Positions 1-64,000 of a DNA stretch of 64,000 nt are shown here, piece after piece. The position numbers were made by a program, and so were the translations under genes. How positions within the stretch are numbered: the first letter of the stretch is position 1; the number at the start of each line of letters is the position of its first letter. This DNA is from Streptomyces erythrochromogenes (GTDB lineage Bacteria > Actinomycetota > Actinomycetes > Streptomycetales > Streptomycetaceae): contig NZ_CP108036.1 of assembly GCF_036170895.1 (NCBI RefSeq), forward strand, positions 5,511,501 through 5,575,500, given 5' to 3'. The notes beneath the pieces are model-generated. The model worked only from the letters and a program-made list of their open reading frames with translations, was not told the DNA's origin and searched no databases.

Positions 1-41
1 GCCCCTCAGCGGGAGGTATGCGCAGGCCACAGTGCCGGCCC

Positions 42-1082
<1,041 letters not shown>

Positions 1083-1095
1083 AACCCAGCGCACC

Positions 1096-1593
1096 ATGTC
1101 GATCGACGTCAACAACGAGTCCGGAACCGAGGTCGACGAGCAGGCGATCCTCGACATCGCCCGTTACGCGCTCGCCCGGATGCGGATCCACCCGCTCTCG
1201 GAGCTCTCCGTCATCGTCATCGACGAGGACGCGATGGAGCAGCTCCACATCCAGTGGATGGACCTGCCCGGCCCGACCGACGTCATGTCCTTCCCGATGG
1301 ACGAGCTCCGTCCGCCGGGGAAGGACGAAGAGGAGCCCCCGCAGGGGCTCCTCGGCGACATCGTGCTCTGCCCCGAGGTCGCGAAGAAGCAGGGCGAGGA
1401 AGCCCCGACGCAGCACTCCATGGACGAGGAGCTCCAGCTCCTGACCGTCCACGGGGTGCTGCACCTGCTCGGGTACGACCACGAGGAGCCGGACGAGAAG
1501 GCCGAGATGTTCGGCCTCCAGGCGGCCATCGTGGACGGCTGGCGCGGTGAGCGCGGGCTGACCGGCCCGTCCCCGGCTCCCACCGTCTCGTGA
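1096..1593 (+). CDS. ybeY: Endoribonuclease YbeY (rRNA maturation factor)
   Basis: Single-strand-specific metalloendoribonuclease of 165 residues that acts in 16S rRNA maturation and 70S ribosome quality control. The zinc site [11 protein letters not shown], with its three histidines, is intact at about residues 119-129. It starts 13 bases after the phoH stop, and its TGA overlaps the GTG start of the next gene (GTGA), so the genes are probably translated together. The acidic insert rich in Glu before the zinc motif is normal for actinobacterial members. Confidence 0.95.
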
Positions 1594-2894
1594 GCGCCCC
1601 GCAACTGATCACCGGCGCGGTGCTGCTGGTGGTCGTGGCCTGGTTCGCGGCGTGCGCGGAGTCGGGCATCGCCCGCATCTCGATCTTCCGCGCCGAGCAG
1701 GCCGTACGGGAGGGCAGGCGCGGCAGCGAGAAGCTCGCCCAGGTCGCCGGCGACCCCACCCGCTACCTCAACGTGGCGCTGCTGGTCCGGGTCACCTGCG
1801 AGATGGCGGCCGGGGTCCTCGTCACCTACGTCTGCCTCGACGAGTTCGGCGAGAACTGGACCGCGCTGCTCGTGGCAATCGCCGTGATGGTGCTGGTCTC
1901 CTTCGTCGCCGTGGGCGTCTCCCCGCGTACGATCGGCCGCCAGCACCCGCTGAACACGGCGACGGCGGCCGCGTACGTCCTCGTACCGCTCGCCAGGATC
2001 ATGGGGCCGATCCCGCAGCTGCTGATCCTCATCGGCAACGCCCTCACCCCCGGGAAGGGCTTCCGCAAGGGCCCCTTCGCCTCCGAGGCCGAGCTGCGGG
2101 CGATGGTCGACCTCGCCGAGAAGGAATCGCTCATCGAGGACGACGAGCGCCGGATGGTGCACCAGGTCTTCGAGCTCGGCGACACCCTCGTGCGCGAGGT
2201 GATGGTGCCGCGCACCGACCTGGTCTGCATCGAGCGCTACAAGACGGTCCGCCAGGCGACCACGCTCGCCCTGCGGTCCGGTTTCTCGCGCATCCCGGTC
2301 ACCGGGGAGAACGAGGACGACATCGTCGGGATCGTCTACCTGAAGGACCTCGTCCGCAAGACGCACGTCAACCGGGAGTCCGAGGCCGACCTGGTGTCGA
2401 CGGCGATGCGGCCGGCCGTCTTCGTGCCGGACACCAAGAACGCGGGCGATCTGCTGCGCGAGATGCAGCAGGTGCGCAACCACGTGGCCGTCGTGATCGA
2501 CGAGTACGGCGGCACGGCCGGCATCGTCACCATCGAGGACATCCTCGAGGAGATCGTCGGCGAGATCACGGACGAGTACGACCGGGAGCTCCCGCCGGTC
2601 GAGGACCTGGGCGAGGACCGCTACCGGGTCACGGCGCGCCTGGACATCACCGACCTCGGTGAGCTGTTCAAGGTCGAGGCCTTCGACGACGAGGACGTCG
2701 AGACGGTCGGCGGACTGCTGGCGAAGGCGCTGGGCCGGGTGCCGATCGCGGGCGCCTCGGCGCTGGTGGAACTGCCCGACGGGCGTCCGCTGCGGCTGAC
2801 GGCCGAGTCGCCGGCGGGCCGGCGGAACAAGATCGTGACGGTGCTGGTCGAACCGGTGGCCGCGGCGGAGGCCGCGGGGGAGGAGGGGGAATGA
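1590..2894 (+). CDS. CNNM/CorC (hemolysin-family) membrane protein with CBS pair
   Basis: 434-residue integral membrane protein. An N-terminal DUF21/CNNM transmembrane region (about residues 1-140) is followed by two CBS domains (about 200-325) and a C-terminal CorC/HlyC domain (about 340-420). The family is associated with divalent cation (Mg2+/Co2+) transport; the hemolysin name is historical. The GTG start overlaps the ybeY stop by four bases, and its own stop overlaps the next ATG (ATGA), placing it inside the phoH-ybeY operon. Confidence 0.9.
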
Positions 2895-3244
2895 CCCCGG
2901 CGCAGTTGCGGGAGTTCTGCCTGGGCTTCAACGCGGCGGTGGAGGAGTTCCCCTTCACCCCGGAGACCTCGGTGTTCAAGGTGAAGGGGAAGATGTTCGC
3001 GCTCAGCGCGCTGGATGCCGAGCCGCTGAAGGTCAACCTCAAGTGCGAGCCGGAGCTGGCGGTACGGCTGCGCGAGGAGCACGAGGCGATCGCGCCGGGC
3101 TATCACATGAACAAGCGGCACTGGAACACGGTGACCGTTGGCGGGATCCCCGACGCGATGCTGCGCGAGCTCGTCGAGGACTCCTACGACCTGGTGGTGG
3201 CGGGGCTGCCGCGGGCGGAGCGGCTGAAGCTCGACCGGCCCTGA
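2891..3244 (+). CDS. MmcQ/YjbR family protein
   Basis: 117-residue single-domain protein of the MmcQ/YjbR (CyaY-like fold) family. Recognisable features are the N-terminal [12 protein letters not shown] stretch, the central KVKGKMFAL strand and a C-terminal DSYDLVVAGLP helix. The family is annotated as putative DNA-binding, but the role is not established. ATGA overlap with the CNNM gene indicates translational coupling. Confidence 0.85.
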   Translation: MTPAQLREFCLGFNAAVEEFPFTPETSVFKVKGKMFALSALDAEPLKVNLKCEPELAVRLREEHEAIAPGYHMNKRHWNTVTVGGIPDAMLRELVEDSYDLVVAGLPRAERLKLDRP

Positions 3245-3314
3245 GGCCTGGGCGTGGCCGGGCCCTGCGCCGGGCCGCGGCGGGGTCGTTGCACGGCCGG
3301 GCAGCGGCGCTCCC

Positions 3315-3320
3315 TATGCT
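3315..3320 (+). promoter_or_regulatory. Probable -10 element of a leaderless promoter
   Basis: TATGCT lies seven bases before the ATG at 3328 and there is no ribosome binding site, which fits a leaderless transcript. A TTGCAC at 3289-3294 could be the -35, with a long 20-base spacer. Confidence 0.5.
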
Positions 3321-3327
3321 TTCGACC

Positions 3328-3684
3328 ATGACGGAGAGCACCGGGATCGACCCCGAGGACAGCAAGATCATCACGCTGGCGCGCAGCGCCCGTGCCCGCA
3401 ACGGGGTGCCCGAGGGGGCGGCGGTGCGGGACGAGACGGGCCGGACGTACGTCGCGGGGACGGTGGAGCTCGACTCCCTGAAGCTGAGCGCGCTGCAGGC
3501 CGCGGTCGCGATGGCCGTGGCCAGCGGGGCCCGGTCGCTGGAGGCCGCCGCCGTCGTGAGCGCGGCCGACGCCCCGGCCGAGGCCGACCGCGCGGCCGTC
3601 CGCGACCTCGGCGGCCCGGACACCCCGGTCCTCCTGGCCGCCCCGGACGGCTCCCTGAAGTCCACGACCCCGGCGGGCCAGTAG
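3328..3684 (+). CDS. Cytidine deaminase-like protein lacking zinc ligands
   Basis: 118 residues. The region from about residue 30 to 100 resembles the cytidine deaminase fold (RDETGRTYVAGTVELDSLKL, then an Ala-rich helix and LLAAPDGSLK). The (C/H)AE and PCxxC zinc motifs are absent, and the whole protein contains no Cys or His, so zinc-dependent deamination as in canonical Cdd is not expected. Homologues in this position next to era are commonly annotated as cytidine deaminase. The start at 3328 is preferred over ATG 3316 because the latter lies inside the probable -10 element. A non-catalytic or structural role is inference. Confidence 0.75.
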   Translation: MTESTGIDPEDSKIITLARSARARNGVPEGAAVRDETGRTYVAGTVELDSLKLSALQAAVAMAVASGARSLEAAAVVSAADAPAEADRAAVRDLGGPDTPVLLAAPDGSLKSTTPAGQ

Positions 3685-3751
3685 CCCCGGCGGGCCAGTA
3701 GCCCCGGCGGGATCGCCGCCCCGGCCCCGCCCGGCCTCGGCAGCGCACATC

Positions 3752-3864
3752 CAGCCCCGCCGGCGTTTGAGGCGCGGGGTCCGGGGCGGAAGCCCCAGGG
3801 AACCCGGCTCCGCCCGGCCCCGCCCCTCAAACTCCCCCGGCTACCGCCGGGAGGTGCCCCTGGC
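3752..3864. repeat. GC-rich dispersed repeat, copy A (both halves)
   Basis: Intergenic copy of a streptomycete-type dispersed GC-rich repeat. The left half carries CAGCCCCGCCGGCGTTTGAG and then a gcggggtccgggg block. The right half carries CAAACTCCCCCGGCTACCGC and ends gaggtgcccctgg. Parts recur at 7734-7781 (inverted), 37849-37920 and 44028-44113. It lies between two convergent genes and can fold into long hairpins. Just before it, the segment CCCCGGCGGGCCAGTAG is duplicated in tandem at about 3669-3703. Confidence 0.7.
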
Positions 3865-3920
3865 GAGGCCGCAATCGCGGGCCCGCGCCTGCCCGGGAAT
3901 CGGCTGCCCCGGCCGGGAGG

Positions 3921-5198
3921 CTAACGGCGGCGGATGACCATCGCCATCAGGGCCGCCATCGCGCACAGGCCGCCCGAGGCGTACCAGACCACGTCGTACG
4001 AGCCCGTGAGGTCCCGGGCCAGGCCGCCCAGGAAGGCCACCACCGCCGCACCGATCTGGTGCGAGGCGAGCACCCAGCCGAAGACGATCGCGCCGTCGTC
4101 CCCGTAGTGCTCGCGGCACAGGGCGATCGTCGGGGGGACGGTCGCGACCCAGTCCAGGCCGTAGAAGACGATGAAGAAGACCAGCGGCGGCCGCACCGAC
4201 GGCGCCAGCAGGATCGGCAGGAACAGCAGCGACACCCCGCGCAGGGCGTAGTAGACGGCCAGCAGCCGCCGGGACTCGAAGCGGTCCGTGAACCAGCCCG
4301 AGGCGATCGTGCCGACCACGTCGAAGACGCCGATCACCGCCAGCAGCCCGGCGGCCGCCGTCACCGGCATGCCGTGGTCGTGCGCCGCCGGCACGAAGTG
4401 CGTCCGCACCAGCCCGTTCGTCGAGGCCCCGCAGATCGCGAAGGTGCCCGCGAGGAGCCAGAACGGGCCGGTCCGGGCCGCGTCGGCGAGGACCTTCAGC
4501 GCCCGCCCGGCCGCACCCGCGGCCGGGGCGGGCTTGGGCGCGTAGGTGCCGCCGTACGGCGCGAGCCCCACGTCCGCGGGGTGGTCGCGCAGCAGCAGCC
4601 AGACGAACGGCACGACGGCCAGCGCGGCCACGGCGACCGTCACCGTCGCCGGGCGCCAGCCGTGGCGGTCCACCAGCCACGCCAGCAGCGGCAGGAAGAC
4701 CAGCTGCCCCGAGGCCCCGGCGGCGGTCAGGATGCCGGTGACCAGGCCGCGCCGGGCGGTGAACCAGCGGCCCGTCACCGTCGCGGCGAAGGCAAGGGCC
4801 ATCGAGCCGCTGCCCAGCCCCACCAGGACGCCCCAGCACAGCACCAGCTGCCAGGGCTCGGTCATCCACACCGTGGCCACCGCACCGCCCGCGATGACGG
4901 TCAGGGCCACCGCCACGACCCGGCGGATGCCGAACCGGTCCATCAGCGCCGCGGCGAAGGGCGCGGTGATCCCGTAGAGGGCCAGGTTCACGGAGACGGC
5001 CACCCCGATGGTGCCGCGCGACCAGTCGAACTCCTCGTGCAGCGGCTCGATGAGCAGTCCGGGCAGGGAGGCGAAACCGGCGGCGCCGATGATCGTCACG
5101 AAGGCGACGGCGGCGACGTACCAGGCGCGGTGGACGCGTCCGGCCCTCCGCGGGGAGGGGGCGGGAAGGGTGCCGGGGGCGGGGGCTGTCTGGGTCAC
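3921..5198 (-). CDS. MFS transporter
   Basis: 425-residue major facilitator with about twelve hydrophobic segments. The MFS signature MDRFGIRR follows the second helix, and a second DRFESRR follows helix eight. The start is set at GTG 5198 (MTQTAPAP). A more upstream GTG at 5225 abuts a TACGGT that looks like the -10, so the longer form is unlikely. It is divergent from the GlxA/AraC regulator at 5270 with about 70 bases between, so that regulator probably controls it. The substrate is unknown. Confidence 0.85.
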   Translation of the reverse strand: MTQTAPAPGTLPAPSPRRAGRVHRAWYVAAVAFVTIIGAAGFASLPGLLIEPLHEEFDWSRGTIGVAVSVNLALYGITAPFAAALMDRFGIRRVVAVALTVIAGGAVATVWMTEPWQLVLCWGVLVGLGSGSMALAFAATVTGRWFTARRGLVTGILTAAGASGQLVFLPLLAWLVDRHGWRPATVTVAVAALAVVPFVWLLLRDHPADVGLAPYGGTYAPKPAPAAGAAGRALKVLADAARTGPFWLLAGTFAICGASTNGLVRTHFVPAAHDHGMPVTAAAGLLAVIGVFDVVGTIASGWFTDRFESRRLLAVYYALRGVSLLFLPILLAPSVRPPLVFFIVFYGLDWVATVPPTIALCREHYGDDGAIVFGWVLASHQIGAAVVAFLGGLARDLTGSYDVVWYASGGLCAMAALMAMVIRRR

Positions 5199-5269
5199 GC
5201 GAGAAGCCTCGGGCCGGCGGGACACCGTACGACAGTGGCCTGACTGTCATGCTTCGATACGATCGGGCC

Positions 5270-6304
5270 ATGGAACCTGCGCCGCACCGCGTCGTCGTCC
5301 TGGCCCTCCCGGGGCTGCTGCCCTTCGAGCTGGGCATCCCCCACAGGATCTTCGGCCGCGCCAAGGACAGGGCCGGGCGGCCGCTGTACGAGATCCTCAC
5401 GTGCGGTCTGGCCCCCGGCCCGGTTCCCACGGACGCCGACTTCGCCATCCAGGTCGCTCAGGGCCCCGAGCTGCTCGCCACCGCCGACACGGTGGTCGTG
5501 CCTGCCTCGTACGAGCTGGGGCCGGTCCACGAGGAGGGCAGGCTGGGCGACGAGCTCGCCGCGGCCCTCGCGCACATCCGGCCCGGCACCCGGCTCGTCT
5601 CCATCTGTACGGGCGGCTACGTGCTGGCCGCCGCCGGCTACCTGGACGGCCGGCGGGCCACCACCCACTGGGCCTCCGCCGAGCACTTCCAACGGCTCTT
5701 CCCCGCCGTGAAGGTGGACCCCGACGTGCTCTACACCGACGACGGGGACGTGCTGACCTCGGCGGGCGTCGCCGCCGGGATCGACCTGTGCCTGCACATC
5801 GTGCGCCGCGACCACGGTGCGGCCGTCGCGAACGAGGCCGCCCGGCGGACCGTCGTACCGCCCCACCGCGAGGGCGGGCAGGCGCAGTTCGTCGACCGCC
5901 CGGTGCCGGAGCCGCAGCTCGCCACCACCACGGCGGCCCGCGCCTGGGTGCTGGACCGGCTGCACGAGCCGCTCCGGCTCACCGACATGGCCCGGCAGGA
6001 GGCCATGTCGGTACGGACCTTCACGCGCCGCTTCCGCGAGGAGGCGGGCATCAGCCCGGGCCAGTGGATCACCGGCCGGCGGGTGGAGCGGGCGCGGCGG
6101 CTGCTGGAGCAGACGGAGCTGTCGATGGAACAGGTCGCACGGGAGAGCGGCTTCGGGACGGCCCAGTCCCTGCGCAAGCACGTGCAGGCGGCACTGGGGG
6201 TGAGCCCGACGGCCTACCGGCGTACGTTCCGGGCCACGGGGGGAGGCGGTGCCACGCTCCCATCTCCTGATGGACCATCAGTTGCTGCCGGGCCCGTGCA
6301 TTGA
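5270..6304 (+). CDS. GlxA family transcriptional regulator (DJ-1/PfpI + AraC HTH)
   Basis: 344 residues: an N-terminal DJ-1/PfpI amidotransferase-like domain (about 1-190) with the nucleophile-elbow cysteine in VSICTGGYVLAAAG, then a C-terminal AraC helix-turn-helix pair (about 220-325; MSVRTFTRRFREEAG and MEQVARESGFGTAQSLRKH). ATG 5270 is preceded by TACGAT (5258-5263) with a six-base gap and no ribosome binding site, which suggests a leaderless mRNA. Members often regulate a divergent gene, here the MFS exporter. The inducer is unknown. Confidence 0.88.
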   Translation: MEPAPHRVVVLALPGLLPFELGIPHRIFGRAKDRAGRPLYEILTCGLAPGPVPTDADFAIQVAQGPELLATADTVVVPASYELGPVHEEGRLGDELAAALAHIRPGTRLVSICTGGYVLAAAGYLDGRRATTHWASAEHFQRLFPAVKVDPDVLYTDDGDVLTSAGVAAGIDLCLHIVRRDHGAAVANEAARRTVVPPHREGGQAQFVDRPVPEPQLATTTAARAWVLDRLHEPLRLTDMARQEAMSVRTFTRRFREEAGISPGQWITGRRVERARRLLEQTELSMEQVARESGFGTAQSLRKHVQAALGVSPTAYRRTFRATGGGGATLPSPDGPSVAAGPVH

Positions 6305-6329
6305 CTTCTCCCGCCGCCCGCTCGTGAAT
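6301..6329 (+). promoter_or_regulatory. Candidate promoter for the WxL-like gene
   Basis: TTGACT (6301-6306), overlapping the previous stop codon, and GTGAAT (6324-6329) are separated by 17 bases. This is a plausible housekeeping promoter upstream of the GTG at 6376. Confidence 0.4.
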
Positions 6330-6375
6330 GGCCCCCTGCGCGGGGCTCGGCGCGAGGGAACCCAGGGGGCGGGCA

Positions 6376-7713
6376 GTGCGAACACGGGCGCGGAACCGGA
6401 GATGGTCGGCAGCCGTCGGCATGGCCGCACTCGCGGCCACGGCCGGGGGCGCCCTCGGCGCACCCGCCGCGGCAGAGGGCGAGACGCCCCCCGGACAGGT
6501 GGACTTCCCCACACAGTGCCTGGCGCCCCAGGAAGCCGGAATCCCGCCCGCCGACGGGCAGACCACCGCCCGGATCACCGTGGACGACCCGGCACCCCGG
6601 GTCGGCGACACCGTCACCGTGACCTACCAGGTGGTCAGGACCCCGGCCCTGAACCCGCTCGGCGGCGAACTCCCCGCCGACACGCTCACCCCGACCGGCC
6701 GGATCGTCCTGGCGGGCGCCCAGAGCGGCGAGGTCACCGTCGTCGGCGCCAAGCGCAACGACCCCGTCCCGGCCGGCGCGCCCCTCCCCGTCGCCACCAT
6801 GACCGGCACCTTCACCGTCACCGCGCCCGGCGAGATCACCCTGGCCCCGGGCGCCTACACCCTGCACACCGCCCACCTGCTCGGCCTCGACACCTCCTGC
6901 ACCGCCGCCGCCCCGGCCGCCGCACCCGTCTCCGCCCGCCTCACCGCCGCCGAACTGCCCACGGCCAACCTGCGCAGCGTCTTCCTCGCCGCCGCCCACG
7001 GAAAGCCCGGAGCCAAGGTCCGGGTCACCGCCGCCGGCTTCCCCCCGGGCGCCGCCGTGACCGTCGCCGGGCGAGCGGGCGCCGCCGAGACCGCCGACCG
7101 GGTGAGCGCCACCGCCGACGGCCTGGGCACGGCCGCCGTGGAGCTGCCGGTCACGGACCGGGCCACCACCGCTGTGGTCGCCTACCAGGGCGCGGCCTGG
7201 TCCGCGCGGCAGGGCTCCGGCCCGGCCGCGTACACGGTCGTCGACGCCGCCCCGCCGGCGTCCGGCACCCAGAAGGTCACCGCCACCGTCGAGCCGGGCG
7301 CGCTCGGCATGACCCAGGCGGGCGAGGCCATCACCCTCGGCGCGGTCCCGTACGGCGACGGAGGCGCCGCCCCCGGCCGGATCGGCACCGTGACCGTCAC
7401 CGACGCCCGCGGCGGCCCGGCCGGCTGGTCCCTGACCGGCAAGGTCACCGACTTCACCGGACCGGGCGGGATCCGCATCCCGGGCGCGTCCCTGTCCTGG
7501 ACCCCGTCGTGCGTGGCGGCCTCCGGCAGCCAGAGCCGCTGTACGCCGGGCAGTGCGGGCGTCGTCGGCCCGGAAGGCGCCCTCCTGGCCTCCACCCCGG
7601 ACGCCCCGCTGGTCGGCGGCACCTTCACGATCGACGCCGCCGTCACCCTGCACGTGCCGCCGTACACCCCGCCGGGCGCCTACACGGCGGTCCTCACGCT
7701 GACCTTGTCGTGA
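6376..7713 (+). CDS. Secreted WxL-like beta-sandwich protein
   Basis: 445 residues with a Sec signal peptide (MRTRARNRRWSAAVGMAALAA..., probable cleavage after an Ala-rich stretch near residue 33). The mature part is rich in Thr, Val, Ala and Gly with repeated beta-strand motifs. Its C-terminal third (from about residue 300) resembles a WxL-type domain: GALGMTQAGEAITLGAV, one LSWTPS and the final PPGAYTAVLTLTLS. GTG 6376 is chosen because AGGGGGCGGGC sits just upstream; ATG 6328 would add 16 residues. The stop overlaps the next start (GTGA), and the next gene encodes the DUF916-type partner that usually accompanies WxL proteins in wall-surface complexes. The ligand is unknown. Confidence 0.7.
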   Translation: MRTRARNRRWSAAVGMAALAATAGGALGAPAAAEGETPPGQVDFPTQCLAPQEAGIPPADGQTTARITVDDPAPRVGDTVTVTYQVVRTPALNPLGGELPADTLTPTGRIVLAGAQSGEVTVVGAKRNDPVPAGAPLPVATMTGTFTVTAPGEITLAPGAYTLHTAHLLGLDTSCTAAAPAAAPVSARLTAAELPTANLRSVFLAAAHGKPGAKVRVTAAGFPPGAAVTVAGRAGAAETADRVSATADGLGTAAVELPVTDRATTAVVAYQGAAWSARQGSGPAAYTVVDAAPPASGTQKVTATVEPGALGMTQAGEAITLGAVPYGDGGAAPGRIGTVTVTDARGGPAGWSLTGKVTDFTGPGGIRIPGASLSWTPSCVAASGSQSRCTPGSAGVVGPEGALLASTPDAPLVGGTFTIDAAVTLHVPPYTPPGAYTAVLTLTLS

Positions 7714-8687
7714 CCTTGATCCCGCCCCGTAAGGGGGCACCTCCCAGCGGTGGCCGGGGGAGTTCGAGGCGCGGGGTCCGGCCCGCCGCGCTCCTCGCGG
7801 CGGCCCCGGCCGCGCTGGGCCTCGTACTGCTGCCCGCCGGGACGGCATCGGCGGACGGCGGCCAGTGGTCCGTCCTGCCCGCCGCGAACACCGTGGGCCG
7901 GCGCCCGTACTTCTACCTCGCCGCCGCGCCCGGCCAGAGCGTCGCCGACGCCGTCACCGTCACCAACCGGACCGACGGCCCCCGCACCTTCCGCCTCTAC
8001 GCCGCCGACGCCTACAACACCGCCCGCGACGGCGGCTTCGCCCTGCGCGGGCCCGACGAGCCGCGCCGGGCCGCCGCCGCGTGGACGAAGCTCGACCGGG
8101 AGCGGGTGACCGTCCCCGCCGGGGGCACGGTCCGCGTCGGCTTCACCCTGGCCGTCCCCGACCGCGCGGAACCGGGCGACCACCCCGGCGCCGTCGTGGC
8201 CCTCGAAGAACGACCCGCCGCCGCAACGGCCGACGCCCGGGGGATCGGGGTGCAGCAGGCGGTTGCCGCGCGGCTGTACCTGCGGGTGACCGGCCCCACC
8301 GCGCCCGCCCTGGCCGTCCGGGACGTCACCGTGCACCGGCGCGGCGCCGCTGCGGAGGTCTCGTACACGCTCCACAACACCGGCAACCTCACCCTCCGGC
8401 CCCGGGCCACCCTCAGCGCCTCCGGAGCGCTCGGCCGCCGGCTGCTCGAACGCGGGCTCACCGGGCTGCCCGCCGAACTGCTGCCGGGTCAGGAAGTGCG
8501 CCTGCGGGCCCGCTGGGACGGCCCGCCCGCCGCGGAATGGACCCGGGTGACGGTGCGCGCGCGGTCCGACGGAACCACAGCTCAGGGGCGTGCCGCCTAC
8601 GCCGCGCACCCGCCGCTGACGACTCTGCTGGCCCTCACCGCGCTGGTCTGGTCGGCGCTGGGAGCCGCATCGGGGAGAATGGCCCGT
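7710..8687 (+). CDS. DUF916 (WxL-partner) membrane protein; frame stays open into era
   Basis: About 326 residues before era. There is a hydrophobic signal segment (about 26-50, ending ASADGG), then a beta-sandwich domain typical of DUF916/WxL peptidoglycan-interacting proteins (NRTDGPRTFRLYAADAYNT, PGDHPGAVVALEE), a second beta domain (SYTLHNTGNLTLRPRAT) and a C-terminal transmembrane helix (TTLLALTALVWSALGAAS). GTG 7710 overlaps the previous stop. Two oddities stand out. Residues 8-24 are encoded by a copy of the GC-rich dispersed repeat. There is also no stop codon after the helix: the frame continues through RMAR into Met1 of Era and ends only at 9629, giving a possible 639-residue product. 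Confidence 0.7.
7734..7781. repeat. GC-rich dispersed repeat, copy B (inside coding sequence)
   Basis: GGGGCACCTCCCAGCGGTGG followed by ccgggggagttcgaggcgcgg and gtccgg. This matches the reverse complement of the right half of the intergenic copies at 3752-3864 and 37849-37920. Here it lies within the N-terminal codons of the DUF916 gene and encodes a basic Gly/Ser/Arg stretch before the signal helix. Confidence 0.7.
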
Positions 8688-9629
8688 ATGAGCGATCGTT
8701 CCCCCGAGTCCACCGCCCCGCACCGTGCGGGCTTCGCCTGCTTCGTCGGCCGTCCCAACGCCGGCAAGTCGACCCTCACCAACGCACTCGTGGGCACCAA
8801 GGTCGCGATCACCTCCAACCGGCCGCAGACCACCCGCCACACCGTCCGCGGCATCGTGCACCGCCCCGACGCGCAGCTCGTCCTCGTCGACACGCCCGGT
8901 CTGCACAAGCCGCGCACCCTGCTCGGCGAGCGCCTCAACGACATCGTGCGCACCACCTGGGCCGAGGTCGACGTCATCGGCTTCTGCCTGCCGGCCGACC
9001 AGAAGCTCGGCCCCGGCGACAAGTTCATCGCCAAGGAGCTCGCGGGGATCAAGAAGACCCCCAAGATCGCCATCATCACCAAGACCGACCTCGTCGAGTC
9101 GAAGGTGGTGGGCGAGCAGCTCATCGCCGTCCACCAGCTCGCCGAGGAGCTGGGCTTCGAGTGGGCCGAGATCGTCCCCGTCTCGGCGGTCGGCGACAGC
9201 CAGGTCCAGCTGCTGGCCGACCTGATCGCGCCCCTGCTGCCGGAGAGCCCGCCGCTCTACCCCGAGGGCGACCTCACCGACGAGCCCGAGATGGTCATGG
9301 TCGCGGAGCTGATCCGCGAGGCCGCGCTGGAAGGCGTACGGGACGAGCTGCCGCACTCCATCGCCGTGGTCGTCGAGGAGATGATCCCGCGCGAGAACCG
9401 TCCGGCGGACCGCCCGCTGCTCGACATCCACGCCAACGTCTACATCGAGCGGCCGAGCCAGAAGGGCATCATCATCGGCCCGAAGGGCTCCCGCCTGAAG
9501 GAGGTCGGGATGAAGTCGCGCAAGCACATCGAGGCGCTGCTCGGGACCCCCGTCTTCCTCGACCTCCACGTGAAGGTCGCCAAGGACTGGCAGCGGGACC
9601 CCAAGCAGCTGCGCAAGCTCGGCTTCTGA
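8688..9629 (+). CDS. era: GTPase Era
   Basis: Essential GTPase that binds 16S rRNA and helps assemble the 30S subunit. It has 313 residues, the usual length. The G domain carries G1 GRPNAGKS (residues 21-28), G3 DTPG (about 71), G4 TKTD (about 129) and G5 VSAV. The C-terminal KH domain follows (about 215-300, with GIIIGPKGSRLKEVG). GAGAAT at 8675-8680 with a seven-base gap to ATG suggests its own leaderless promoter. The codon frame is continuous with the upstream membrane-protein gene. Confidence 0.95.
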   Translation: MSDRSPESTAPHRAGFACFVGRPNAGKSTLTNALVGTKVAITSNRPQTTRHTVRGIVHRPDAQLVLVDTPGLHKPRTLLGERLNDIVRTTWAEVDVIGFCLPADQKLGPGDKFIAKELAGIKKTPKIAIITKTDLVESKVVGEQLIAVHQLAEELGFEWAEIVPVSAVGDSQVQLLADLIAPLLPESPPLYPEGDLTDEPEMVMVAELIREAALEGVRDELPHSIAVVVEEMIPRENRPADRPLLDIHANVYIERPSQKGIIIGPKGSRLKEVGMKSRKHIEALLGTPVFLDLHVKVAKDWQRDPKQLRKLGF

Positions 9630-9675
9630 CCGCCCGCCGCTCGGGCCCGCCCCCGGGCACGGCCTCGGACGCGCT

Positions 9676-10356
9676 CTAGACGAGGCGCCGGACCTTCAGC
9701 GCGTTGTCGGGGCGGGTCCCGGGCCGGCCCTCGGGGTCGGTCATGGCCTGGACGTGCTCCGCCGCGGTCAGGACCTCCCAGCCGCCCTCCGGCAGTTCCA
9801 GCTGCGCGAGGACCTCCTCCGGGGTCGGGAAGTGGATGTCCGCGAGGGCCTCCGGGTTCCACGACGGCCCTCCCGCGTGGCCCACCACGAGGAGGGTCCC
9901 GCCGGGTGCCACCGCGGCGGCGGCCCGGCGCAGGATCCGCTCGCGCGGGAAGTCCCCGTAGCTGTGCAGGAAGCACGCCGAGACGAGGTCGAACTCCCCC
10001 TCGGGGAACGACTGCGAGAAGTCGTGCTGCTGCCAGTCGACGAGCTCGGCGACCCCGGCGTCGGCGGCGTGCTCGGCCGCCCGGCCGAGGGCCACCTTCG
10101 AGATGTCGGTGGCGGTGACCCGCCACCCGCGACGGGCCAGCCAGACGGTGTCGGCGCCCTCCCCGCAGCCGAGGTCGAGCGCCCGGCCGGGGGCGAGGTC
10201 CTCGGCCTCGCGGACCAGGAGGGCGTTCGGGTTGCCGCTCCAGATGCGCGTGCTCTCGCTGTAGCGCCCGTCCCAGAACTCCGCGCCGCCGGCGACGGGG
10301 GCGTTCTCGTTCTCGTGCGCGTTCTCGTGCGCGTGCGCGTGGTCGTGCTCGGGCAT
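9676..10356 (-). CDS. Class I SAM-dependent methyltransferase
   Basis: 226 residues. The SAM-binding motif I is LDLGCGEGADTVWLARRGW (about 55-73), with motif II TATDIS and post-motif FDLVSACFLHSY. The first 20 residues are a low-complexity HDHAHAHENAHENENA tract encoded by near-repeats, perhaps a metal-binding tail or repeat slippage. The start at 10356 has a GAAGAGG purine stretch upstream; a longer reading into Gly/Ala/Arg-rich sequence is unlikely. The substrate cannot be inferred. Relatives include small-molecule and tellurite-type methyltransferases. Confidence 0.8.
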   Translation of the reverse strand: MPEHDHAHAHENAHENENAPVAGGAEFWDGRYSESTRIWSGNPNALLVREAEDLAPGRALDLGCGEGADTVWLARRGWRVTATDISKVALGRAAEHAADAGVAELVDWQQHDFSQSFPEGEFDLVSACFLHSYGDFPRERILRRAAAAVAPGGTLLVVGHAGGPSWNPEALADIHFPTPEEVLAQLELPEGGWEVLTAAEHVQAMTDPEGRPGTRPDNALKVRRLV

Positions 10357-10447
10357 GGGAGCCTCTTCCGCTCGGGGTCTTCGTGCCCCCGATGCTGCGC
10401 CCGCCCCGCCCCCGCCGGCAAACATTGTTGCCGTCCCGGCAAATCCG

Positions 10448-11272
10448 TTACTCGCCGGCCGCCGGCGGCTCCGCGATCAGGGCCGTGCCCACCCGGTGGA
10501 AGCCGGCGCGGCCGTAGATCCGGGCCACGTCTTCGTCGCCCGCCGAGAGGAAGACCGTACGCGCGCCCTGTGCGCGGGCCTGCGCGACGAGGGCCGCGGT
10601 GACCCCGAGGGCCAGGCCCTGGCGGCGGGCGGACGGGAGGGTGCCGACGCCCACGACCTCGGCGACGTCCGCGACCGGGTTGAACATGCCCGAGCACAGC
10701 ACCACGCCGTCGCGGACGGCCGCGGCCATGCCCGAGGTGCCCGCCGCGAGCTTCGCCGAGACGCTCGCCCGGCGGGCCTCCACCGACGGGTCCGCCAGCG
10801 CGGCGGACAGTTCCGCCGGCCCGGCCTCGCCCACCGCGGTCCCCGGTTCGGCGAAGGCCAGCGCCGGGACCGTCAGCGCGGCGGCCAGCAGGGGGTCCTC
10901 GGCGTCGAGCAGCCGTACCTCCGGGTGCGGGGGCAGCTCCTCTGCGGCCTCCAGCACCATCAGCGGGTGCGCGTGGACGTGGAGGCCCGCCTCCTCCACC
11001 GCGGCGCGCAGCGCGGGGCTGGTCTCGGCGACCCACTCGAAGGCCTCGGGCACGCCGAGCTCGCGCTGGCGGGCGAGCACCCGCTCCACGTCGGCGGCGG
11101 TCGCGTCGGAGCCGCCGAGCGCGGGGCGCGCGTAGTACGGCCAGCCCGCGCCCTCCTGGACGAACAGGGTCAGGGGCCCGAAGTCCTCGGCCCGGGCGCC
11201 GCCCACCCGCGGCACCGTGTCGTAGTACCGCTCCAGCTCGGACAGCGTCGAATCGATCATGGGATTGGTCAT
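10448..11272 (-). CDS. GNAT family N-acetyltransferase
   Basis: 274 residues. The C-terminal half has the GNAT acetyl-CoA site (VVGVGTLPSARRQGLALGVTAAL, with a Q/RxxGxG/A-like RRQGLA) and the ending RIYGRAGFHRVGTALI. The N-terminal half (FVQEGAGWPYYARP) is typical of actinobacterial two-lobed members. The start is placed at ATG 11272: TTGGAT (11284-11279) is six bases before it and could be the -10 of a leaderless promoter. Substrate unknown. Confidence 0.82.
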   Translation of the reverse strand: MTNPMIDSTLSELERYYDTVPRVGGARAEDFGPLTLFVQEGAGWPYYARPALGGSDATAADVERVLARQRELGVPEAFEWVAETSPALRAAVEEAGLHVHAHPLMVLEAAEELPPHPEVRLLDAEDPLLAAALTVPALAFAEPGTAVGEAGPAELSAALADPSVEARRASVSAKLAAGTSGMAAAVRDGVVLCSGMFNPVADVAEVVGVGTLPSARRQGLALGVTAALVAQARAQGARTVFLSAGDEDVARIYGRAGFHRVGTALIAEPPAAGE

Positions 11273-11299
11273 CCGGCCATCCAAGCAAAGGGCCGGTGC

Positions 11300-11569
11300 T
11301 CAGGCACCTTCTTTCAGGACGCGGGAGATCAGGGCCCGTTGGGCCTCCGACAGGCGCGGCTCGGCGCAGGAGACCGTCCGCCCGTCCACCGTGATCCGGT
11401 ACGAGAAGCCGTCCCGCACCCGGTCCGCCGGGTCGCCCGGCGGACCGGGCCGCAGCGCGAGCTGGGCCAGGGCCCGCCACTCGTCCTCGTCCGGCAGGCC
11501 CGAGGTGTCCACCTCGGCCCGTCGCTCGATGCCCGCGAAGCCGCCCGTCCGTACCACCAGGATCCGCAT
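11300..11569 (-). CDS. Emfourin-type protealysin inhibitor
   Basis: 89-residue cytoplasmic protein matching the emfourin family, small reversible inhibitors of protealysin-like M4 metalloproteases. Features are MRILVVRTGGFAGIERRAEVD at the N-terminus, a central acidic stretch, the strand FSYRITVDG and the C-terminal LSEAQRALISRVL helix. It starts nine bases after the stop of the M4 protease gene, so protease and inhibitor are co-transcribed, as in the known protealysin operons. No signal peptide is visible, which matches the protease. Confidence 0.8.
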   Translation of the reverse strand: MRILVVRTGGFAGIERRAEVDTSGLPDEDEWRALAQLALRPGPPGDPADRVRDGFSYRITVDGRTVSCAEPRLSEAQRALISRVLKEGA

Positions 11570-11578
11570 GGGAGTGCT

Positions 11579-12652
11579 CTACCCCGCTACGGGTACGCCC
11601 ACGGCCGACCACGCCTTCTGGAGTGCCTGGTGCTCCGCCCCGCCGTCCCCGTACCGGGTGGCGGCGGCCGCCGTGGAGAGCCGGGCGAAGTCGGAGAAGT
11701 CGGCCTTCGGGGTGAGGTCCCCGCCGGTCAGGGTGTCGTACCAGATCTGTCCGGCCCGCTCCCAGGCCTTGCCGCCGAGCTCGGTCGCCGCGATGTAGAA
11801 GGCGTGGTTGGGGATGCCGGAGTTGATGTGGACACCGCCGTTGTCGCTGTGGGTGTTCACGTAGTCGTCCATGGTGGCCGGCTGCGGGTCCTTGCCGAGC
11901 TCGTCGTCGTCGTACGCGGTGCCCGGCGCCTTCATCGAGCGCAGCGCGACCCCGGTCACGTTGGGGCCGAGGAGGCCGGCCCCGATCAGCCAGTCGGCCT
12001 GGTCGGCCGTCTGCTCCAGCGAGTACTGCTTGATCAGGGAGCCGAAGACGTCGGACATCGACTCGTTCAGGGCGCCCGACTGGCCGCGGTAGCGCAGGTT
12101 CGCCGTGTACTGGGTGACGCCGTGGGTCAGCTCGTGCCCGATGACGTCCACCGACACGGTGAAGTCGAGGAAGAGGTCCCCGTCGCCGTCGCCGAAGACC
12201 ATCTGCCGGCCGTCCCAGAAGGCGTTGTTGTAGTCCTCGCCGTAGTGGACGGTGGCGTCCAGAGGGAGTCCGGAATCGTCGATCGAGCGGCGCCCGAAGC
12301 CCTTCAGGAACAGTTCGTACGTCGCCCCGAGCCCCGCGTAGGCGCGGTTCACGGTGGCGTCCTTGCTGGTCGGGCCGCCCTCCGCGCGGACCTTAGTCCC
12401 CGGCAGCTGCGTACGGTGCTGGGCGTCGAAGATCGTCCGTTGCGGATCGTCGCCCGCCGGTGCGGCGAGGGCGGGCACGATCCCGCGTACGGCGGTGACC
12501 CGGCGCCGGGTGCGCAGCAGGGAGTCGCGTTCGAGGGTGCGCTGGGCGAGGTCGGCGCGCCGGGCGTCCCCGGACAGGGCGGCCTTGTCGAGGAGGTGCG
12601 GCGGCACGACCGTGCAGAAGACGGGGTGGCGGTGAGCGTGGGAGGCATCCAT
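11579..12652 (-). CDS. Protealysin-like M4 metallopeptidase
   Basis: 357-residue thermolysin-family (M4) zinc protease. It contains HELTHG (about residue 172; zinc His plus catalytic Glu), NESMSDVFG (third zinc ligand Glu) and the C-terminal HINSGIPNHAFYIAA. It lacks a Sec signal and the long FTP/PepSY prosequence. Instead it has the short propeptide with VVPPHLLDKAA, the mark of the protealysin subgroup. ATG 12652 is preceded by GACATT with a seven-base gap. The inhibitor gene follows immediately. Confidence 0.88.
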   Translation of the reverse strand: MDASHAHRHPVFCTVVPPHLLDKAALSGDARRADLAQRTLERDSLLRTRRRVTAVRGIVPALAAPAGDDPQRTIFDAQHRTQLPGTKVRAEGGPTSKDATVNRAYAGLGATYELFLKGFGRRSIDDSGLPLDATVHYGEDYNNAFWDGRQMVFGDGDGDLFLDFTVSVDVIGHELTHGVTQYTANLRYRGQSGALNESMSDVFGSLIKQYSLEQTADQADWLIGAGLLGPNVTGVALRSMKAPGTAYDDDELGKDPQPATMDDYVNTHSDNGGVHINSGIPNHAFYIAATELGGKAWERAGQIWYDTLTGGDLTPKADFSDFARLSTAAAATRYGDGGAEHQALQKAWSAVGVPVAG

Positions 12653-12892
12653 GCCCGGCAATGTCGCACCGAGTCACTTCGGTGTCACTAGCTGCAACCA
12701 TGATTCATTCGGTTGTGTCACCTCCCCCCACTGCAGAAACGTGCCTGGTGTCATCGCACGGCCGGAACGCGGAGCTTTCGGGGGATCGCCCCGACCTGGG
12801 CGGGGGAACGAGGCTTGGCTCACATTTGGTGCAAATCGGACGCGCGGGTCTTGCATACTGAAACAGGTCCTCGCGTTACGGCGCGGCTCGGC

Positions 12893-12898
12893 TAGGCT
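12893..12898 (+). promoter_or_regulatory. Possible -10 element of the leuA transcript
   Basis: TAGGCT lies nine bases before the leader-peptide ATG at 12908. No convincing -35 at a normal distance was found, so this is tentative. Confidence 0.35.
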
Positions 12899-12907
12899 CG
12901 GCCCATC

Positions 12908-12955
12908 ATGCGTTTCGGGCTGCTTCTCCTTAGCTGCCGCGGCGAGGGTCTGTAG
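12908..12955 (+). CDS. leuA leader peptide
   Basis: Fifteen-codon open frame MRFGLLLLSCRGEGL ending in TAG, too short for routine gene calling. Four consecutive leucine codons (CTG CTT CTC CTT) followed by a fifth near the end are the hallmark of a leucine-sensing attenuation peptide. It lies 102 bases upstream of leuA on the same strand. Leucyl-tRNA shortage would stall the ribosome on this tract and change folding of the downstream leader. Confidence 0.85.
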   Translation: MRFGLLLLSCRGEGL

Positions 12956-14821
<1,866 letters not shown>

Positions 14822-14833
14822 CCACTCGCACGT

Positions 14834-14867
14834 GGACCCCGCTCCTCCGTCCGGAGGAGCGGGGTCC
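14834..14867 (+). terminator. Terminator after leuA
   Basis: Perfect 15-bp inverted repeat GGACCCCGCTCCTCC / GGAGGAGCGGGGTCC with a four-base loop, 12 bases after the leuA stop. There is no T-tract, as is common in Streptomyces. It may also serve the convergent SDR gene. Confidence 0.85.
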
Positions 14868-14910
14868 CGTCGCACCCGGGCCTTTCGGGGGCTCCGGGCG
14901 ACGGGGCGCG

Positions 14911-15669
14911 TCAGCGGGCCAGGTAGCCGCCGTCCACCGGCAGGACCACGCCCGTCACGAACGAGGCCGCGTCCGAGGCGAGGAAGGCGATGACCCGGGC
15001 CACCTCCTCCGGCTCGCCGAGCCGCCCCATCGGGTGCGCCCCCCTGACCTCCGCCAGGTACTCCGGCCCGCCCGGCTCGTCCTGCAGCGCGATCACCCGC
15101 TCCGTTCGGATCGTTCCGGGAGCCACCGCGTTGACGCGGATCCCGTGCGCCGCCCACTCGACCGCGAGGTGCTTGGTCAGCCCCGACGCGACGAACTTCG
15201 CGGGTCCGTACGCCGCCTGGCGCGCCTGCCCGGCCACGCCCGAGATCGAGGAAACGCAGACCAGCGCCCCGCCCGGCCGCGGCTGCGCGGTCATCGCCTC
15301 GATGGCGTACTTGCACGTGAGGAACATCCCGCGGCCGTCGACCGCCATGACGTGGTCCCAGTCCTGCGCGGTGGTCTCGCGTACATCCGAAAGAGGGAGC
15401 ACCCCGGCGTTGGCCACGGCGACGTCGAGGCGTCCGTAGGCCTCCACCGCGGCGGCGACCATCGCCCGGTTGTCGTCCGGATCGGAGACGTCACCGCCCA
15501 CCACGGTGATCGAGTGGCCCTCGGCGGCCAGATCCGTACGCAGCGCCTCCACCCCGGGGCCATTGATATCGGCCGCGGTCACCCGGGCTCCGGAGCGGGC
15601 GAGCAGCACGGCGGTGGCCCGGCCGATCCCGCTCGCGGCCCCGGTCACCAGACACGACTTCTCGTTCAT
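14911..15669 (-). CDS. SDR family oxidoreductase
   Basis: 252-residue classical short-chain dehydrogenase. It has the cofactor motif TGAASGIG (residues 9-16), NAG (about 88), catalytic Ser in SSISG and YGPAK (YxxxK, about 155), and the C-terminal PVDGGYLAR. An Asp following the second strand (ADING) favours NAD(H). ATG 15669 is preceded by TAGGGT at 15682-15677 with a seven-base gap, suggesting a leaderless transcript. Substrate unknown. Confidence 0.87.
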   Translation of the reverse strand: MNEKSCLVTGAASGIGRATAVLLARSGARVTAADINGPGVEALRTDLAAEGHSITVVGGDVSDPDDNRAMVAAAVEAYGRLDVAVANAGVLPLSDVRETTAQDWDHVMAVDGRGMFLTCKYAIEAMTAQPRPGGALVCVSSISGVAGQARQAAYGPAKFVASGLTKHLAVEWAAHGIRVNAVAPGTIRTERVIALQDEPGGPEYLAEVRGAHPMGRLGEPEEVARVIAFLASDAASFVTGVVLPVDGGYLAR

Positions 15670-15819
15670 GCGGCAGACCCTAAGCGGAACCGGGGGTGCA
15701 GATCGGCCAAGTCCCGCGTGCGGGACATGTTGTCTTGTCGCACGACTGACGCATCCTCACCGATGTGGCTAACATCACGCCAACCCGGCGATGCTGCCGG
15801 ACGACCACGGAGGTGCGAC

Positions 15820-16515
15820 GTGCTGCCAGTTCGGGGTGGGGACGGCCGGAAGCTGACGGTCTGGGGCATCCGTACCACCTGGAGCACCGTGGGTGACGGG
15901 GAGTTCTTCTGCCCGGACTGCGGTGGGGACCGCAACTACCGCAGGCGCACCGGCCGCCGCCGGTTCACCGTCCTCGGGGTGCCGCTGCTGCCGCGCGGGC
16001 AGGCGGGACCCGTCGTCGAGTGCCAGGGCTGCCGCGAGCGGTTCGGCACCGACGTCCTCGACCACCTCACCACCACCCGGTTCACCGCGCTCCTGCGGGA
16101 CGCCGTGCACACCGTGGCGCTCGCGGTGCTCACGGCGGGCGGGACGGCCTCGCGCAGCGCGCTGGAGGCCGCCGTGTGCGCCGTACGGGCCGCCGGCTTC
16201 CAGGACTGCACCGAGGAGCAGCTGGAGTCCCTCGTGGAGGCGCTGTCCTCGGACGAGGGCCGGCTCGGGCTGTACGACATCCCGGAGTGCTGCGGGGCGG
16301 CGCTGTCGATAGAGCTCCACGAGGCCCTGGAGCCGCTCGCCCCGCACCTGGCCGGCCCGGGCCGCGAATCGATCCTGCTCCAGGGCGCCCGGATCGCCCT
16401 CGCGGACGGCCCCTACATCCCGGCCGAGCGCGAGGTGCTCGCGACCGTCGGATCGGCGCTGCGGATCGGCGCGGACGAGGTGGCTCGGCTGCTGTCGGCG
16501 GTGCGCGCGCCCTGA
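15820..16515 (+). CDS. Zinc-ribbon TerB-domain protein
   Basis: 231 residues. The N-terminal zinc ribbon has CPDCGG (about residue 28) paired with CQGC (about 69). The C-terminal helical half (about 85-230) is TerB-like, with repeated acidic helices and ILLQGARIALADGPYIPAEREVL. TerB domains bind divalent metal and occur in tellurite/stress gene sets, but this gene stands alone. GTG 15820 is chosen because GGAGG (15809-15813) lies six bases upstream. Function is not established. Confidence 0.75.
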   Translation: MLPVRGGDGRKLTVWGIRTTWSTVGDGEFFCPDCGGDRNYRRRTGRRRFTVLGVPLLPRGQAGPVVECQGCRERFGTDVLDHLTTTRFTALLRDAVHTVALAVLTAGGTASRSALEAAVCAVRAAGFQDCTEEQLESLVEALSSDEGRLGLYDIPECCGAALSIELHEALEPLAPHLAGPGRESILLQGARIALADGPYIPAEREVLATVGSALRIGADEVARLLSAVRAP

Positions 16516-17052
16516 ACGCTGCCTCAGCGGCGCCGGAACCGTCCGGAACTCCTCGATCCGACGTAACGATCCGGCCTCACGGAGGCCGAAATCTCGCCTG
16601 GTGAACACTTTGTGAACAGCGGAGTCGACAGCTCCGGGCCCGTTCGGGCCGCCCGCGAGGGTGGCGGAACGGGCCCTTCTTTTTTGCGTCACCGAAGCAC
16701 CGCAAAGTGTGTCGTGGCAGCTCACAGCGGGTGCTCCTCGCACTCGCGCGGCTGGAACGCCCTCCGCCGGAAGGTCCGGCTCATACCCCTGCGGCGGATC
16801 CTCCACCACTGGAGAAATCTACAGATCTGGAGCCAGGGAGAGTCAACAGTTTGTAGAAGTCGACGATATCTGTGAGGCCTCCCACAGGCGTTCAATTCCG
16901 GTCACACGCCGAGAAGCCGCCGCCCCGCACAGCGGGACTTCGACCCACGTGAACGTACTGAAAACCCTGGCGAACCAACGGGTTAACGACCCACTTCGCC
17001 CAGGGATAACCAGATCTCCTCTCACTTACCTACCTTGAAGGGCAAGGCTGAG
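16516..17052 (+). other. Long intergenic leader upstream of the nucleobase permease
   Basis: 537 bases without a supportable gene. It contains one intrinsic terminator (16636-16686) and then about 365 bases of noticeably lower GC content, unlike its neighbours, up to the permease start. Short open frames here lack the codon bias of real genes. The AT-richer part near 16815-16880 and 16960-17035 may hold the promoter and operator of the permease or a small RNA. No known riboswitch was recognised. Confidence 0.6.
16636..16686 (+). terminator. Intrinsic terminator with T-tract
   Basis: GGGCCCGTTC (16636-16645) pairs with GAACGGGCCC (16667-16676), followed by TTCTTTTTT. A textbook Rho-independent terminator, rare at this GC content. 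It ends the TerB-protein transcript or an unrecognised small RNA from 16516-16635. Confidence 0.88.
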
Positions 17053-18594
17053 ATGGCACGTGTCGCCGCCCGGCTTTCCACCGAAGGAAAGCAGAGCACG
17101 CACCCGGTCGACGAGGTGCTCCCCGTCCCCAAGCTCGCGCTGTACGGCTTCCAGCACGTACTCGCCTTCTACGCCGGTGCGGTGATCGTTCCGATCATCG
17201 TGGGCAGCGCGCTCAAGCTGAGCCCTGAACAGCTGGTCTACCTGATCAACGCGGACCTCTTCACCTGCGGTATCGCGTCGATCATCCAGGCCTGGGGCAT
17301 CGGCCGGATCGGCGCGCGACTGCCGCTGATCCAGGGCGTCACCTTCACCGCCGTGTCCCCGATGATCGCCATCGGCCTCGGCGCGGGCGGCGGAACGGCC
17401 GCCCTGCTGGTCATCTACGGCGCGGTCATCACCGCCGGTATCGCCACCTTCGCCTTCGCCTGGCTGCCCGCCAAGGCGTTCCGGATGGTGATGCGGCTCT
17501 TCCCGCCCGTCGTCACCGGCACGGTGATCACCGTCCTGGGCATCGTCCTGATCCCGGTCGGCCTCAACGACGCGGCCGGCGGCCTCGGCAGCCCCGACTT
17601 CGGCGAGCCGAAGAACTTCGCCTACGCCGGCGGCACGATGCTCTTCATCCTGATCCTGATGAAGCTCGGCAGGCCGTTCCTGTCCAGCATCGCGATCCTC
17701 CTCGGCCTGGTCGTCGGCACCGGGGTCGCCTTCCTCCTCGGCGACGCGAAGTTCGGCGACGTGAGCAAGTCCGACTGGATCGGCGTCACCACCCCCTTCC
17801 ACTTCGGCGTCCCGAAGTTCGAGTGGTTCCCGATCGTCCTGATGCTCATCGTCATGCTGATCACCATGGTCGAGACGACCGGTGACACCTACGCCGTCGG
17901 CGACATCGTCGGCAAGGAGGTCGACAGCGAGACCGTGGCCCGCGCCCTGCGCGCCGACGGCGCCGCCACCGCCCTCGGCGGTGTCCTCAACTCCTTCCCG
18001 TACGTCGCCTTCGCCGAGAACGTCGGCCTGGTGCGGATGACGAAGGTGAAGAGCCGGTTCGTGGTCGTCGCCGCCGGTGTCTTCATGATCATCCTCGGCA
18101 TGCTGCCCAAGGCCGCCGCGATCGTCGCCGCCGTCCCGCACGGAGTCCTCGGCGGCGCCGCGACCGTCATGTTCGCCATGGTCGCCCTGGCCGGTATCCA
18201 GACCCTGGGCAAGGTGGACCTCAAGGAGGAGAGGAACGCGCTGATCGTCGGCGTCTCCCTCGCCTTCGCCCTGCTCCCGGCGACCGTCCCGGTCTTCTTC
18301 ACCAAGCACATGGACGCGGACCTGTCCTCGCTGCTCAACAGCGGTGTCACCCTCGGTGCCACGGCCGCCATCGTGCTCAACCTCATCTTCAACGGCCCGG
18401 CGAAGGACAACGCCCACGACGTCCCGGCGGCAGGGGCCCGGGCCCTCGCCGAGGCCGAGGCCGACACGGCGCCCGGTATTGGCGCCACCGCCGCCGAGGT
18501 CCCCGCGGCGGTGCCGGCCCAGGCCGCCGCCCCCGCCCCCGCAGCCGAGAAGGCGGACGACGCCGACCCCTCGCCGTCCCCGTCCGCTCCCTGA
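17053..18594 (+). CDS. Nucleobase:cation symporter-2 (xanthine/uracil permease)
   Basis: 513-residue NCS2/NAT transporter with about 12-14 membrane segments. The family signatures are present: QHVLAFYAGAVIVPIIVG near the N-terminus, the central VETTGDTYAVG (catalytic acidic residue) and the NAT motif region GVLNSFPYVAFAENVGLV. The fit is best to xanthine/urate permeases of actinobacteria. The C-terminal 60 residues are an Ala/Pro/Glu-rich cytoplasmic tail. ATG 17053 is used; an in-frame TTG at 17035 is less likely. The long leader upstream suggests regulated expression. Confidence 0.88.
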   Translation: MARVAARLSTEGKQSTHPVDEVLPVPKLALYGFQHVLAFYAGAVIVPIIVGSALKLSPEQLVYLINADLFTCGIASIIQAWGIGRIGARLPLIQGVTFTAVSPMIAIGLGAGGGTAALLVIYGAVITAGIATFAFAWLPAKAFRMVMRLFPPVVTGTVITVLGIVLIPVGLNDAAGGLGSPDFGEPKNFAYAGGTMLFILILMKLGRPFLSSIAILLGLVVGTGVAFLLGDAKFGDVSKSDWIGVTTPFHFGVPKFEWFPIVLMLIVMLITMVETTGDTYAVGDIVGKEVDSETVARALRADGAATALGGVLNSFPYVAFAENVGLVRMTKVKSRFVVVAAGVFMIILGMLPKAAAIVAAVPHGVLGGAATVMFAMVALAGIQTLGKVDLKEERNALIVGVSLAFALLPATVPVFFTKHMDADLSSLLNSGVTLGATAAIVLNLIFNGPAKDNAHDVPAAGARALAEAEADTAPGIGATAAEVPAAVPAQAAAPAPAAEKADDADPSPSPSAP

Positions 18595-18610
18595 CCCTCC
18601 CAAGGGGCGA

Positions 18611-18648
18611 TGACCCCTCGCCCGGACCCCGGTCCGGGCGAGGGGTCG
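18611..18648 (+). terminator. Terminator after the permease
   Basis: A 17-bp perfect inverted repeat GACCCCTCGCCCGGACC / GGTCCGGGCGAGGGGTC with a two-base loop, 17 bases after the stop. No T-tract. Confidence 0.85.
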
Positions 18649-18781
18649 TCGCTGTCCCTGCGCAGGTCCCCGTCCGCGAAAACCGTTACGGCGCAGCGGC
18701 GCCGGCTTCTTAAGATCATCTTCGCTCCACCCGGAGCCCACGAAGCCAGCACCTTCCCTTCCCGGACGAACGGACCCGTAC

Positions 18782-20077
18782 ATGCGCATGCGCGCACTCG
18801 GCCGCACCGCGGCCGCAACCGCCCTGGCCGGCCTGGCCGCCCTGCTCACCACAAGTGGTGCGGGAGCCGCCGAGGACCCCCTCCGCAACCCGGCGTACAA
18901 AGTCCCCACCCAGGCGGCGGCGGTCTTCAACGACCCGATGTCTACGGACGCGGGCAAGCGCGACGCCGTGCGCAACGAACTCGTCGACCTGATCCAGCGG
19001 GCGGAGACCGGCTCCGAGATCAGCGGCTCCGTGTTCCTGTTCAACGACGAGCCCGCCGCCACCGCCCTGATCCGCGCCGCCGCCCGCGGCGTCAAGGTCA
19101 GGATGATCGTCGACGCCAAGGCGCTGGACCAGAAGGACTCCCAGGTCCCCAGGCTGCGCGAGGCACTCGGCACCAGCACGGCCGCCGGCTCCTACCTCTT
19201 CAGCTGCCCGGCCGGCCGGGGCTGCATCGGCACCCGCGCGGGCCTGAACAGCGCACCGATCAACCACAACAAGTTCTTCCTGTTCAGCAAGGTCGCCGGT
19301 GCGGAGAACGTGGTCTACCAGTCCTCCGCGAACCTCACCGAGAGCCAGCGCAACAACCTGTACAACAACGCCGTCGTCATCCCGCACGCCGGCCTCTACT
19401 CCACCTACCGCAAGTACCACCAGGAGCTGGTGGGCCACGGACAGGGCGCCGGCCTCACGCACTACTACAAGACCCGCCAGGACGGCCCCTACGAGACGTT
19501 CTTCTTCCCTCGCGAGGAGAAGGGCGCTTCCGTGACGGAGACGTCCACCGACACCGTGGTCTCGGTGCTCGACAACGTCAGGTGCCTGCCAGAGGGGGGC
19601 ACCAAGATCCGTGTCGCCATGTTCGCCTTCACCCGCGAGGAAGTGGCCAAGAAGCTGGCCTCGCTGCGCGACCAGGGCTGCCACGTCTACGTCTTCTACA
19701 ACGGCTACACCAAGACCGACGAGGGCAACTCCGTCAGCGGCGACGTGCTCCGCGCCCTCGACGGCGGCAAGGTCCGCAAGCTCAGCGCCCAGGCCGCCTG
19801 CGTGGCCGACTCCCCGAACCAGCCCGGCCAGGGCGTGGGCCTGCACTCGAAGTACCTGCTCATCGAGGGCGCGTACGGCGACGTGGACGACACCGCCCTC
19901 GTCTTCACGGGCAGCGCCAACTACACCGTCCCGACCCTGCGCGGTCACGACGACACGCTCCTGAAGATCTCCGACCGCACGGTGTACCAGCAGTTCGAGA
20001 ACAACTTCGACGACGTGCTCAGCGGTACGGGAGCCAAGACGGGCATCTGCGGACCGCCCGAGGCCGTGCACTTCTGA
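18782..20077 (+). CDS. Secreted phospholipase D-like protein
   Basis: 431 residues with a signal peptide (MRMRALGRTAAATALAGLAALL..., cleavage near GAGAAE). Two PLD-fold halves are visible. The first has INHNKFFLF plus QSSANLT (about residues 160-185); the second has LHSKYLLIEG plus FTGSANYT (about 357-382). Both keep the HxK and S-x-N elements, but the Asp of a full HKD motif is missing. Catalysis may therefore differ from classical phospholipases, although several exported actinobacterial members look the same. Conserved cysteines suggest extracellular disulfides. No PHO box was found upstream. Confidence 0.8.
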   Translation: MRMRALGRTAAATALAGLAALLTTSGAGAAEDPLRNPAYKVPTQAAAVFNDPMSTDAGKRDAVRNELVDLIQRAETGSEISGSVFLFNDEPAATALIRAAARGVKVRMIVDAKALDQKDSQVPRLREALGTSTAAGSYLFSCPAGRGCIGTRAGLNSAPINHNKFFLFSKVAGAENVVYQSSANLTESQRNNLYNNAVVIPHAGLYSTYRKYHQELVGHGQGAGLTHYYKTRQDGPYETFFFPREEKGASVTETSTDTVVSVLDNVRCLPEGGTKIRVAMFAFTREEVAKKLASLRDQGCHVYVFYNGYTKTDEGNSVSGDVLRALDGGKVRKLSAQAACVADSPNQPGQGVGLHSKYLLIEGAYGDVDDTALVFTGSANYTVPTLRGHDDTLLKISDRTVYQQFENNFDDVLSGTGAKTGICGPPEAVHF

Positions 20078-20092
20078 CCGCCCGTCCCCGGC

Positions 20093-20125
20093 CCCATTGT
20101 CCCGCCCCCGGTGCGGGACAATGGG
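20093..20125. terminator. Hairpin overlapping the recO promoter
   Basis: CCCATTGTCCCGC (20093-20105) pairs perfectly with GCGGGACAATGGG (20113-20125), 13 bp with a seven-base loop. It follows the PLD gene closely and can act as its terminator. Its right arm also contains GACAAT, the probable -10 of recO, six bases before the recO ATG. Confidence 0.7.
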
Positions 20126-20128
20126 CGC

Positions 20129-20875
20129 ATGAGTCTGTTCCGCGACGACGGCATCGTGCTGCGCACCCAGAAGCTGGGTGAGGCGGACCGCATCATCACG
20201 CTGCTGACCCGGGGCCACGGCAGGGTGCGGGCCGTCGCCCGCGGGGTGCGGCGCACGAAGTCCAAGTTCGGCGCCCGGCTGGAACCTTTCTCCCATGCCG
20301 ACGTGCAGTTCTTCGCCCGCGGCAGCGAACTGGTCGGCCGCAGCCTCCCGCTCTGCACCCAGACCGAGATCATCGCCCCGTACGGCAACGGCATCGTCAC
20401 CGACTACGCCCGCTACACCGCCGGCACCGCCATGCTGGAGACCGCCGAGCGGTTCACCGAGAACGAGGGCGAGCCCTCCGTGCAGCAGTACCTGCTGCTG
20501 GTGGGAGCCCTGCGCACGCTCTCGCGCGGCGAACACGAACCCCACCTCATCCTGGACGCCTTCCTGCTGCGCTCGCTCGCCGTCAACGGCTACGCGCCCA
20601 GCTTCGAGGACTGCGCGAAGTGCGGGATCCACGGCCCCAACCGGCACTTCTCCGTCGCTGCGGGCGGGGTCATATGCGGGGACTGCCGGGTGCCCGGCAG
20701 CGTCGTACCCTCGTCGGAGGCCATCGCCCTGCTCAGCGCGCTGCTGACGGGCGACTGGGGGCATGCCGACGCGTGTGAGGCGCGTCACGTGCGGGAGGGC
20801 AGCGGGCTGGTCTCCGCCTATTTGCACTGGCATCTGGAGCGCGGGCTACGCTCCCTGCGATACGTCGAGAAATAG
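20129..20875 (+). CDS. recO: DNA repair protein RecO
   Basis: Recombination mediator that loads RecA with RecR in the RecFOR pathway. 248 residues. The N-terminal OB fold starts [20 protein letters not shown], and the C-terminal helical domain contains a four-Cys zinc site (CAKC ... CGDC, about residues 166-188). No ribosome binding site; GACAAT with a six-base gap indicates leaderless translation. It precedes uppS by 11 bases, a conserved actinobacterial pair. Confidence 0.95.
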
Positions 20876-20886
20876 GAGCTGGGCAC

Positions 20887-21708
20887 ATGGCACGACGCGG
20901 GATTCTGGGACGCTCTCGCCGGGAGTACAAGGTTCCCGAGCCGCACCCCTCCGGTGCGGTCCCGCCGAAGATCCCCGGCGAGCTGATCCCGAACCACGTC
21001 GCGGTCGTCATGGACGGCAACGGCCGCTGGGCCAAGGAGCGCGGCCTGCCGCGCACCGAGGGGCACAAGGTCGGCGAGGGCGTCGTGCTCGACGTGCTCA
21101 AGGGCTGTCTGGAGATGGGCGTCAAGAACCTCTCCCTGTACGCCTTCTCGACGGAGAACTGGAAGCGCTCGCCCGACGAGGTCCGCTTCCTGATGAACTT
21201 CAACCGCGACGTCATCCGGCGCCGCCGCGACGAGATGAACGAGCTGGGCATCCGCATCCGCTGGGTCGGCCGCATGCCGAAGATGTGGAAGTCGGTCGTC
21301 CAGGAGCTCCAGGTCGCGCAGGAGCAGACCGTCGACAACGACGCCATGACCCTGTACTTCTGCGTGAACTACGGCGGCCGCGCGGAGATCGCCGACGCGG
21401 CGCAGGCCATCGCGCGCGACGTGGCGGCGGGCAGGCTGGACCCGTCGAAGGTCAACGAGAAGACCTTCGCCAAGTACATCTACTACCCGGACATGCCGGA
21501 CGTGGACCTGTTCCTGCGCCCGAGCGGCGAGCAGCGCACGTCCAACTACCTGCTCTGGCAGAGCGCGTACGCCGAGATGGTCTTCCAGGACGTGCTGTGG
21601 CCGGACTTCGACCGGCGCAACCTCTGGGCCGCGTGCCTGGAGTACGCCCAGCGCGACCGCCGCTTCGGCGGCGCCGTCCCCAACCAGCCCGAGGGCTCCA
21701 CGGGCTGA
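20887..21708 (+). CDS. uppS: Isoprenyl transferase (undecaprenyl diphosphate synthase family)
   Basis: cis-Prenyltransferase of 273 residues that makes the polyprenyl diphosphate carrier for cell-wall synthesis. It has the signature [14 protein letters not shown] (about residues 41-54), [12 protein letters not shown], and the C-terminal region V motif [19 protein letters not shown] with [19 protein letters not shown] precedes the ATG. It is co-transcribed with recO. Confidence 0.95.
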
Positions 21709-21821
21709 CCCCGGCGTCAGGGGGTGTCCTGCACCCCCCAGTGCTGTGACCGGAGAGGTTCACCGGGTCACGACGCCCGGCACGGCAAACCTTCCCGGCC
21801 ACAGCACTAGGCTCTGCCCCC

Positions 21822-22358
21822 ATGAACACGACAGGTGGGGCGGAGCCGGCCGTCGGCGCGGAGATCGAGGCGTACTACAGCCCCCGGCCCGGTGATGCCC
21901 GCGAGGCCTTGCGGTGGTACGCCCGCAGGACGGCGAAGGGCCGCATGTGGATGCTGATGTGGCTGGGGCTGCCCCTGGTGCCCGTCGTGATGGGGTCGGT
22001 CCAGGGCATGGCGGCCGAGCAGCTGCTGCTGCTGGCCGTTCTGGGCCCGTTCGTCGGCTGCTACGGGGCGTACCTGAGCCTGGACCGGCAGGCGCACCGG
22101 AGGTATGAGTGGGCGGCCCGGCACCGTGAGTACCGCTGCACGCACTCCGAGGCGGGAGTGGTCACCCGGATGCCCGACGGGACCGCGTCCCAGATCCTGT
22201 GGAGCCAGTGCGCGGGCTTCGGCGAGAGCCGCAACCTGATCCTGCTGCTGACGAAGGAGGACGGCACGCTGCTGTGGCTGCCCAAGCGCGCCGCCCTGAC
22301 CGACCAGGAGCTGGACCGGATCCGTGAGCTCCTGGAGCGGAAGCTGCGAAGGCTCTAG
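21822..22358 (+). CDS. YcxB-like membrane protein
   Basis: 178 residues. Two adjacent transmembrane helices (about 47-85: MLMWLGLPLVPVVMG and LLLLAVLGPFVGCYGAYL) are followed by a soluble YcxB-like domain (about 100-175) with TPDGTASQILWSQCAGFGES-type strands. Function unknown. TAGGCT (21808-21813) eight bases before ATG suggests a leaderless start. Its end overlaps the 3' end of the convergent zur gene by four bases. Confidence 0.72.
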   Translation: MNTTGGAEPAVGAEIEAYYSPRPGDAREALRWYARRTAKGRMWMLMWLGLPLVPVVMGSVQGMAAEQLLLLAVLGPFVGCYGAYLSLDRQAHRRYEWAARHREYRCTHSEAGVVTRMPDGTASQILWSQCAGFGESRNLILLLTKEDGTLLWLPKRAALTDQELDRIRELLERKLRRL

Positions 22359-22783
22359 ACGGCGGCGGCGCAGTCGGCGCAGGTGCCGAAGATCTCCACC
22401 GTGTGGGCGACGTTCACGTAGCCGTGTTCCGCGGCGATGGACTCGGCCCACTTCTCCACGGCCGGGCCCTCCACCTCGACGGCCTTGCCGCACTTGCGGC
22501 AGACCAGGTGGTGGTGGTGATCGCCGGTGGAGCAGCGGCGGTAGACGGACTCGCCGTCGCTGGTGCGCAGGACGTCGACCTCGCCCGCGTCCGCCAGGGA
22601 CTGCAGGGTGCGGTAGACGGTGGTCAGGCCCACGGAGTCGCCACGGTGCTTGAGCATGTCGTGGAGTTCCTGGGCGCTGCGGAACTCGTCCACCTCGTCC
22701 AGCGCCGCCGCCACTGCGGCCCGCTGGCGGGTGGATCGTCCTCGTACTGGCGCGGTATTCATCTCGCCAGGCGCAGTCGCCAC
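22355..22783 (-). CDS. zur: Zinc uptake regulator Zur (Fur family)
   Basis: 142-residue Fur-family repressor. Winged-helix DNA-binding half RSAQELHDMLKHRGDSVGLTTVYRTLQSLAD, regulatory zinc residues in the HHHH stretch of STGDHHHHLVCRKCG, and a structural zinc site of two CxxC pairs (CRKC, CADC). GTG 22783 is selected: AGGAGGA is placed five to six bases upstream. Residue 8 of this form is the ATG of a shorter alternative. It lies just upstream of znuB and shares the cluster with its expected targets. Confidence 0.92.
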   Translation of the reverse strand: MATAPGEMNTAPVRGRSTRQRAAVAAALDEVDEFRSAQELHDMLKHRGDSVGLTTVYRTLQSLADAGEVDVLRTSDGESVYRRCSTGDHHHHLVCRKCGKAVEVEGPAVEKWAESIAAEHGYVNVAHTVEIFGTCADCAAAV

Positions 22784-22825
22784 CGGTTCCTCCTCGTATA
22801 GGCCTGCGGCCATTGTGCCAGCCCG

Positions 22826-23689
22826 CTAGACCTTCACATCGTCGCGCGTGCAGACCTCTTCGGCCGCCAGCGCGGCCCTGGCCCGCCGGCGGGCCAGGGG
22901 AGCCGAGAGGGCGGTCAGCGCGATGAAGACGCCGATCGCGAGCAGCACGATCGTCGCGCCCGAGGGCACGTTGATGTAGTAGGTGGCAGCCGTGCCGGTC
23001 AGGGAGACGGTCACACTGATGGCCATGGCCAGGCCCAGCGTGGTGGCGAAGCTGCGGGTGAGCCGCTGGGCGGCGGCGACCGGGATCACCAGCATCGCGC
23101 TGACCAGCAGCAGGCCGACGATGCGCATGGCGACGGTGACGGTGACCGCGGCGGTGACCGCGATCAGCAGGTTCAGGGCGCGCACGGGCAGTCCGGTGAC
23201 CCGGGCGAACTCCTCGTCCTGGCAGACGGCGAAGAGCTGCCTGCGCAGGCCGATGGCGACGGCGAGGACGAAGGCGGCGAGGATCGCCATCGCGGTCACG
23301 TCCTCGGCGGCGACCGTGGTGATCGAGCCGAACATGGAGCCCAGGAGGCTGGCCGTCTGCCCGCCGCCCAGGTTGATGATCATGACACCGCCGGCGAGGC
23401 CGCCGTAGAAGAGCATGGCGAGGGCGACGTCCCCGCTGGTCCTGCCGCGGGCGCGGATCAGCTCCATGCCGACGGCGCCGACGACGGCGACGAGGGTGGC
23501 CATCCAGACCGGGCTGGTCTGGAGCACGAAGCCGAGGGCGACACCGGTCATGGCGACGTGGCCGAGGCCGTCGCCCATGAGCGCCTGGCGGCGCTGGACG
23601 AGGTACGTGCCGATGGCGGGGGCCGTGATGCCGACCAGGGCGGCCGCGATCAGCGCTCGCTGCATGAAGGCGTAATCGAGGATGTCCAT
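22826..23689 (-). CDS. znuB: Zinc ABC transporter permease
   Basis: 287-residue ABC-3 family permease with about seven or eight membrane helices. Conserved features are LVQRRQALMGDGLGHVAMTG near the N-terminus and the GLPVRALNLLIAVTAAVTVTVAMRIVG coupling region. The start ATG overlaps the znuC stop (ATGA), so it is translated with the ATPase. The operon context with ZnuA and Zur supports zinc as substrate. Confidence 0.92.
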   Translation of the reverse strand: MDILDYAFMQRALIAAALVGITAPAIGTYLVQRRQALMGDGLGHVAMTGVALGFVLQTSPVWMATLVAVVGAVGMELIRARGRTSGDVALAMLFYGGLAGGVMIINLGGGQTASLLGSMFGSITTVAAEDVTAMAILAAFVLAVAIGLRRQLFAVCQDEEFARVTGLPVRALNLLIAVTAAVTVTVAMRIVGLLLVSAMLVIPVAAAQRLTRSFATTLGLAMAISVTVSLTGTAATYYINVPSGATIVLLAIGVFIALTALSAPLARRRARAALAAEEVCTRDDVKV

Positions 23690-24507
23690 CAGCTCAGCAG
23701 TCCCGTCCGCAGGGGCTCGGCGTCGTGCGCCGCGTGGGGGTGTACGTGGTCGTGGCCGGGCAGGGCGTGCTGGCCGACGGCCTCCGGGGGCGGGCCGTCG
23801 TGGACGACGCAGCCGTCGCGCAGGACGACGGCGCGGTCGATCAGGGGCTCCAGCGGGCCCAGCTCGTGCAGGACGAGCAGGACGGTGGAGCCGGCCGCGA
23901 CCTGCGCGCGCAGGGCGTTCGCCAGGACCTCCTGGTTGGCGAGGTCCACGCCCGCCATCGGCTCGTCCATGATCAGCAGTTCGGGTTCCACGGCGAGCGC
24001 CCGGGCTATGAGGACGCGCTGGTGCTGGCCGCCGGAGAGGGCGTCCACCGAGACGTCGGCGTGCGCGTCCATGCCGACCAGGGCCAGGGCGTGCTCGATG
24101 GCGGCCTTGTCGGCCTTGCGCAGCAGCCCGAAGCGGGTGCGGGCGAGCCGGCCGGAGGAGACGACCTCGCGGACGGTGGCCGGGACGCCGCCGGCCGCGG
24201 TGGTGCGCTGCGGGACGTAGCCGATGCGTGACCAGTCGCGGAAGCGCTTGAAGTCCGTGCCGAAGAGGCTGAGGGAGCCGTCGGTCAGCGGGACCTGGCC
24301 GACCACGGCGCGGACGGCCGTGGACTTGCCGGAGCCGTTGGCGCCGAGCAGGGCGACGACCTCCCCGCGGTGGACGGTGAGGTCGATTCCGCGCAGCACG
24401 GGGCGCGAGCCGAGCGAGGCCTTGGCCCCGCGCAGGGATATGACGGGCCGGTCGTCGGCCGGTCGGGGCGGTGACTGCATGGCTCGCGCCTCCGTTGCTG
24501 CTGTCAT
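23689..24507 (-). CDS. znuC: Zinc ABC transporter ATP-binding protein
   Basis: 272-residue ABC ATPase with Walker A GANGSGKS, Q-loop YVPQR, signature LSGGQHQR, Walker B LLIMDEP and switch His in VLHELG. ATG 24507 overlaps the znuA stop; GTG 24510 is an alternative with poorer spacing to GGAG. The C-terminus carries a His-rich tail (QHALPGHDHVHPHAAHD), which fits metal handling. Confidence 0.93.
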   Translation of the reverse strand: MTAATEARAMQSPPRPADDRPVISLRGAKASLGSRPVLRGIDLTVHRGEVVALLGANGSGKSTAVRAVVGQVPLTDGSLSLFGTDFKRFRDWSRIGYVPQRTTAAGGVPATVREVVSSGRLARTRFGLLRKADKAAIEHALALVGMDAHADVSVDALSGGQHQRVLIARALAVEPELLIMDEPMAGVDLANQEVLANALRAQVAAGSTVLLVLHELGPLEPLIDRAVVLRDGCVVHDGPPPEAVGQHALPGHDHVHPHAAHDAEPLRTGLLS

Positions 24508-25505
24508 CACTTGGCTCCGAGTGCCTTCTGGAGGTTCTTCAGGTTGGACCGCATGACCTCGAAGTAGTCGGTGCCCTGGGACTTGTCGGTGATGCCCTCG
24601 AGCGGGTCGAGGACGTCGGTCTTCAGGCCGGTGTCCGTCGCGAGGGTCTTGGCCGTCTTGTCGCTGGCCAGCGTCTCGAAGAACACGGTGGTGACATTGT
24701 CCTTCTTCGCGACCGCCTGAAGATCCTTCATGCGGGCCGGGCTCGGCTCGGACTCGGGGTCGACGCCGGCGATGCCCTCCTGGTCGAGGCCGTAGCGCTC
24801 GGCGAGGTGGCCGAAGGCGGAGTGGGTGGTGATGAAGGTCCTGGAGGCCGTGTTCTTCAGGCCGTCCTTGAACTCGGTGTCCAACGCGCCCAGCTTGCCG
24901 ACCAGTTCGTCGGTGTTCTTCTTGTAGTCCGCCGCGTGGTCGGGGTCGGCCTTCTCCAGGGCCGCACCGACGCCCTTGGCGATCTCCGCGTACTTGACCG
25001 GGTCGAGCCAGACGTGCGGGTCGGTGCCGCCGCCGTGGTCGTGGCCGTCGTGCTCACCGGCGTGCTCCCCCGAGTGCTCGTCGCCCTCCTGGTGCGCGTG
25101 GCCCTCCTCGCCGTGGCCCGGCTCGGCGCCGTGGGCCTCCAGCTCGGTCAGGGTGGCGGCGTCGACGACGTTCTTCACGCCGGACTGGGCGACGGCCTTG
25201 TCGACGGCGGGCTGCAGGTTCTTGAGGTAGAGGACCACGTCGGCCTCGCCGAGCTGCGCGGTCTGCTTGGGAGTGATCTCCAGGTCGTGCGGCTCGACGC
25301 CGGGCTTGGTCAGGCCGTCGACCTTCACGTGCTCCTTGCCGATCTGCTCGGCGACGAACTGGAGCGGGTAGAACGACGCCGTCACGCCGAGCTTGCCGTC
25401 CTTGCTGCCGACCGCACCTGCTCCGGAGCAGGCGGTCAGGGCCGTGGCGCCGAGGGCGACGGCGCCGGCAAGGGCGGCGGTGGGTATGAGGCGTCGTACG
25501 TTCAT
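24507..25505 (-). CDS. znuA: Zinc-binding lipoprotein
   Basis: 332-residue cluster A-I solute-binding protein. Lipoprotein signal with lipobox LTAC (Cys about 26). Zinc ligands are in VEPHDLE, DPHVWLDP, THSAFGHLAE and an acidic residue near the C-terminus. A long His/Glu/Asp-rich loop (about 120-155) is typical of zinc rather than manganese binders. The start at ATG 25505 is used because the promoter elements sit directly upstream (GAAAAT with a seven-base gap). Expression is probably repressed by Zur through two boxes. Confidence 0.93.
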   Translation of the reverse strand: MNVRRLIPTAALAGAVALGATALTACSGAGAVGSKDGKLGVTASFYPLQFVAEQIGKEHVKVDGLTKPGVEPHDLEITPKQTAQLGEADVVLYLKNLQPAVDKAVAQSGVKNVVDAATLTELEAHGAEPGHGEEGHAHQEGDEHSGEHAGEHDGHDHGGGTDPHVWLDPVKYAEIAKGVGAALEKADPDHAADYKKNTDELVGKLGALDTEFKDGLKNTASRTFITTHSAFGHLAERYGLDQEGIAGVDPESEPSPARMKDLQAVAKKDNVTTVFFETLASDKTAKTLATDTGLKTDVLDPLEGITDKSQGTDYFEVMRSNLKNLQKALGAK

Positions 25506-25519
25506 GACATCCATTTTCA
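25505..25519. promoter_or_regulatory. Zur box 1
   Basis: TGACATCCATTTTCA; on the minus strand TGAAAATGGATGTCA, a 7-1-7 inverted repeat matching the Streptomyces Zur consensus TGAAAATGATTTTCA at 12 of 15 positions (consensus from memory). It covers the -10 (GAAAAT, 25518-25513) and touches the znuA start codon. Confidence 0.75.
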
Positions 25520-25526
25520 TCAAAGA

Positions 25527-25541
25527 TGGAAACGATTGTCA
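25527..25541. promoter_or_regulatory. Zur box 2
   Basis: TGGAAACGATTGTCA, a second 7-1-7 Zur-like site whose centre is 22 bases from box 1. It overlaps the consensus -35 TTGACA (minus strand, 25542-25537), which is separated from the -10 by 18 bases. Confidence 0.7.
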
Positions 25542-25590
25542 AAAACCCAGGTGGGAGGGACGGGCGGCCGGGCGTGGAAGGGGAACCGAT

Positions 25591-25621
25591 TTGAAAGGGG
25601 GGGTGCGGGCGCCGGTAACCT
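25591..25621 (+). promoter_or_regulatory. Candidate glyS promoter
   Basis: TTGAAA (25591-25596) and TAACCT (25616-25621) with a 19-base spacer, 39 bases upstream of the glyS GTG. Confidence 0.4.
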
Positions 25622-25660
25622 AAAGACTTCGCCGTTCGTCCTCGTAATGAAGAGAGCACC

Positions 25661-27043
25661 GTGGCCGCCGACAAGATCGACACCATCGTCAGCCTGAGCA
25701 AGCGCCGTGGCTTCGTTTTCCCGTGCAGTGAGATCTACGGCGGCTCCAAGGCCGCCTGGGATTACGGTCCGCTGGGTGTCGAGCTCAAGGAGAACATCAA
25801 GCGCCAGTGGTGGAAGGCGATGGTCACCGGGCGTGAGGACGTCGTCGGTCTCGACTCGTCCGTGATCCTGGCCCCCGAGGTCTGGGTGGCCTCCGGCCAC
25901 GTCGCCACTTTCTCGGACCCGCTGACCGAGTGCACCTCCTGCCACAAGCGCCACCGCGCCGACCACCTCGAGGAGGCGTACGAGGCCAAGCACGGCCGTC
26001 TCCCCGCGAACGGCCTGGCCGACATCAACTGCCCCAACTGCGGTGTGAAGGGCCAGTTCACCGAGCCCAAGCAGTTCTCCGGCATGCTGGAGACCCACCT
26101 CGGCCCGACCCAGGACACCGGCTCCAAGGCGTACCTGCGCCCCGAGACCGCCCAGGGCATCTTCACGCAGTTCGCCCAGGTCCAGGTCACCTCGCGCAAG
26201 AAGCCGCCCTTCGGCATCGCGCAGATGGGCAAGTCCTTCCGCAACGAGATCACGCCGGGCAACTTCATCTTCCGCACCCGCGAGTTCGAGCAGATGGAGA
26301 TGGAGTTCTTCGTCAAGCCGGGCGAGGACGAGCAGTGGCAGGAGTACTGGATGCAGGAGCGGTGGAACTGGTACCGCGACCTCGGCATCCGCGAGGAGAA
26401 CATCCGCTGGTACGAGCACCCGAAGGAGAAGCTGTCCCACTACTCGAAGCGCACCGCCGACATCGAGTACCGCTTCAACTTCGGCGGCAGTGAGTTCTCC
26501 GAGCTCGAGGGCGTCGCCAACCGCACCGACTACGACCTCAAGGCGCACTCCGCGGCCTCCGGCCAGGACCTCCGCTTCTTCGACCAGGAGGCCGGCGAGC
26601 ACTACACCCCGTACGTCATCGAGCCGGCGGCCGGTGTCAACCGCGCCATGCTCGCCTTCATGCTCGACGCGTACAACGAGGACGAGGCCCCCAACGCCAA
26701 GGGCGTCATGGAGAAGCGCACCGTGATGCGCCTCGACCCGCGCCTGGCCCCGATCAAGGTCGCCGTCCTGCCGCTGTCCCGCAACGCGCAGCTGTCGCCG
26801 AAGGCCAAGGGCCTCGCCGCCGACCTGCGCAAGTTCTGGAACATCGAGTTCGACGACGCGGGCGCCATCGGCCGCCGCTACCGCCGCCAGGACGAGATCG
26901 GCACCCCGTTCTGCGTCACCGTCGACTTCGACACCCTGGACGACAACGCGGTGACCGTGCGCGAGCGCGACACCATGAAGCAGGAGCGCGTCTCCCTGGA
27001 CCAGATCCAGACCTACCTCGGCAGCCGCCTGCTCGGCTGCTGA
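25661..27043 (+). CDS. glyS: Glycyl-tRNA synthetase (alpha2 type)
   Basis: 460-residue class II synthetase that charges tRNA-Gly. Opens [26 protein letters not shown] (residues about 14-39), has class II motif 2 in [23 protein letters not shown], motif 3 [12 protein letters not shown], and a C-terminal anticodon-binding domain. The insert with CTSCHKRH and CPNCG could bind zinc. GTG start, as in homologues. Single gene ending at a very strong hairpin. Confidence 0.96.
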
Positions 27044-27054
27044 CGAGCGCCGCA

Positions 27055-27109
27055 GACGACGACCGGTGGCCCGGTGCGCAACGTGCGCACCGGGCCACCG
27101 GTCGTCGTC
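27055..27109. terminator. Bidirectional terminator, 26-bp perfect stem
   Basis: Bases 27055-27080 are fully complementary to 27084-27109, with only a three-base loop (ACG). The arms begin GACGACGACCGG and include GGCCCGGTGCGCA. It separates convergent glyS and the VC0807-type gene and probably terminates both. Confidence 0.92.
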
Positions 27110-27122
27110 CCGCCGGCCGCGG

Positions 27123-27842
27123 TCAGGCTGCCGAGGCCCCGGCATCGGCTTCGGCCGCCGCCTCGGCGGCCCGCCTCTCGCCCTCGGCCTGCGAGCGCTT
27201 GCCGTACATCGCGGTCCACACGCCCAGGCAGCCCAGAACCGTGTAGATCATGACCGGGCTGACCACGACCATCGTGTCGGTGTCCACGACGAAGGCCAGG
27301 GCGATCCGCACCCCCGCCTCGACGAGGTAGGCGACGCCCCAGACGGTGGTCATCACGGTCATCGTCCGGCGGAAGCCCTCGTACTGCCACAGTCCGTTCC
27401 ACCAGGCCGTGCTCGCGGGAGTGCCGTCGGTGGCGAACTTGCGTCCGAAGTAGAACATCAGCGGCCGGGGCGCGAGCAGGGTGGCCAGGCAGAGCAGGCC
27501 GAACAGCCCGGTGACACCGGAGTCCTTGATCAGCAGGGCGCGGGCCGAGTGCGCGCCGATCAGCGAGACCACCGCCGTGATCACCAGGAAGACCAGGGTG
27601 ACGACGGCGAACTCGTCGAGCTTGCGGCGCCAGGCCAGGTTGACCGCGCTGTCGAGCACGGGCCACACGCTGCTGAGCAGGAGCGCCGCGAACTCGCTCC
27701 AGCCGTGGTCGCGCAGCTGGTGGTACGTGATGATCGGCGCGACCACGTTGAGCCCGATGGTCAGGATCCAGCCGAGGGCGGCAGCGCCGCCCTTGCGTGC
27801 CGGAGGCGCGGGTCGTTCTGTCTGAGCTTCTGGTGCGGTCAT
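27123..27842 (-). CDS. VC0807-type multipass membrane protein
   Basis: 239 residues with about six to seven membrane helices beginning LGWILTIGLNVVAPIITYHQL and a charged Ala/Glu C-terminal tail. It matches the VC0807 family of uncharacterised inner-membrane proteins common in actinobacteria. ATG 27842 follows GGGGGAACC; upstream in-frame sequence is Pro/His-rich and not convincing. Function unknown. Confidence 0.75.
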   Translation of the reverse strand: MTAPEAQTERPAPPARKGGAAALGWILTIGLNVVAPIITYHQLRDHGWSEFAALLLSSVWPVLDSAVNLAWRRKLDEFAVVTLVFLVITAVVSLIGAHSARALLIKDSGVTGLFGLLCLATLLAPRPLMFYFGRKFATDGTPASTAWWNGLWQYEGFRRTMTVMTTVWGVAYLVEAGVRIALAFVVDTDTMVVVSPVMIYTVLGCLGVWTAMYGKRSQAEGERRAAEAAAEADAGASAA

Positions 27843-27975
27843 GGTTCCCCCGTGACGTGCCTGATGAGGCGGTGGGGGAACCGTATGAATCTTGGCTGTG
27901 CACGGACAAGCAGGGCGCACCCAAAATGATCACAAAGCCGTGCCGGGCGGCCTGTTCGGGAGGATCCGGCGTGCG

Positions 27976-28569
27976 TCAGGCGCGCAGGCCCCGGATCACC
28001 AGAGCGGTGACCGCCTCGAACTCCGCGGCGATGGTCGGGGAGAACCACTCCGCCGCGTACTGCGGGTCGTGGAAGCGGCCGGTGGCGTCGAAGACCGCAC
28101 GGGCCGCGGCCGGTACGTCGGGTGCCGCGAGCGAACCGTCGGCGACTCCCTGGGCGATGATCCGGCCCAACTGGTCGATCAGCTCGGTCAGATGCTGCTC
28201 CACCGTCCCGCTGTTCTCGGCGAGGAGCACCGTGTACGTCGCGAACAGCTCCGGATCGTCGCCGGCCTTGTGGCGCTTGGCCTCGAACAGCGCCTCCAGC
28301 CAGGCCTCCAGCTTGGAGGGCGCGCTCCCGGCGGGAGCCGAGGTGATCTGCTCCAGCATGACGACGCTCTTGGCGAGCCAGCGGTCGGTGACGGCCTCGC
28401 GCAGCGCGGCCTTCGAGGGGAAGTGCCGGTAGACGCTGCCGTGGCTGACGCCCAGGGCGCGCGCCACGTCCACCACGGTCGCCTTGGTGGGGCCGAAGCG
28501 GCGCAGCACTTCCTCGGTGGTCTCGAGGATGCGGTCGGGGGTGAGGGGCTCGGAGGCAGCGGGTGGCAT
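27976..28569 (-). CDS. TetR/AcrR family regulator
   Basis: 197 residues. The N-terminal TetR helix-turn-helix (about 10-57) has ILETTEEVLRRFGPTKATVVDVARALGVSHGSVYRHFPSKAALREAV. The C-terminal ligand domain is of the SbtR-like kind (ATGRFHDPQYAAEWF). TACGGT seven bases before ATG 28569 suggests a leaderless transcript. It lies 21 bases downstream of the aldo-keto reductase stop on the same strand and is the natural candidate to bind the palindrome upstream of that gene. Confidence 0.87.
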   Translation of the reverse strand: MPPAASEPLTPDRILETTEEVLRRFGPTKATVVDVARALGVSHGSVYRHFPSKAALREAVTDRWLAKSVVMLEQITSAPAGSAPSKLEAWLEALFEAKRHKAGDDPELFATYTVLLAENSGTVEQHLTELIDQLGRIIAQGVADGSLAAPDVPAAARAVFDATGRFHDPQYAAEWFSPTIAAEFEAVTALVIRGLRA

Positions 28570-28590
28570 GGGTACGACCGTACCGCCAGC

Positions 28591-29667
28591 TCAGTGCTCG
28601 CTGTCGAGGTGGGCCATCTGCGCCGCCGGATACCGGTCGCCCGACGCCGCACCGGCGGGCACGGCCTCCTCGATGGCCGCCAGGTCCGCCGGGCTGAGGG
28701 TTATATCCATGGCACCCAGTGCCTCGGTGAGACGGTCCCGGCGCCGGGCGCCCACCAGCGGCACGATGTCGTCGCCGCGCGAGAGCACCCAGGCGATGGC
28801 GGTCTGGGCGACGCTCACGCCCTTGTCGTCGGCGACCTTGCGCAGGGCGTCGACGAGGTCCAGGTTCCGGTCGAGGTTCTCGCCCTGGAAGCGGGGGCTC
28901 ATCCCGCGGAAGTCGCCCGGGGCCAGGGCGCGGTCGCGGGTGAAGTGGCCGCTGATCAGGCCGCGGGACAGCACCCCGTACGCCGTGACGCCGATGCCGA
29001 GCTCGCGCGCGGTGGGCAGGATCTCCTCCTCGATGCCGCGGGAGATCAGCGAGTACTCGATCTGGAGGTCGGAGATCGGAGCCACTGCGGCGGCCCGGCG
29101 CAAGGTGTCGGCGCCGACCTCGGAGAGGCCGATGTGGCGCACGTGCCCGGCCTGGACCGCTTCGGCGATGGCTCCGACGGTCTCCTCGATAGGCACGTCC
29201 GGGTCCACGCGGGCGATCCGGTAGACGTCGATGTGGTCCCGGCCGAGCCGCTGGAGGGAGTAGGCGAGGAAGTTCCTGACGGCCTCGGGACGGCCGTCGT
29301 AGCCGGTGAAGCCGCCCTCGACCGTGCGCAGCGCGCCGAACTTGACGCTGGTCAGCGCCCGGTCGCGGACCGCTGCGGGTGCCGTGTGCAGGGCTTCGTG
29401 GATCAGCAGCTCGTTGTGGCCCATGCCGTAGAAGTCGCCGGTGTCGAGCAGAGCGTTCGCGCCTTCGGGGACGGCGTCCAGGTACGCGTGGATGGTCGCG
29501 ACGGATTCGGCGCGGTCGGCTTCCCCGTAGAGGGCGGACATCCCCATGCAGCCCAGCCCGAGCGGGAAGACGGAGGGACCGGTGGTGCCGAGGCGCCGGG
29601 AGGTGGCGGCGGTGGTGCCGGTAGTCGTGCCGGTGGTGGTCGTGGAGATGTTCTCGTTCTTCGTCAT
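28591..29667 (-). CDS. Aldo/keto reductase
   Basis: 358-residue NADPH-dependent AKR, TIM barrel. It has GLGCMGMSALYG near residue 40, catalytic Asp/Tyr in LLDTGDFYGMG, Lys in TSVKFGAL, the His-containing strand RDHIDVYRIAR, and the C-terminal NADP site PLVGARRRDRLTEALGAM. The N-terminus carries an odd Thr/Gly tract (STTTTGTTTGTTAATS). ATG 29667 has CATTCT six bases upstream (29679-29674) and no ribosome binding site. Confidence 0.88.
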   Translation of the reverse strand: MTKNENISTTTTGTTTGTTAATSRRLGTTGPSVFPLGLGCMGMSALYGEADRAESVATIHAYLDAVPEGANALLDTGDFYGMGHNELLIHEALHTAPAAVRDRALTSVKFGALRTVEGGFTGYDGRPEAVRNFLAYSLQRLGRDHIDVYRIARVDPDVPIEETVGAIAEAVQAGHVRHIGLSEVGADTLRRAAAVAPISDLQIEYSLISRGIEEEILPTARELGIGVTAYGVLSRGLISGHFTRDRALAPGDFRGMSPRFQGENLDRNLDLVDALRKVADDKGVSVAQTAIAWVLSRGDDIVPLVGARRRDRLTEALGAMDITLSPADLAAIEEAVPAGAASGDRYPAAQMAHLDSEH

Positions 29668-29682
29668 GGAACGAGAATGACA

Positions 29683-29718
29683 TGACGGGTGACAGATTTC
29701 AATATCTGTCACCCGTCA
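29683..29718. promoter_or_regulatory. 15-bp palindromic operator/terminator upstream of the aldo-keto reductase
   Basis: TGACGGGTGACAGAT (29683-29697) and ATCTGTCACCCGTCA (29704-29718) are perfect inverted copies around a six-base centre. On the minus strand TTGAAA (29702-29697) and CATTCT (29679-29674) form a 17-base-spaced promoter running through it. A repressor bound here would block the reductase. It also lies right after the DoxX gene and may terminate it. Confidence 0.7.
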
Positions 29719-29721
29719 GTG

Positions 29722-30078
29722 TCAGGCGAGGATGCGCAGGACCAGTGCCGCCGCCGCGACCAGCGCGAGGACGGCCGCCGGTGCGAGCTCGTAGTCCTTG
29801 ACCCGGAGGTGGCTGATGACGGCGCCGATGAAGTAGAGGGTCACGCCGGCCGCGGCGGCCACGCCGAGCGGAGTGACCCACAGGCCGGCGACCAGGCCCA
29901 TCGCGCCGGCCGCCTTGAGGGTGGCCAGCCGTGGCAGCCAGGAGTCGGGGACCTGGACCTTCTGCATGCTCGCGACGATCTGGTCGTTGCGCTGCAGGGT
30001 GAAGGCGGCGGAGGCGGTCAGGACGAGGGCGAGCAGGCCGCCGACGACGGCGTAGGCTATGAACGTGGCAAGCTCCAA
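29722..30078 (-). CDS. DoxX-like membrane protein
   Basis: 118 residues, four membrane helices, matching the small DoxX-like/YphA family (TLKAAGAMGLVAGLWVTPLGVAAAAGVTLYFIGAVISHLR). TTG 30078 gives MELATF; no clear ribosome binding site, so the start is uncertain by a few codons. Divergent from the MarR gene with about 80 AT-rich bases between, a frequent regulator-target pairing. Confidence 0.75.
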   Translation of the reverse strand: MELATFIAYAVVGGLLALVLTASAAFTLQRNDQIVASMQKVQVPDSWLPRLATLKAAGAMGLVAGLWVTPLGVAAAAGVTLYFIGAVISHLRVKDYELAPAAVLALVAAAALVLRILA

Positions 30079-30157
30079 CGATTGGCAATGTCAGATCATT
30101 GAATAGCATCAACGATATGTCGATTGCAATCATTTCTCAGGCGCTACGATGTGGACC
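30079..30157. promoter_or_regulatory. DoxX-MarR divergent operator region
   Basis: AT-rich 79-base gap with CAATG-N6-CATTG (30086-30101), the palindrome ATTGCAAT (30123-30130), and direct repeats CAACGAT at 30076-30082 and 30110-30116. TACGAT (30145-30150) is the probable -10 of the MarR gene, with TTGCAA (30124-30129) as a possible -35. Confidence 0.5.
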
Positions 30158-30613
30158 ATGACGGCAGACCAGGGCGGATCGCACCCCCCGCAGCGACTGG
30201 GCCTGCTGCTGGCCTGGCACGGCGCGGTCACCCAGACCCGCATGAAGCACGCCCTGGGCGCGGCCGGGCTCACCCCCCGGCACGCGATGACACTGATGCA
30301 CCTGGAAGGCGGCCCCATCAGCCAGCGGGCTCTCGCCGACCGGCTGGAGGTCGACCCGAGCGTGCTCGTCGGGGTCCTGAACGACCTGGAGGGCGAAGGC
30401 CTCGCCGAGCGCCGCCGCGACCCCGCCGACCGCCGCCGGCACAACGTGGGCATCACTCCCGCCGGGCAGACCGCCCTGGCGAAGACGAACGCCGCCCTCG
30501 ACGAGGTCGAGGACGGCATGTTCGCGGGCCTGTCGGCCCTGGAGCGCGACCACCTGCGCGCCCTCCTCGACCGGGTCAACACCTCGGCCGACGACTTCGA
30601 CTGCGGCGAGTAG
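30158..30613 (+). CDS. MarR family regulator
   Basis: 151-residue winged-helix regulator. DNA-binding region ISQRALADRLEVDPSVLVGVLNDLEGEGLAERRRDPADRRRHNVGITPAG with the wing DPxDRR typical of MarR. ATG 30158 is seven bases after TACGAT; the upstream ATG at 30149 overlaps that element. Likely autoregulates and controls the divergent DoxX gene. Ligand unknown. Confidence 0.87.
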   Translation: MTADQGGSHPPQRLGLLLAWHGAVTQTRMKHALGAAGLTPRHAMTLMHLEGGPISQRALADRLEVDPSVLVGVLNDLEGEGLAERRRDPADRRRHNVGITPAGQTALAKTNAALDEVEDGMFAGLSALERDHLRALLDRVNTSADDFDCGE

Positions 30614-30632
30614 GGGCCCGCCCGGGCGAGCC

Positions 30633-30674
30633 CGGCAGCCCGCCGCGACGCCGCTCGGCAGCCCGCCGCGACGC
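30633..30674. repeat. Direct repeat, 19 bp, period 23
   Basis: CGGCAGCCCGCCGCGACGC occurs at 30633-30651 and 30656-30674, between the MarR gene and the convergent MFS gene. Probably slippage-derived. Confidence 0.7.
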
Positions 30675-30677
30675 GCT

Positions 30678-32126
30678 CTAGGTGCGCGGGGACCCCACGG
30701 CCGCCGCAGGCCCGCTGCTCTCCTCCAGGGTGCGGGCCGTGCGTTCCGCCGTCCCGCGGGCCCAGCTGCCGCTCGTCGCCGCGCCCACGACCAGCACGAG
30801 CAGCCCGCACAGCGTGATGATCCACCAGGCAGGCTGGGCCGCCCCGGAGAAGTCGGCGCCGCTCGCCAGCCCCGCTGCCAGGACCGAGCCGATGACCGCC
30901 ACGCCCAGCGTGCCGCCCGTCTGCCGGCTGGTGGAGGCGATGGCGGCCGCGACACCCGCCTGGGAGCGCGGCATCCCGGACACCGCCGTATTGGTGATCG
31001 GCGCGTTCACCATGCCGAAGCCGAGCCCGAACAGCACGTACCCGGTGAAGAGGAGCGGGTTGGACGTCTCCGCCTCGAACAGGGCGAACAGCAGGCCGCT
31101 CGCCGCCATCGCCACCCCCGCGATCAGCAGGCAGATCCGCGGCCCCCGGCTGCCCACCAGCCGCCCCGCCAGCGGCGCGAACAGCACGGTCAGCCCGGCC
31201 ATCGGCAGCATGTACAGCCCGGCGTGCAGGGCGCTGAGCCCCCGTACGTCCTGGAGGTAGAGGGTGTTCAGGAAGAGGAAGCCGGCCAGCCCGGCGAAGG
31301 CGCTGATGGCGATGATCGTCGAGCCGCTGAACGGCGCGCTCCGGAAGAACCGGAGGTCGATCAGCGGCTCCGCGCACCTGGGCTCGTGCACCAGCAGTCC
31401 GACGAAGGAGGCGACGGCCACCACCGCGCAGCCCATGATCAGCGGTGAGCGCCAGCCGGCGGCGGGCGCCTCGATGATCCCGTACGTCAGGCTGCCGAGC
31501 AGCGCGATGACCAGCACCTGACCCAGCGGGTCCGGGCGGCGCGGACGGGCCGCCCGGGACTCGGGGACGTGGCGCAGGGTCAGCACGAGCGCCGCCAGGC
31601 CGATCGGCAGGTTGATCAGGAAGATCGAGCGCCAGCCCACGGTGTCCACCAGCACCCCGCCGATCAGGGGGCCCGCCGCCATGGAGATGCCCCCCACCGC
31701 GCCCCACACGCCGATGGCCCGGGCCCGCTCGGCCGGATCGGTGAAGGTGTTGGTGATGATCGACATGGCGACCGGGTTGAGCATCGCGCCGCCGACCGCC
31801 TGCACCATCCGGAAGACGATGAGCCAGCCGAGGCTCGGAGCGAGCGAACACAGCAGCGAACCGAGGCCGAAGGCCAGCAGACCGGCGACGAACACCTTGC
31901 GGCGGCCGATCCGGTCGGCCGTGGAGCCCGCGAGCATCAGCAGCGAGGCCAGGACGAGCGTGTACGCGTCGATGGTCCACTGGAGCCCCGCGACCGAGGC
32001 GTCGAGCTCGCGGCGCATCGACGGGAGCGCGACGTTGAGCACGGTGTTGTCGAGGCTGACGATGAGCAGGCTCATGCAGCAGATCGACAGGACGATCATG
32101 CGCTGCCGGTGACTCGGCTCGATCAT
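30678..32126 (-). CDS. DHA2 family MFS efflux transporter (EmrB/QacA type)
   Basis: 482 residues with fourteen predicted membrane helices. Family motifs include LDNTVLNVALPSMRREL (motif D1), STADRIGRRKVF (motif A) and the antiporter motif C-like GGAMLNPVAMS/GPLIGGVLVD. Such pumps export drugs or secondary metabolites by proton antiport. ATG 32126 is six bases after TAGCAT (32138-32133), so probably leaderless. The nearest regulator is the convergent MarR gene. Confidence 0.88.
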   Translation of the reverse strand: MIEPSHRQRMIVLSICCMSLLIVSLDNTVLNVALPSMRRELDASVAGLQWTIDAYTLVLASLLMLAGSTADRIGRRKVFVAGLLAFGLGSLLCSLAPSLGWLIVFRMVQAVGGAMLNPVAMSIITNTFTDPAERARAIGVWGAVGGISMAAGPLIGGVLVDTVGWRSIFLINLPIGLAALVLTLRHVPESRAARPRRPDPLGQVLVIALLGSLTYGIIEAPAAGWRSPLIMGCAVVAVASFVGLLVHEPRCAEPLIDLRFFRSAPFSGSTIIAISAFAGLAGFLFLNTLYLQDVRGLSALHAGLYMLPMAGLTVLFAPLAGRLVGSRGPRICLLIAGVAMAASGLLFALFEAETSNPLLFTGYVLFGLGFGMVNAPITNTAVSGMPRSQAGVAAAIASTSRQTGGTLGVAVIGSVLAAGLASGADFSGAAQPAWWIITLCGLLVLVVGAATSGSWARGTAERTARTLEESSGPAAAVGSPRT

Positions 32127-32177
32127 GCGCCGATGCTACGTCCGCACGACCCCCTCGGCATGCGGGACAATGGGCGG

Positions 32178-33320
32178 ATGACCACGCTCCCCCCGCCTCT
32201 CGCGATCGGCCCGCACACCGTGCAGCCCCCCGTGGTGCTCGCGCCCATGGCCGGCATCACCAATGCCCCGTTCCGTACCCTCTGCCGGGAGTTCTCGGGC
32301 GGCAAGGGGCTGTTCGTGAGCGAGATGATCACGACCCGCGCCCTGGTCGAGCGCAACGAGAAGACCATGCAGCTGATCCACTTCGACGAGACCGAGAAGC
32401 CCCGGTCGATTCAGCTGTACGGGGTCGACCCGGCGACGGTGGGCAAGGCGGTCCGCATGATCGTCGAAGAGGACCGCGCCGACCACATCGACCTCAACTT
32501 CGGCTGCCCGGTCCCCAAGGTCACCCGCAAGGGTGGCGGCTCGGCGCTGCCGTACAAGCGCAACCTGCTGCGCGCGATCCTGCGCGAGGCCGTCGCCGGA
32601 GCCGGCGACCTGCCGGTGACCATGAAGATGCGCAAGGGCATCGACGACGACCACCTCACCTACCTCGACGCCGGCCGCATCGCCGTCGAGGAGGGGGTCA
32701 CCGCCATCGCCCTGCACGGGCGGACCACCGCACAGCACTACGGCGGCACCGCCGACTGGGACGCCATCGCGCGGCTCAAGGAGCACGTGCCGGAGATACC
32801 GGTACTCGGCAACGGCGACATCTGGTGCGCCGAGGACGCGCTGCGCATGGTCCGAGAGACCGGCTGCGACGGCGTGGTCGTGGGCCGCGGCTGCCTGGGT
32901 CGGCCGTGGCTGTTCAACGACCTGGTGGCGGCCTTCGAGGGGCGTCCTGAGGACTTCCACAAGCCCACGCTGCGCGAGGTCGCGCGGACCATGCACCGGC
33001 ACGCCCAGCTGCTGGGGGAGTGGATCGGCGACGAGACGCGCGGCGTGATCGACTTCCGTAAGCACGTCGCCTGGTACCTGAAGGGCTTCTCGGTCGGTTC
33101 CGAGATGCGGAAGAAGCTCGCGGTGACCTCTTCGCTGGCCGAGTTGGACGCTCATCTGAGCGAGCTCGATCTGGATCAAGCATGGCCGGAGAGCGCCGAC
33201 GGCCCGCGCGGCCGGACGTCCGGAAACAACCGAGTTGTCCTGCCGGACGGCTGGCTGAAGGACCCGTACGACTGCGCGGGTGTGAGCGAGGACGCGGAAC
33301 TGGACACCTCCGGAGGCTGA
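32178..33320 (+). CDS. dusB: tRNA-dihydrouridine synthase DusB
   Basis: 380-residue flavoenzyme that reduces uridine to dihydrouridine in tRNA. FMN barrel with VVLAPMAGITNAPFR, NFGCPVPKVTRKGGGSAL (catalytic Cys about residue 110), TMKMRKGID, ALHGRTTAQHYGG, GNGDIW and VVGRGCLGRPW. A C-terminal extension of about 40 residues (DGWLKDPYDCAG) is typical of actinobacteria. GACAAT six bases before ATG, no ribosome binding site. Confidence 0.94.
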   Translation: MTTLPPPLAIGPHTVQPPVVLAPMAGITNAPFRTLCREFSGGKGLFVSEMITTRALVERNEKTMQLIHFDETEKPRSIQLYGVDPATVGKAVRMIVEEDRADHIDLNFGCPVPKVTRKGGGSALPYKRNLLRAILREAVAGAGDLPVTMKMRKGIDDDHLTYLDAGRIAVEEGVTAIALHGRTTAQHYGGTADWDAIARLKEHVPEIPVLGNGDIWCAEDALRMVRETGCDGVVVGRGCLGRPWLFNDLVAAFEGRPEDFHKPTLREVARTMHRHAQLLGEWIGDETRGVIDFRKHVAWYLKGFSVGSEMRKKLAVTSSLAELDAHLSELDLDQAWPESADGPRGRTSGNNRVVLPDGWLKDPYDCAGVSEDAELDTSGG

Positions 33321-33406
33321 CAAATCGCCCTCCGTGGTGCGTGATATACGCCACGCATGGGAGAGGTTTCGCTCAGATGAGCAGCTAAGTCACGGGTAAG
33401 ACTTTC

Positions 33407-33433
33407 AAAGGGTGGCACTGGGTGCCACCCTTT
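33407..33433. terminator. Terminator hairpin after dusB
   Basis: AAAGGGTGGCAC / GTGCCACCCTTT, 12 bp perfect with a three-base loop. The arm ends in TTT, giving a short U-tract. Confidence 0.8.
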
Positions 33434-33435
33434 GT

Positions 33436-33454
33436 GCGTTCAAGACTTGAACGC
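33436..33454. promoter_or_regulatory. Perfect palindrome GCGTTCAAG-A-CTTGAACGC
   Basis: Nine-bp arms around one central base, too tight for an RNA hairpin loop, so more likely a protein-binding site. It lies about 230 bases upstream of ppdK. Confidence 0.5.
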
Positions 33455-33684
33455 AAATGTATCGATGATCGCTCATCCGAGCGTAAACAAGCCTCAGGAG
33501 TCCCCTCACCCTTCGGGATCTGAACGCTGTGGGTGCGTTCTGGTTACCCCTGAGTTACTTTCGATCTGCTGGCGCACGGGTGGTTACAGCCGTATGACGG
33601 CCAAGTGGACGTACCCAGAAGCCTTCGATCTGGGTATGTTCCTGGCCGTCAGGGCAGCCACCGAGCCTCGAGGAGTCGAGACCC

Positions 33685-36393
<2,709 letters not shown>

Positions 36394-36423
36394 CCCCGCC
36401 GGCCCCACAGGGGCCCCATAGAC

Positions 36424-36479
36424 CGCGCCTGTCCCCGGGTTCCCTGACTGCCCGGGGGCGGGCGCGCCTCAATTTTTTT
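36424..36479 (+). terminator. Intrinsic terminator of ppdK with seven T
   Basis: Arms 36424-36439 and 36451-36466 pair over 16 bases with two G-U pairs in RNA, followed by CCTCAATTTTTTT. A clear Rho-independent terminator 30 bases after the stop. Confidence 0.9.
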
Positions 36480-36780
36480 GTTCAACAAGTCTTTACGCCA
36501 GCAGGCGGTGGACGGATCCCCACCCGTCCACCGCCGCTGTCATTCTGCCGGGCACGTCGGCGCTTCCCAGTGCGACCGACCGCCAGGCCCCGCAAAGCCC
36601 CCCACGGCCTTCGCGGAGCGTTTCGGTCGCACCGGAGTGTGCCCGGCGGAGTACAGGATTTCGGTTGTCACGCCCCTGCCGAAAGGGGTTTCAACTGTGG
36701 CCGAAAGGGCGTGGTGACCACGTGTGACTGCGTGCATACTCATGGGGCGGGGGGATTGCGGTTGCACAGGTGGGGGTTCG
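36480..36780 (+). other. Intergenic region with a second hairpin
   Basis: About 300 bases between ppdK and the winged-helix gene. Contains GGCGGTGGACGG (36504-36515) paired with CCGTCCACCGCC (36524-36535), a 12-bp stem. The following 200 bases are less GC-rich and presumably hold the promoter of the next gene. No coding bias seen. Confidence 0.55.
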
Positions 36781-37779
36781 GTGCTGCGTATCCATTTCAC
36801 TGGAGTGGACCTGGCACGCGTACGGATGGCAGGGCGTCCCGATGCGTTGTGGGAAACGATTCTCAGCTTTCACCGCTTAAGAGACCGGCGCGATGCCCGG
36901 TTGTTCGGTGAATGGCGTACGGAAACCCGGAGCAGGTTGAATAGTGAAACACGCACGCTCGGTATGCTCATACCGAGTCGCGGTTATTTCCCCGATTTCT
37001 TGACCCCTGTGGAGGGGCAGTACGGGTGGGACGTGGGCCTCGACGCGCTGCGCGGGATCCGTCCCGAGCGCATGCGCCGTGAGCTCCAGCTGCTGGGTGC
37101 CGGAGCGCCCGTGACACCGCGGCTGCGGGACTTCATGGAGGGCGGCACCAAGCAGCTCCCGAGGCTGATGGGCGAGCTGCGCGCGTACCACCGGGCCGCC
37201 GTGGAGCCGTACTGGACCCACATACAGGCCCAGATAGAAGCCGAACGGGCGGCACGCGGCCGCGCGTTGCTCGACGGCGGCGCCGACGAGCTGTTGGCCT
37301 CGCTGCCGCCCATGCTGCGCTGGCGGGCCCCGGTGCTGGAGTGCGACTATCCAGTGGACCGCGACGTACGGCTGCGGGGGCGCGGGCTGCTGCTCCAGCC
37401 GTCCTTCTTCTGCCGGCGCACCGCGGTGACCCTCCACGACCCGGAGCTGCCGCCGGTGCTGGTCTACCCGGCCGCCGCGCAGCTGGCCTCCGCCCCGGGC
37501 AGCGGCGAGGCCACCCGGCCCGCGGAGGAGCAGCGCCAGCGCACGCTGGGCAAGCTGGTCGGGCACACCCGCTCGGTCGTGCTGCGGGCCATAGGGGACG
37601 GTGCGACCACCAGCGAGCTGGCCCGCCGGGCCGGGGTCTCGCTGGCCTCCGCCAGCCAGCACGCCTGCGTGATGCGCGAGGCGGGCCTGGTCACCACCCT
37701 GCGCCGCGGCAACGCGGTCCTGCACACCGTGACCCCGCTGGGAGCCGCGCTCCTCAAGGGCGGGGCCGTGGCCTCGTGA
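36781..37779 (+). CDS. Winged-helix (ArsR-like) transcriptional regulator
   Basis: 332 residues. The N-terminal 220 residues (LRIHFTGVDLARVRMAGRPDALWE...) match the DUF5937 region found in many actinobacterial regulators. The C-terminal ArsR/HTH_20 domain (about 255-325) has VVLRAIGDGATTSELARRAGVSLASASQHACVMREAGLVTTLRRGNAVLHTVTPLG. GTG 36781 follows GGTGGGGG. Such proteins are numerous in Streptomyces; the target is unknown. Confidence 0.82.
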   Translation: MLRIHFTGVDLARVRMAGRPDALWETILSFHRLRDRRDARLFGEWRTETRSRLNSETRTLGMLIPSRGYFPDFLTPVEGQYGWDVGLDALRGIRPERMRRELQLLGAGAPVTPRLRDFMEGGTKQLPRLMGELRAYHRAAVEPYWTHIQAQIEAERAARGRALLDGGADELLASLPPMLRWRAPVLECDYPVDRDVRLRGRGLLLQPSFFCRRTAVTLHDPELPPVLVYPAAAQLASAPGSGEATRPAEEQRQRTLGKLVGHTRSVVLRAIGDGATTSELARRAGVSLASASQHACVMREAGLVTTLRRGNAVLHTVTPLGAALLKGGAVAS

Positions 37780-37784
37780 ACGCC

Positions 37785-37821
37785 GCCGCACCCCGACGGG
37801 TTCGACCCGTCGGGGTGCGGC
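37785..37821. terminator. Bidirectional terminator, 17-bp stem
   Basis: GCCGCACCCCGACGGGT / ACCCGTCGGGGTGCGGC with a three-base loop, six bases after the regulator stop and between convergent genes. Confidence 0.88.
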
Positions 37822-37848
37822 CGGTCGTGCGGGCGCGGCGCTTCCTCC

Positions 37849-37920
37849 CGGGGCTCCGCGCCGGACCCCGGCCCCCGCGCCTCGAACTCCCCCAGCTACC
37901 GCTGGGAGGTGCCCCTGGCG
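37849..37920. repeat. GC-rich dispersed repeat, copy C
   Basis: Carries ctccgcgccggaccccggc, then CGCGCCTCGAACTCCCCCAG, then a run ending gaggtgcccctgg. Same orientation as the right half of copy A (3752-3864); intergenic, next to the PhoX stop codon. Confidence 0.7.
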
Positions 37921-37923
37921 GGG

Positions 37924-39084
37924 CTAGACCCGGAACGGGCCCGTCACCTCGTAGGTGATGCCGCCGGATGAGCTGCCGCTCGTACCCCGCTGGCTGGAGA
38001 AGTAGAGCCGGTTGCCGGCGGGCGAGAAGGCCGGGCCGGTGATCTCCGAGGAGGACTGTCCGGTGATCCGCAGGAAGGGCGCCACCACGTCGTCCGGGGT
38101 GATCACGCAGATCTCCATGTTGCCGCCGTCCTCGGCGACGTACAGGTCGCCGTACGAGGAGCCGGTGACGTTGTCGACGCCCGTCAGCGGGGCCGCGCCG
38201 CCGGGCACGAGCGAGTCGTCGTAGGCCAGCTCGTACGTGTTGTTCGTGAGGTTGAGCTGCCAGACCCGGTTGTCGCCCTTGGTGGTGAACCAGACGGTGT
38301 CGTTGGCGTAGTGGCAGCCCTCGCCGCCGTTGAACTTCTTGGAGCCGGAGACCTGGCTGCGGGTCGCCGTCGGGGAGCCGTCCGGGTCCGGGACGTTCTG
38401 CCAGGTGAAGGAGCCGGAGGTGGCCGTTCCGGCCTTGAGGACCTGGAGGGTGCCGGAGGAGAGGTTGCCCCAGGTGGTGGGGATGAAGCGGTAGAAGCAG
38501 CCGCTCGTCTCGTCCTCCGTCAGGTAGATCACCTGCCGGACCGGGTCCGCCGCGGCCGCCTCGTGCTTGAAGCGGCCCATCGCCGGGCGCTGGACGGCCG
38601 CGTTCACGCCGTACGGGTCGGTCTCGTAGACGAAGCCGCGGTCGACCTCCTCGCAGGACAGCCAGGTGTTCCAGGGGGTCTTGCCGCCCGCGCAGTTCTG
38701 CCGGGTGTTCGAGAGGATCCGGTAGGCGCCGGTGACGGTGCCGGAGGAGTTGAACTTCACCGCGCTCGCGCCGCCGGAGGGGTTGATCTCCGAGTTGGAC
38801 ACGTAGATCCAGCCCGAGCCGTCGGTGTAGCAGGCGCCGCCGTCGGGGGCGCTGTGCCAGGTGTACGAGGTGCCGCTGACGGTCTGGCCCGAGCGGGCGA
38901 TCACCCGGCTGGTGAAACCGCTCGGGAGCATGATGCCGTTGGCGTCGGCGGCACCGAGCGCCCCGTAGGGTCCGGCCCCGGGCTGGGCGGGTGCCGCATA
39001 GGCCGCCCCGTGCATCAACGTGCCGCCGAAGGCGGCGGCCGACGAACCGATCACAGCGCCGCGCAGGAAGGTACGACGTTCCAC
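37924..39084 (-). CDS. PhoX-family alkaline phosphatase (Tat substrate)
   Basis: 386 residues. Twin-arginine signal peptide ERRTFLRGAVIGSSAAAFGG at the very N-terminus, then a DUF839/PhoX beta-propeller (YVSNSEINPSGGASAV, WNTWLSCEEVDRGFVYE, YLTEDETSGCFYRF, NGGEGCHY, DNVTGSSYGDLYVAEDGG). The family uses a calcium-iron cofactor to hydrolyse phosphoesters outside the cell. GTG 39084 has AGGAG five bases upstream; longer starts would bury the signal. No PHO box was found nearby, so phosphate control is not shown. Confidence 0.85.
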   Translation of the reverse strand: MERRTFLRGAVIGSSAAAFGGTLMHGAAYAAPAQPGAGPYGALGAADANGIMLPSGFTSRVIARSGQTVSGTSYTWHSAPDGGACYTDGSGWIYVSNSEINPSGGASAVKFNSSGTVTGAYRILSNTRQNCAGGKTPWNTWLSCEEVDRGFVYETDPYGVNAAVQRPAMGRFKHEAAAADPVRQVIYLTEDETSGCFYRFIPTTWGNLSSGTLQVLKAGTATSGSFTWQNVPDPDGSPTATRSQVSGSKKFNGGEGCHYANDTVWFTTKGDNRVWQLNLTNNTYELAYDDSLVPGGAAPLTGVDNVTGSSYGDLYVAEDGGNMEICVITPDDVVAPFLRITGQSSSEITGPAFSPAGNRLYFSSQRGTSGSSSGGITYEVTGPFRV

Positions 39085-39525
39085 GGTCACTCCTGTGGGA
39101 GGAAGGCCCCGCGGCCGGTCGGACGCGGGGTCGCACGCGTCGAGGAACCTAGGAGACGCCAGTTGACGTGGCGCCAAATCCTCATTACGCCCGAGCGACC
39201 GGTCGGCGTTCAATCCTTCGGCGGAGATTTCCCGGACGCCCGGGCTTTCTTTCCCGAGGGCCTTCCGGACCTCCGCGGCGTCTCCGCGGCCGGATTCCCG
39301 TGGGCCTGGTCTCCGCGTGGCCTACGGCGTTCGCACAGCGCCGCGTCCGCGAAGACTCGCGACATCTGCGCCCGCGCCGCGGCGCGCCCGGCGGATCACA
39401 CCGACCAGTTCCGGCCTGTCTCGGCCGCCGGGGTTTAGGAGGTGCCCGCACGCGGTGGCGAGAATTGGCCCATGGCGGGACCTTGTGCCCTGGGAAGGCG
39501 CCGGGCGGAGGAGGACCGTGGAGGC
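39085..39525. other. Divergent intergenic region phoX / truncated haemoglobin
   Basis: 441 bases without a supportable gene. Contains CGCCA-N7-TGGCG (39157-39173), a possible operator, and a probable -10 TAGGTT for phoX on the minus strand near 39150. The right part has no recognised element. Confidence 0.5.
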
Positions 39526-39981
39526 ATGAACCGCTTCGCCGCCGACATCTCGGGCCGTGCCGACCTCGACATCGTGCTGCGGCGCTTCTACACGGCCGCC
39601 TTCGCCGACCCGCGGATCGGTCCGTTCTTCACCCCCATCGCGGGCACGGACCTGGACGTCCACCTGCCCCGCATCACCGACTTCTGGGAGCGGGCCCTCT
39701 TCCGCACCGCCCCGTACCGGCGCAACGCCTTCGCCCCGCACGCCGCGCTGCATGCGGTGCGCGCACTGACCGCCGCCGACTTCGGCCGCTGGGTGCAGCT
39801 GTGGCACGCGACGATCGACGGACTGCACAGCGGGCCGAACGCCGAGCGGGCCAAGGCCCAGGGCGAGCGGATCGCACTGACCCTCCACCGGCGCCTCGTC
39901 GGACCGGACGCCGACCTGCGGGGCGAAGGCACCACCGGCTTCGTCCCCCTCGCGGCACTGGAGCTGCGCTCGGCGGCCTGA
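39526..39981 (+). CDS. Group III truncated haemoglobin
   Basis: 151-residue globin of the trHbP type: FYTAAFADPRIGPFF, HLPRITDFWERALFRTAPYRRN and the proximal-His helix WVQLWHATIDGL. These proteins bind haem and act in O2/NO chemistry. Placement about 600 bases from the nitrite reductase operon would suit nitric-oxide protection, but this is inference. AGGAGG lies 11 bases upstream of ATG. Confidence 0.85.
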   Translation: MNRFAADISGRADLDIVLRRFYTAAFADPRIGPFFTPIAGTDLDVHLPRITDFWERALFRTAPYRRNAFAPHAALHAVRALTAADFGRWVQLWHATIDGLHSGPNAERAKAQGERIALTLHRRLVGPDADLRGEGTTGFVPLAALELRSAA

Positions 39982-40071
39982 CCTGCGGTTTCGTCGTCCC
40001 GAAAGAAAACCTCAGAAAAATTCGCGAGCAGCGATGAGTTTCCCGAGGCCCCGCGGTCTACCTCTCGAAAG

Positions 40072-40118
40072 CACCGATCGAGCACCGATCGAGCACCGAT
40101 CGAGCACCGAGCACCGAG
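40072..40118 (+). repeat. 11-bp tandem repeat upstream of the VOC gene
   Basis: CACCGATCGAG is repeated three times (40072-40104), followed by two shortened CACCGAG units (40105-40118). The period is close to one helical turn. It ends 21 bases before the VOC start codon. Confidence 0.85.
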
Positions 40119-40139
40119 CAGCAAGAGAGAGGGACCTCG

Positions 40140-40553
40140 ATGTCCGCGACCATGATCTTCGTCAACCTGCCCGTCAAGGACCTGGACGCCAGCAAGGCCT
40201 TCTGGGGCAAGCTGGGCTACTCCTTCAACGCCCAGTTCACCGACGAGAACTGTGCCTCGATGGTCATCAGCGACACCATCGTCGCGATGCTCCTGACCGA
40301 GGCCCGCTACAAGGACTTCACCCACAAGGAGATTGCGGACGCCACGAAGACGTCCGAGGTCCTGCTGTGTCTGAGCGCCGAGAGCCGCACCGCCGTCGAC
40401 GAGCTGGTGGACGGGGCCCTGGCGGCCGGCGCCACCGAACCCCGCCCGGCCCAGGACCACGGCGTCATGTACGGCCGGGCCTTCGACGACCTCGACGGCC
40501 ACACCTGGGAGATCATGTGGATGGACCCGGCCGTGATCCAGAAGCAGGCCTGA
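40140..40553 (+). CDS. VOC family (glyoxalase-like) protein
   Basis: 137 residues of the glyoxalase/bleomycin-resistance fold: IFVNLPVKDLDASKAFWGKLGYSFN, then TSEVLLCLSAESRTAVDELVD and FDDLDGHTWEIMWMD, whose DGHTWE resembles the metal-binding C-terminal strand. GAGAGAGGG lies before ATG. Specific function unknown. Confidence 0.82.
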   Translation: MSATMIFVNLPVKDLDASKAFWGKLGYSFNAQFTDENCASMVISDTIVAMLLTEARYKDFTHKEIADATKTSEVLLCLSAESRTAVDELVDGALAAGATEPRPAQDHGVMYGRAFDDLDGHTWEIMWMDPAVIQKQA

Positions 40554-40575
40554 CCGGCCGGCCCGCCCCTGCAGG

Positions 40576-40908
40576 TCAGGAGGTCGCGGCGGTCCGCACC
40601 GGGTAGGTGCGGACCGCCACCTCCTCATCGTCCAGGCAGCGCCCCGTCTCCAGGTCGAAGCGCTGCTTGAGCAGCGGAGAGGCCACGAAGGGCCGGCCCG
40701 CCGCCGCCCCCACCAGGCCGCGCGAGAGCACCTGCGCGCCGGTGAAGGGGTCCTGGTTGCCGATGGCGTACGCCCGCCCCGCACGGTCGACGAACACCGC
40801 GGCCTGGCTCCCGTCGGGCAGCAGCGCCGCGACCCCGCGCCCGGGGACGAGCGCGGACAGCTCGCACACCGTCAGCCAGCCCTGCGCCACTTGCAGTTCC
40901 ACGGTCAT
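40576..40908 (-). CDS. nirD: Nitrite reductase (NAD(P)H) small subunit
   Basis: 110-residue Rieske-like NirD subunit: WLTVCELSALVPGRGVAALL, FVDRAGRAYAIGNQDPFTGAQVLSRGLVG, PFVASPLLKQRFDLETGRCLDD. As in other NirD proteins the Rieske Cys/His cluster ligands are absent. ATGA overlap with nirB shows translational coupling. Confidence 0.93.
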   Translation of the reverse strand: MTVELQVAQGWLTVCELSALVPGRGVAALLPDGSQAAVFVDRAGRAYAIGNQDPFTGAQVLSRGLVGAAAGRPFVASPLLKQRFDLETGRCLDDEEVAVRTYPVRTAATS

Positions 40909-43430
40909 CGGACGGCACCTCCTATGGTCAGGACGGCCAGGTCGGGCTTGACCTGGTCGCGCTCGGGGACGAACTTCACGGTCGGGTCGGGGGCGCCGGG
41001 CGCGTTCACGAAGGACACGAACCTGCGCAGCCGCTCCGGGTCCTGGAGCGTCTCGGCCCACTCGTCCCGGTAGTGCGCCACGTGGTCGGCCATCAGGGAC
41101 TCCAGCTCCGCGCACAGCCCCAGCGAGTCGTGCACGACCACGTCCCGCAGGTGGCCCAGGCCGCCCTCCAGCCGCTCCAGCCAGGTGGAGGTCCGCTCCA
41201 GCCGGTCGGCGGTGCGGATGTAGAACATCAGGAACCGGTCGATCAGCCGGATCAGTTCCGCGTCCGACAGGTCCTGCGCGAGGAGGTCGGCGTGGCGCGG
41301 GGTGGCGCCGCCGTTGCCGCCCACGTAGAGGTTCCAGCCGCTCGCCGTCGCGATGACCCCGAAGTCCTTGCTCTGCGCCTCCGCGCACTCGCGGGCGCAG
41401 CCGGACACCGCCGACTTGAGCTTGTGCGGGGCGCGCAGCCCCCGGTAGCGCAGCTCCAGGTCGATGGCCATCCGCACGCTGTCCTGGACGCCGTAGCGGC
41501 ACCAGGTCTGCCCCACGCAGGACTTCACCGTCCGCAGCGCCTTCCCGTAGGCGTGCCCGGACTCGAAGCCGGCGTCGACGAGCCGCGCCCAGATCCGCGG
41601 GAGCTGGTCCACGCTCGCGCCGAACAGGTCGATGCGCTGCCCGCCGGTGATCTTCGTGTAGAGGCCGAAGTCGCGGGCCACCTCGCCGATCACGATCAGC
41701 TTGTCGGGGGTGATCTCACCGCCGGGGATCCGCGGCACGACCGAGTACGAGCCGTTGCGCTGCATGTTCGCGAGGAAGTGGTCGTTGGTGTCCTGCAGGG
41801 CGGCCTGCTCCCCGTCCAGGACGTAGCCGCTCGCGCCGAGGGTGGCCGCGAGCGAGGCGATGATCGAGCCGACGGCCGGCTTGCAGACCTCGCAGCCGTC
41901 GCTGCCGCGGGCTTCGGGGCGGCCGTGGTTGTCGAGGATCTGCTCGTACGAGGTCAGCCGGCGGGTGCGGACGATCTCGTAGAGCTCGGCGCGGGTGTAC
42001 GGGAAGCAGCCGCACAGCCCCTTGTCGGCGGCGGCCGGGAGCAGCTGCCCGATCACCTTGACGCAAGAGCCGCAGCCGGTGCCCGCCTTGGTGCACTTCT
42101 TGACCTCGGGCAGGGTGGAGCAGGCGGTGATGGCCTTCTTCGTGACGTTGTGGCAGGAGCAGATCACCGCGTGGTCGGGGAGGGCGGACGGGCCGAGCGC
42201 GACGGGCGCGCCGACCCCCGCGGGCAGGACCAGCTGCTCGGGGGCGACGGGCGGGACGCTGCCGGTGAGCGGGCGCAGCAGGCCGTAGGCGTCGGCGTCG
42301 CCGACCAGGACACCGCCGAGGAGGACCCCGTCGGGGGAGACCACCAGCTTCTTGTAGACGCCGGAGCGGGAGTCGGACCAGACGACGTCGAGGCTGTCGG
42401 GGGCGGTGCCGTGGGCGTCGCCGAAGGAGGCCACGTCCACGCCGAGCAGCTTCAGCTTGGTGGAGAGGTCGGCTCCGGTGAACTCCTTCTCGCGGCCCAG
42501 CAGGTCGTCGGCGGCGGTCTCGGCCATCTCGTAGCCGGGGGCGACCAGCCCGTAGACGCGGCCGTCGACTGCCAGGGCGCACTCGCCGATGGCGTAGACG
42601 TGCGGGTCGGAGGTCAGACAGCGGGCGTCGACCGCGATGCCGCCGCGCTCGCCGACGTCCAGCCCGGCGTCGCGGGCCAGCTGGTCGCGGGGGCGGACGC
42701 CGGCGGAGAAGACGACGAGCTCGGTGTCGACCGTCGAGCCGTCGGAGAGCCGCATTCCGCTGACGTGGCCGTCCTCGCCGGTCACCACCTCCTGGGTGCC
42801 GACACCGGTGTGGACGGTGAGGCCCATGGACTCGATGGTGCGCAGCAGGGCGGCGCCGCCGCCCTCGTCGACCTGGACGGGCATCAGGCGCGGGGCGAAC
42901 TCGACGATGCGGGCGGCGAGGCCGAGCCCCTGGAGGGCGCCGGCGGCCTCCAGCCCGAGGAGTCCGCCGCCCACGACCGCGCCGGTGGTCTTGTCCTTCG
43001 CGTACTCCTCGATGGCGAGGAGGTCCTCGATGGTGCGGTAGACGAAGCAGCCGGGGGCGTCCTTGCCGGGGACGGGCGGCACGAAGGGGTAGCTGCCGGT
43101 GGCCAGGACCAGCACGTCGTACGGGAACACCCGCCCCGAGCGGGAGGTGACGGTGCGGGCGGCGCGGTCGACGTGCTCGGCCGGGTCGTCGAGGTGGAGG
43201 GCGATGCCGTGCTGCTCCATGAACCCGGCGGGCGTCATGGACAGGTCCTCGGGGGTGCTGCCGGAGAAGTACGAGGTCAGGTGCACGCGGTCGTAGGCGG
43301 GCCGGGGCTCCTCGCAGAGCACGGTGATCCGGTGCGTGGCGGTGATCCCGCGCTCGGCGAGCGCTTCGAGGTAGCGCTGGCCGACCATGCCGTGCCCGAT
43401 GAGCACGATCGTGGGCGAGGGCTCGGTCAT
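40905..43430 (-). CDS. nirB: Nitrite reductase (NAD(P)H) large subunit
   Basis: 841-residue assimilatory nitrite reductase: reduces nitrite to ammonium. FAD/NAD domains (IGHGMVGQRYLEAL; AVVGGGLLGLEAAGAL), a [2Fe-2S] BFD domain with CSCHNVTK and GTGCGSCVK, a second similar Cys pair (GSDGCEVCKPAVG), and C-terminal sirohaem/[4Fe-4S] domains with SCVGQTWCRYG and AVSGCARECAEAQ. Sirohaem can be supplied by the chelatase at 54745. Operon order is oxidoreductase-nirB-nirD. Confidence 0.95.
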   Translation of the reverse strand: MTEPSPTIVLIGHGMVGQRYLEALAERGITATHRITVLCEEPRPAYDRVHLTSYFSGSTPEDLSMTPAGFMEQHGIALHLDDPAEHVDRAARTVTSRSGRVFPYDVLVLATGSYPFVPPVPGKDAPGCFVYRTIEDLLAIEEYAKDKTTGAVVGGGLLGLEAAGALQGLGLAARIVEFAPRLMPVQVDEGGGAALLRTIESMGLTVHTGVGTQEVVTGEDGHVSGMRLSDGSTVDTELVVFSAGVRPRDQLARDAGLDVGERGGIAVDARCLTSDPHVYAIGECALAVDGRVYGLVAPGYEMAETAADDLLGREKEFTGADLSTKLKLLGVDVASFGDAHGTAPDSLDVVWSDSRSGVYKKLVVSPDGVLLGGVLVGDADAYGLLRPLTGSVPPVAPEQLVLPAGVGAPVALGPSALPDHAVICSCHNVTKKAITACSTLPEVKKCTKAGTGCGSCVKVIGQLLPAAADKGLCGCFPYTRAELYEIVRTRRLTSYEQILDNHGRPEARGSDGCEVCKPAVGSIIASLAATLGASGYVLDGEQAALQDTNDHFLANMQRNGSYSVVPRIPGGEITPDKLIVIGEVARDFGLYTKITGGQRIDLFGASVDQLPRIWARLVDAGFESGHAYGKALRTVKSCVGQTWCRYGVQDSVRMAIDLELRYRGLRAPHKLKSAVSGCARECAEAQSKDFGVIATASGWNLYVGGNGGATPRHADLLAQDLSDAELIRLIDRFLMFYIRTADRLERTSTWLERLEGGLGHLRDVVVHDSLGLCAELESLMADHVAHYRDEWAETLQDPERLRRFVSFVNAPGAPDPTVKFVPERDQVKPDLAVLTIGGAVR

Positions 43431-43431
43431 G

Positions 43432-44781
43432 TCAGTGGCCTCCGTCGTCGGTGAGCAGGTGGAACAGGTCGTGCGGTGGTTCCCCGCCCTCCCAGGTGCG
43501 GGCGAGGGCGCCCACCGTGGAGAGCTCGCCGAGCAGCACCCCGCCGACGAGGAGGTCGCCGCGCAGGACGACCTTGCGGTAGGTCCGCCGGGTGGCGTCG
43601 GCGAGGCGGACCACGTCGTCGCCGGGGCGGGGGGTGGTCTCGCCGAAGGCGGCGAGGTCGAGGGAGCCGGTGCCGGCTCCGCCGAGGGTGAGGCGGGTCA
43701 GGGCGCGGGTGCCGGTGTACGGCGCGGGAGCCCCGCCGAGGACGGCGGCGAGGGCGTCGGCCTGCTCCAGGGCGGCGCCGGCCAGGCCGTACACCTGCCC
43801 GGCGTGCTCGGCGCAGTCGCCGATGGCGTGGATGCGGGGGTCGCTGGTGCGCAGGTGGTCGTCGACCACGATGCCGGTGCGGACGTCCAGGCCGGCGGCC
43901 TGGGCGAGGCCGGTGCGGGGGCGTACGCCGCACGCGAGGACGACGACGTCGGCCTCCAGCCGGTAGCCGTCGGCGAGCTCGACGCCGGTGACCTTGCGCG
44001 GAGCGCCCGCGCCGCGCCGTGCGCCGGGCTCCGCCCGGACCCGGTGCTCGAACGCCGGCCGGGCTGAAGAACCAGCCCCGCCGGCGTTCGAGGCGCGGGG
44101 TCCGGGGCGGAGTCCCGGCAGCGGAGCCGCAGGTGGTCCTGTCGTGACGAGCCCGCGGACCCGGCATTCGGTGTGGATCTCCACGCCGAGTTCGGTCAGG
44201 TGCGCCGCCAGCAGGGCGGAGGCGTCGGCGTCCAGGTGGCGTTCCATCAGGCGCTCGCCCTGCTGGGCCAGGACCACCAACGCTCCGCGCGCGGCGAGCG
44301 CCCGGGCGGCGGAGACGCCCAGCAGGCCCCCGCCGATGACCACCGCCCGCACCCCGGGGCGTACGGCCGCCGAGAGGGCCAGGCAGTCGTCCATCGTGCG
44401 GAAGGCGTGGACCCCGTCCGGGAGGTCCCGCCCCTCGGGCTCGAACAGCCCGCGCAGGGGCGGGAGCACCGCGTTCGAACCGGTGGCCAGCACCAGCGTG
44501 TCGTAGGGGGCCACCGTGCCGTCGTCGCAGTGCACGGCCCGCTCCGCCCGGTCGACGCGCACCGCCCGGACCCCGCGCCGCAGCGCCGGGCCGGGGGCCG
44601 GGAGGGCGGTCACCTCCGGCGCGTACCGCCCTGCCAGGACTTCGGCGAGCAGGACCCTGTTGTACGGGACGTGGGACTCCTCGCCGAGGACGGTCACCGC
44701 CGCGGCCGGGCCCAGCCGGTCCGCGAGCCGCAGGCCCGCGAGGCCGCCGCCGATCACCACCACACGCTTTTCCGAGGTCAT
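43432..44781 (-). CDS. FAD/NAD-dependent oxidoreductase of the nitrite/nitrate operon, with repeat insertion
   Basis: 449 residues, similar to the N-terminal diaphorase half of NirB. FAD site VVVIGGGLAGLRLADRL, NAD site AVVIGGGLLGVSAARAL, second FAD site IHAIGDCAEH. It probably passes electrons from NAD(P)H to the assimilatory nitrate reductase. One base separates its stop from nirB. About 40 residues near 215-255 (LPGLRPGPRASNAGGAGSSA and following) are encoded by the GC-rich dispersed repeat, inserted in frame between the NAD domain strand ECRVRGLVTTG and the strand VTGVELADGY. Confidence 0.85.
   Translation of the reverse strand: MTSEKRVVVIGGGLAGLRLADRLGPAAAVTVLGEESHVPYNRVLLAEVLAGRYAPEVTALPAPGPALRRGVRAVRVDRAERAVHCDDGTVAPYDTLVLATGSNAVLPPLRGLFEPEGRDLPDGVHAFRTMDDCLALSAAVRPGVRAVVIGGGLLGVSAARALAARGALVVLAQQGERLMERHLDADASALLAAHLTELGVEIHTECRVRGLVTTGPPAAPLPGLRPGPRASNAGGAGSSARPAFEHRVRAEPGARRGAGAPRKVTGVELADGYRLEADVVVLACGVRPRTGLAQAAGLDVRTGIVVDDHLRTSDPRIHAIGDCAEHAGQVYGLAGAALEQADALAAVLGGAPAPYTGTRALTRLTLGGAGTGSLDLAAFGETTPRPGDDVVRLADATRRTYRKVVLRGDLLVGGVLLGELSTVGALARTWEGGEPPHDLFHLLTDDGGH
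44028..44113. repeat. GC-rich dispersed repeat, copy D (hairpin inside coding sequence)
   Basis: Inverted-repeat element with perfect 12-bp arms CTCGAACGCCGG (44047-44058) and CCGGCGTTCGAG (44081-44092), extended by imperfect outer arms (gctccgcccggacc; ggtccggggcggag). The right half matches the left half of copy A. It interrupts, without breaking, the oxidoreductase gene. Confidence 0.8.
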
Positions 44782-44803
44782 GCCATGAGGGTGCGCGGCC
44801 GCT

Positions 44804-44841
44804 GTTTCCCCGCCGCATCGCTCCTGTTACCCGGACGGAAC
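44804..44841 (-). promoter_or_regulatory. GlnR-type half-site array of the nir operon
   Basis: On the minus strand: GTTCC-N6-GTAAC-N6-GATGC-N6-GAAAC, four five-base half sites at exact 11-base spacing. GTAAC and GAAAC match the GlnR a- and b-site consensus (gTnAC, GAAAC). It ends 23 bases upstream of the oxidoreductase ATG at 44781. GlnR control of nirB is known in Streptomyces. Confidence 0.75.
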
Positions 44842-44938
44842 GCCGACCTCAGCGCCCGGTTTAAGGGTCGGTGAGGCCTTCCTCAAGGCCGCCTTAAAGG
44901 CCGTCGAGGCCGCTCCGGGGGCCCTTAGCGTGATCCGC

Positions 44939-46234
44939 ATGCGAGATGCGGCGGTGCGGGTCAGGAGCGGGATCCTGGGCGGGGCGGGGGTGGTGTTCCT
45001 GCTCTGGGCGGTGCAGGTCCGGCCCTCGGCGCGGCCCGACGCGCTCTTCGCCACCGCCGCGCACCTGACCGGTCTGCTGGCCGGTTACGGGGTGCTGGTG
45101 CTGCTCTTCCTGATGGCCCGGGTGCCCGCGGTCGAGCACGGGGTCGGCGCCGACCGGCTCGCCCGCTGGCACGCGTTCGGCGGCCGCCACGTCCTACTCC
45201 TGTGTTTCGGGCACGGACTCTTCGCCCTGCTGGGGTACGCCGTGCACACGGGGGCCGATCTGGTCCGCGCCGTCCGGGAGCTGCTCGGCTACCCCGCCCT
45301 GGCCGCCGCCGCGGCCGGGACCGTCCTCCTGGCCGCGGTCGGTGCGACTTCCGCCCGGGCCGTACGCCGCCGGATGTCGTACGAAACCTGGCGCGGGGTG
45401 CACCTGCTCGTATACCTCGCCGCCGCGCTCGGCTTCGGGCACCAGCTGGCCGGGCCCGACCTCGCCGCCGCGGCCTGGTTCTGGGCGCTCGCCCACACCG
45501 TGGTCGCGGTGCTGCTGCTCTGGTACCGCGCCGTGGTGCCCGTACGGCAGGCCCTGCGGCACGCGCTGCGGGTCGCGGAGGTCCGCTTCGAGGGGCCCGG
45601 GGTCGTCTCCGTCGTCGTCCGGGGCGAGCACTTGGCGGAACTGCGGGCGGAGCCGGGCCAGTTCCTGCGCTGGCGGTTCCTGCAGCGGGGGCTGTGGCCG
45701 ACCGCGCTGCCGTTCTCGCTGTCCGCGCCGGTCCGCGGGAACACGCTGCGGATCACCGTGAAGGGGCTCGGCGGCCACTCCCGCCGCATCCGCCGGCTGC
45801 GTCCCGGCACGCGGGTCCTCGCCACCGGGCCGTTCGGGGCGCTGACCGCGGCCCGGCGGACCCGGACCAAGGTGCTGCTGATCGCGGGCGGGGTCGGGAT
45901 CACCCCGATGCGGGCCCTGTTCGAGACGCTGCCGGGCGGTCCCGGGGACATCACCCTGCTCTACCGGGCGGGCACCGAGGAGCACCTGGTGCTGCGGGCC
46001 GAGCTGGAGGCCATCGCCGCCGAGCGGCGGGCCGGGCTGCACTACCTGCTCGGGCCGTCGGGCGCCGCCTACGACCCGCTGGCCCCGCAGGCGCTGGCCG
46101 CGCTGGTGCCCGACCTGGCCGAGCACGACGTCTACCTGTGCGGGCCGCCGGGGATGGCCGAGGCGACCCGGGCCGCGCTGCTGCGGGCCGGGGTGCCGGC
46201 CGGGCGGATCCACTCGGAGTGCTTCAGCTTCTGA
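44939..46234 (+). CDS. Ferric reductase-like transmembrane flavoprotein
   Basis: 431 residues. The N-terminal half has six membrane helices with haem-type histidines (GRHVLLLCFGHGLFALLG; ETWRGVHLLVYLAAALGFGHQ). The C-terminal half is an FAD/NAD(P)H module (about 215-431) with WPTALPFSLSAP, KGLGGHSRRI, LIAGGVGITPMRALFE and the final HSECFSF. It probably moves electrons across the membrane to haem or metal acceptors. ATG 44939 follows TAGCGT (44926-44931) by seven bases. The expected FMN-binding partner of this family is not seen next to it. Confidence 0.85.
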   Translation: MRDAAVRVRSGILGGAGVVFLLWAVQVRPSARPDALFATAAHLTGLLAGYGVLVLLFLMARVPAVEHGVGADRLARWHAFGGRHVLLLCFGHGLFALLGYAVHTGADLVRAVRELLGYPALAAAAAGTVLLAAVGATSARAVRRRMSYETWRGVHLLVYLAAALGFGHQLAGPDLAAAAWFWALAHTVVAVLLLWYRAVVPVRQALRHALRVAEVRFEGPGVVSVVVRGEHLAELRAEPGQFLRWRFLQRGLWPTALPFSLSAPVRGNTLRITVKGLGGHSRRIRRLRPGTRVLATGPFGALTAARRTRTKVLLIAGGVGITPMRALFETLPGGPGDITLLYRAGTEEHLVLRAELEAIAAERRAGLHYLLGPSGAAYDPLAPQALAALVPDLAEHDVYLCGPPGMAEATRAALLRAGVPAGRIHSECFSF

Positions 46235-46329
46235 GCCGCGCCGGGTGCGCCCGGTCCGCGCGACCGGCGTACGCCGCCGTCCCCCGCCGCATCCATGGCC
46301 CCCCTGCGTCCCCGAGGAGTTCCCGCCCC

Positions 46330-46623
46330 ATGCGCCACCCGCTGCACGTCGCCCTGTCCGTACCCGTCGGAGTACCGGCCCCGGCCCCGACCCCGGCGAC
46401 GGCCGCCCGGCACCGCAAGCCGCGCAGGCCCTCGCCGGTGCGGAGCGCGCTGGCCGCGCTGGCCCTCGTACCCCCGGCGGGGCGGCTCGCGGCGGGGCTG
46501 GGGGCGGCGAGCGTGCTGGCCGCCACTGTGCTCACGGCGGTCGTGGACCCGGCCGCTCCGGTGGCTCCGGACCGGGTTCCGGCCCGGCAAAGCTCAACCT
46601 TTGCGCAAGTTTCAGGGAATTGA
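46330..46623 (+). CDS. Small Pro/Ala-rich protein with one membrane segment
   Basis: 97 residues not recognised. A Pro/Ala-rich N-terminus is followed by basic RHRKPRRPSPVRSAL, then a hydrophobic stretch (about 45-72, AAGLGAASVLAATVLTAVV) and a short polar tail. GAGGAG ten bases upstream of ATG supports translation. It occupies the place where an FMN-binding lipoprotein often follows the reductase. Codon bias is acceptable, but the gene could still be spurious. Confidence 0.45.
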   Translation: MRHPLHVALSVPVGVPAPAPTPATAARHRKPRRPSPVRSALAALALVPPAGRLAAGLGAASVLAATVLTAVVDPAAPVAPDRVPARQSSTFAQVSGN

Positions 46624-46660
46624 ATGGTCACTGCACCCAACAGCTCCATAGGGTCGGTTC

Positions 46661-47437
46661 GTGCCTGACATATCAACGACCATGATCATCGTGCTGTGCG
46701 TGGCGGCCGCGGCGGCGGGCTGGATCGACGCGGTGGTCGGCGGCGGCGGCCTGCTGCTCCTGCCCGCACTCCTGCTGGGCCTGCCCAACGCGCACCCCGC
46801 CACCGTCCTCGGCACCAACAAGGCGGTGGCCATCGTCGGCACCGCCGGCGCGGCCGTGACGTACGTCCGCAAGGCCCCGGTGGACGTGAAGCTGGCCGTC
46901 CGCATCGGCCTGGCGGCGCTCGCCGGATCGATGGGCGGCGCCGCGCTCGCGGGTGGCATCAGCAAGGACGCGCTCCGCCCGATGATCATGGTGGTGCTCG
47001 TGATCGTCGCCGGGTTCGTGCTCTTCCGGCCCGGCTTCGGCACCGCGCCCTCCACCTCGCCCGTCAGCCGCGCCCGGGTGCTGCTCGCCATCGGGCTCGC
47101 CGGCCTCGGCATCGGCTTCTACGACGGCCTCATCGGGCCGGGCACCGGCACCTTCCTGGTGCTCGCGCTCACCGCCCTGCTCCACCTCGACCTGGTCACC
47201 GCCTCCGCCACCGCCAAGATCGTCAACTGCTGCACCAACGCGGGGGCGCTCGCGATGTTCGCCTACCAGGGCATGGTGCTGTGGCAGCTGGCCGCGCTGA
47301 TGGCGGTGTTCAACCTGGCCGGCGGCATGATCGGCGCCCGGATGGCGCTCAAGAAGGGCAGCGGCTTCGTCCGCGGGGTGCTGCTGACCGTGGTCGGCGC
47401 ACTGGTGGTCAAGCTCGGCCTGGAGCAGTGGGGCTGA
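46661..47437 (+). CDS. TSUP family sulfite/sulfur exporter (TauE/SafE)
   Basis: 258 residues with about eight membrane helices and the two TSUP repeats. AGWIDAVVGGGGLLLLPALL starts the first and GFYDGLIGPGTGTFLVLAL the second, with TNKAVAIVGTAGA and TASATAKIVNCCTNAGAL as matching halves. The substrate is probably a sulfur oxyanion or organosulfonate. GTG 46661 is six bases after TAGGGT (46649-46654), so probably leaderless. Confidence 0.87.
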   Translation: MPDISTTMIIVLCVAAAAAGWIDAVVGGGGLLLLPALLLGLPNAHPATVLGTNKAVAIVGTAGAAVTYVRKAPVDVKLAVRIGLAALAGSMGGAALAGGISKDALRPMIMVVLVIVAGFVLFRPGFGTAPSTSPVSRARVLLAIGLAGLGIGFYDGLIGPGTGTFLVLALTALLHLDLVTASATAKIVNCCTNAGALAMFAYQGMVLWQLAALMAVFNLAGGMIGARMALKKGSGFVRGVLLTVVGALVVKLGLEQWG

Positions 47438-47451
47438 CCGGCCGGAGCCGC

Positions 47452-48081
47452 TCAGTACGTCCCGGTGAGGTGGGCGAAGACGACCACGTTGCCGCGGTAG
47501 CCCGTACGCGGTGAGAATCCGCCGCCGCAGGTGATCACCCGTAGCTCGGCGCGCGACGAAGGGCCGTACACGCGGGTGTCGGGGAAGGTCTTGGCGTCGT
47601 GGACCTCGACCGCGTGGACCGTGAACACGGCCGTGCGCCCGTCCGCGCGCGGGACCTCGATCGCGGCCCCGCGGCGCAGCGCGCCCAGGTGGTAGAAGAC
47701 CCCCGGCCCGGCGGAGTCGTCCACGTGCCCGGCGATCACGGCGGTGCCGGTGGCGCCCGGGGTGGTGCCCTCGCGGTACCAGCCGGCGAGGTCCCGCCGG
47801 TCGGGCGGGGGCACTTCGAGGTGGCCGCCCCGGTCCAGCCCGAGCCCGACCAGCGGGGCGTCCACCTGGATGGAGGGGATCCTGATCCGGCCGGGCGGCG
47901 AGCCGGGGAGCGGGGCGATGCCGGGGCCGACGACCCCGGCGGCGGTCAGGGCCTCGGCCGGGGAGGGCAGCGGCGGCCCCACCGGCTCCCGGGAACCGCT
48001 GGTCACGAGCCAGATGCCGATGCAGGCGGCGAGCGCGACGAGTCCCCCGTGGCGGGCGGTCGGGCGGAAGTCGCCGGCCAT
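47452..48081 (-). CDS. Class F sortase
   Basis: 209 residues: N-terminal membrane anchor (GGLVALAACIGIWLVTSG), Pro-rich linker, then the sortase beta-barrel with catalytic His119 (VIAGHVD), Cys185 (RVITCGG) and Arg in PRTGYRGNVVVFA. Class F enzymes are characteristic of actinobacteria. The adjacent gene encodes a secreted protein with a C-terminal membrane anchor and is its likely partner. Confidence 0.88.
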   Translation of the reverse strand: MAGDFRPTARHGGLVALAACIGIWLVTSGSREPVGPPLPSPAEALTAAGVVGPGIAPLPGSPPGRIRIPSIQVDAPLVGLGLDRGGHLEVPPPDRRDLAGWYREGTTPGATGTAVIAGHVDDSAGPGVFYHLGALRRGAAIEVPRADGRTAVFTVHAVEVHDAKTFPDTRVYGPSSRAELRVITCGGGFSPRTGYRGNVVVFAHLTGTY

Positions 48082-48213
48082 GAAGAACCCCTCCGCCTCT
48101 CGTCCGAGGTGACTGGCCGTCGCCCGGCCCCGCGAACGGGGGGGGGACCTCGCGGGGCGGGCGACGGGGGACGGTACCGGTCGGACCGCGGCCTCAGCCG
48201 CGGTGGGCGTCCG

Positions 48214-48756
48214 TCAGCTCCGCGTGCCGCTCGCCCGGCGACGCAGGAGCCAGGTACCGCCGACGGTGGTCGCGGCCAGTACGGCCGCTCCCGCCGCGAT
48301 CTTGGCGGGGTCGGTCGTGGTGGTCGTCCCACCGCCCACCCCGGAGTTGACGTGGCCCTGCGGGCCGCGTTCGGTGACCACCAGGTCGCCCGTCGCGAAC
48401 TTGCCGTTCGCGCACGTCGCGCCGATGCCGTAGGTGCCGGGCCGGGTGCCGCGGGCCACCTGGAACTGCCCCACGACCACCTCCTTGTGGGTGCCCGGAA
48501 CCAGCTTGAACCGGCCGCCGCCGACCGTGGTGGCATCGCCGTCGGCGTGGCTTCCCGGGCCGCAGGCCGTGGTGTTCACGGTGACGGTCGCGCCGGGGGC
48601 CGCCGACTTCGGCCAGACCTCCAGCGCGGCGAAGTCCCCGGGCGCGAAGCCCACCATGCCGAGGTCCGCGGCGGCGACCGCGCCGGCGACCGGGCCGGTG
48701 AACGCGACGGCGGTCAACGCGGTCGCGGTCAGCACGTGTGCGGTACGTCGGCGCAT
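48214..48756 (-). CDS. Secreted C-terminally anchored protein (probable sortase partner)
   Basis: 180 residues: signal peptide (MRRRTAHVLTATALTAVAFTG...), a beta-rich domain (GATVTVNTTACGPGSHADGDATTVGGGRFKLVPGTH with two Cys, ARGTRPGTYGIGATCANGK), a Gly/Thr linker, a hydrophobic helix (KIAAGAAVLAATTVGGTWLL) and RRRASGTRS. This is the layout of a cell-wall sorting signal, but no LPxTG-like pentapeptide is visible. AGGGAGAG precedes ATG. It lies 132 bases upstream of the class F sortase. Confidence 0.75.
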   Translation of the reverse strand: MRRRTAHVLTATALTAVAFTGPVAGAVAAADLGMVGFAPGDFAALEVWPKSAAPGATVTVNTTACGPGSHADGDATTVGGGRFKLVPGTHKEVVVGQFQVARGTRPGTYGIGATCANGKFATGDLVVTERGPQGHVNSGVGGGTTTTTDPAKIAAGAAVLAATTVGGTWLLRRRASGTRS

Positions 48757-49106
48757 GGGACTCTCCCTGAAGACACGGGGTCGTGTATCCGAGGAAACCC
48801 GCCCCGCCCGGAGCGCGCCTGCTGATGTCCCGTCAGGTATGCCCCATTGCCTCCTGCCGCGGTTCGTTCGCGCAGGTCACCATGAGTGTGGAGCCATCCG
48901 GGCCACCCGCGCCGTCCGGGTGACCGGATGACCCGTACGGCCGCCGAGCGCCGCCGGGCGCCGACGGCGGACGCGCATCGAGGGCGGCCGGGCGCAGCCT
49001 CAGGCCGGCGGGAGCGTCACCGTGGTCGCCGCACCGCCGCCACGCGGGTTGGCGAGCCCGGCCCGCGCACCGATGACCTGCGCCTGCCCGGACGCCGGGA
49101 GCCGCT
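48757..49106 (-). pseudogene. Non-genic stretch with a possible coding remnant
   Basis: 350 bases. No intact gene. On the minus strand a short frame with good codon bias (...QAQVIGARAGLANPRGGGAATTVTLPPA) ends at TGA 49002-49000. It is out of frame with the open frame at 49107-49361 just upstream, which suggests a broken gene. The left 240 bases show nothing recognisable. Confidence 0.3.
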
Positions 49107-49361
49107 TCACGGGGTCTTCCTCCCGCCCCCGGCGGGAGGGGAGGCCGCCCCGGTCCCCTCGGCGTCGCAGTCGGGGCCGGACTTGCGCAAGCGCCGCTCG
49201 TCGTTGACGACCGTCATCCGGTGCCCGTCCCAGTGGTAGCGCACGGCCTGTTCCGAGCCGTCGTCGGCGGCGATGCGGACCAGCAGGTCGGTTCCGATGG
49301 TCTCGGCGGCCAGCTGCCGACCGATCGTGAACAGGACGGAGACGATGCTGTCCCCGGCCAC
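49107..49361 (-). CDS. Short hypothetical, perhaps a gene fragment
   Basis: 84 codons from GTG 49361: VAGDSIVSVLFTIGRQLAAE, then IGTDLLVRIAADDGSEQAVR and a charged end rich in Gly/Pro. The first 60 residues have normal codon bias and look like a real domain, but I do not recognise it. No ribosome binding site is visible and the C-terminus looks out of frame. Probably part of a decayed gene continuing to 49000. Confidence 0.3.
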   Translation of the reverse strand: MAGDSIVSVLFTIGRQLAAETIGTDLLVRIAADDGSEQAVRYHWDGHRMTVVNDERRLRKSGPDCDAEGTGAASPPAGGGRKTP

Positions 49362-49592
49362 CGCGTAGACGCTCAACGCCGAGCGGCCGGCAGGGCGGCG
49401 GCGAAGCGGCGGCGCGAAGGGGTCATGGACGTAGAACCGTGAGGTCGGAGGGGTGTGATCCGACGCTGAACGGCCCGGGTCACGGGCACCGGGACGTTGT
49501 GTAACAGCGGTGCGTACGGTGGGGGGGACGCAGCGAAGTCGGGACTTTCGGCCCGGCCGCGGAGCGCTGCGCCATACCCGAGGGAGGGCTCC

Positions 49593-50069
49593 GTGACATC
49601 GGTCGAACGGCCGCAAGAGACGACCACCGCCGAGCTCCCGTTCTTCGTGTACGGGACCCTGCGCCCCGGCGAGGTCAACCACGACCTGTTCCTGCGCGGC
49701 CGCACGGCCTCCGAGGAGCCCGCCACCCTCCCGGACGCTGTCCTCTACGACGGCCCGGGCTATCCGTACGCGGTCCACCGGCCGGGCACCGCCGTCGTCG
49801 GGGAGCTGATCACCGCGGAGCCCGGCACGTACCGGGAACTGCTGGCCGAGCTGGACCGGCTGGAGGAGTACGAGGGCCCGGGGCGGCCGGGGAACGTCTA
49901 CGACCGGTTCGCCCGCGAGGCCCTGCGCCCCGACGGCACCACGGTGCGCGCCTGGGTCTATCTGGCGTCCCCGCTGATCGCCCGCGACCTGCGGGAAAGG
50001 GGGGCGGAGATACCCGGGGGCGACTGGTTCAACCGTTCCGCCGAGCCGTCCCGACACCCCTTGGGGTAG
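49593..50069 (+). CDS. Gamma-glutamylcyclotransferase-like protein
   Basis: 158 residues of the GGCT/AIG2 fold. It has the signature FVYGTLRPGEVNHDLF (residues about 18-33) and LAELDRLEEYEGP with the catalytic-type Glu in the second helix. GTG 49593 follows GAGGGAGGG. It may act on gamma-glutamyl amines; the substrate is not determined. Convergent with dnaG, six bases apart. Confidence 0.83.
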   Translation: MTSVERPQETTTAELPFFVYGTLRPGEVNHDLFLRGRTASEEPATLPDAVLYDGPGYPYAVHRPGTAVVGELITAEPGTYRELLAELDRLEEYEGPGRPGNVYDRFAREALRPDGTTVRAWVYLASPLIARDLRERGAEIPGGDWFNRSAEPSRHPLG

Positions 50070-50075
50070 GGCCGG

Positions 50076-51980
50076 CTAGAGCCCTTCGGCGCCGCGGTTG
50101 CGCAGGCGCTGTCCGTACTGCTGGAGCACCCACAGCTCCTCCTGGACGGCGGCGTGCTGTTCCGGCGGGGCCTGCGGACTCAGGCGGGTCATGGTGCCCT
50201 GGATCTCCAGGACCCGGCGGTCGACGGCACGCAGGCGGACCTGGACGAGCTGCACCCCGGCGTAGACCTCGTCCACGGTCTTGGCGTGGATGGCTTCCAC
50301 CGCCAGCTCCGTGACCATCGCGCGGACGGTGTCGTTCGGCGCGGCGTCGCGCACGCGGGCCAGGTAGCCGTCGTCGGCCTGCGAGGTGCCGCCCGCGTCC
50401 TGGATGGCCTGGCGGACCGCGGCGTAGGGCGGGGCGGTGAACTCGTCGATCCCGTACGCGTCGAACGCGGGGGAGACCAGGGCGGGACGCTGGAGCGCCA
50501 GCTTGAGCAGCTCGCGCTCGGTGCGGTGGGCCGGGCTGCGCAGGTTGAGGGCGGGGCCGCCGCCACCGGCCGGCGGCGGCGTCGGCGCGGGGACCGGCTG
50601 CTGGGCGCGGCCCCGGCCCTGCGGCTGCGGCTGGTTGCCGCGCTCGCGCGCCCATCGCGCGAGCTGCGCCACCCGCTTGACGACGAACTGCTCGTCGAGG
50701 ATGCCCAGCATGCCCGCCAGCTGGACCGCCGACTCGTGCTGGATCGAGAGGTCCTTGATGCTCGCGACGACCGGTGCGGCCTCGGCCAGTGCGGCCGCCC
50801 GTCCCGCCGGGTTCTCCAGGTTGTGCCGGGAGACGATGTGCCGCAGGGCGAACTCGAACAGCGGGGTGCGGGCCTCCACCAGGCCGGCGACGGCCGCGTC
50901 GCCCTGTGCGAGGCGCAGGTCGCAGGGGTCCATCCCGCCGGGGGCGATGGTGATCGAGGTTTCGGCCGCGAACTTCTGGTCGTCCTCGAAGGCCCGCAGG
51001 GCCGCCTTCTGTCCGGCCGCGTCGCCGTCGAAGGTGAAGATCACCTCGGCGGTGGCGTTGTCCATCAGCAGCCGGCGGAGGATCTTGATGTGGTCCCCGC
51101 CGAAGGAGGTGCCACAGGTCGCGATGGCGGTGGTGACGCCGGCCAGGTGGCAGGCCATCACGTCCGTGTAGCCCTCGACGACCACGGCCCGGGAGGTCTT
51201 GGCGATCTCCTTCTTGGCCAGGTCGATGCCGTACAGCACCTGGGACTTCTTGTAGATCGCCGTCTCGGGGGTGTTCAGGTACTTCGGCCCGTTGTCGTCG
51301 TCGCGCAGCTTGCGCGCGCCGAAGCCGACGACCTCGCCGCTGGTGTCGCGGATCGGCCACATCAGCCGGCCGCGGAAGCGGTCGATCGGCTTGCCGCTGC
51401 GGCTGTCCTGGGCGAGCCCGGAGGTGATCAGCTCCTTGTCGGTGAAGCCCTTGCCGCGCAGGAAGCGGGTCAGGTGGTCCCAGCCGGCCGGGCTGTATCC
51501 GACGCCGAAGTGGGCGGCCGCGGCCTGGTCGAAGCCGCGCTCCGCCAGGAACTTGCGGCCGATCTCGGCTTCGGGGCCGTCCAGCTGGTCGACGTAGAAC
51601 CGGGCGGCTTCCCGGTGCGCCTCGACCAGCCGGATGCGCTCGCCGCGGCCGCTGGTGCCGGCGGTGTAGCCGCCCTCCTCGTAGCGCAGGGTGATCCCGG
51701 CCAGGCCGGCCAGGCGCTCCACCGCCTCGGAGAAGGAGAGGTGGTCGATCTTCATGACGAAGTCGAGGGTGTCCCCGCCCGCCTGGCAGCCGAAGCAGTG
51801 GTAGAGGCCCTTGCTGGGGCTCACCTGGAAGGAAGGGGACTTCTCGTCGTGGAAGGGGCACAGGCCCTTGAGGTTGCCTCCGCCCGCGTTGCGCAGCTGG
51901 AGGTAGTCGGAGACCACGGCGTCGATCGGGACCGCGTCCCGTACCGCCTTCACGTCGTCGTCATTGATCCGTCCTGCCAC
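50076..51980 (-). CDS. dnaG: DNA primase
   Basis: 634 residues; makes RNA primers at the replication fork. CHC2 zinc finger [11 protein letters not shown]...YHCFGC (Cys40, His43, Cys61, Cys64), the RNA-polymerase/TOPRIM core with [16 protein letters not shown] and [13 protein letters not shown], and a C-terminal helicase-binding domain from about residue 470 after a Pro/Gln-rich linker. Neighbourhood with dgt and hrdA is the usual actinobacterial macromolecular-synthesis arrangement. Confidence 0.96.
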
Positions 51981-52014
51981 CCGTGAAGTCTACGGCCGGG
52001 CGCGGACAAACCCG

Positions 52015-53289
52015 TCAGGCCCCCTCCGCCGGGATCAGCGAGGCAAGCGGAACCGACGGGTCCGAAAGAGCCTCGCGGTCCACGGGTGCCTTTGACCTGA
52101 TCAGGGCCTGGATGTGCTCGGTGACGTCCCACACGTTCACGTTCATTCCGGCCAGGACGCGCCCCTCGGAGAGCCAGAAGGCGATGAACTCCCGCTTGCC
52201 GGCGTCGCCGCGGATCAGCACCTGGTCGTAGCCGCCGGGCGGGGCGTATCCCGAGTACTCCAGGCCCACGTCGTACTGGTCCGAGAAGAAGTACGGCACC
52301 CGGTCGTAGGCGACGTCGTGCCCCAGCATCGCCCGGGCGGCGGCCGGGCCGCCGTTCAGCGCGTTGGCCCAGTGCTCGACCCGCAGCCGGGTGCCGAGCA
52401 CCGGGTGGTGGGCCGCCGCCACGTCACCGACCGCGTAGACGTCCGGGTCGGAGGTGCACAGGGAGGCGTCCACGGCGATCCCGCCGCCGTGCTCCCGGTC
52501 GACCAGGGCCAGCCCGGAGGTCTCGGCGAGGGCCGTCCGCGGCGCGGCCCCGATCGCGGCGAGCACCGCGTGCGCGGGGTGCTCCTCGCCGTCGTCGGTG
52601 CGGGCGGCCAGCACCATGCCGTCCTGGCCGATGATCTCGGTCAGCCGGGCGCCGAAGTGGAAGCGCACCCCGTGGTCGGCGTGCAGGTCGCCGAAGAGCC
52701 GGCCGATCTCGGGGCCGAGCACGGCGTGCAGCGCGGTGGCCTCCGGTTCGACGACGGTCACCTCGGCGCCGTACCCGCGGGCCGCGGCGGCGACCTCCAG
52801 GCCGATCCATCCGGCGCCCGCGATCAGCAGGTGGCCGTTGTCCCGGCCGAGGCCGGCGAGGACGTGGCGCAGCCGCTCGGCGTGGGCGAGGCGGCGCAGG
52901 TGGTGCACGCCGGCCAGGCCGGTGCCGGGGATGTCCAGGCGGCGCGGCTCGGCGCCGGTGGCGAGCAGCAGCTTGTCGTAGTGGACGACGGTGCCGTCCC
53001 CGAGGACCACCCTCTTGGCTTCCCGGTCGAGGTGCACGGCCGGCTGGCCGAGGTGCAGCTCGATGTCGGAGGCCGCGTACCAGGACGGCTCGTGGACGAA
53101 GACGCTCTCGCGCTCCTCCTTGCCCGTCAGGTAGCCCTTGGACAGCGGGGGGCGCTCGTACGGATGGTCACGCTCGTCGCCGATCAGGATCACCCGCCCC
53201 GTGAACCCCTCGGCCCTCAGCGTTTCGGCCGCCTTCGCCCCGGCGAGCCCCGCGCCGACGATGACGAATGTCCGGTGTGCGTCGACCAC
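52015..53289 (-). CDS. NAD(P)/FAD-dependent ferredoxin reductase
   Basis: 424-residue oxygenase-coupled reductase type. FAD site FVIVGAGLAGAKAAETLRAEGF, YERPPLSKGYL, NAD site LLIAGAGWIGLEVAAAARGYG, second FAD site VYAVGDVAAAHHP, and the C-terminal domain ending around FWLSEGRVLAGMNVNVWDV. GTG 53289 is chosen because AGGAGG sits six bases upstream. It likely reduces ferredoxins or P450 redox partners; the partner is not encoded here. Confidence 0.88.
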   Translation of the reverse strand: MVDAHRTFVIVGAGLAGAKAAETLRAEGFTGRVILIGDERDHPYERPPLSKGYLTGKEERESVFVHEPSWYAASDIELHLGQPAVHLDREAKRVVLGDGTVVHYDKLLLATGAEPRRLDIPGTGLAGVHHLRRLAHAERLRHVLAGLGRDNGHLLIAGAGWIGLEVAAAARGYGAEVTVVEPEATALHAVLGPEIGRLFGDLHADHGVRFHFGARLTEIIGQDGMVLAARTDDGEEHPAHAVLAAIGAAPRTALAETSGLALVDREHGGGIAVDASLCTSDPDVYAVGDVAAAHHPVLGTRLRVEHWANALNGGPAAARAMLGHDVAYDRVPYFFSDQYDVGLEYSGYAPPGGYDQVLIRGDAGKREFIAFWLSEGRVLAGMNVNVWDVTEHIQALIRSKAPVDREALSDPSVPLASLIPAEGA

Positions 53290-53382
53290 CTGATGCCTCC
53301 TCATAACCTCTACGCCACATGCGACCACATGCGAGCGTCCCGCACTGAGCCTGCCGCGTGAAGGGGGAGTGGCTCGATCAGC

Positions 53383-54708
53383 TCACCCTTCGGCGCGTCG
53401 GGTGCGCCGGGTGAGGCGTGCGTGCAGGGAACGCGCGGAAGCGTCGGTGAGACACGCGATCTGGTCGATGACGGCCCGCTTCCTGGCCCTGTCGTCCGCG
53501 GCGGCGTCGAAGATGGCCCGGAACTGCGGGTCCAGGCCCTCGGGGGCGCGGGCGCTGAGCGCCTCGGCCAGTTCGGCCAGGACGATGCGCTGGTCGGCGC
53601 GGATGCGCTCCTGCTCGTCGCGCTGCATGACGTACAGGTCGGCGACCGCCTTGAGGACCGCGCACTCGTTGCGCGCGTCCCGCGGGACCACCAGTTCGGC
53701 GCCGTACCGGGTGAGGCGGCCCGAGCCGTACGCCTCCCGGGTGGCTCCTTCGGCGGCCAGGCAGAAGCGGCCGATCAGCTGGCTGGTGGCGTCCTTCAGG
53801 CGGGCCTGGGCGACGGCGGAACCGTCGTACCCGTGCGGCCACCACTCCTGCTCCATCAGCCGGTCGAGGGCGGCCCGCAGCTCGTCGGGGGAGGTGTCGG
53901 CGGGGACGTACCGGCCGATGGCGACCTGCCAGATCGCCGCCCGCTCGGGCTCGGCGAAGAGGAGGTTCGGGTCGAGGTGTCCGGCGTGCAGGCCGTCCTC
54001 GAAGTCGTGGACGGAGTAGGCGACGTCGTCGGCCCAGTCCATGACCTGGGCCTCGAAGCACTTGCGGTCGGCGGGGGCGCCGAGGCGCAGCCACTCGAAG
54101 ACCGGCAGGTCGTCCTCGTACGCCCCGAACTTGACCGAGTCGGGGTCGGTCGGGTGGTCGCCGCGGGCCCAGGGGTACTTGGTGGCGGCGTCCAGGCAGG
54201 CCCGGGTGAGGTTGAGGCCGACGCTGACCGGCCGCCCGCTCGCCGCGTCGGGCACGAACCGCTTGGGCTCCAGCCGCGTCAGCAGGCGCAGCGACTGGGC
54301 GTTGCCCTCGAAGCCGCCGCAGTCCTTGGCGAACTCGTTGAGCGCTTCCTCGCCGTTGTGGCCGAAGGGCGGGTGGCCCATGTCGTGCGAGAGGCAGGCG
54401 GCTTCGACGAGGTCGGGGTCGCAGCCGAGCGCGGCGCCGAGCTCCCGTCCGACCTGGGCGCACTCCAGGGAGTGCGTGAGGCGGGTACGGGGGCTGGCGT
54501 CCCAGTCGTAGGAGCGGGTGCCGGGCGTGACCACCTGGGTCTTCCCGGCGAGGCGGCGCAGCGCGGCGGAGTGCAGCACGCGGGCGCGGTCGCGCTGGAA
54601 GGCGGTGCGGCCGGGGCGTTTGTCGGGCTCGGCGGCCCAGCGCTCGGTGTCGGCCGGGTCGTAGGGCGAGTAGAGGTCGTCTGCGGGGGCGTGCGCGGTG
54701 CCTTCCAT
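53383..54708 (-). CDS. dgt: Deoxyguanosinetriphosphate triphosphohydrolase-like protein
   Basis: 441-residue HD-domain dNTPase that cleaves dGTP to deoxyguanosine and triphosphate. HD motif residues [16 protein letters not shown] and [19 protein letters not shown], and [16 protein letters not shown], all intact. ATG 54708 is six bases after TACCGT (54720-54715) and lacks a ribosome binding site. Conserved neighbour of dnaG in Streptomyces. Confidence 0.92.
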
Positions 54709-54744
54709 GACAAGACGGTAACCGCAACGACTGACAAACCGGGA

Positions 54745-55467
54745 TCAGGCGGAGACGAGTTCCGGCCGGGGGAGGGCGGCGGGGCGGCCCAGGGCCTCGT
54801 CGTAGCGGCGCAGCAGCAGGCGGGCCAGGGCCGGGTGGTCACCCAGCGGGGAGGCCGCGGGGCCGGGCGAGGCCGCGGCGGTCTGGGTGGCGAAGCGGCC
54901 GGGAGCGGCGAAGTACGAGGCCACGGCCGTCCGGTGGTGGCCGCGGGCAGCCAGGGCCCGGACGGCCTCGGGGACACTGGGCGTCGCGGCCGAGGCGTAG
55001 GCGGGCACCACGGGGACGCCGCCGAGGCGGCCGGCGAGCAGCGCGGCGGTGCGGCGGGTGTCGGCCGCCGAGTCGGGGTCGCGGGAGCCGGCGGCGGCGA
55101 GCACCACGGCGGTGCCGGGGGTCCAGCCGGCCTCCAGGAGCCGCTCGTACAGGGCCTCGACGAGCAGCGGGTGCGGGCCCAGCGGGGCGGCGACGCAGGT
55201 GCGCAGGTGGCCGGCCCGGGCGGCGGCCGCGGGGAGGTCGTGCTTGACGTGGTACCCGCGGCCGAGCAGCAGCGGGACGAGCACGGCCGCGCCGGACGTC
55301 CCGCGCAGGGTGTCGTCGAGCAGCGGCTCGTTCAGCTCGATGTGGCCGAGCCGGACGTCGAGCCGCGGGCGGAGCTCGCGGACCCGTTCGAGGAGGGCGA
55401 GGGCGGTGTGCAGGGCGCGGGGGTCGCGGCTGCCGTGGGCCACGGCGACGAGGGCGGGCTGCTGCAT
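54745..55467 (-). CDS. Sirohydrochlorin chelatase (CbiX/SirB type)
   Basis: 240 residues with two CbiX-like halves. The first has LVAVAHGSRDPRALHTA (metal/active-site His about 11) and VLVPLLLGRGYHVKHDLP (His about 73-76); the second half is degenerate (VVLAAAGSRDPDS, VASYFAAPGRF). Inserts Fe2+ (or Co2+) into sirohydrochlorin, giving the sirohaem needed by NirB. GGAG lies seven bases before ATG 55467. Confidence 0.85.
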   Translation of the reverse strand: MQQPALVAVAHGSRDPRALHTALALLERVRELRPRLDVRLGHIELNEPLLDDTLRGTSGAAVLVPLLLGRGYHVKHDLPAAAARAGHLRTCVAAPLGPHPLLVEALYERLLEAGWTPGTAVVLAAAGSRDPDSAADTRRTAALLAGRLGGVPVVPAYASAATPSVPEAVRALAARGHHRTAVASYFAAPGRFATQTAAASPGPAASPLGDHPALARLLLRRYDEALGRPAALPRPELVSA

Positions 55468-55805
55468 GGGCGGTCTCCGAGGGGGCGGGTGCGGGGCGGT
55501 CGCAGTCCGCTGAGCTGCGTGCCGAGTTGGGCGGTGATCCGGGTCAGCAGCTCGGCCGCGCTGCCGAACGGGAGGGAGGGGAGGGAAGGGAGGGAGAGGC
55601 TGTCGGAAGGGTGCACCGGCTCCGTCATGAACCGATCCTGCGGGCTGCAGATTGCGGGTGCGTTGCGCCGGGGTGACGGGTGTTTGCGGGGTGCTCACTC
55701 GATCGTTCGTACGGGTGAAAGGGGGCGGTGGCGGAACTCCGGGCACGGCGGTGATCGTCAATGTGTGCGAACGGTGTGTGCGGGCGGTGTGCGGGAGGGG
55801 CGGTC
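55468..55805. other. Intergenic region with a G-rich tract
   Basis: 338 bases. Holds six G-runs within 55570-55594 (a G-quadruplex-forming pattern on the plus strand). A short minus-strand frame starting at 55628 (MTEPVHPSDS) is plausible for about 50 codons but runs into the chelatase gene, and I do not call it. Promoters of both flanking genes should lie here. Confidence 0.5.
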
Positions 55806-57426
<1,621 letters not shown>

Positions 57427-57438
57427 CACCGCCCACCG

Positions 57439-57466
57439 CCGGCCCACGGCTTCCGGCCCACGGCTT
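57439..57466. repeat. 14-bp tandem duplication
   Basis: CCGGCCCACGGCTT occurs twice head to tail directly downstream of the SDR gene. Confidence 0.8.
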
Positions 57467-57610
57467 CCGGCGCCCCGCCCCCGACGTGTCCGGTGCTCGC
57501 CGTGTCCGGCGGGCACCGCGTTCCGCGCCCGCCGTGTCCCGCGCCCGCTCCCGTCCGACGGCCGCATAACCGCGTGCCGTCGACCGGGGTGCCGGGCTAC
57601 GGTCCGCCCT

Positions 57611-57973
57611 GTGCAACACGACGACCACACCACCGCACCCCTGCTGCGCGACGTCCTCCCCGGGCTGAGCGCCGAACTCGTGCGGCTGCTGGAGGAGGAG
57701 GGCGAACGCGATCTCGCCATCTGCGCCCACGACCTCCGCCTCCTCGCCGACTGCGGCTGCGGCGACGACTTCTGCCAGAGCTTCCGCACCGAGCCCCACC
57801 CGCCGGGGACGCCCTACGGGCCGGGCCACCGCAACGTGGCACTGTTCCCGGCCCGCGGGTACCTGATCCTCGACGTCGTCCACGGCCGGATCATGTTCGT
57901 GGAGGTCCTCGACAGGCCCGAGCTGCGGCCGGCCCTCACCGCTGCCCTCACCGGCGGCGGCGCACCGCGCTGA
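57611..57973 (+). CDS. Conserved hypothetical with CGCGDDFC motif
   Basis: 120 residues. Not assigned to a named family. An acidic helical N-terminus (LLRDVLPGLSAELVRLLEEEGERDLA) leads to DCGCGDDFCQSFRTEP, whose three Cys could bind metal or form a redox pair, and a beta-rich end (LILDVVHGRIMFVEVLDRPELR). GTG 57611 is seven bases after TACGGT (57598-57603), so probably leaderless. Confidence 0.7.
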   Translation: MQHDDHTTAPLLRDVLPGLSAELVRLLEEEGERDLAICAHDLRLLADCGCGDDFCQSFRTEPHPPGTPYGPGHRNVALFPARGYLILDVVHGRIMFVEVLDRPELRPALTAALTGGGAPR

Positions 57974-57991
57974 GGTGGAGCACCCCGAGCC

Positions 57992-58029
57992 GTAACGCGG
58001 GGCGGCGGCCCGTGTAACACCGCCGACGC
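57992..58029 (+). promoter_or_regulatory. GlnR-like half-site array of nasA
   Basis: GTAAC-N6-CGGCG-N6-GTAAC-N6-GACGC at exact 11-base periodicity, ending 12 bases before the nasA ATG. The two GTAAC a-sites are perfect; the b-sites are poor. Same architecture as the site at the nir operon. Confidence 0.6.
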
Positions 58030-58041
58030 ACGCTGGACCGT

Positions 58042-60123
58042 ATGCACACCCCGGGAGCAACCGCCGCCACCGCCACGCACTGCCCCTACTGCGCGCTGCA
58101 GTGCGGGATGAACCTGCGCCCCGAGCCGGGCGGCGCGGGCGTGGCGGTGGAGGAGCGCGCCGACTTCCCGGTCAACCGGGGCGCGCTGTGCGGGAAGGGC
58201 CGCACCGCTCCCGCCGTGCTCTCCTCCCGGGTGCGCCTGACCGAGCCGCTCGTCCGCACCCACGCAGGGCGGCTCGAACCCGCCACCTGGGAGGAGGCCC
58301 TCGACACCGTCGCAGCAGGCCTCGCCCGCACGGCCCGCGCGCACGGACCGGACGCCGTCGGCGTCTTCGGCGGCGGCGGCCTCACCAACGAGAAGGCGTA
58401 CGCGCTCGGCAAGTTCGCCCGCGTCGCCCTGCGCACCTCGCAGATCGACTACAACGGCCGCTTCTGCATGTCCTCGGCCGCCGCCGCCCACCAGAAGGCC
58501 TTCGGGCTCGACCGCGGCCTGCCCTTCCCGCTGGAGGACATCCCCCGCACCGGCTGCGTGATCCTCGTCGGCTCGAACCTGGCCGAGACCATGCCGCCCG
58601 CCCTGCGCTACCTCACCGAGCTCAAGGCCAACGGCGGCACCCTCATCGTCATCGACCCGCGCCGCACGCGCACCGCCGAACAGGCCGACCTGCACCTGGC
58701 CCCGCGCCCCGGCACCGACCTCGCCCTCGCCCTCGGCCTCCTGCACCTCCTGGTCGCCGACGGCCGCACCGACGAGGAGTTCATCGCCGCCCGCACCACC
58801 GGCTGGGAAGCGGCCCGGGCCGCCGCCATGGCCCACTGGCCCGAGCTGGTGGAACGGATCACCGGCGTCCCCGTCCCCGCCCTGCGCGAGGCGGTCGGCC
58901 TCTTCTGCGCCCCGGACTCCGCGATGGTGCTGACCGCACGCGGCCCGGAGCAGCAGTCCAAGGGCACCGACACCGTCGGCGCCTGGATCAACCTGTGCCT
59001 GGCCACCGGCCGGGCCGGCCGCCCCCTCTCCGGCTACGGCTGCCTCACCGGCCAGGGCAACGGCCAGGGCGGCCGCGAGCACGGGCAGAAGGCCGACCAG
59101 CTCCCCGGCTACCGCAAGCTCACCGATCCGGCCGCGCGGGCCCACGTCGCCGGGGTCTGGGGCGTCGACCCCGACAGCCTCCCCGGACCCGGCCGCAGCG
59201 CCTACGAACTCCTCGACGCCCTCGGCACCGACGTGAAGTCCCTCCTCCTGATGGGCTCCAACCCGGTGGTCTCGGCGCCGCGCGCCGCACACATCGAGGA
59301 CCGGATCCGCTCACTGGACTTCCTCGCCGTGGCCGACGTCGTCCTCTCCGAGACGGCCGCCCTCGCCGACGTCGTCCTCCCCGTCACCCAGTGGGCGGAG
59401 GAGACCGGCACCACCACCAACCTGGAGGGCCGCGTCCTGCTGCGCCGCCGCGCCCTCACCCCGCCCCCGGGCGTCCGCAGCGACCTGGAGGTCCTGCACG
59501 GGCTCGCCGCCCGCCTCGGCGTCGAGAAGGGCTTCCCCACCGACCCCGAGGAGGTCTTCGACGAACTGCGCCGCGCCTCGGCCGGCGGCCCGGCGGACTA
59601 CTCGGGCATCAGCTACGACCGCATCCAGGCCGAACAGGGCGTCTTCTGGCCCTGCCCCGAGGGCTCGCCCGGCACCGAGCGCCTCTTCCTGGACCGCTTC
59701 GCCACCGAGGACGGCCGGGCCCGCTTCGTCCCCGTCACCCACCGCGACGCCGCCGAGGTCCCCGACGCCGACTACCCGCTCCTGCTCACCACCGGCCGCG
59801 TGGTCGCCCAGTACCAGTCCGGCGCCCAGACCCGCCGGGTGGACGAGCTCAACGAGGCAGCCCCCGGCCCCTTCGTGGAACTCCACCCCCGCCTCGCCGC
59901 CCGACTCGGCGCGGTCGACGGCAGCCCCCTGGCGGTCACGTCCCGCCGCGGCCGCGCGGTGGCCCCGGCGCGCATCACGGACGCCATCCGCGCGGACACG
60001 GTCTTCATGCCCTTCCACTGGCCGGGCGAGGGCCGCGCCAACACCCTGACCAACCCGGCCCTCGACCCCACCTCCCGCATGCCGGAGTTCAAGGTCTGCG
60101 CGGTCCGTGTCGAGCCGGCCTAG
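58042..60123 (+). CDS. nasA: Assimilatory nitrate reductase, molybdopterin subunit
   Basis: 693-residue molybdopterin oxidoreductase. N-terminal [4Fe-4S] ligands Cys14, Cys17, Cys21 and Cys50 (CPYCALQC ... CGKG), the Mo-ligand Cys in YNGRFCMSS (about 142), VGSNLAETMPPAL, GQGNGQGGREHGQKADQLPGYRKL and C-terminal TTGRVVAQYQSG. It lacks the C-terminal [2Fe-2S] domain of longer NasA proteins, so it needs a separate electron donor, perhaps the FAD oxidoreductase at 43432. Its stop shares a CTAG with the convergent gene. Confidence 0.9.
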   Translation: MHTPGATAATATHCPYCALQCGMNLRPEPGGAGVAVEERADFPVNRGALCGKGRTAPAVLSSRVRLTEPLVRTHAGRLEPATWEEALDTVAAGLARTARAHGPDAVGVFGGGGLTNEKAYALGKFARVALRTSQIDYNGRFCMSSAAAAHQKAFGLDRGLPFPLEDIPRTGCVILVGSNLAETMPPALRYLTELKANGGTLIVIDPRRTRTAEQADLHLAPRPGTDLALALGLLHLLVADGRTDEEFIAARTTGWEAARAAAMAHWPELVERITGVPVPALREAVGLFCAPDSAMVLTARGPEQQSKGTDTVGAWINLCLATGRAGRPLSGYGCLTGQGNGQGGREHGQKADQLPGYRKLTDPAARAHVAGVWGVDPDSLPGPGRSAYELLDALGTDVKSLLLMGSNPVVSAPRAAHIEDRIRSLDFLAVADVVLSETAALADVVLPVTQWAEETGTTTNLEGRVLLRRRALTPPPGVRSDLEVLHGLAARLGVEKGFPTDPEEVFDELRRASAGGPADYSGISYDRIQAEQGVFWPCPEGSPGTERLFLDRFATEDGRARFVPVTHRDAAEVPDADYPLLLTTGRVVAQYQSGAQTRRVDELNEAAPGPFVELHPRLAARLGAVDGSPLAVTSRRGRAVAPARITDAIRADTVFMPFHWPGEGRANTLTNPALDPTSRMPEFKVCAVRVEPA

Positions 60124-61100
60124 AAGACGTCCTCGAAGGTCGGGCGCAGGGCCTCCACCAGACGGGCCAGGAAGACCTCCTCCCCGGGGGCGGCCAGCTG
60201 CGGGTACTCCGCCTCGAAGTGCTCCCACTCGGCGCCCACGCAGCCCTCGGGGGCGATGTGCACGATGTCCAGCAGCTCCACGTCCCGGTTCGGCTGCGGG
60301 GCCTCGCCCGCCTGCCGGAACACCTCCTGGAGCAGCGCGTTCGGCAGCCGGTGCCGTTCTGCCAGCAGGACCGCGTCGTACAGGTCCTTGCCCTGCGGGT
60401 GCCGGTCGCTGATGAGCCACAGCACCTTCCAGGCCAGTGACAGGGCCGGCGTCGCCGCGAGGACCACCGCCCCGCAGGCGAGTTCGGCCGGCTCCGGTGC
60501 CACCGGCAGACGCTCGTTGAAGACGAAGTCCAGCTGGACCTGCCCGTCCGGCAGACCGGGCACGGACCACGGCAGCACCATGCGCCGCCCCGGCACCCGG
60601 TCGTAGGTCCAGATGTCCTCCGACACCGCCCCCGAGGCCTTGATCCCGGCCCGTCCGTCGGCCGCCGCCGCGATGCCGTCCAGCATCCGGCCGGTCCGGC
60701 CGTCCTCCATCCGCCAGGTCTCGGGAACGACCACGAAGTCCAGGTCGCCGGGCTCCCTGGCCTCCTCCCCGAACCGGTCGGCGAGCAGCACGCTGCCCCG
60801 CAGCACCAGCGAGCCCGCCCACTCGGACTCCGAGACCGCCAGCAGGACCGCGTCCATCGCCGCCCGCCGCGCCCGCACCCAGGCGGCGGTCCGCTCCGGG
60901 TCGTCGAAGACCGGGTCGCCGGCCCGGTAGCCCTGGAAGTTGTGCCGCAGCGACGGGTCGAAGACCGCCCGCTGCCGTACGTCGTCCCCGACGACCGGAC
61001 GCAGCGTCCGCGGCAGGTGCCGGGCCGCCCGCGTCTCCTCGTCCAGGGGCTCGCTCGGCAGGTGCGTGCTGCTGATGCCGAACTCCCGCCACGAGCTCAT
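60120..61100 (-). CDS. AbiEii-type nucleotidyltransferase
   Basis: 326 residues of the AbiEii/AbiGii nucleotidyltransferase family. Active-site layout LRGSVLLADRFGEEAREPGDLDFVVV (GS and DxD, about residues 95-120) and the distal KVLWLISDRHPQGKDLYDAVLLAE. Family members include type IV toxin-antitoxin toxins that modify tRNA, but also house-keeping relatives. ATG 61100 follows GGAGGG and overlaps the TGA (ATGA) of the broken upstream gene. No classical AbiEi antitoxin is encoded nearby. Confidence 0.75.
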   Translation of the reverse strand: MSSWREFGISSTHLPSEPLDEETRAARHLPRTLRPVVGDDVRQRAVFDPSLRHNFQGYRAGDPVFDDPERTAAWVRARRAAMDAVLLAVSESEWAGSLVLRGSVLLADRFGEEAREPGDLDFVVVPETWRMEDGRTGRMLDGIAAAADGRAGIKASGAVSEDIWTYDRVPGRRMVLPWSVPGLPDGQVQLDFVFNERLPVAPEPAELACGAVVLAATPALSLAWKVLWLISDRHPQGKDLYDAVLLAERHRLPNALLQEVFRQAGEAPQPNRDVELLDIVHIAPEGCVGAEWEHFEAEYPQLAAPGEEVFLARLVEALRPTFEDVF

Positions 61101-61382
61101 CGGGCGCCCTCCCCGAAGGTCTTCTCCCACAGCGCCGGCATCCGGTCCTCCTGCCGGCGACCGGAACGGTCGACGCCGGCGTAGCCCGTCCAGCCCGTCC
61201 AGCCCGTCCAGCCGGTCCCCCTCGAACCGCTCGAACGCGTCCGCGGTCTCGGCGGTGACCCGCTCCGCCGCCTCCGCCGCCTCCGCCACGGCACCCATCC
61301 CGGCCGTGGAGGTGCGCGGCAGCTCGTGCTCGCGTGCCCGCCGGAGGCTGCCGACCGCGTTTCGCGCGTTCGTCACGCTCAT
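61097..61382 (-). pseudogene. Small coupled gene split by a frameshift
   Basis: The start ATG 61382 overlaps the upstream stop (ATGA). The first ~60 codons (MSVTNARNAVGSLRRAREHE...FERFEGD) have normal GC3. At 61184-61219 a nine-base repeat (GCCCGTCCA) interrupts. After it the original frame turns Arg/Pro-rich with low GC3, while the +1 frame has high GC3, reads YAGVDRSGRRQEDRMPALWEKTFGEGAR and stops at 61099-61097, again in an ATGA overlap with the next gene. So a single ~95-residue gene appears shifted by one base. Function unknown. Confidence 0.6.
61184..61210. repeat. 9-bp tandem repeat, three copies
   Basis: GCCCGTCCA three times, then a degenerate fourth unit (61211-61219). It coincides with the frame change in the small gene at 61097-61382. 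Confidence 0.85.
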
Positions 61383-61966
61383 GCCGTCGCCTCCTGCCCG
61401 ATCCAGCCGTCGTCCACCGACAGGTCACTGTCGTACAGCACGAACTCCCGCTCTCCCGTGCCCATTTCGTACCCGGCCGAGCCGAGCGCCTCGACCAGCG
61501 CGTCGAAGGCCGCACCCGCACCGGCCGCCCCCTCCGCGCCGCGCCACCGCTGCGTCACGAACCGCGTGTGCCAGCCCCCGCCCCCTACCCGGCGCGCGTT
61601 CCACGACAGGTGCGCCCCGTGCGGGGCCACCAGGGCCTCCAGCGCCGGGCGGTCGAAGTCCGCGGGCAGCAGCACCTTGAGGTGGTGCTCGAAGTAGCCG
61701 CCGCCCGGCCCCGGGAGGTCCGTGGTCCAGGGGACCGTCTCCACCTTGACCCGCACCGGATCGAAGCCGTCCGCCCGCAGCTGCGGCACCAGCCGCTCGT
61801 GGCCCGTGCGGTCCCGCAGGGTCAGCATCGGCTGCGACACCATCCGTCCCCGCGCCAGCTGGATGTGGGTCACCTTCAACTCCCGCGCAGCGGCCCAGGC
61901 ATCGAGCCGCGCCAGCTCCGCCGCGTCCGCGCAGCGCACCGTCACGTGGGTTTCGTACTCATGCAT
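61379..61966 (-). CDS. Conserved hypothetical, first gene of the nucleotidyltransferase module
   Basis: 195 residues, family not named. Two similar alpha/beta halves: HEYETHVTVRCADAAELARL with KVTHIQLARGRMVSQPMLTL, and YFEHHLKVLLPADFDRPALEAL with HLSWNARRV, HTRFVTQRW and the conserved end REFVLYDSDLSVDDGWI. The repeated ExH/THx pattern suggests a ligand-binding or phosphoesterase-like fold, but this is speculation. ATG 61966 is used (GATGAT seven bases upstream); in-frame ATGs further upstream exist. Coupled by ATGA to the next gene. Confidence 0.65.
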   Translation of the reverse strand: MHEYETHVTVRCADAAELARLDAWAAARELKVTHIQLARGRMVSQPMLTLRDRTGHERLVPQLRADGFDPVRVKVETVPWTTDLPGPGGGYFEHHLKVLLPADFDRPALEALVAPHGAHLSWNARRVGGGGWHTRFVTQRWRGAEGAAGAGAAFDALVEALGSAGYEMGTGEREFVLYDSDLSVDDGWIGQEATA

Positions 61967-62138
61967 GGAGCCGATCATCTCGGACATGTGTCCGATCCGC
62001 ATCGGGGTTCCCGGCAGGGGGTAACCATCGGTCACGCGCCGGACTCAGAAAGTGCTCGCACGCCCCTCGTGGCAGCGATGTGTCTTACCCCACACTGAAT
62101 GCGGTGCCCCCGTCCTCGGAGCCCTGGAGGTCGCCCCC

Positions 62139-63191
62139 GTGCAGACCCGGACCCTGACCGTGAACGCGAGCGAGTCCTCGGAGGCCAAAGCCGTGGACGA
62201 AGAGCCCGAGGTACTGGAGCTGATCGAGCCGGTTCCTGTACAGCGCAGGCGGGACAGCGACGGGAGCGGGAGCGGAGCGGGACCCTCCGCCGACCTGTTC
62301 CGGCAGTACCTGCGCGAGATAGGCAGGATCCCGCTGCTCACCGCCGCCGAGGAGGTGGACCTGGCGCGGCGCGTCGAAGCCGGGCTGTTCGCCGAGGAGA
62401 AGCTCGGCACCACCCCCGACCTCGACTCCCAGCTCGCCGTCGACCTCGACCGGCTGGTCGTCATGGGGCGCATGGCCAAACGCCGCCTCATCGAGTCGAA
62501 CCTGCGGCTGGTCGTCTCCGTCGCGAAGCGGTACGTCGGCCGCGGGCTCACCATGCTCGACCTGGTCCAGGAGGGGAACCTCGGGCTGATCCGGGCCGTC
62601 GAGAAGTTCGACTACGCCCGCGGGTACAAGTTCTCCACCTACGCCACCTGGTGGATCCGGCAGGCGATGTCCCGGGCCCTCGCCGACCAGGCCCGGACCA
62701 TCCGGGTGCCCGTCCACGTCGTCGAGCTGATCAACCGCGTCGTCCGCGTACAGCGCCGGATGCTCCAGGAACGCGGCTACGAGCCCACCGCCGAAGAGGT
62801 CGCCGTCCACCTGGAGCTGACCCCCGAGCGGGTCCTGGAAGTGCTGCGGCTCGCCCAGGAGCCGGTCTCCCTGCACGCCCCCGTCGGCGAGGAGGACGAC
62901 GTCGCGCTCGGCGACCTCATCGAGGACGGGGACGCCGCCTCCCCCGTGGAGTCGGCCGCCTTCTTCCTGCTGCGCGAGCACCTGGAAGCGGTCCTGTCGA
63001 CCCTCGGCGAACGCGAGCGCAAGGTCGTGCAGTTGCGCTACGGGCTCGCCGACGGACGGCCGCGCACCCTGGAGGAGATCGGCCGGATCTTCGGCGTGAC
63101 GCGCGAGCGGATCCGCCAGATCGAGTCCAAGACCCTCAACAAGCTGCGCGACCACGCCTTCGCCGACCAGCTGCGCGGCTACCTCGACTGA
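62139..63191 (+). CDS. hrdA: Principal-like RNA polymerase sigma factor (HrdA)
   Basis: 350-residue group 2 sigma-70 factor. Region 1.2 [31 protein letters not shown], region 2 [55 protein letters not shown], region 3, and region 4.2 [29 protein letters not shown]. No long region 1.1, so it is not HrdB. The symbol rests on position near dnaG, as in S. coelicolor. GTG 62139 has GGAGG eight bases upstream. Confidence 0.85.
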
Positions 63192-63272
63192 AGCGGGCAC
63201 GGCACCACGGCACCCGGCCGGAACGGGAAAGGGCGCCCCGGAGGACGCCCCCACCCGCTCGCGCCGCCGCGG

Positions 63273-64000
63273 TCAGTCGACCTCGGCGACCGCCTGGGCG
63301 AACTGCGCCGCGTACAGGCGGGCGTAGGCGCCGCCCGACGCCAGCAGCTCCTCGTGCGTGCCCTGTTCCACGATCGAGCCGCTCTCCATCACCAGGATCA
63401 GGTCGGCGTCGCGGATCGTGGAGAGCCGGTGCGCGATCACGAAGGACGTACGGCCGTGCGCGAGCCGCGCCATCGCCTTCTGGATCAGCACCTCCGTGCG
63501 GGTGTCCACCGAGCTCGTCGCCTCGTCGAGGACCAGGATCACCGGGTCCGACAGGAACGCCCGGGCGATGGTGATCAGCTGCTTCTCGCCCGCGCTGACG
63601 CCCGCGCCCTCGTCGTCCAGCACGGTGTCGTAGCCGTCCGGCAGCGTCCGGACGAACCGGTCCGCGTGCGCCGCCCGCGCAGCCTCCTCGATCTCGGCGC
63701 GCGTGACCTCGCGCGAAGCGCCGTACGCGATGTTCTCCGCGATGGTGCCGCCGAACAACCAGGTGTCCTGGAGCACCATGCCGATGCCGCCGCGCAGCTC
63801 CTCGCGGGTCATCTTGGCGATGTCCACCCCGTCCAGGGCGATCTCCCCGCCCGTGACCTCGTAGAACCGCATCAGCAGGTTCACCAGGGTCGTCTTGCCG
63901 GCGCCCGTCGGGCCGACGATCGCGACCGTGTGGCCCGGGTCCACCGAGAGCGAGAGGTTCTCGATCAGCGGGCGGTCCGGCTCGTAGCGGAAGGCCACCT
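63273..64000 (-). CDS. ABC exporter, C-terminal nucleotide-binding part (cut by window end)
   Basis: Only the last ~241 codons are inside the window. Walker [12 protein letters not shown]-loop MVLQDTWLF, signature VSAGEKQLI (VSAGE in place of LSGGQ), Walker [13 protein letters not shown] and switch His IAHRLSTI. The pattern is that of type I ABC exporters fused to a membrane domain, which would lie beyond base 64000. Such genes usually come as heterodimer pairs in Streptomyces. Confidence 0.88.

What the first reader, a model, noticed from the sequence alone, without database searches (positions are those of the whole stretch)
7710..9629. Surface-protein gene with no stop codon, in frame with era
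The DUF916-type gene (GTG 7710) has a complete domain layout ending in a transmembrane helix, but its frame continues without a stop through RMAR into Met1 of Era and closes only at 9629. If read through, it would make a 639-residue protein with Era tethered inside the membrane. era also seems to have its own leaderless promoter (GAGAAT, 8675-8680), so both free and membrane-linked Era could exist. A TGA in another frame overlaps the era ATG (ATGA), so a one-base change would restore an ordinary overlap.
Basis: partly seen in the sequence, partly recalled or inferred. Interest (0 to 1): 0.75.

Follow-up and report, generated by a model that had tools for sequence, protein, structure and literature searches.

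The report
Surface protein fused to Era
In one group of Streptomyces species a cell-surface protein gene runs without a stop codon into the gene for the ribosome-assembly enzyme Era, whose own promoter lies inside the surface gene, so these cells probably make both free Era and a membrane-anchored copy.

Summary
Frame 7710-9629 is open for 639 codons. Two searches gave 47 distinct loci with the same era promoter. In 29 of 47 an intact DUF916 (WxL-interacting protein) gene starts on the wxl stop codon and runs in frame through era; 0 of these 29 has a stop before era. The 47 form one side of a well-supported branch. The surface domain is under similar constraint (pN/pS 0.51) as in 10 unfused relatives (0.51), so it is probably translated, and the fusion is then made. 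Positions -39..-32 and -21..-2 before the era ATG are invariant in 47 of 47, also where the surface gene is lost: the footprint of a leaderless era promoter inside the transmembrane codons. Against a required function: 18 of 47 have broken, rearranged or lost the surface gene but keep promoter and era. The DUF916-Era fusion is already listed, uninterpreted, in a 2023 review (PMC10582724). New here are the nested promoter, the two predicted products, the frame-lock explanation and the repeated losses. No protein data were found.

The parts
6328..7713 (+). wxl: WxL-domain surface protein, 461 aa, directly upstream
   Evidence: ORF; PF13731 E 8.9e-6, residues 355-402
7710..9629 (+). Fused ORF, 639 codons: surface protein + helix + Era
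   Evidence: no internal stop; same arrangement intact in 29 of 47 clade loci
7710..7853 (+). Start codon on the wxl stop (GTGA) and signal-peptide-like N-terminus (cleavage site judged by eye)
   Evidence: start codon overlapping the wxl stop in 29 of 29 intact loci; N-termini
7875..8195 (+). WxLIP peptidoglycan-binding domain (DUF916, PF06030)
   Evidence: E 9.4e-8 in the 639-residue protein, above the gathering score
8616..8672 (+). Predicted transmembrane helix, its right half encoded by promoter DNA
   Evidence: best 19-residue hydropathy window 1.63; helix 301-318 in a low-confidence model
8649..8656 (+). TGGTCGGC, -35-like block of the era promoter
   Evidence: invariant in 47 of 47 loci, also without the surface gene
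8667..8686 (+). Second invariant block with GAGAAT (8675-8680), -10 of the era promoter
   Evidence: 20 of 20 positions invariant in 47 of 47
8688..9629 (+). era, 313 aa, predicted leaderless start at 8688; single copy in the genome
   Evidence: NF000908 and TIGR00436 above cut-off; single copy; start site not mapped

Best explanation
A deletion in the ancestor of the Streptomyces lavendulae/virginiae clade joined the end of a WxL-interacting surface-protein gene to the era promoter and removed the surface gene's basic tail and stop (inferred from unfused relatives). Ribosomes that finish wxl restart at the overlapping start codon, export the surface domain, insert the helix and, meeting no stop, go on through era. 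The product has its DUF916 domain outside and Era inside the cell (inferred). Free Era, taken to be the form needed for ribosome assembly, is made from a leaderless mRNA whose promoter is embedded in the helix codons (promoter shown by footprint only; start not mapped). The fusion persists mainly because three constraints share the same bases: the promoter blocks and their spacing cannot change, the surface protein uses promoter-encoded hydrophobic residues for its helix, and only the frame continuous with Era provides them (inferred). The tethered Era is most likely a tolerated passenger rather than a required part.
For: 29 of 29 intact loci fused with no stop. Surface-domain pN/pS 0.51 (0.43-0.60) in 29 fused loci, 0.51 (0.44-0.58) in 10 unfused; wrong frames 1.19 and 1.80. 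Promoter blocks 47 of 47, spacer 0 of 10, upstream 0 of 80 positions invariant. Helix only in the fused frame. One branch, support 100/99. Unfused relatives with helix, basic tail, stop and their own era promoter. Era single copy.
Against: No direct evidence of the protein or of either transcript. Only two length changes in the tail (70, 74, 81 codons), so frame conservation there rests on few events. Tail and helix evolve near neutrality (0.84, 0.68-1.01). In the basal L093 the helix does not use promoter residues, so the frame lock does not explain it. The unfused pN/pS covers the whole gene, the fused one the ectodomain only.
Confidence: 0.62

Rival explanations
1. The open frame is real but silent: the wxl-surface-gene transcript is rare or not translated to its end, so practically only free Era is made.
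For: 18 of 47 loci have a broken, rearranged or lost surface gene with era promoter intact, so the fusion is dispensable; no expression data found.
Against: Surface-domain constraint equal to that of unfused relatives and clearly frame-specific; start codon on the wxl stop kept in 29 of 29.
Confidence: 0.22
2. The membrane-tethered Era has its own selected function, for example placing 30S assembly or a GTP/stress signal at the membrane near the wall-binding surface protein.
For: Fusion kept in 29 loci over a deep clade; L069 and L106 stay in frame after large deletions; papers on membrane association of Era in streptococci exist (titles seen in the reference list).
Against: At least 8 changes of the intact state on the tree; after damage only 3 of 18 stay in frame, four use ATGA; frame lock explains persistence without function; the review holds that Era fusions are rare, probably for steric reasons.
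Confidence: 0.14
3. Sequencing or assembly error at the junction.
For: A TGA overlaps the era ATG in another frame.
Against: 28 other intact loci with the same junction; 41 fusion proteins of 602-653 residues in the protein database (P0002-P0042).
Confidence: 0.01

Closest known systems
DUF916-Era fusion in 'certain Streptomyces sp.' (InterPro architecture cited in PMC10582724)
   Same: Same two partners, same genus; the window's protein is almost certainly one of this kind (passages seen).
   Different: The review gives no mechanism and calls it difficult to interpret; the nested promoter, the conserved start overlap, the helix and the repeated losses are from this work.
YbeY-Era fusion of some Clostridia and RNase III-Era of some Rickettsia (PMC10582724)
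   Same: An N-terminal partner (YbeY) or RNase III fused to Era (passage).
   Different: Those partners act in the cytoplasm on ribosomal RNA; here the partner is an exported surface protein with a membrane helix.
WxLIP, the DUF916-DUF3324-helix protein of WxL clusters (PMC10599100)
   Same: DUF916 domain, C-terminal helix, neighbour WxL-domain gene.
   Different: No DUF3324 match by Pfam and Era instead of a short tail.
Unfused wxl-DUF916-era neighbourhood of other Streptomyces
   Same: Same gene order and -10 region before era.
   Different: Surface gene ends in a basic tail and stop before era, and 7 of 12 distinct loci have TACGTG at the -35 place.

Membership tests
DUF916-Era fusion | DUF916 and complete Era (GTPase + KH) in one ORF | tested here: met
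   (PF06030 in 20 of 24 aligned proteins, the 20 full-length fusions among them by length; 4 rows are shorter Era proteins)
DUF916-Era fusion | made as one polypeptide | not testable with these tools
   no proteome or footprint data for the clade found
WxLIP | DUF916 (PGBD) | tested here: met
   PF06030 E 3e-8
WxLIP | DUF3324 (HBD) | tested here: not met
   no Pfam match at E 0.001; a second beta domain is predicted at 188-298 in a low-confidence model, its kin untested
WxLIP | C-terminal transmembrane helix | tested here: met
   hydropathy only
WxLIP | gene beside a WxL-domain gene | tested here: met
   PF13731 in the gene ending at 7713
Era GTPase | curated Era models above cut-off, GTPase and KH domains | tested here: met
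   NF000908 351 bits, TIGR00436 214 bits for the fusion
leaderless Streptomyces gene | promoter blocks placed for a start at the ATG | tested here: met
   blocks -39..-32 and -21..-2 invariant, 47 of 47
leaderless Streptomyces gene | mapped transcription start at the start codon | not testable with these tools
   no start-site data for this clade; about 21% of S. coelicolor primary starts are leaderless (PMC4895711, passage)

The most novel reading that the evidence does not exclude
A whole Streptomyces clade makes a transmembrane form of the ribosome-assembly GTPase Era beside the free form, and the tethered form works: it links the state of the cell surface to 30S assembly.
Probability: 0.13. 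Interest if true: 0.85.

Novelty: new member of a known kind. Interest (0 to 1): 0.5.

Why it matters
It gives an explanation for an Era fusion that a review left uninterpreted. It is a clear case in which an essential gene's promoter, a membrane helix and a reading frame share the same bases, so a gene fusion can be locked in without needing a function. It also offers a natural test of whether Era works when tied to the membrane.

Tried and rejected
Sequencing error: rejected by relatives. WSALGAASGRMAR conserved as protein: rejected, because the DNA blocks are equally invariant in loci without an intact surface gene while the spacer between them varies. In-frame retention after damage as proof of function: not supported, 3 of 18. 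A second Era in the genome: not found; the other match has 32% identity over 115 residues at 27.6 bits and is presumably another GTPase. Unusual structure of the 7722-7792 repeat: fold z -0.44. Structure prediction of the fusion: low confidence (mean pLDDT 58.4, pTM 0.31), used only as weak support for a helix at 301-318; no fold search was made. SCO2539 (recalled as S. coelicolor era; the paper's table calls it an Era-like GTP-binding protein) occurs in one held paper, as a table row. Papers seen as passages: PMC10582724, PMC10599100, PMC4895711, PMC2000904; all others only as search listings. That no other held paper treats the fusion rests; the two other papers listed and the two others were not opened.

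Full report
What is there. The window lies in a Streptomyces-like chromosome (G000, 8,598,676 bases in 2 contigs). The frame from GTG 7710 to the stop ending at 9629 has 639 codons and no internal stop. It encodes a signal-peptide-like start (by eye), a WxLIP peptidoglycan-binding domain (PF06030, residues 56-162), a hydrophobic stretch (303-321), the link GRMAR and a complete Era. The gene before it encodes a WxL-domain protein (PF13731), and its TGA overlaps the GTG. Era occurs once in the genome.

Is it an error? Among 61 genomes of the first relatives search the best foreign match to the surface part (73% identity, G012) also runs straight into era. Among 246 Streptomyces genomes 92 had a match at E 1e-40 or better. 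Fifteen listed matches reach the last residue before Era. Fourteen of them, the window's own included, run into era without a stop at the junction; the fifteenth (G119, L052) showed no era in the fetched locus. Two of the 14 are damaged further upstream (L048 a frame change, L049 a deletion). A scan of the collection with one genome per species for the peptide ASGRMARM matched 161 stretches and confirmed 38 loci, 37 titled Streptomyces and one 'Actinobacteria bacterium'. A DNA pattern in the 246 genomes hit 22, of which 18 have the clade's form. After removal of identical loci 47 remain. The protein database lists 41 fusions of 602-653 residues (P0002-P0042; the best 120 of 2470 hits were shown), some named GTPase Era in S. 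xanthophaeus or from S. virginiae and S. avidinii.

State of the 47 (details). Intact fusion: 29. All 29 have a GTG or ATG overlapping the wxl stop and an ORF from there through era. The distance from wxl stop to Era Met1 takes 21 values between 921 and 1542 nt, all multiples of three. Rearranged but in frame: 3. In L069 and L074 part of wxl is joined in frame to the end of the surface gene and Era, and L074 has lost the signal-peptide frame. In L106 the surface gene is reduced to 23 codons in front of Era. Link lost: 15. In four of these (L068, L085, L088, L095) a remnant ORF starts on the wxl stop and ends at the TGA of ATGA. No locus with an intact surface gene has a stop before era.

Evolution. 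In a tree of era from the 47 loci and 10 unfused relatives the 47 are one side of a branch with support 100/99. The intact state needs 12 changes, at least 8 forced by well-supported branches. The simplest history is one fusion followed by repeated losses. In seven unfused loci with era in reach, the surface gene ends with a helix, a basic tail and a stop about 30 to 420 nt before the Era match.

Promoter. Before the era ATG, positions -39..-32 (TGGTCGGC) and -21..-2 (GAGAAT at -13..-8) are invariant in 47 of 47. The spacer -31..-22 has 0 of 10 invariant positions and -120..-41 has 0 of 80. The first 18 coding bases are invariant too. In the 18 loci without an intact surface gene, taken alone, the blocks are equally invariant. 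This is what a -35/-10 promoter with its start at the ATG would leave. In unfused relatives the motif GA[GC]AATGG is kept at the same place, in 12 of 12 distinct loci looked at, and 7 of the 12 carry TACGTG at the -35 place. So the fusion event seems to have replaced the upstream half of the promoter by codons of the surface gene (inference). The names -35 and -10 rest on position and recalled consensus; no start site was mapped. GGGGAG about ten bases before the ATG might also allow internal initiation on the long mRNA (inference).

Is the fusion protein made? pN/pS of the surface domain is 0.51 (bootstrap over codon columns 0.43-0.60) in 29 fused loci and 0.51 (0.44-0.58) over the whole surface gene in 10 unfused loci. 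The same DNA in the wrong frames gives 1.19 and 1.80. Variable sites by codon position are 119, 101 and 191 of 222. These are uncorrected Nei-Gojobori counts over non-independent pairs. The surface domain is therefore probably translated and useful, and as no stop exists its product must carry Era. Tail and helix are near neutral (0.84, 0.68-1.01), but hydrophobicity is kept in the fused frame: 1.15-2.22, median 1.94, against at most 0.41 in the other frames. The AlphaFold2 model is of low confidence and only hints at a helix at 301-318 with a loose link to Era.

Why it persists. The right half of the helix is promoter DNA. In the two other frames that DNA reads GRRWEPHRGEWPV* or VGAGSRIGENGPYE. 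Promoter spacing forbids indels there, so a surface gene that uses these residues for its helix is bound to the Era frame. In 28 of 29 loci the best hydrophobic window includes them; in the basal L093 it does not. This frame lock is my inference; it accounts for conservation without a function for tethered Era. The tail before the block has only three lengths (70, 74, 81 codons), so frame conservation there rests on few events.

What is known. The review 'GTPase Era at the heart of ribosome assembly' (PMC10582724; passages) calls Era fusions extremely rare and names DUF916 in certain Streptomyces among recurrent ones that are difficult to interpret. The WxLIP paper (PMC10599100; passages) describes DUF916, DUF3324 and a transmembrane helix as one unit binding WxL and peptidoglycan; the protein here has the first and, by hydropathy, the third, and no Pfam match to the second. 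Searches joining Era with DUF916, membrane and Streptomyces listed no other paper that by its title concerns this fusion (not all listed papers were opened).

Verdict. The best-supported reading is two products from overlapping units, free Era from a nested leaderless promoter and a membrane-tethered Era as tolerated partner of a surface protein. The bold reading, a working membrane Era, stays open but has the repeated losses against it.

Noticed in passing
window 7724-7789: The signal-peptide region of the window's surface gene holds a copy of a dispersed repeat: 20 other places in the genome match this part of the query at E 0.001 or better (two of them in the window, near 3812 and 37868). 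It sits in frame; the nearest relative L065 (S. amritsarensis) shows no such stretch in its N-terminus.
   Followed up: partly
L069, L074 (same as L049): Deletions that join part of the WxL gene in frame to the end of the surface gene and Era, giving one long ORF; in L074 the signal-peptide frame is lost.
   Followed up: partly
L106 (same as L080, Streptomyces roseus): Surface gene reduced to 23 codons that still start on the wxl stop and run in frame into Era, so Era would carry a short N-terminal leader.
   Followed up: partly
window 8688-8705 and all 47 clade loci: The first 18 coding bases of era are invariant, synonymous positions included, which suggests a DNA or mRNA signal at the leaderless start.
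   Followed up: no
G000:C1:5349927-5350877 and 5023882-5024736: Two further relatives of the surface protein (41% and 47% identity) in the same genome.
   Followed up: no
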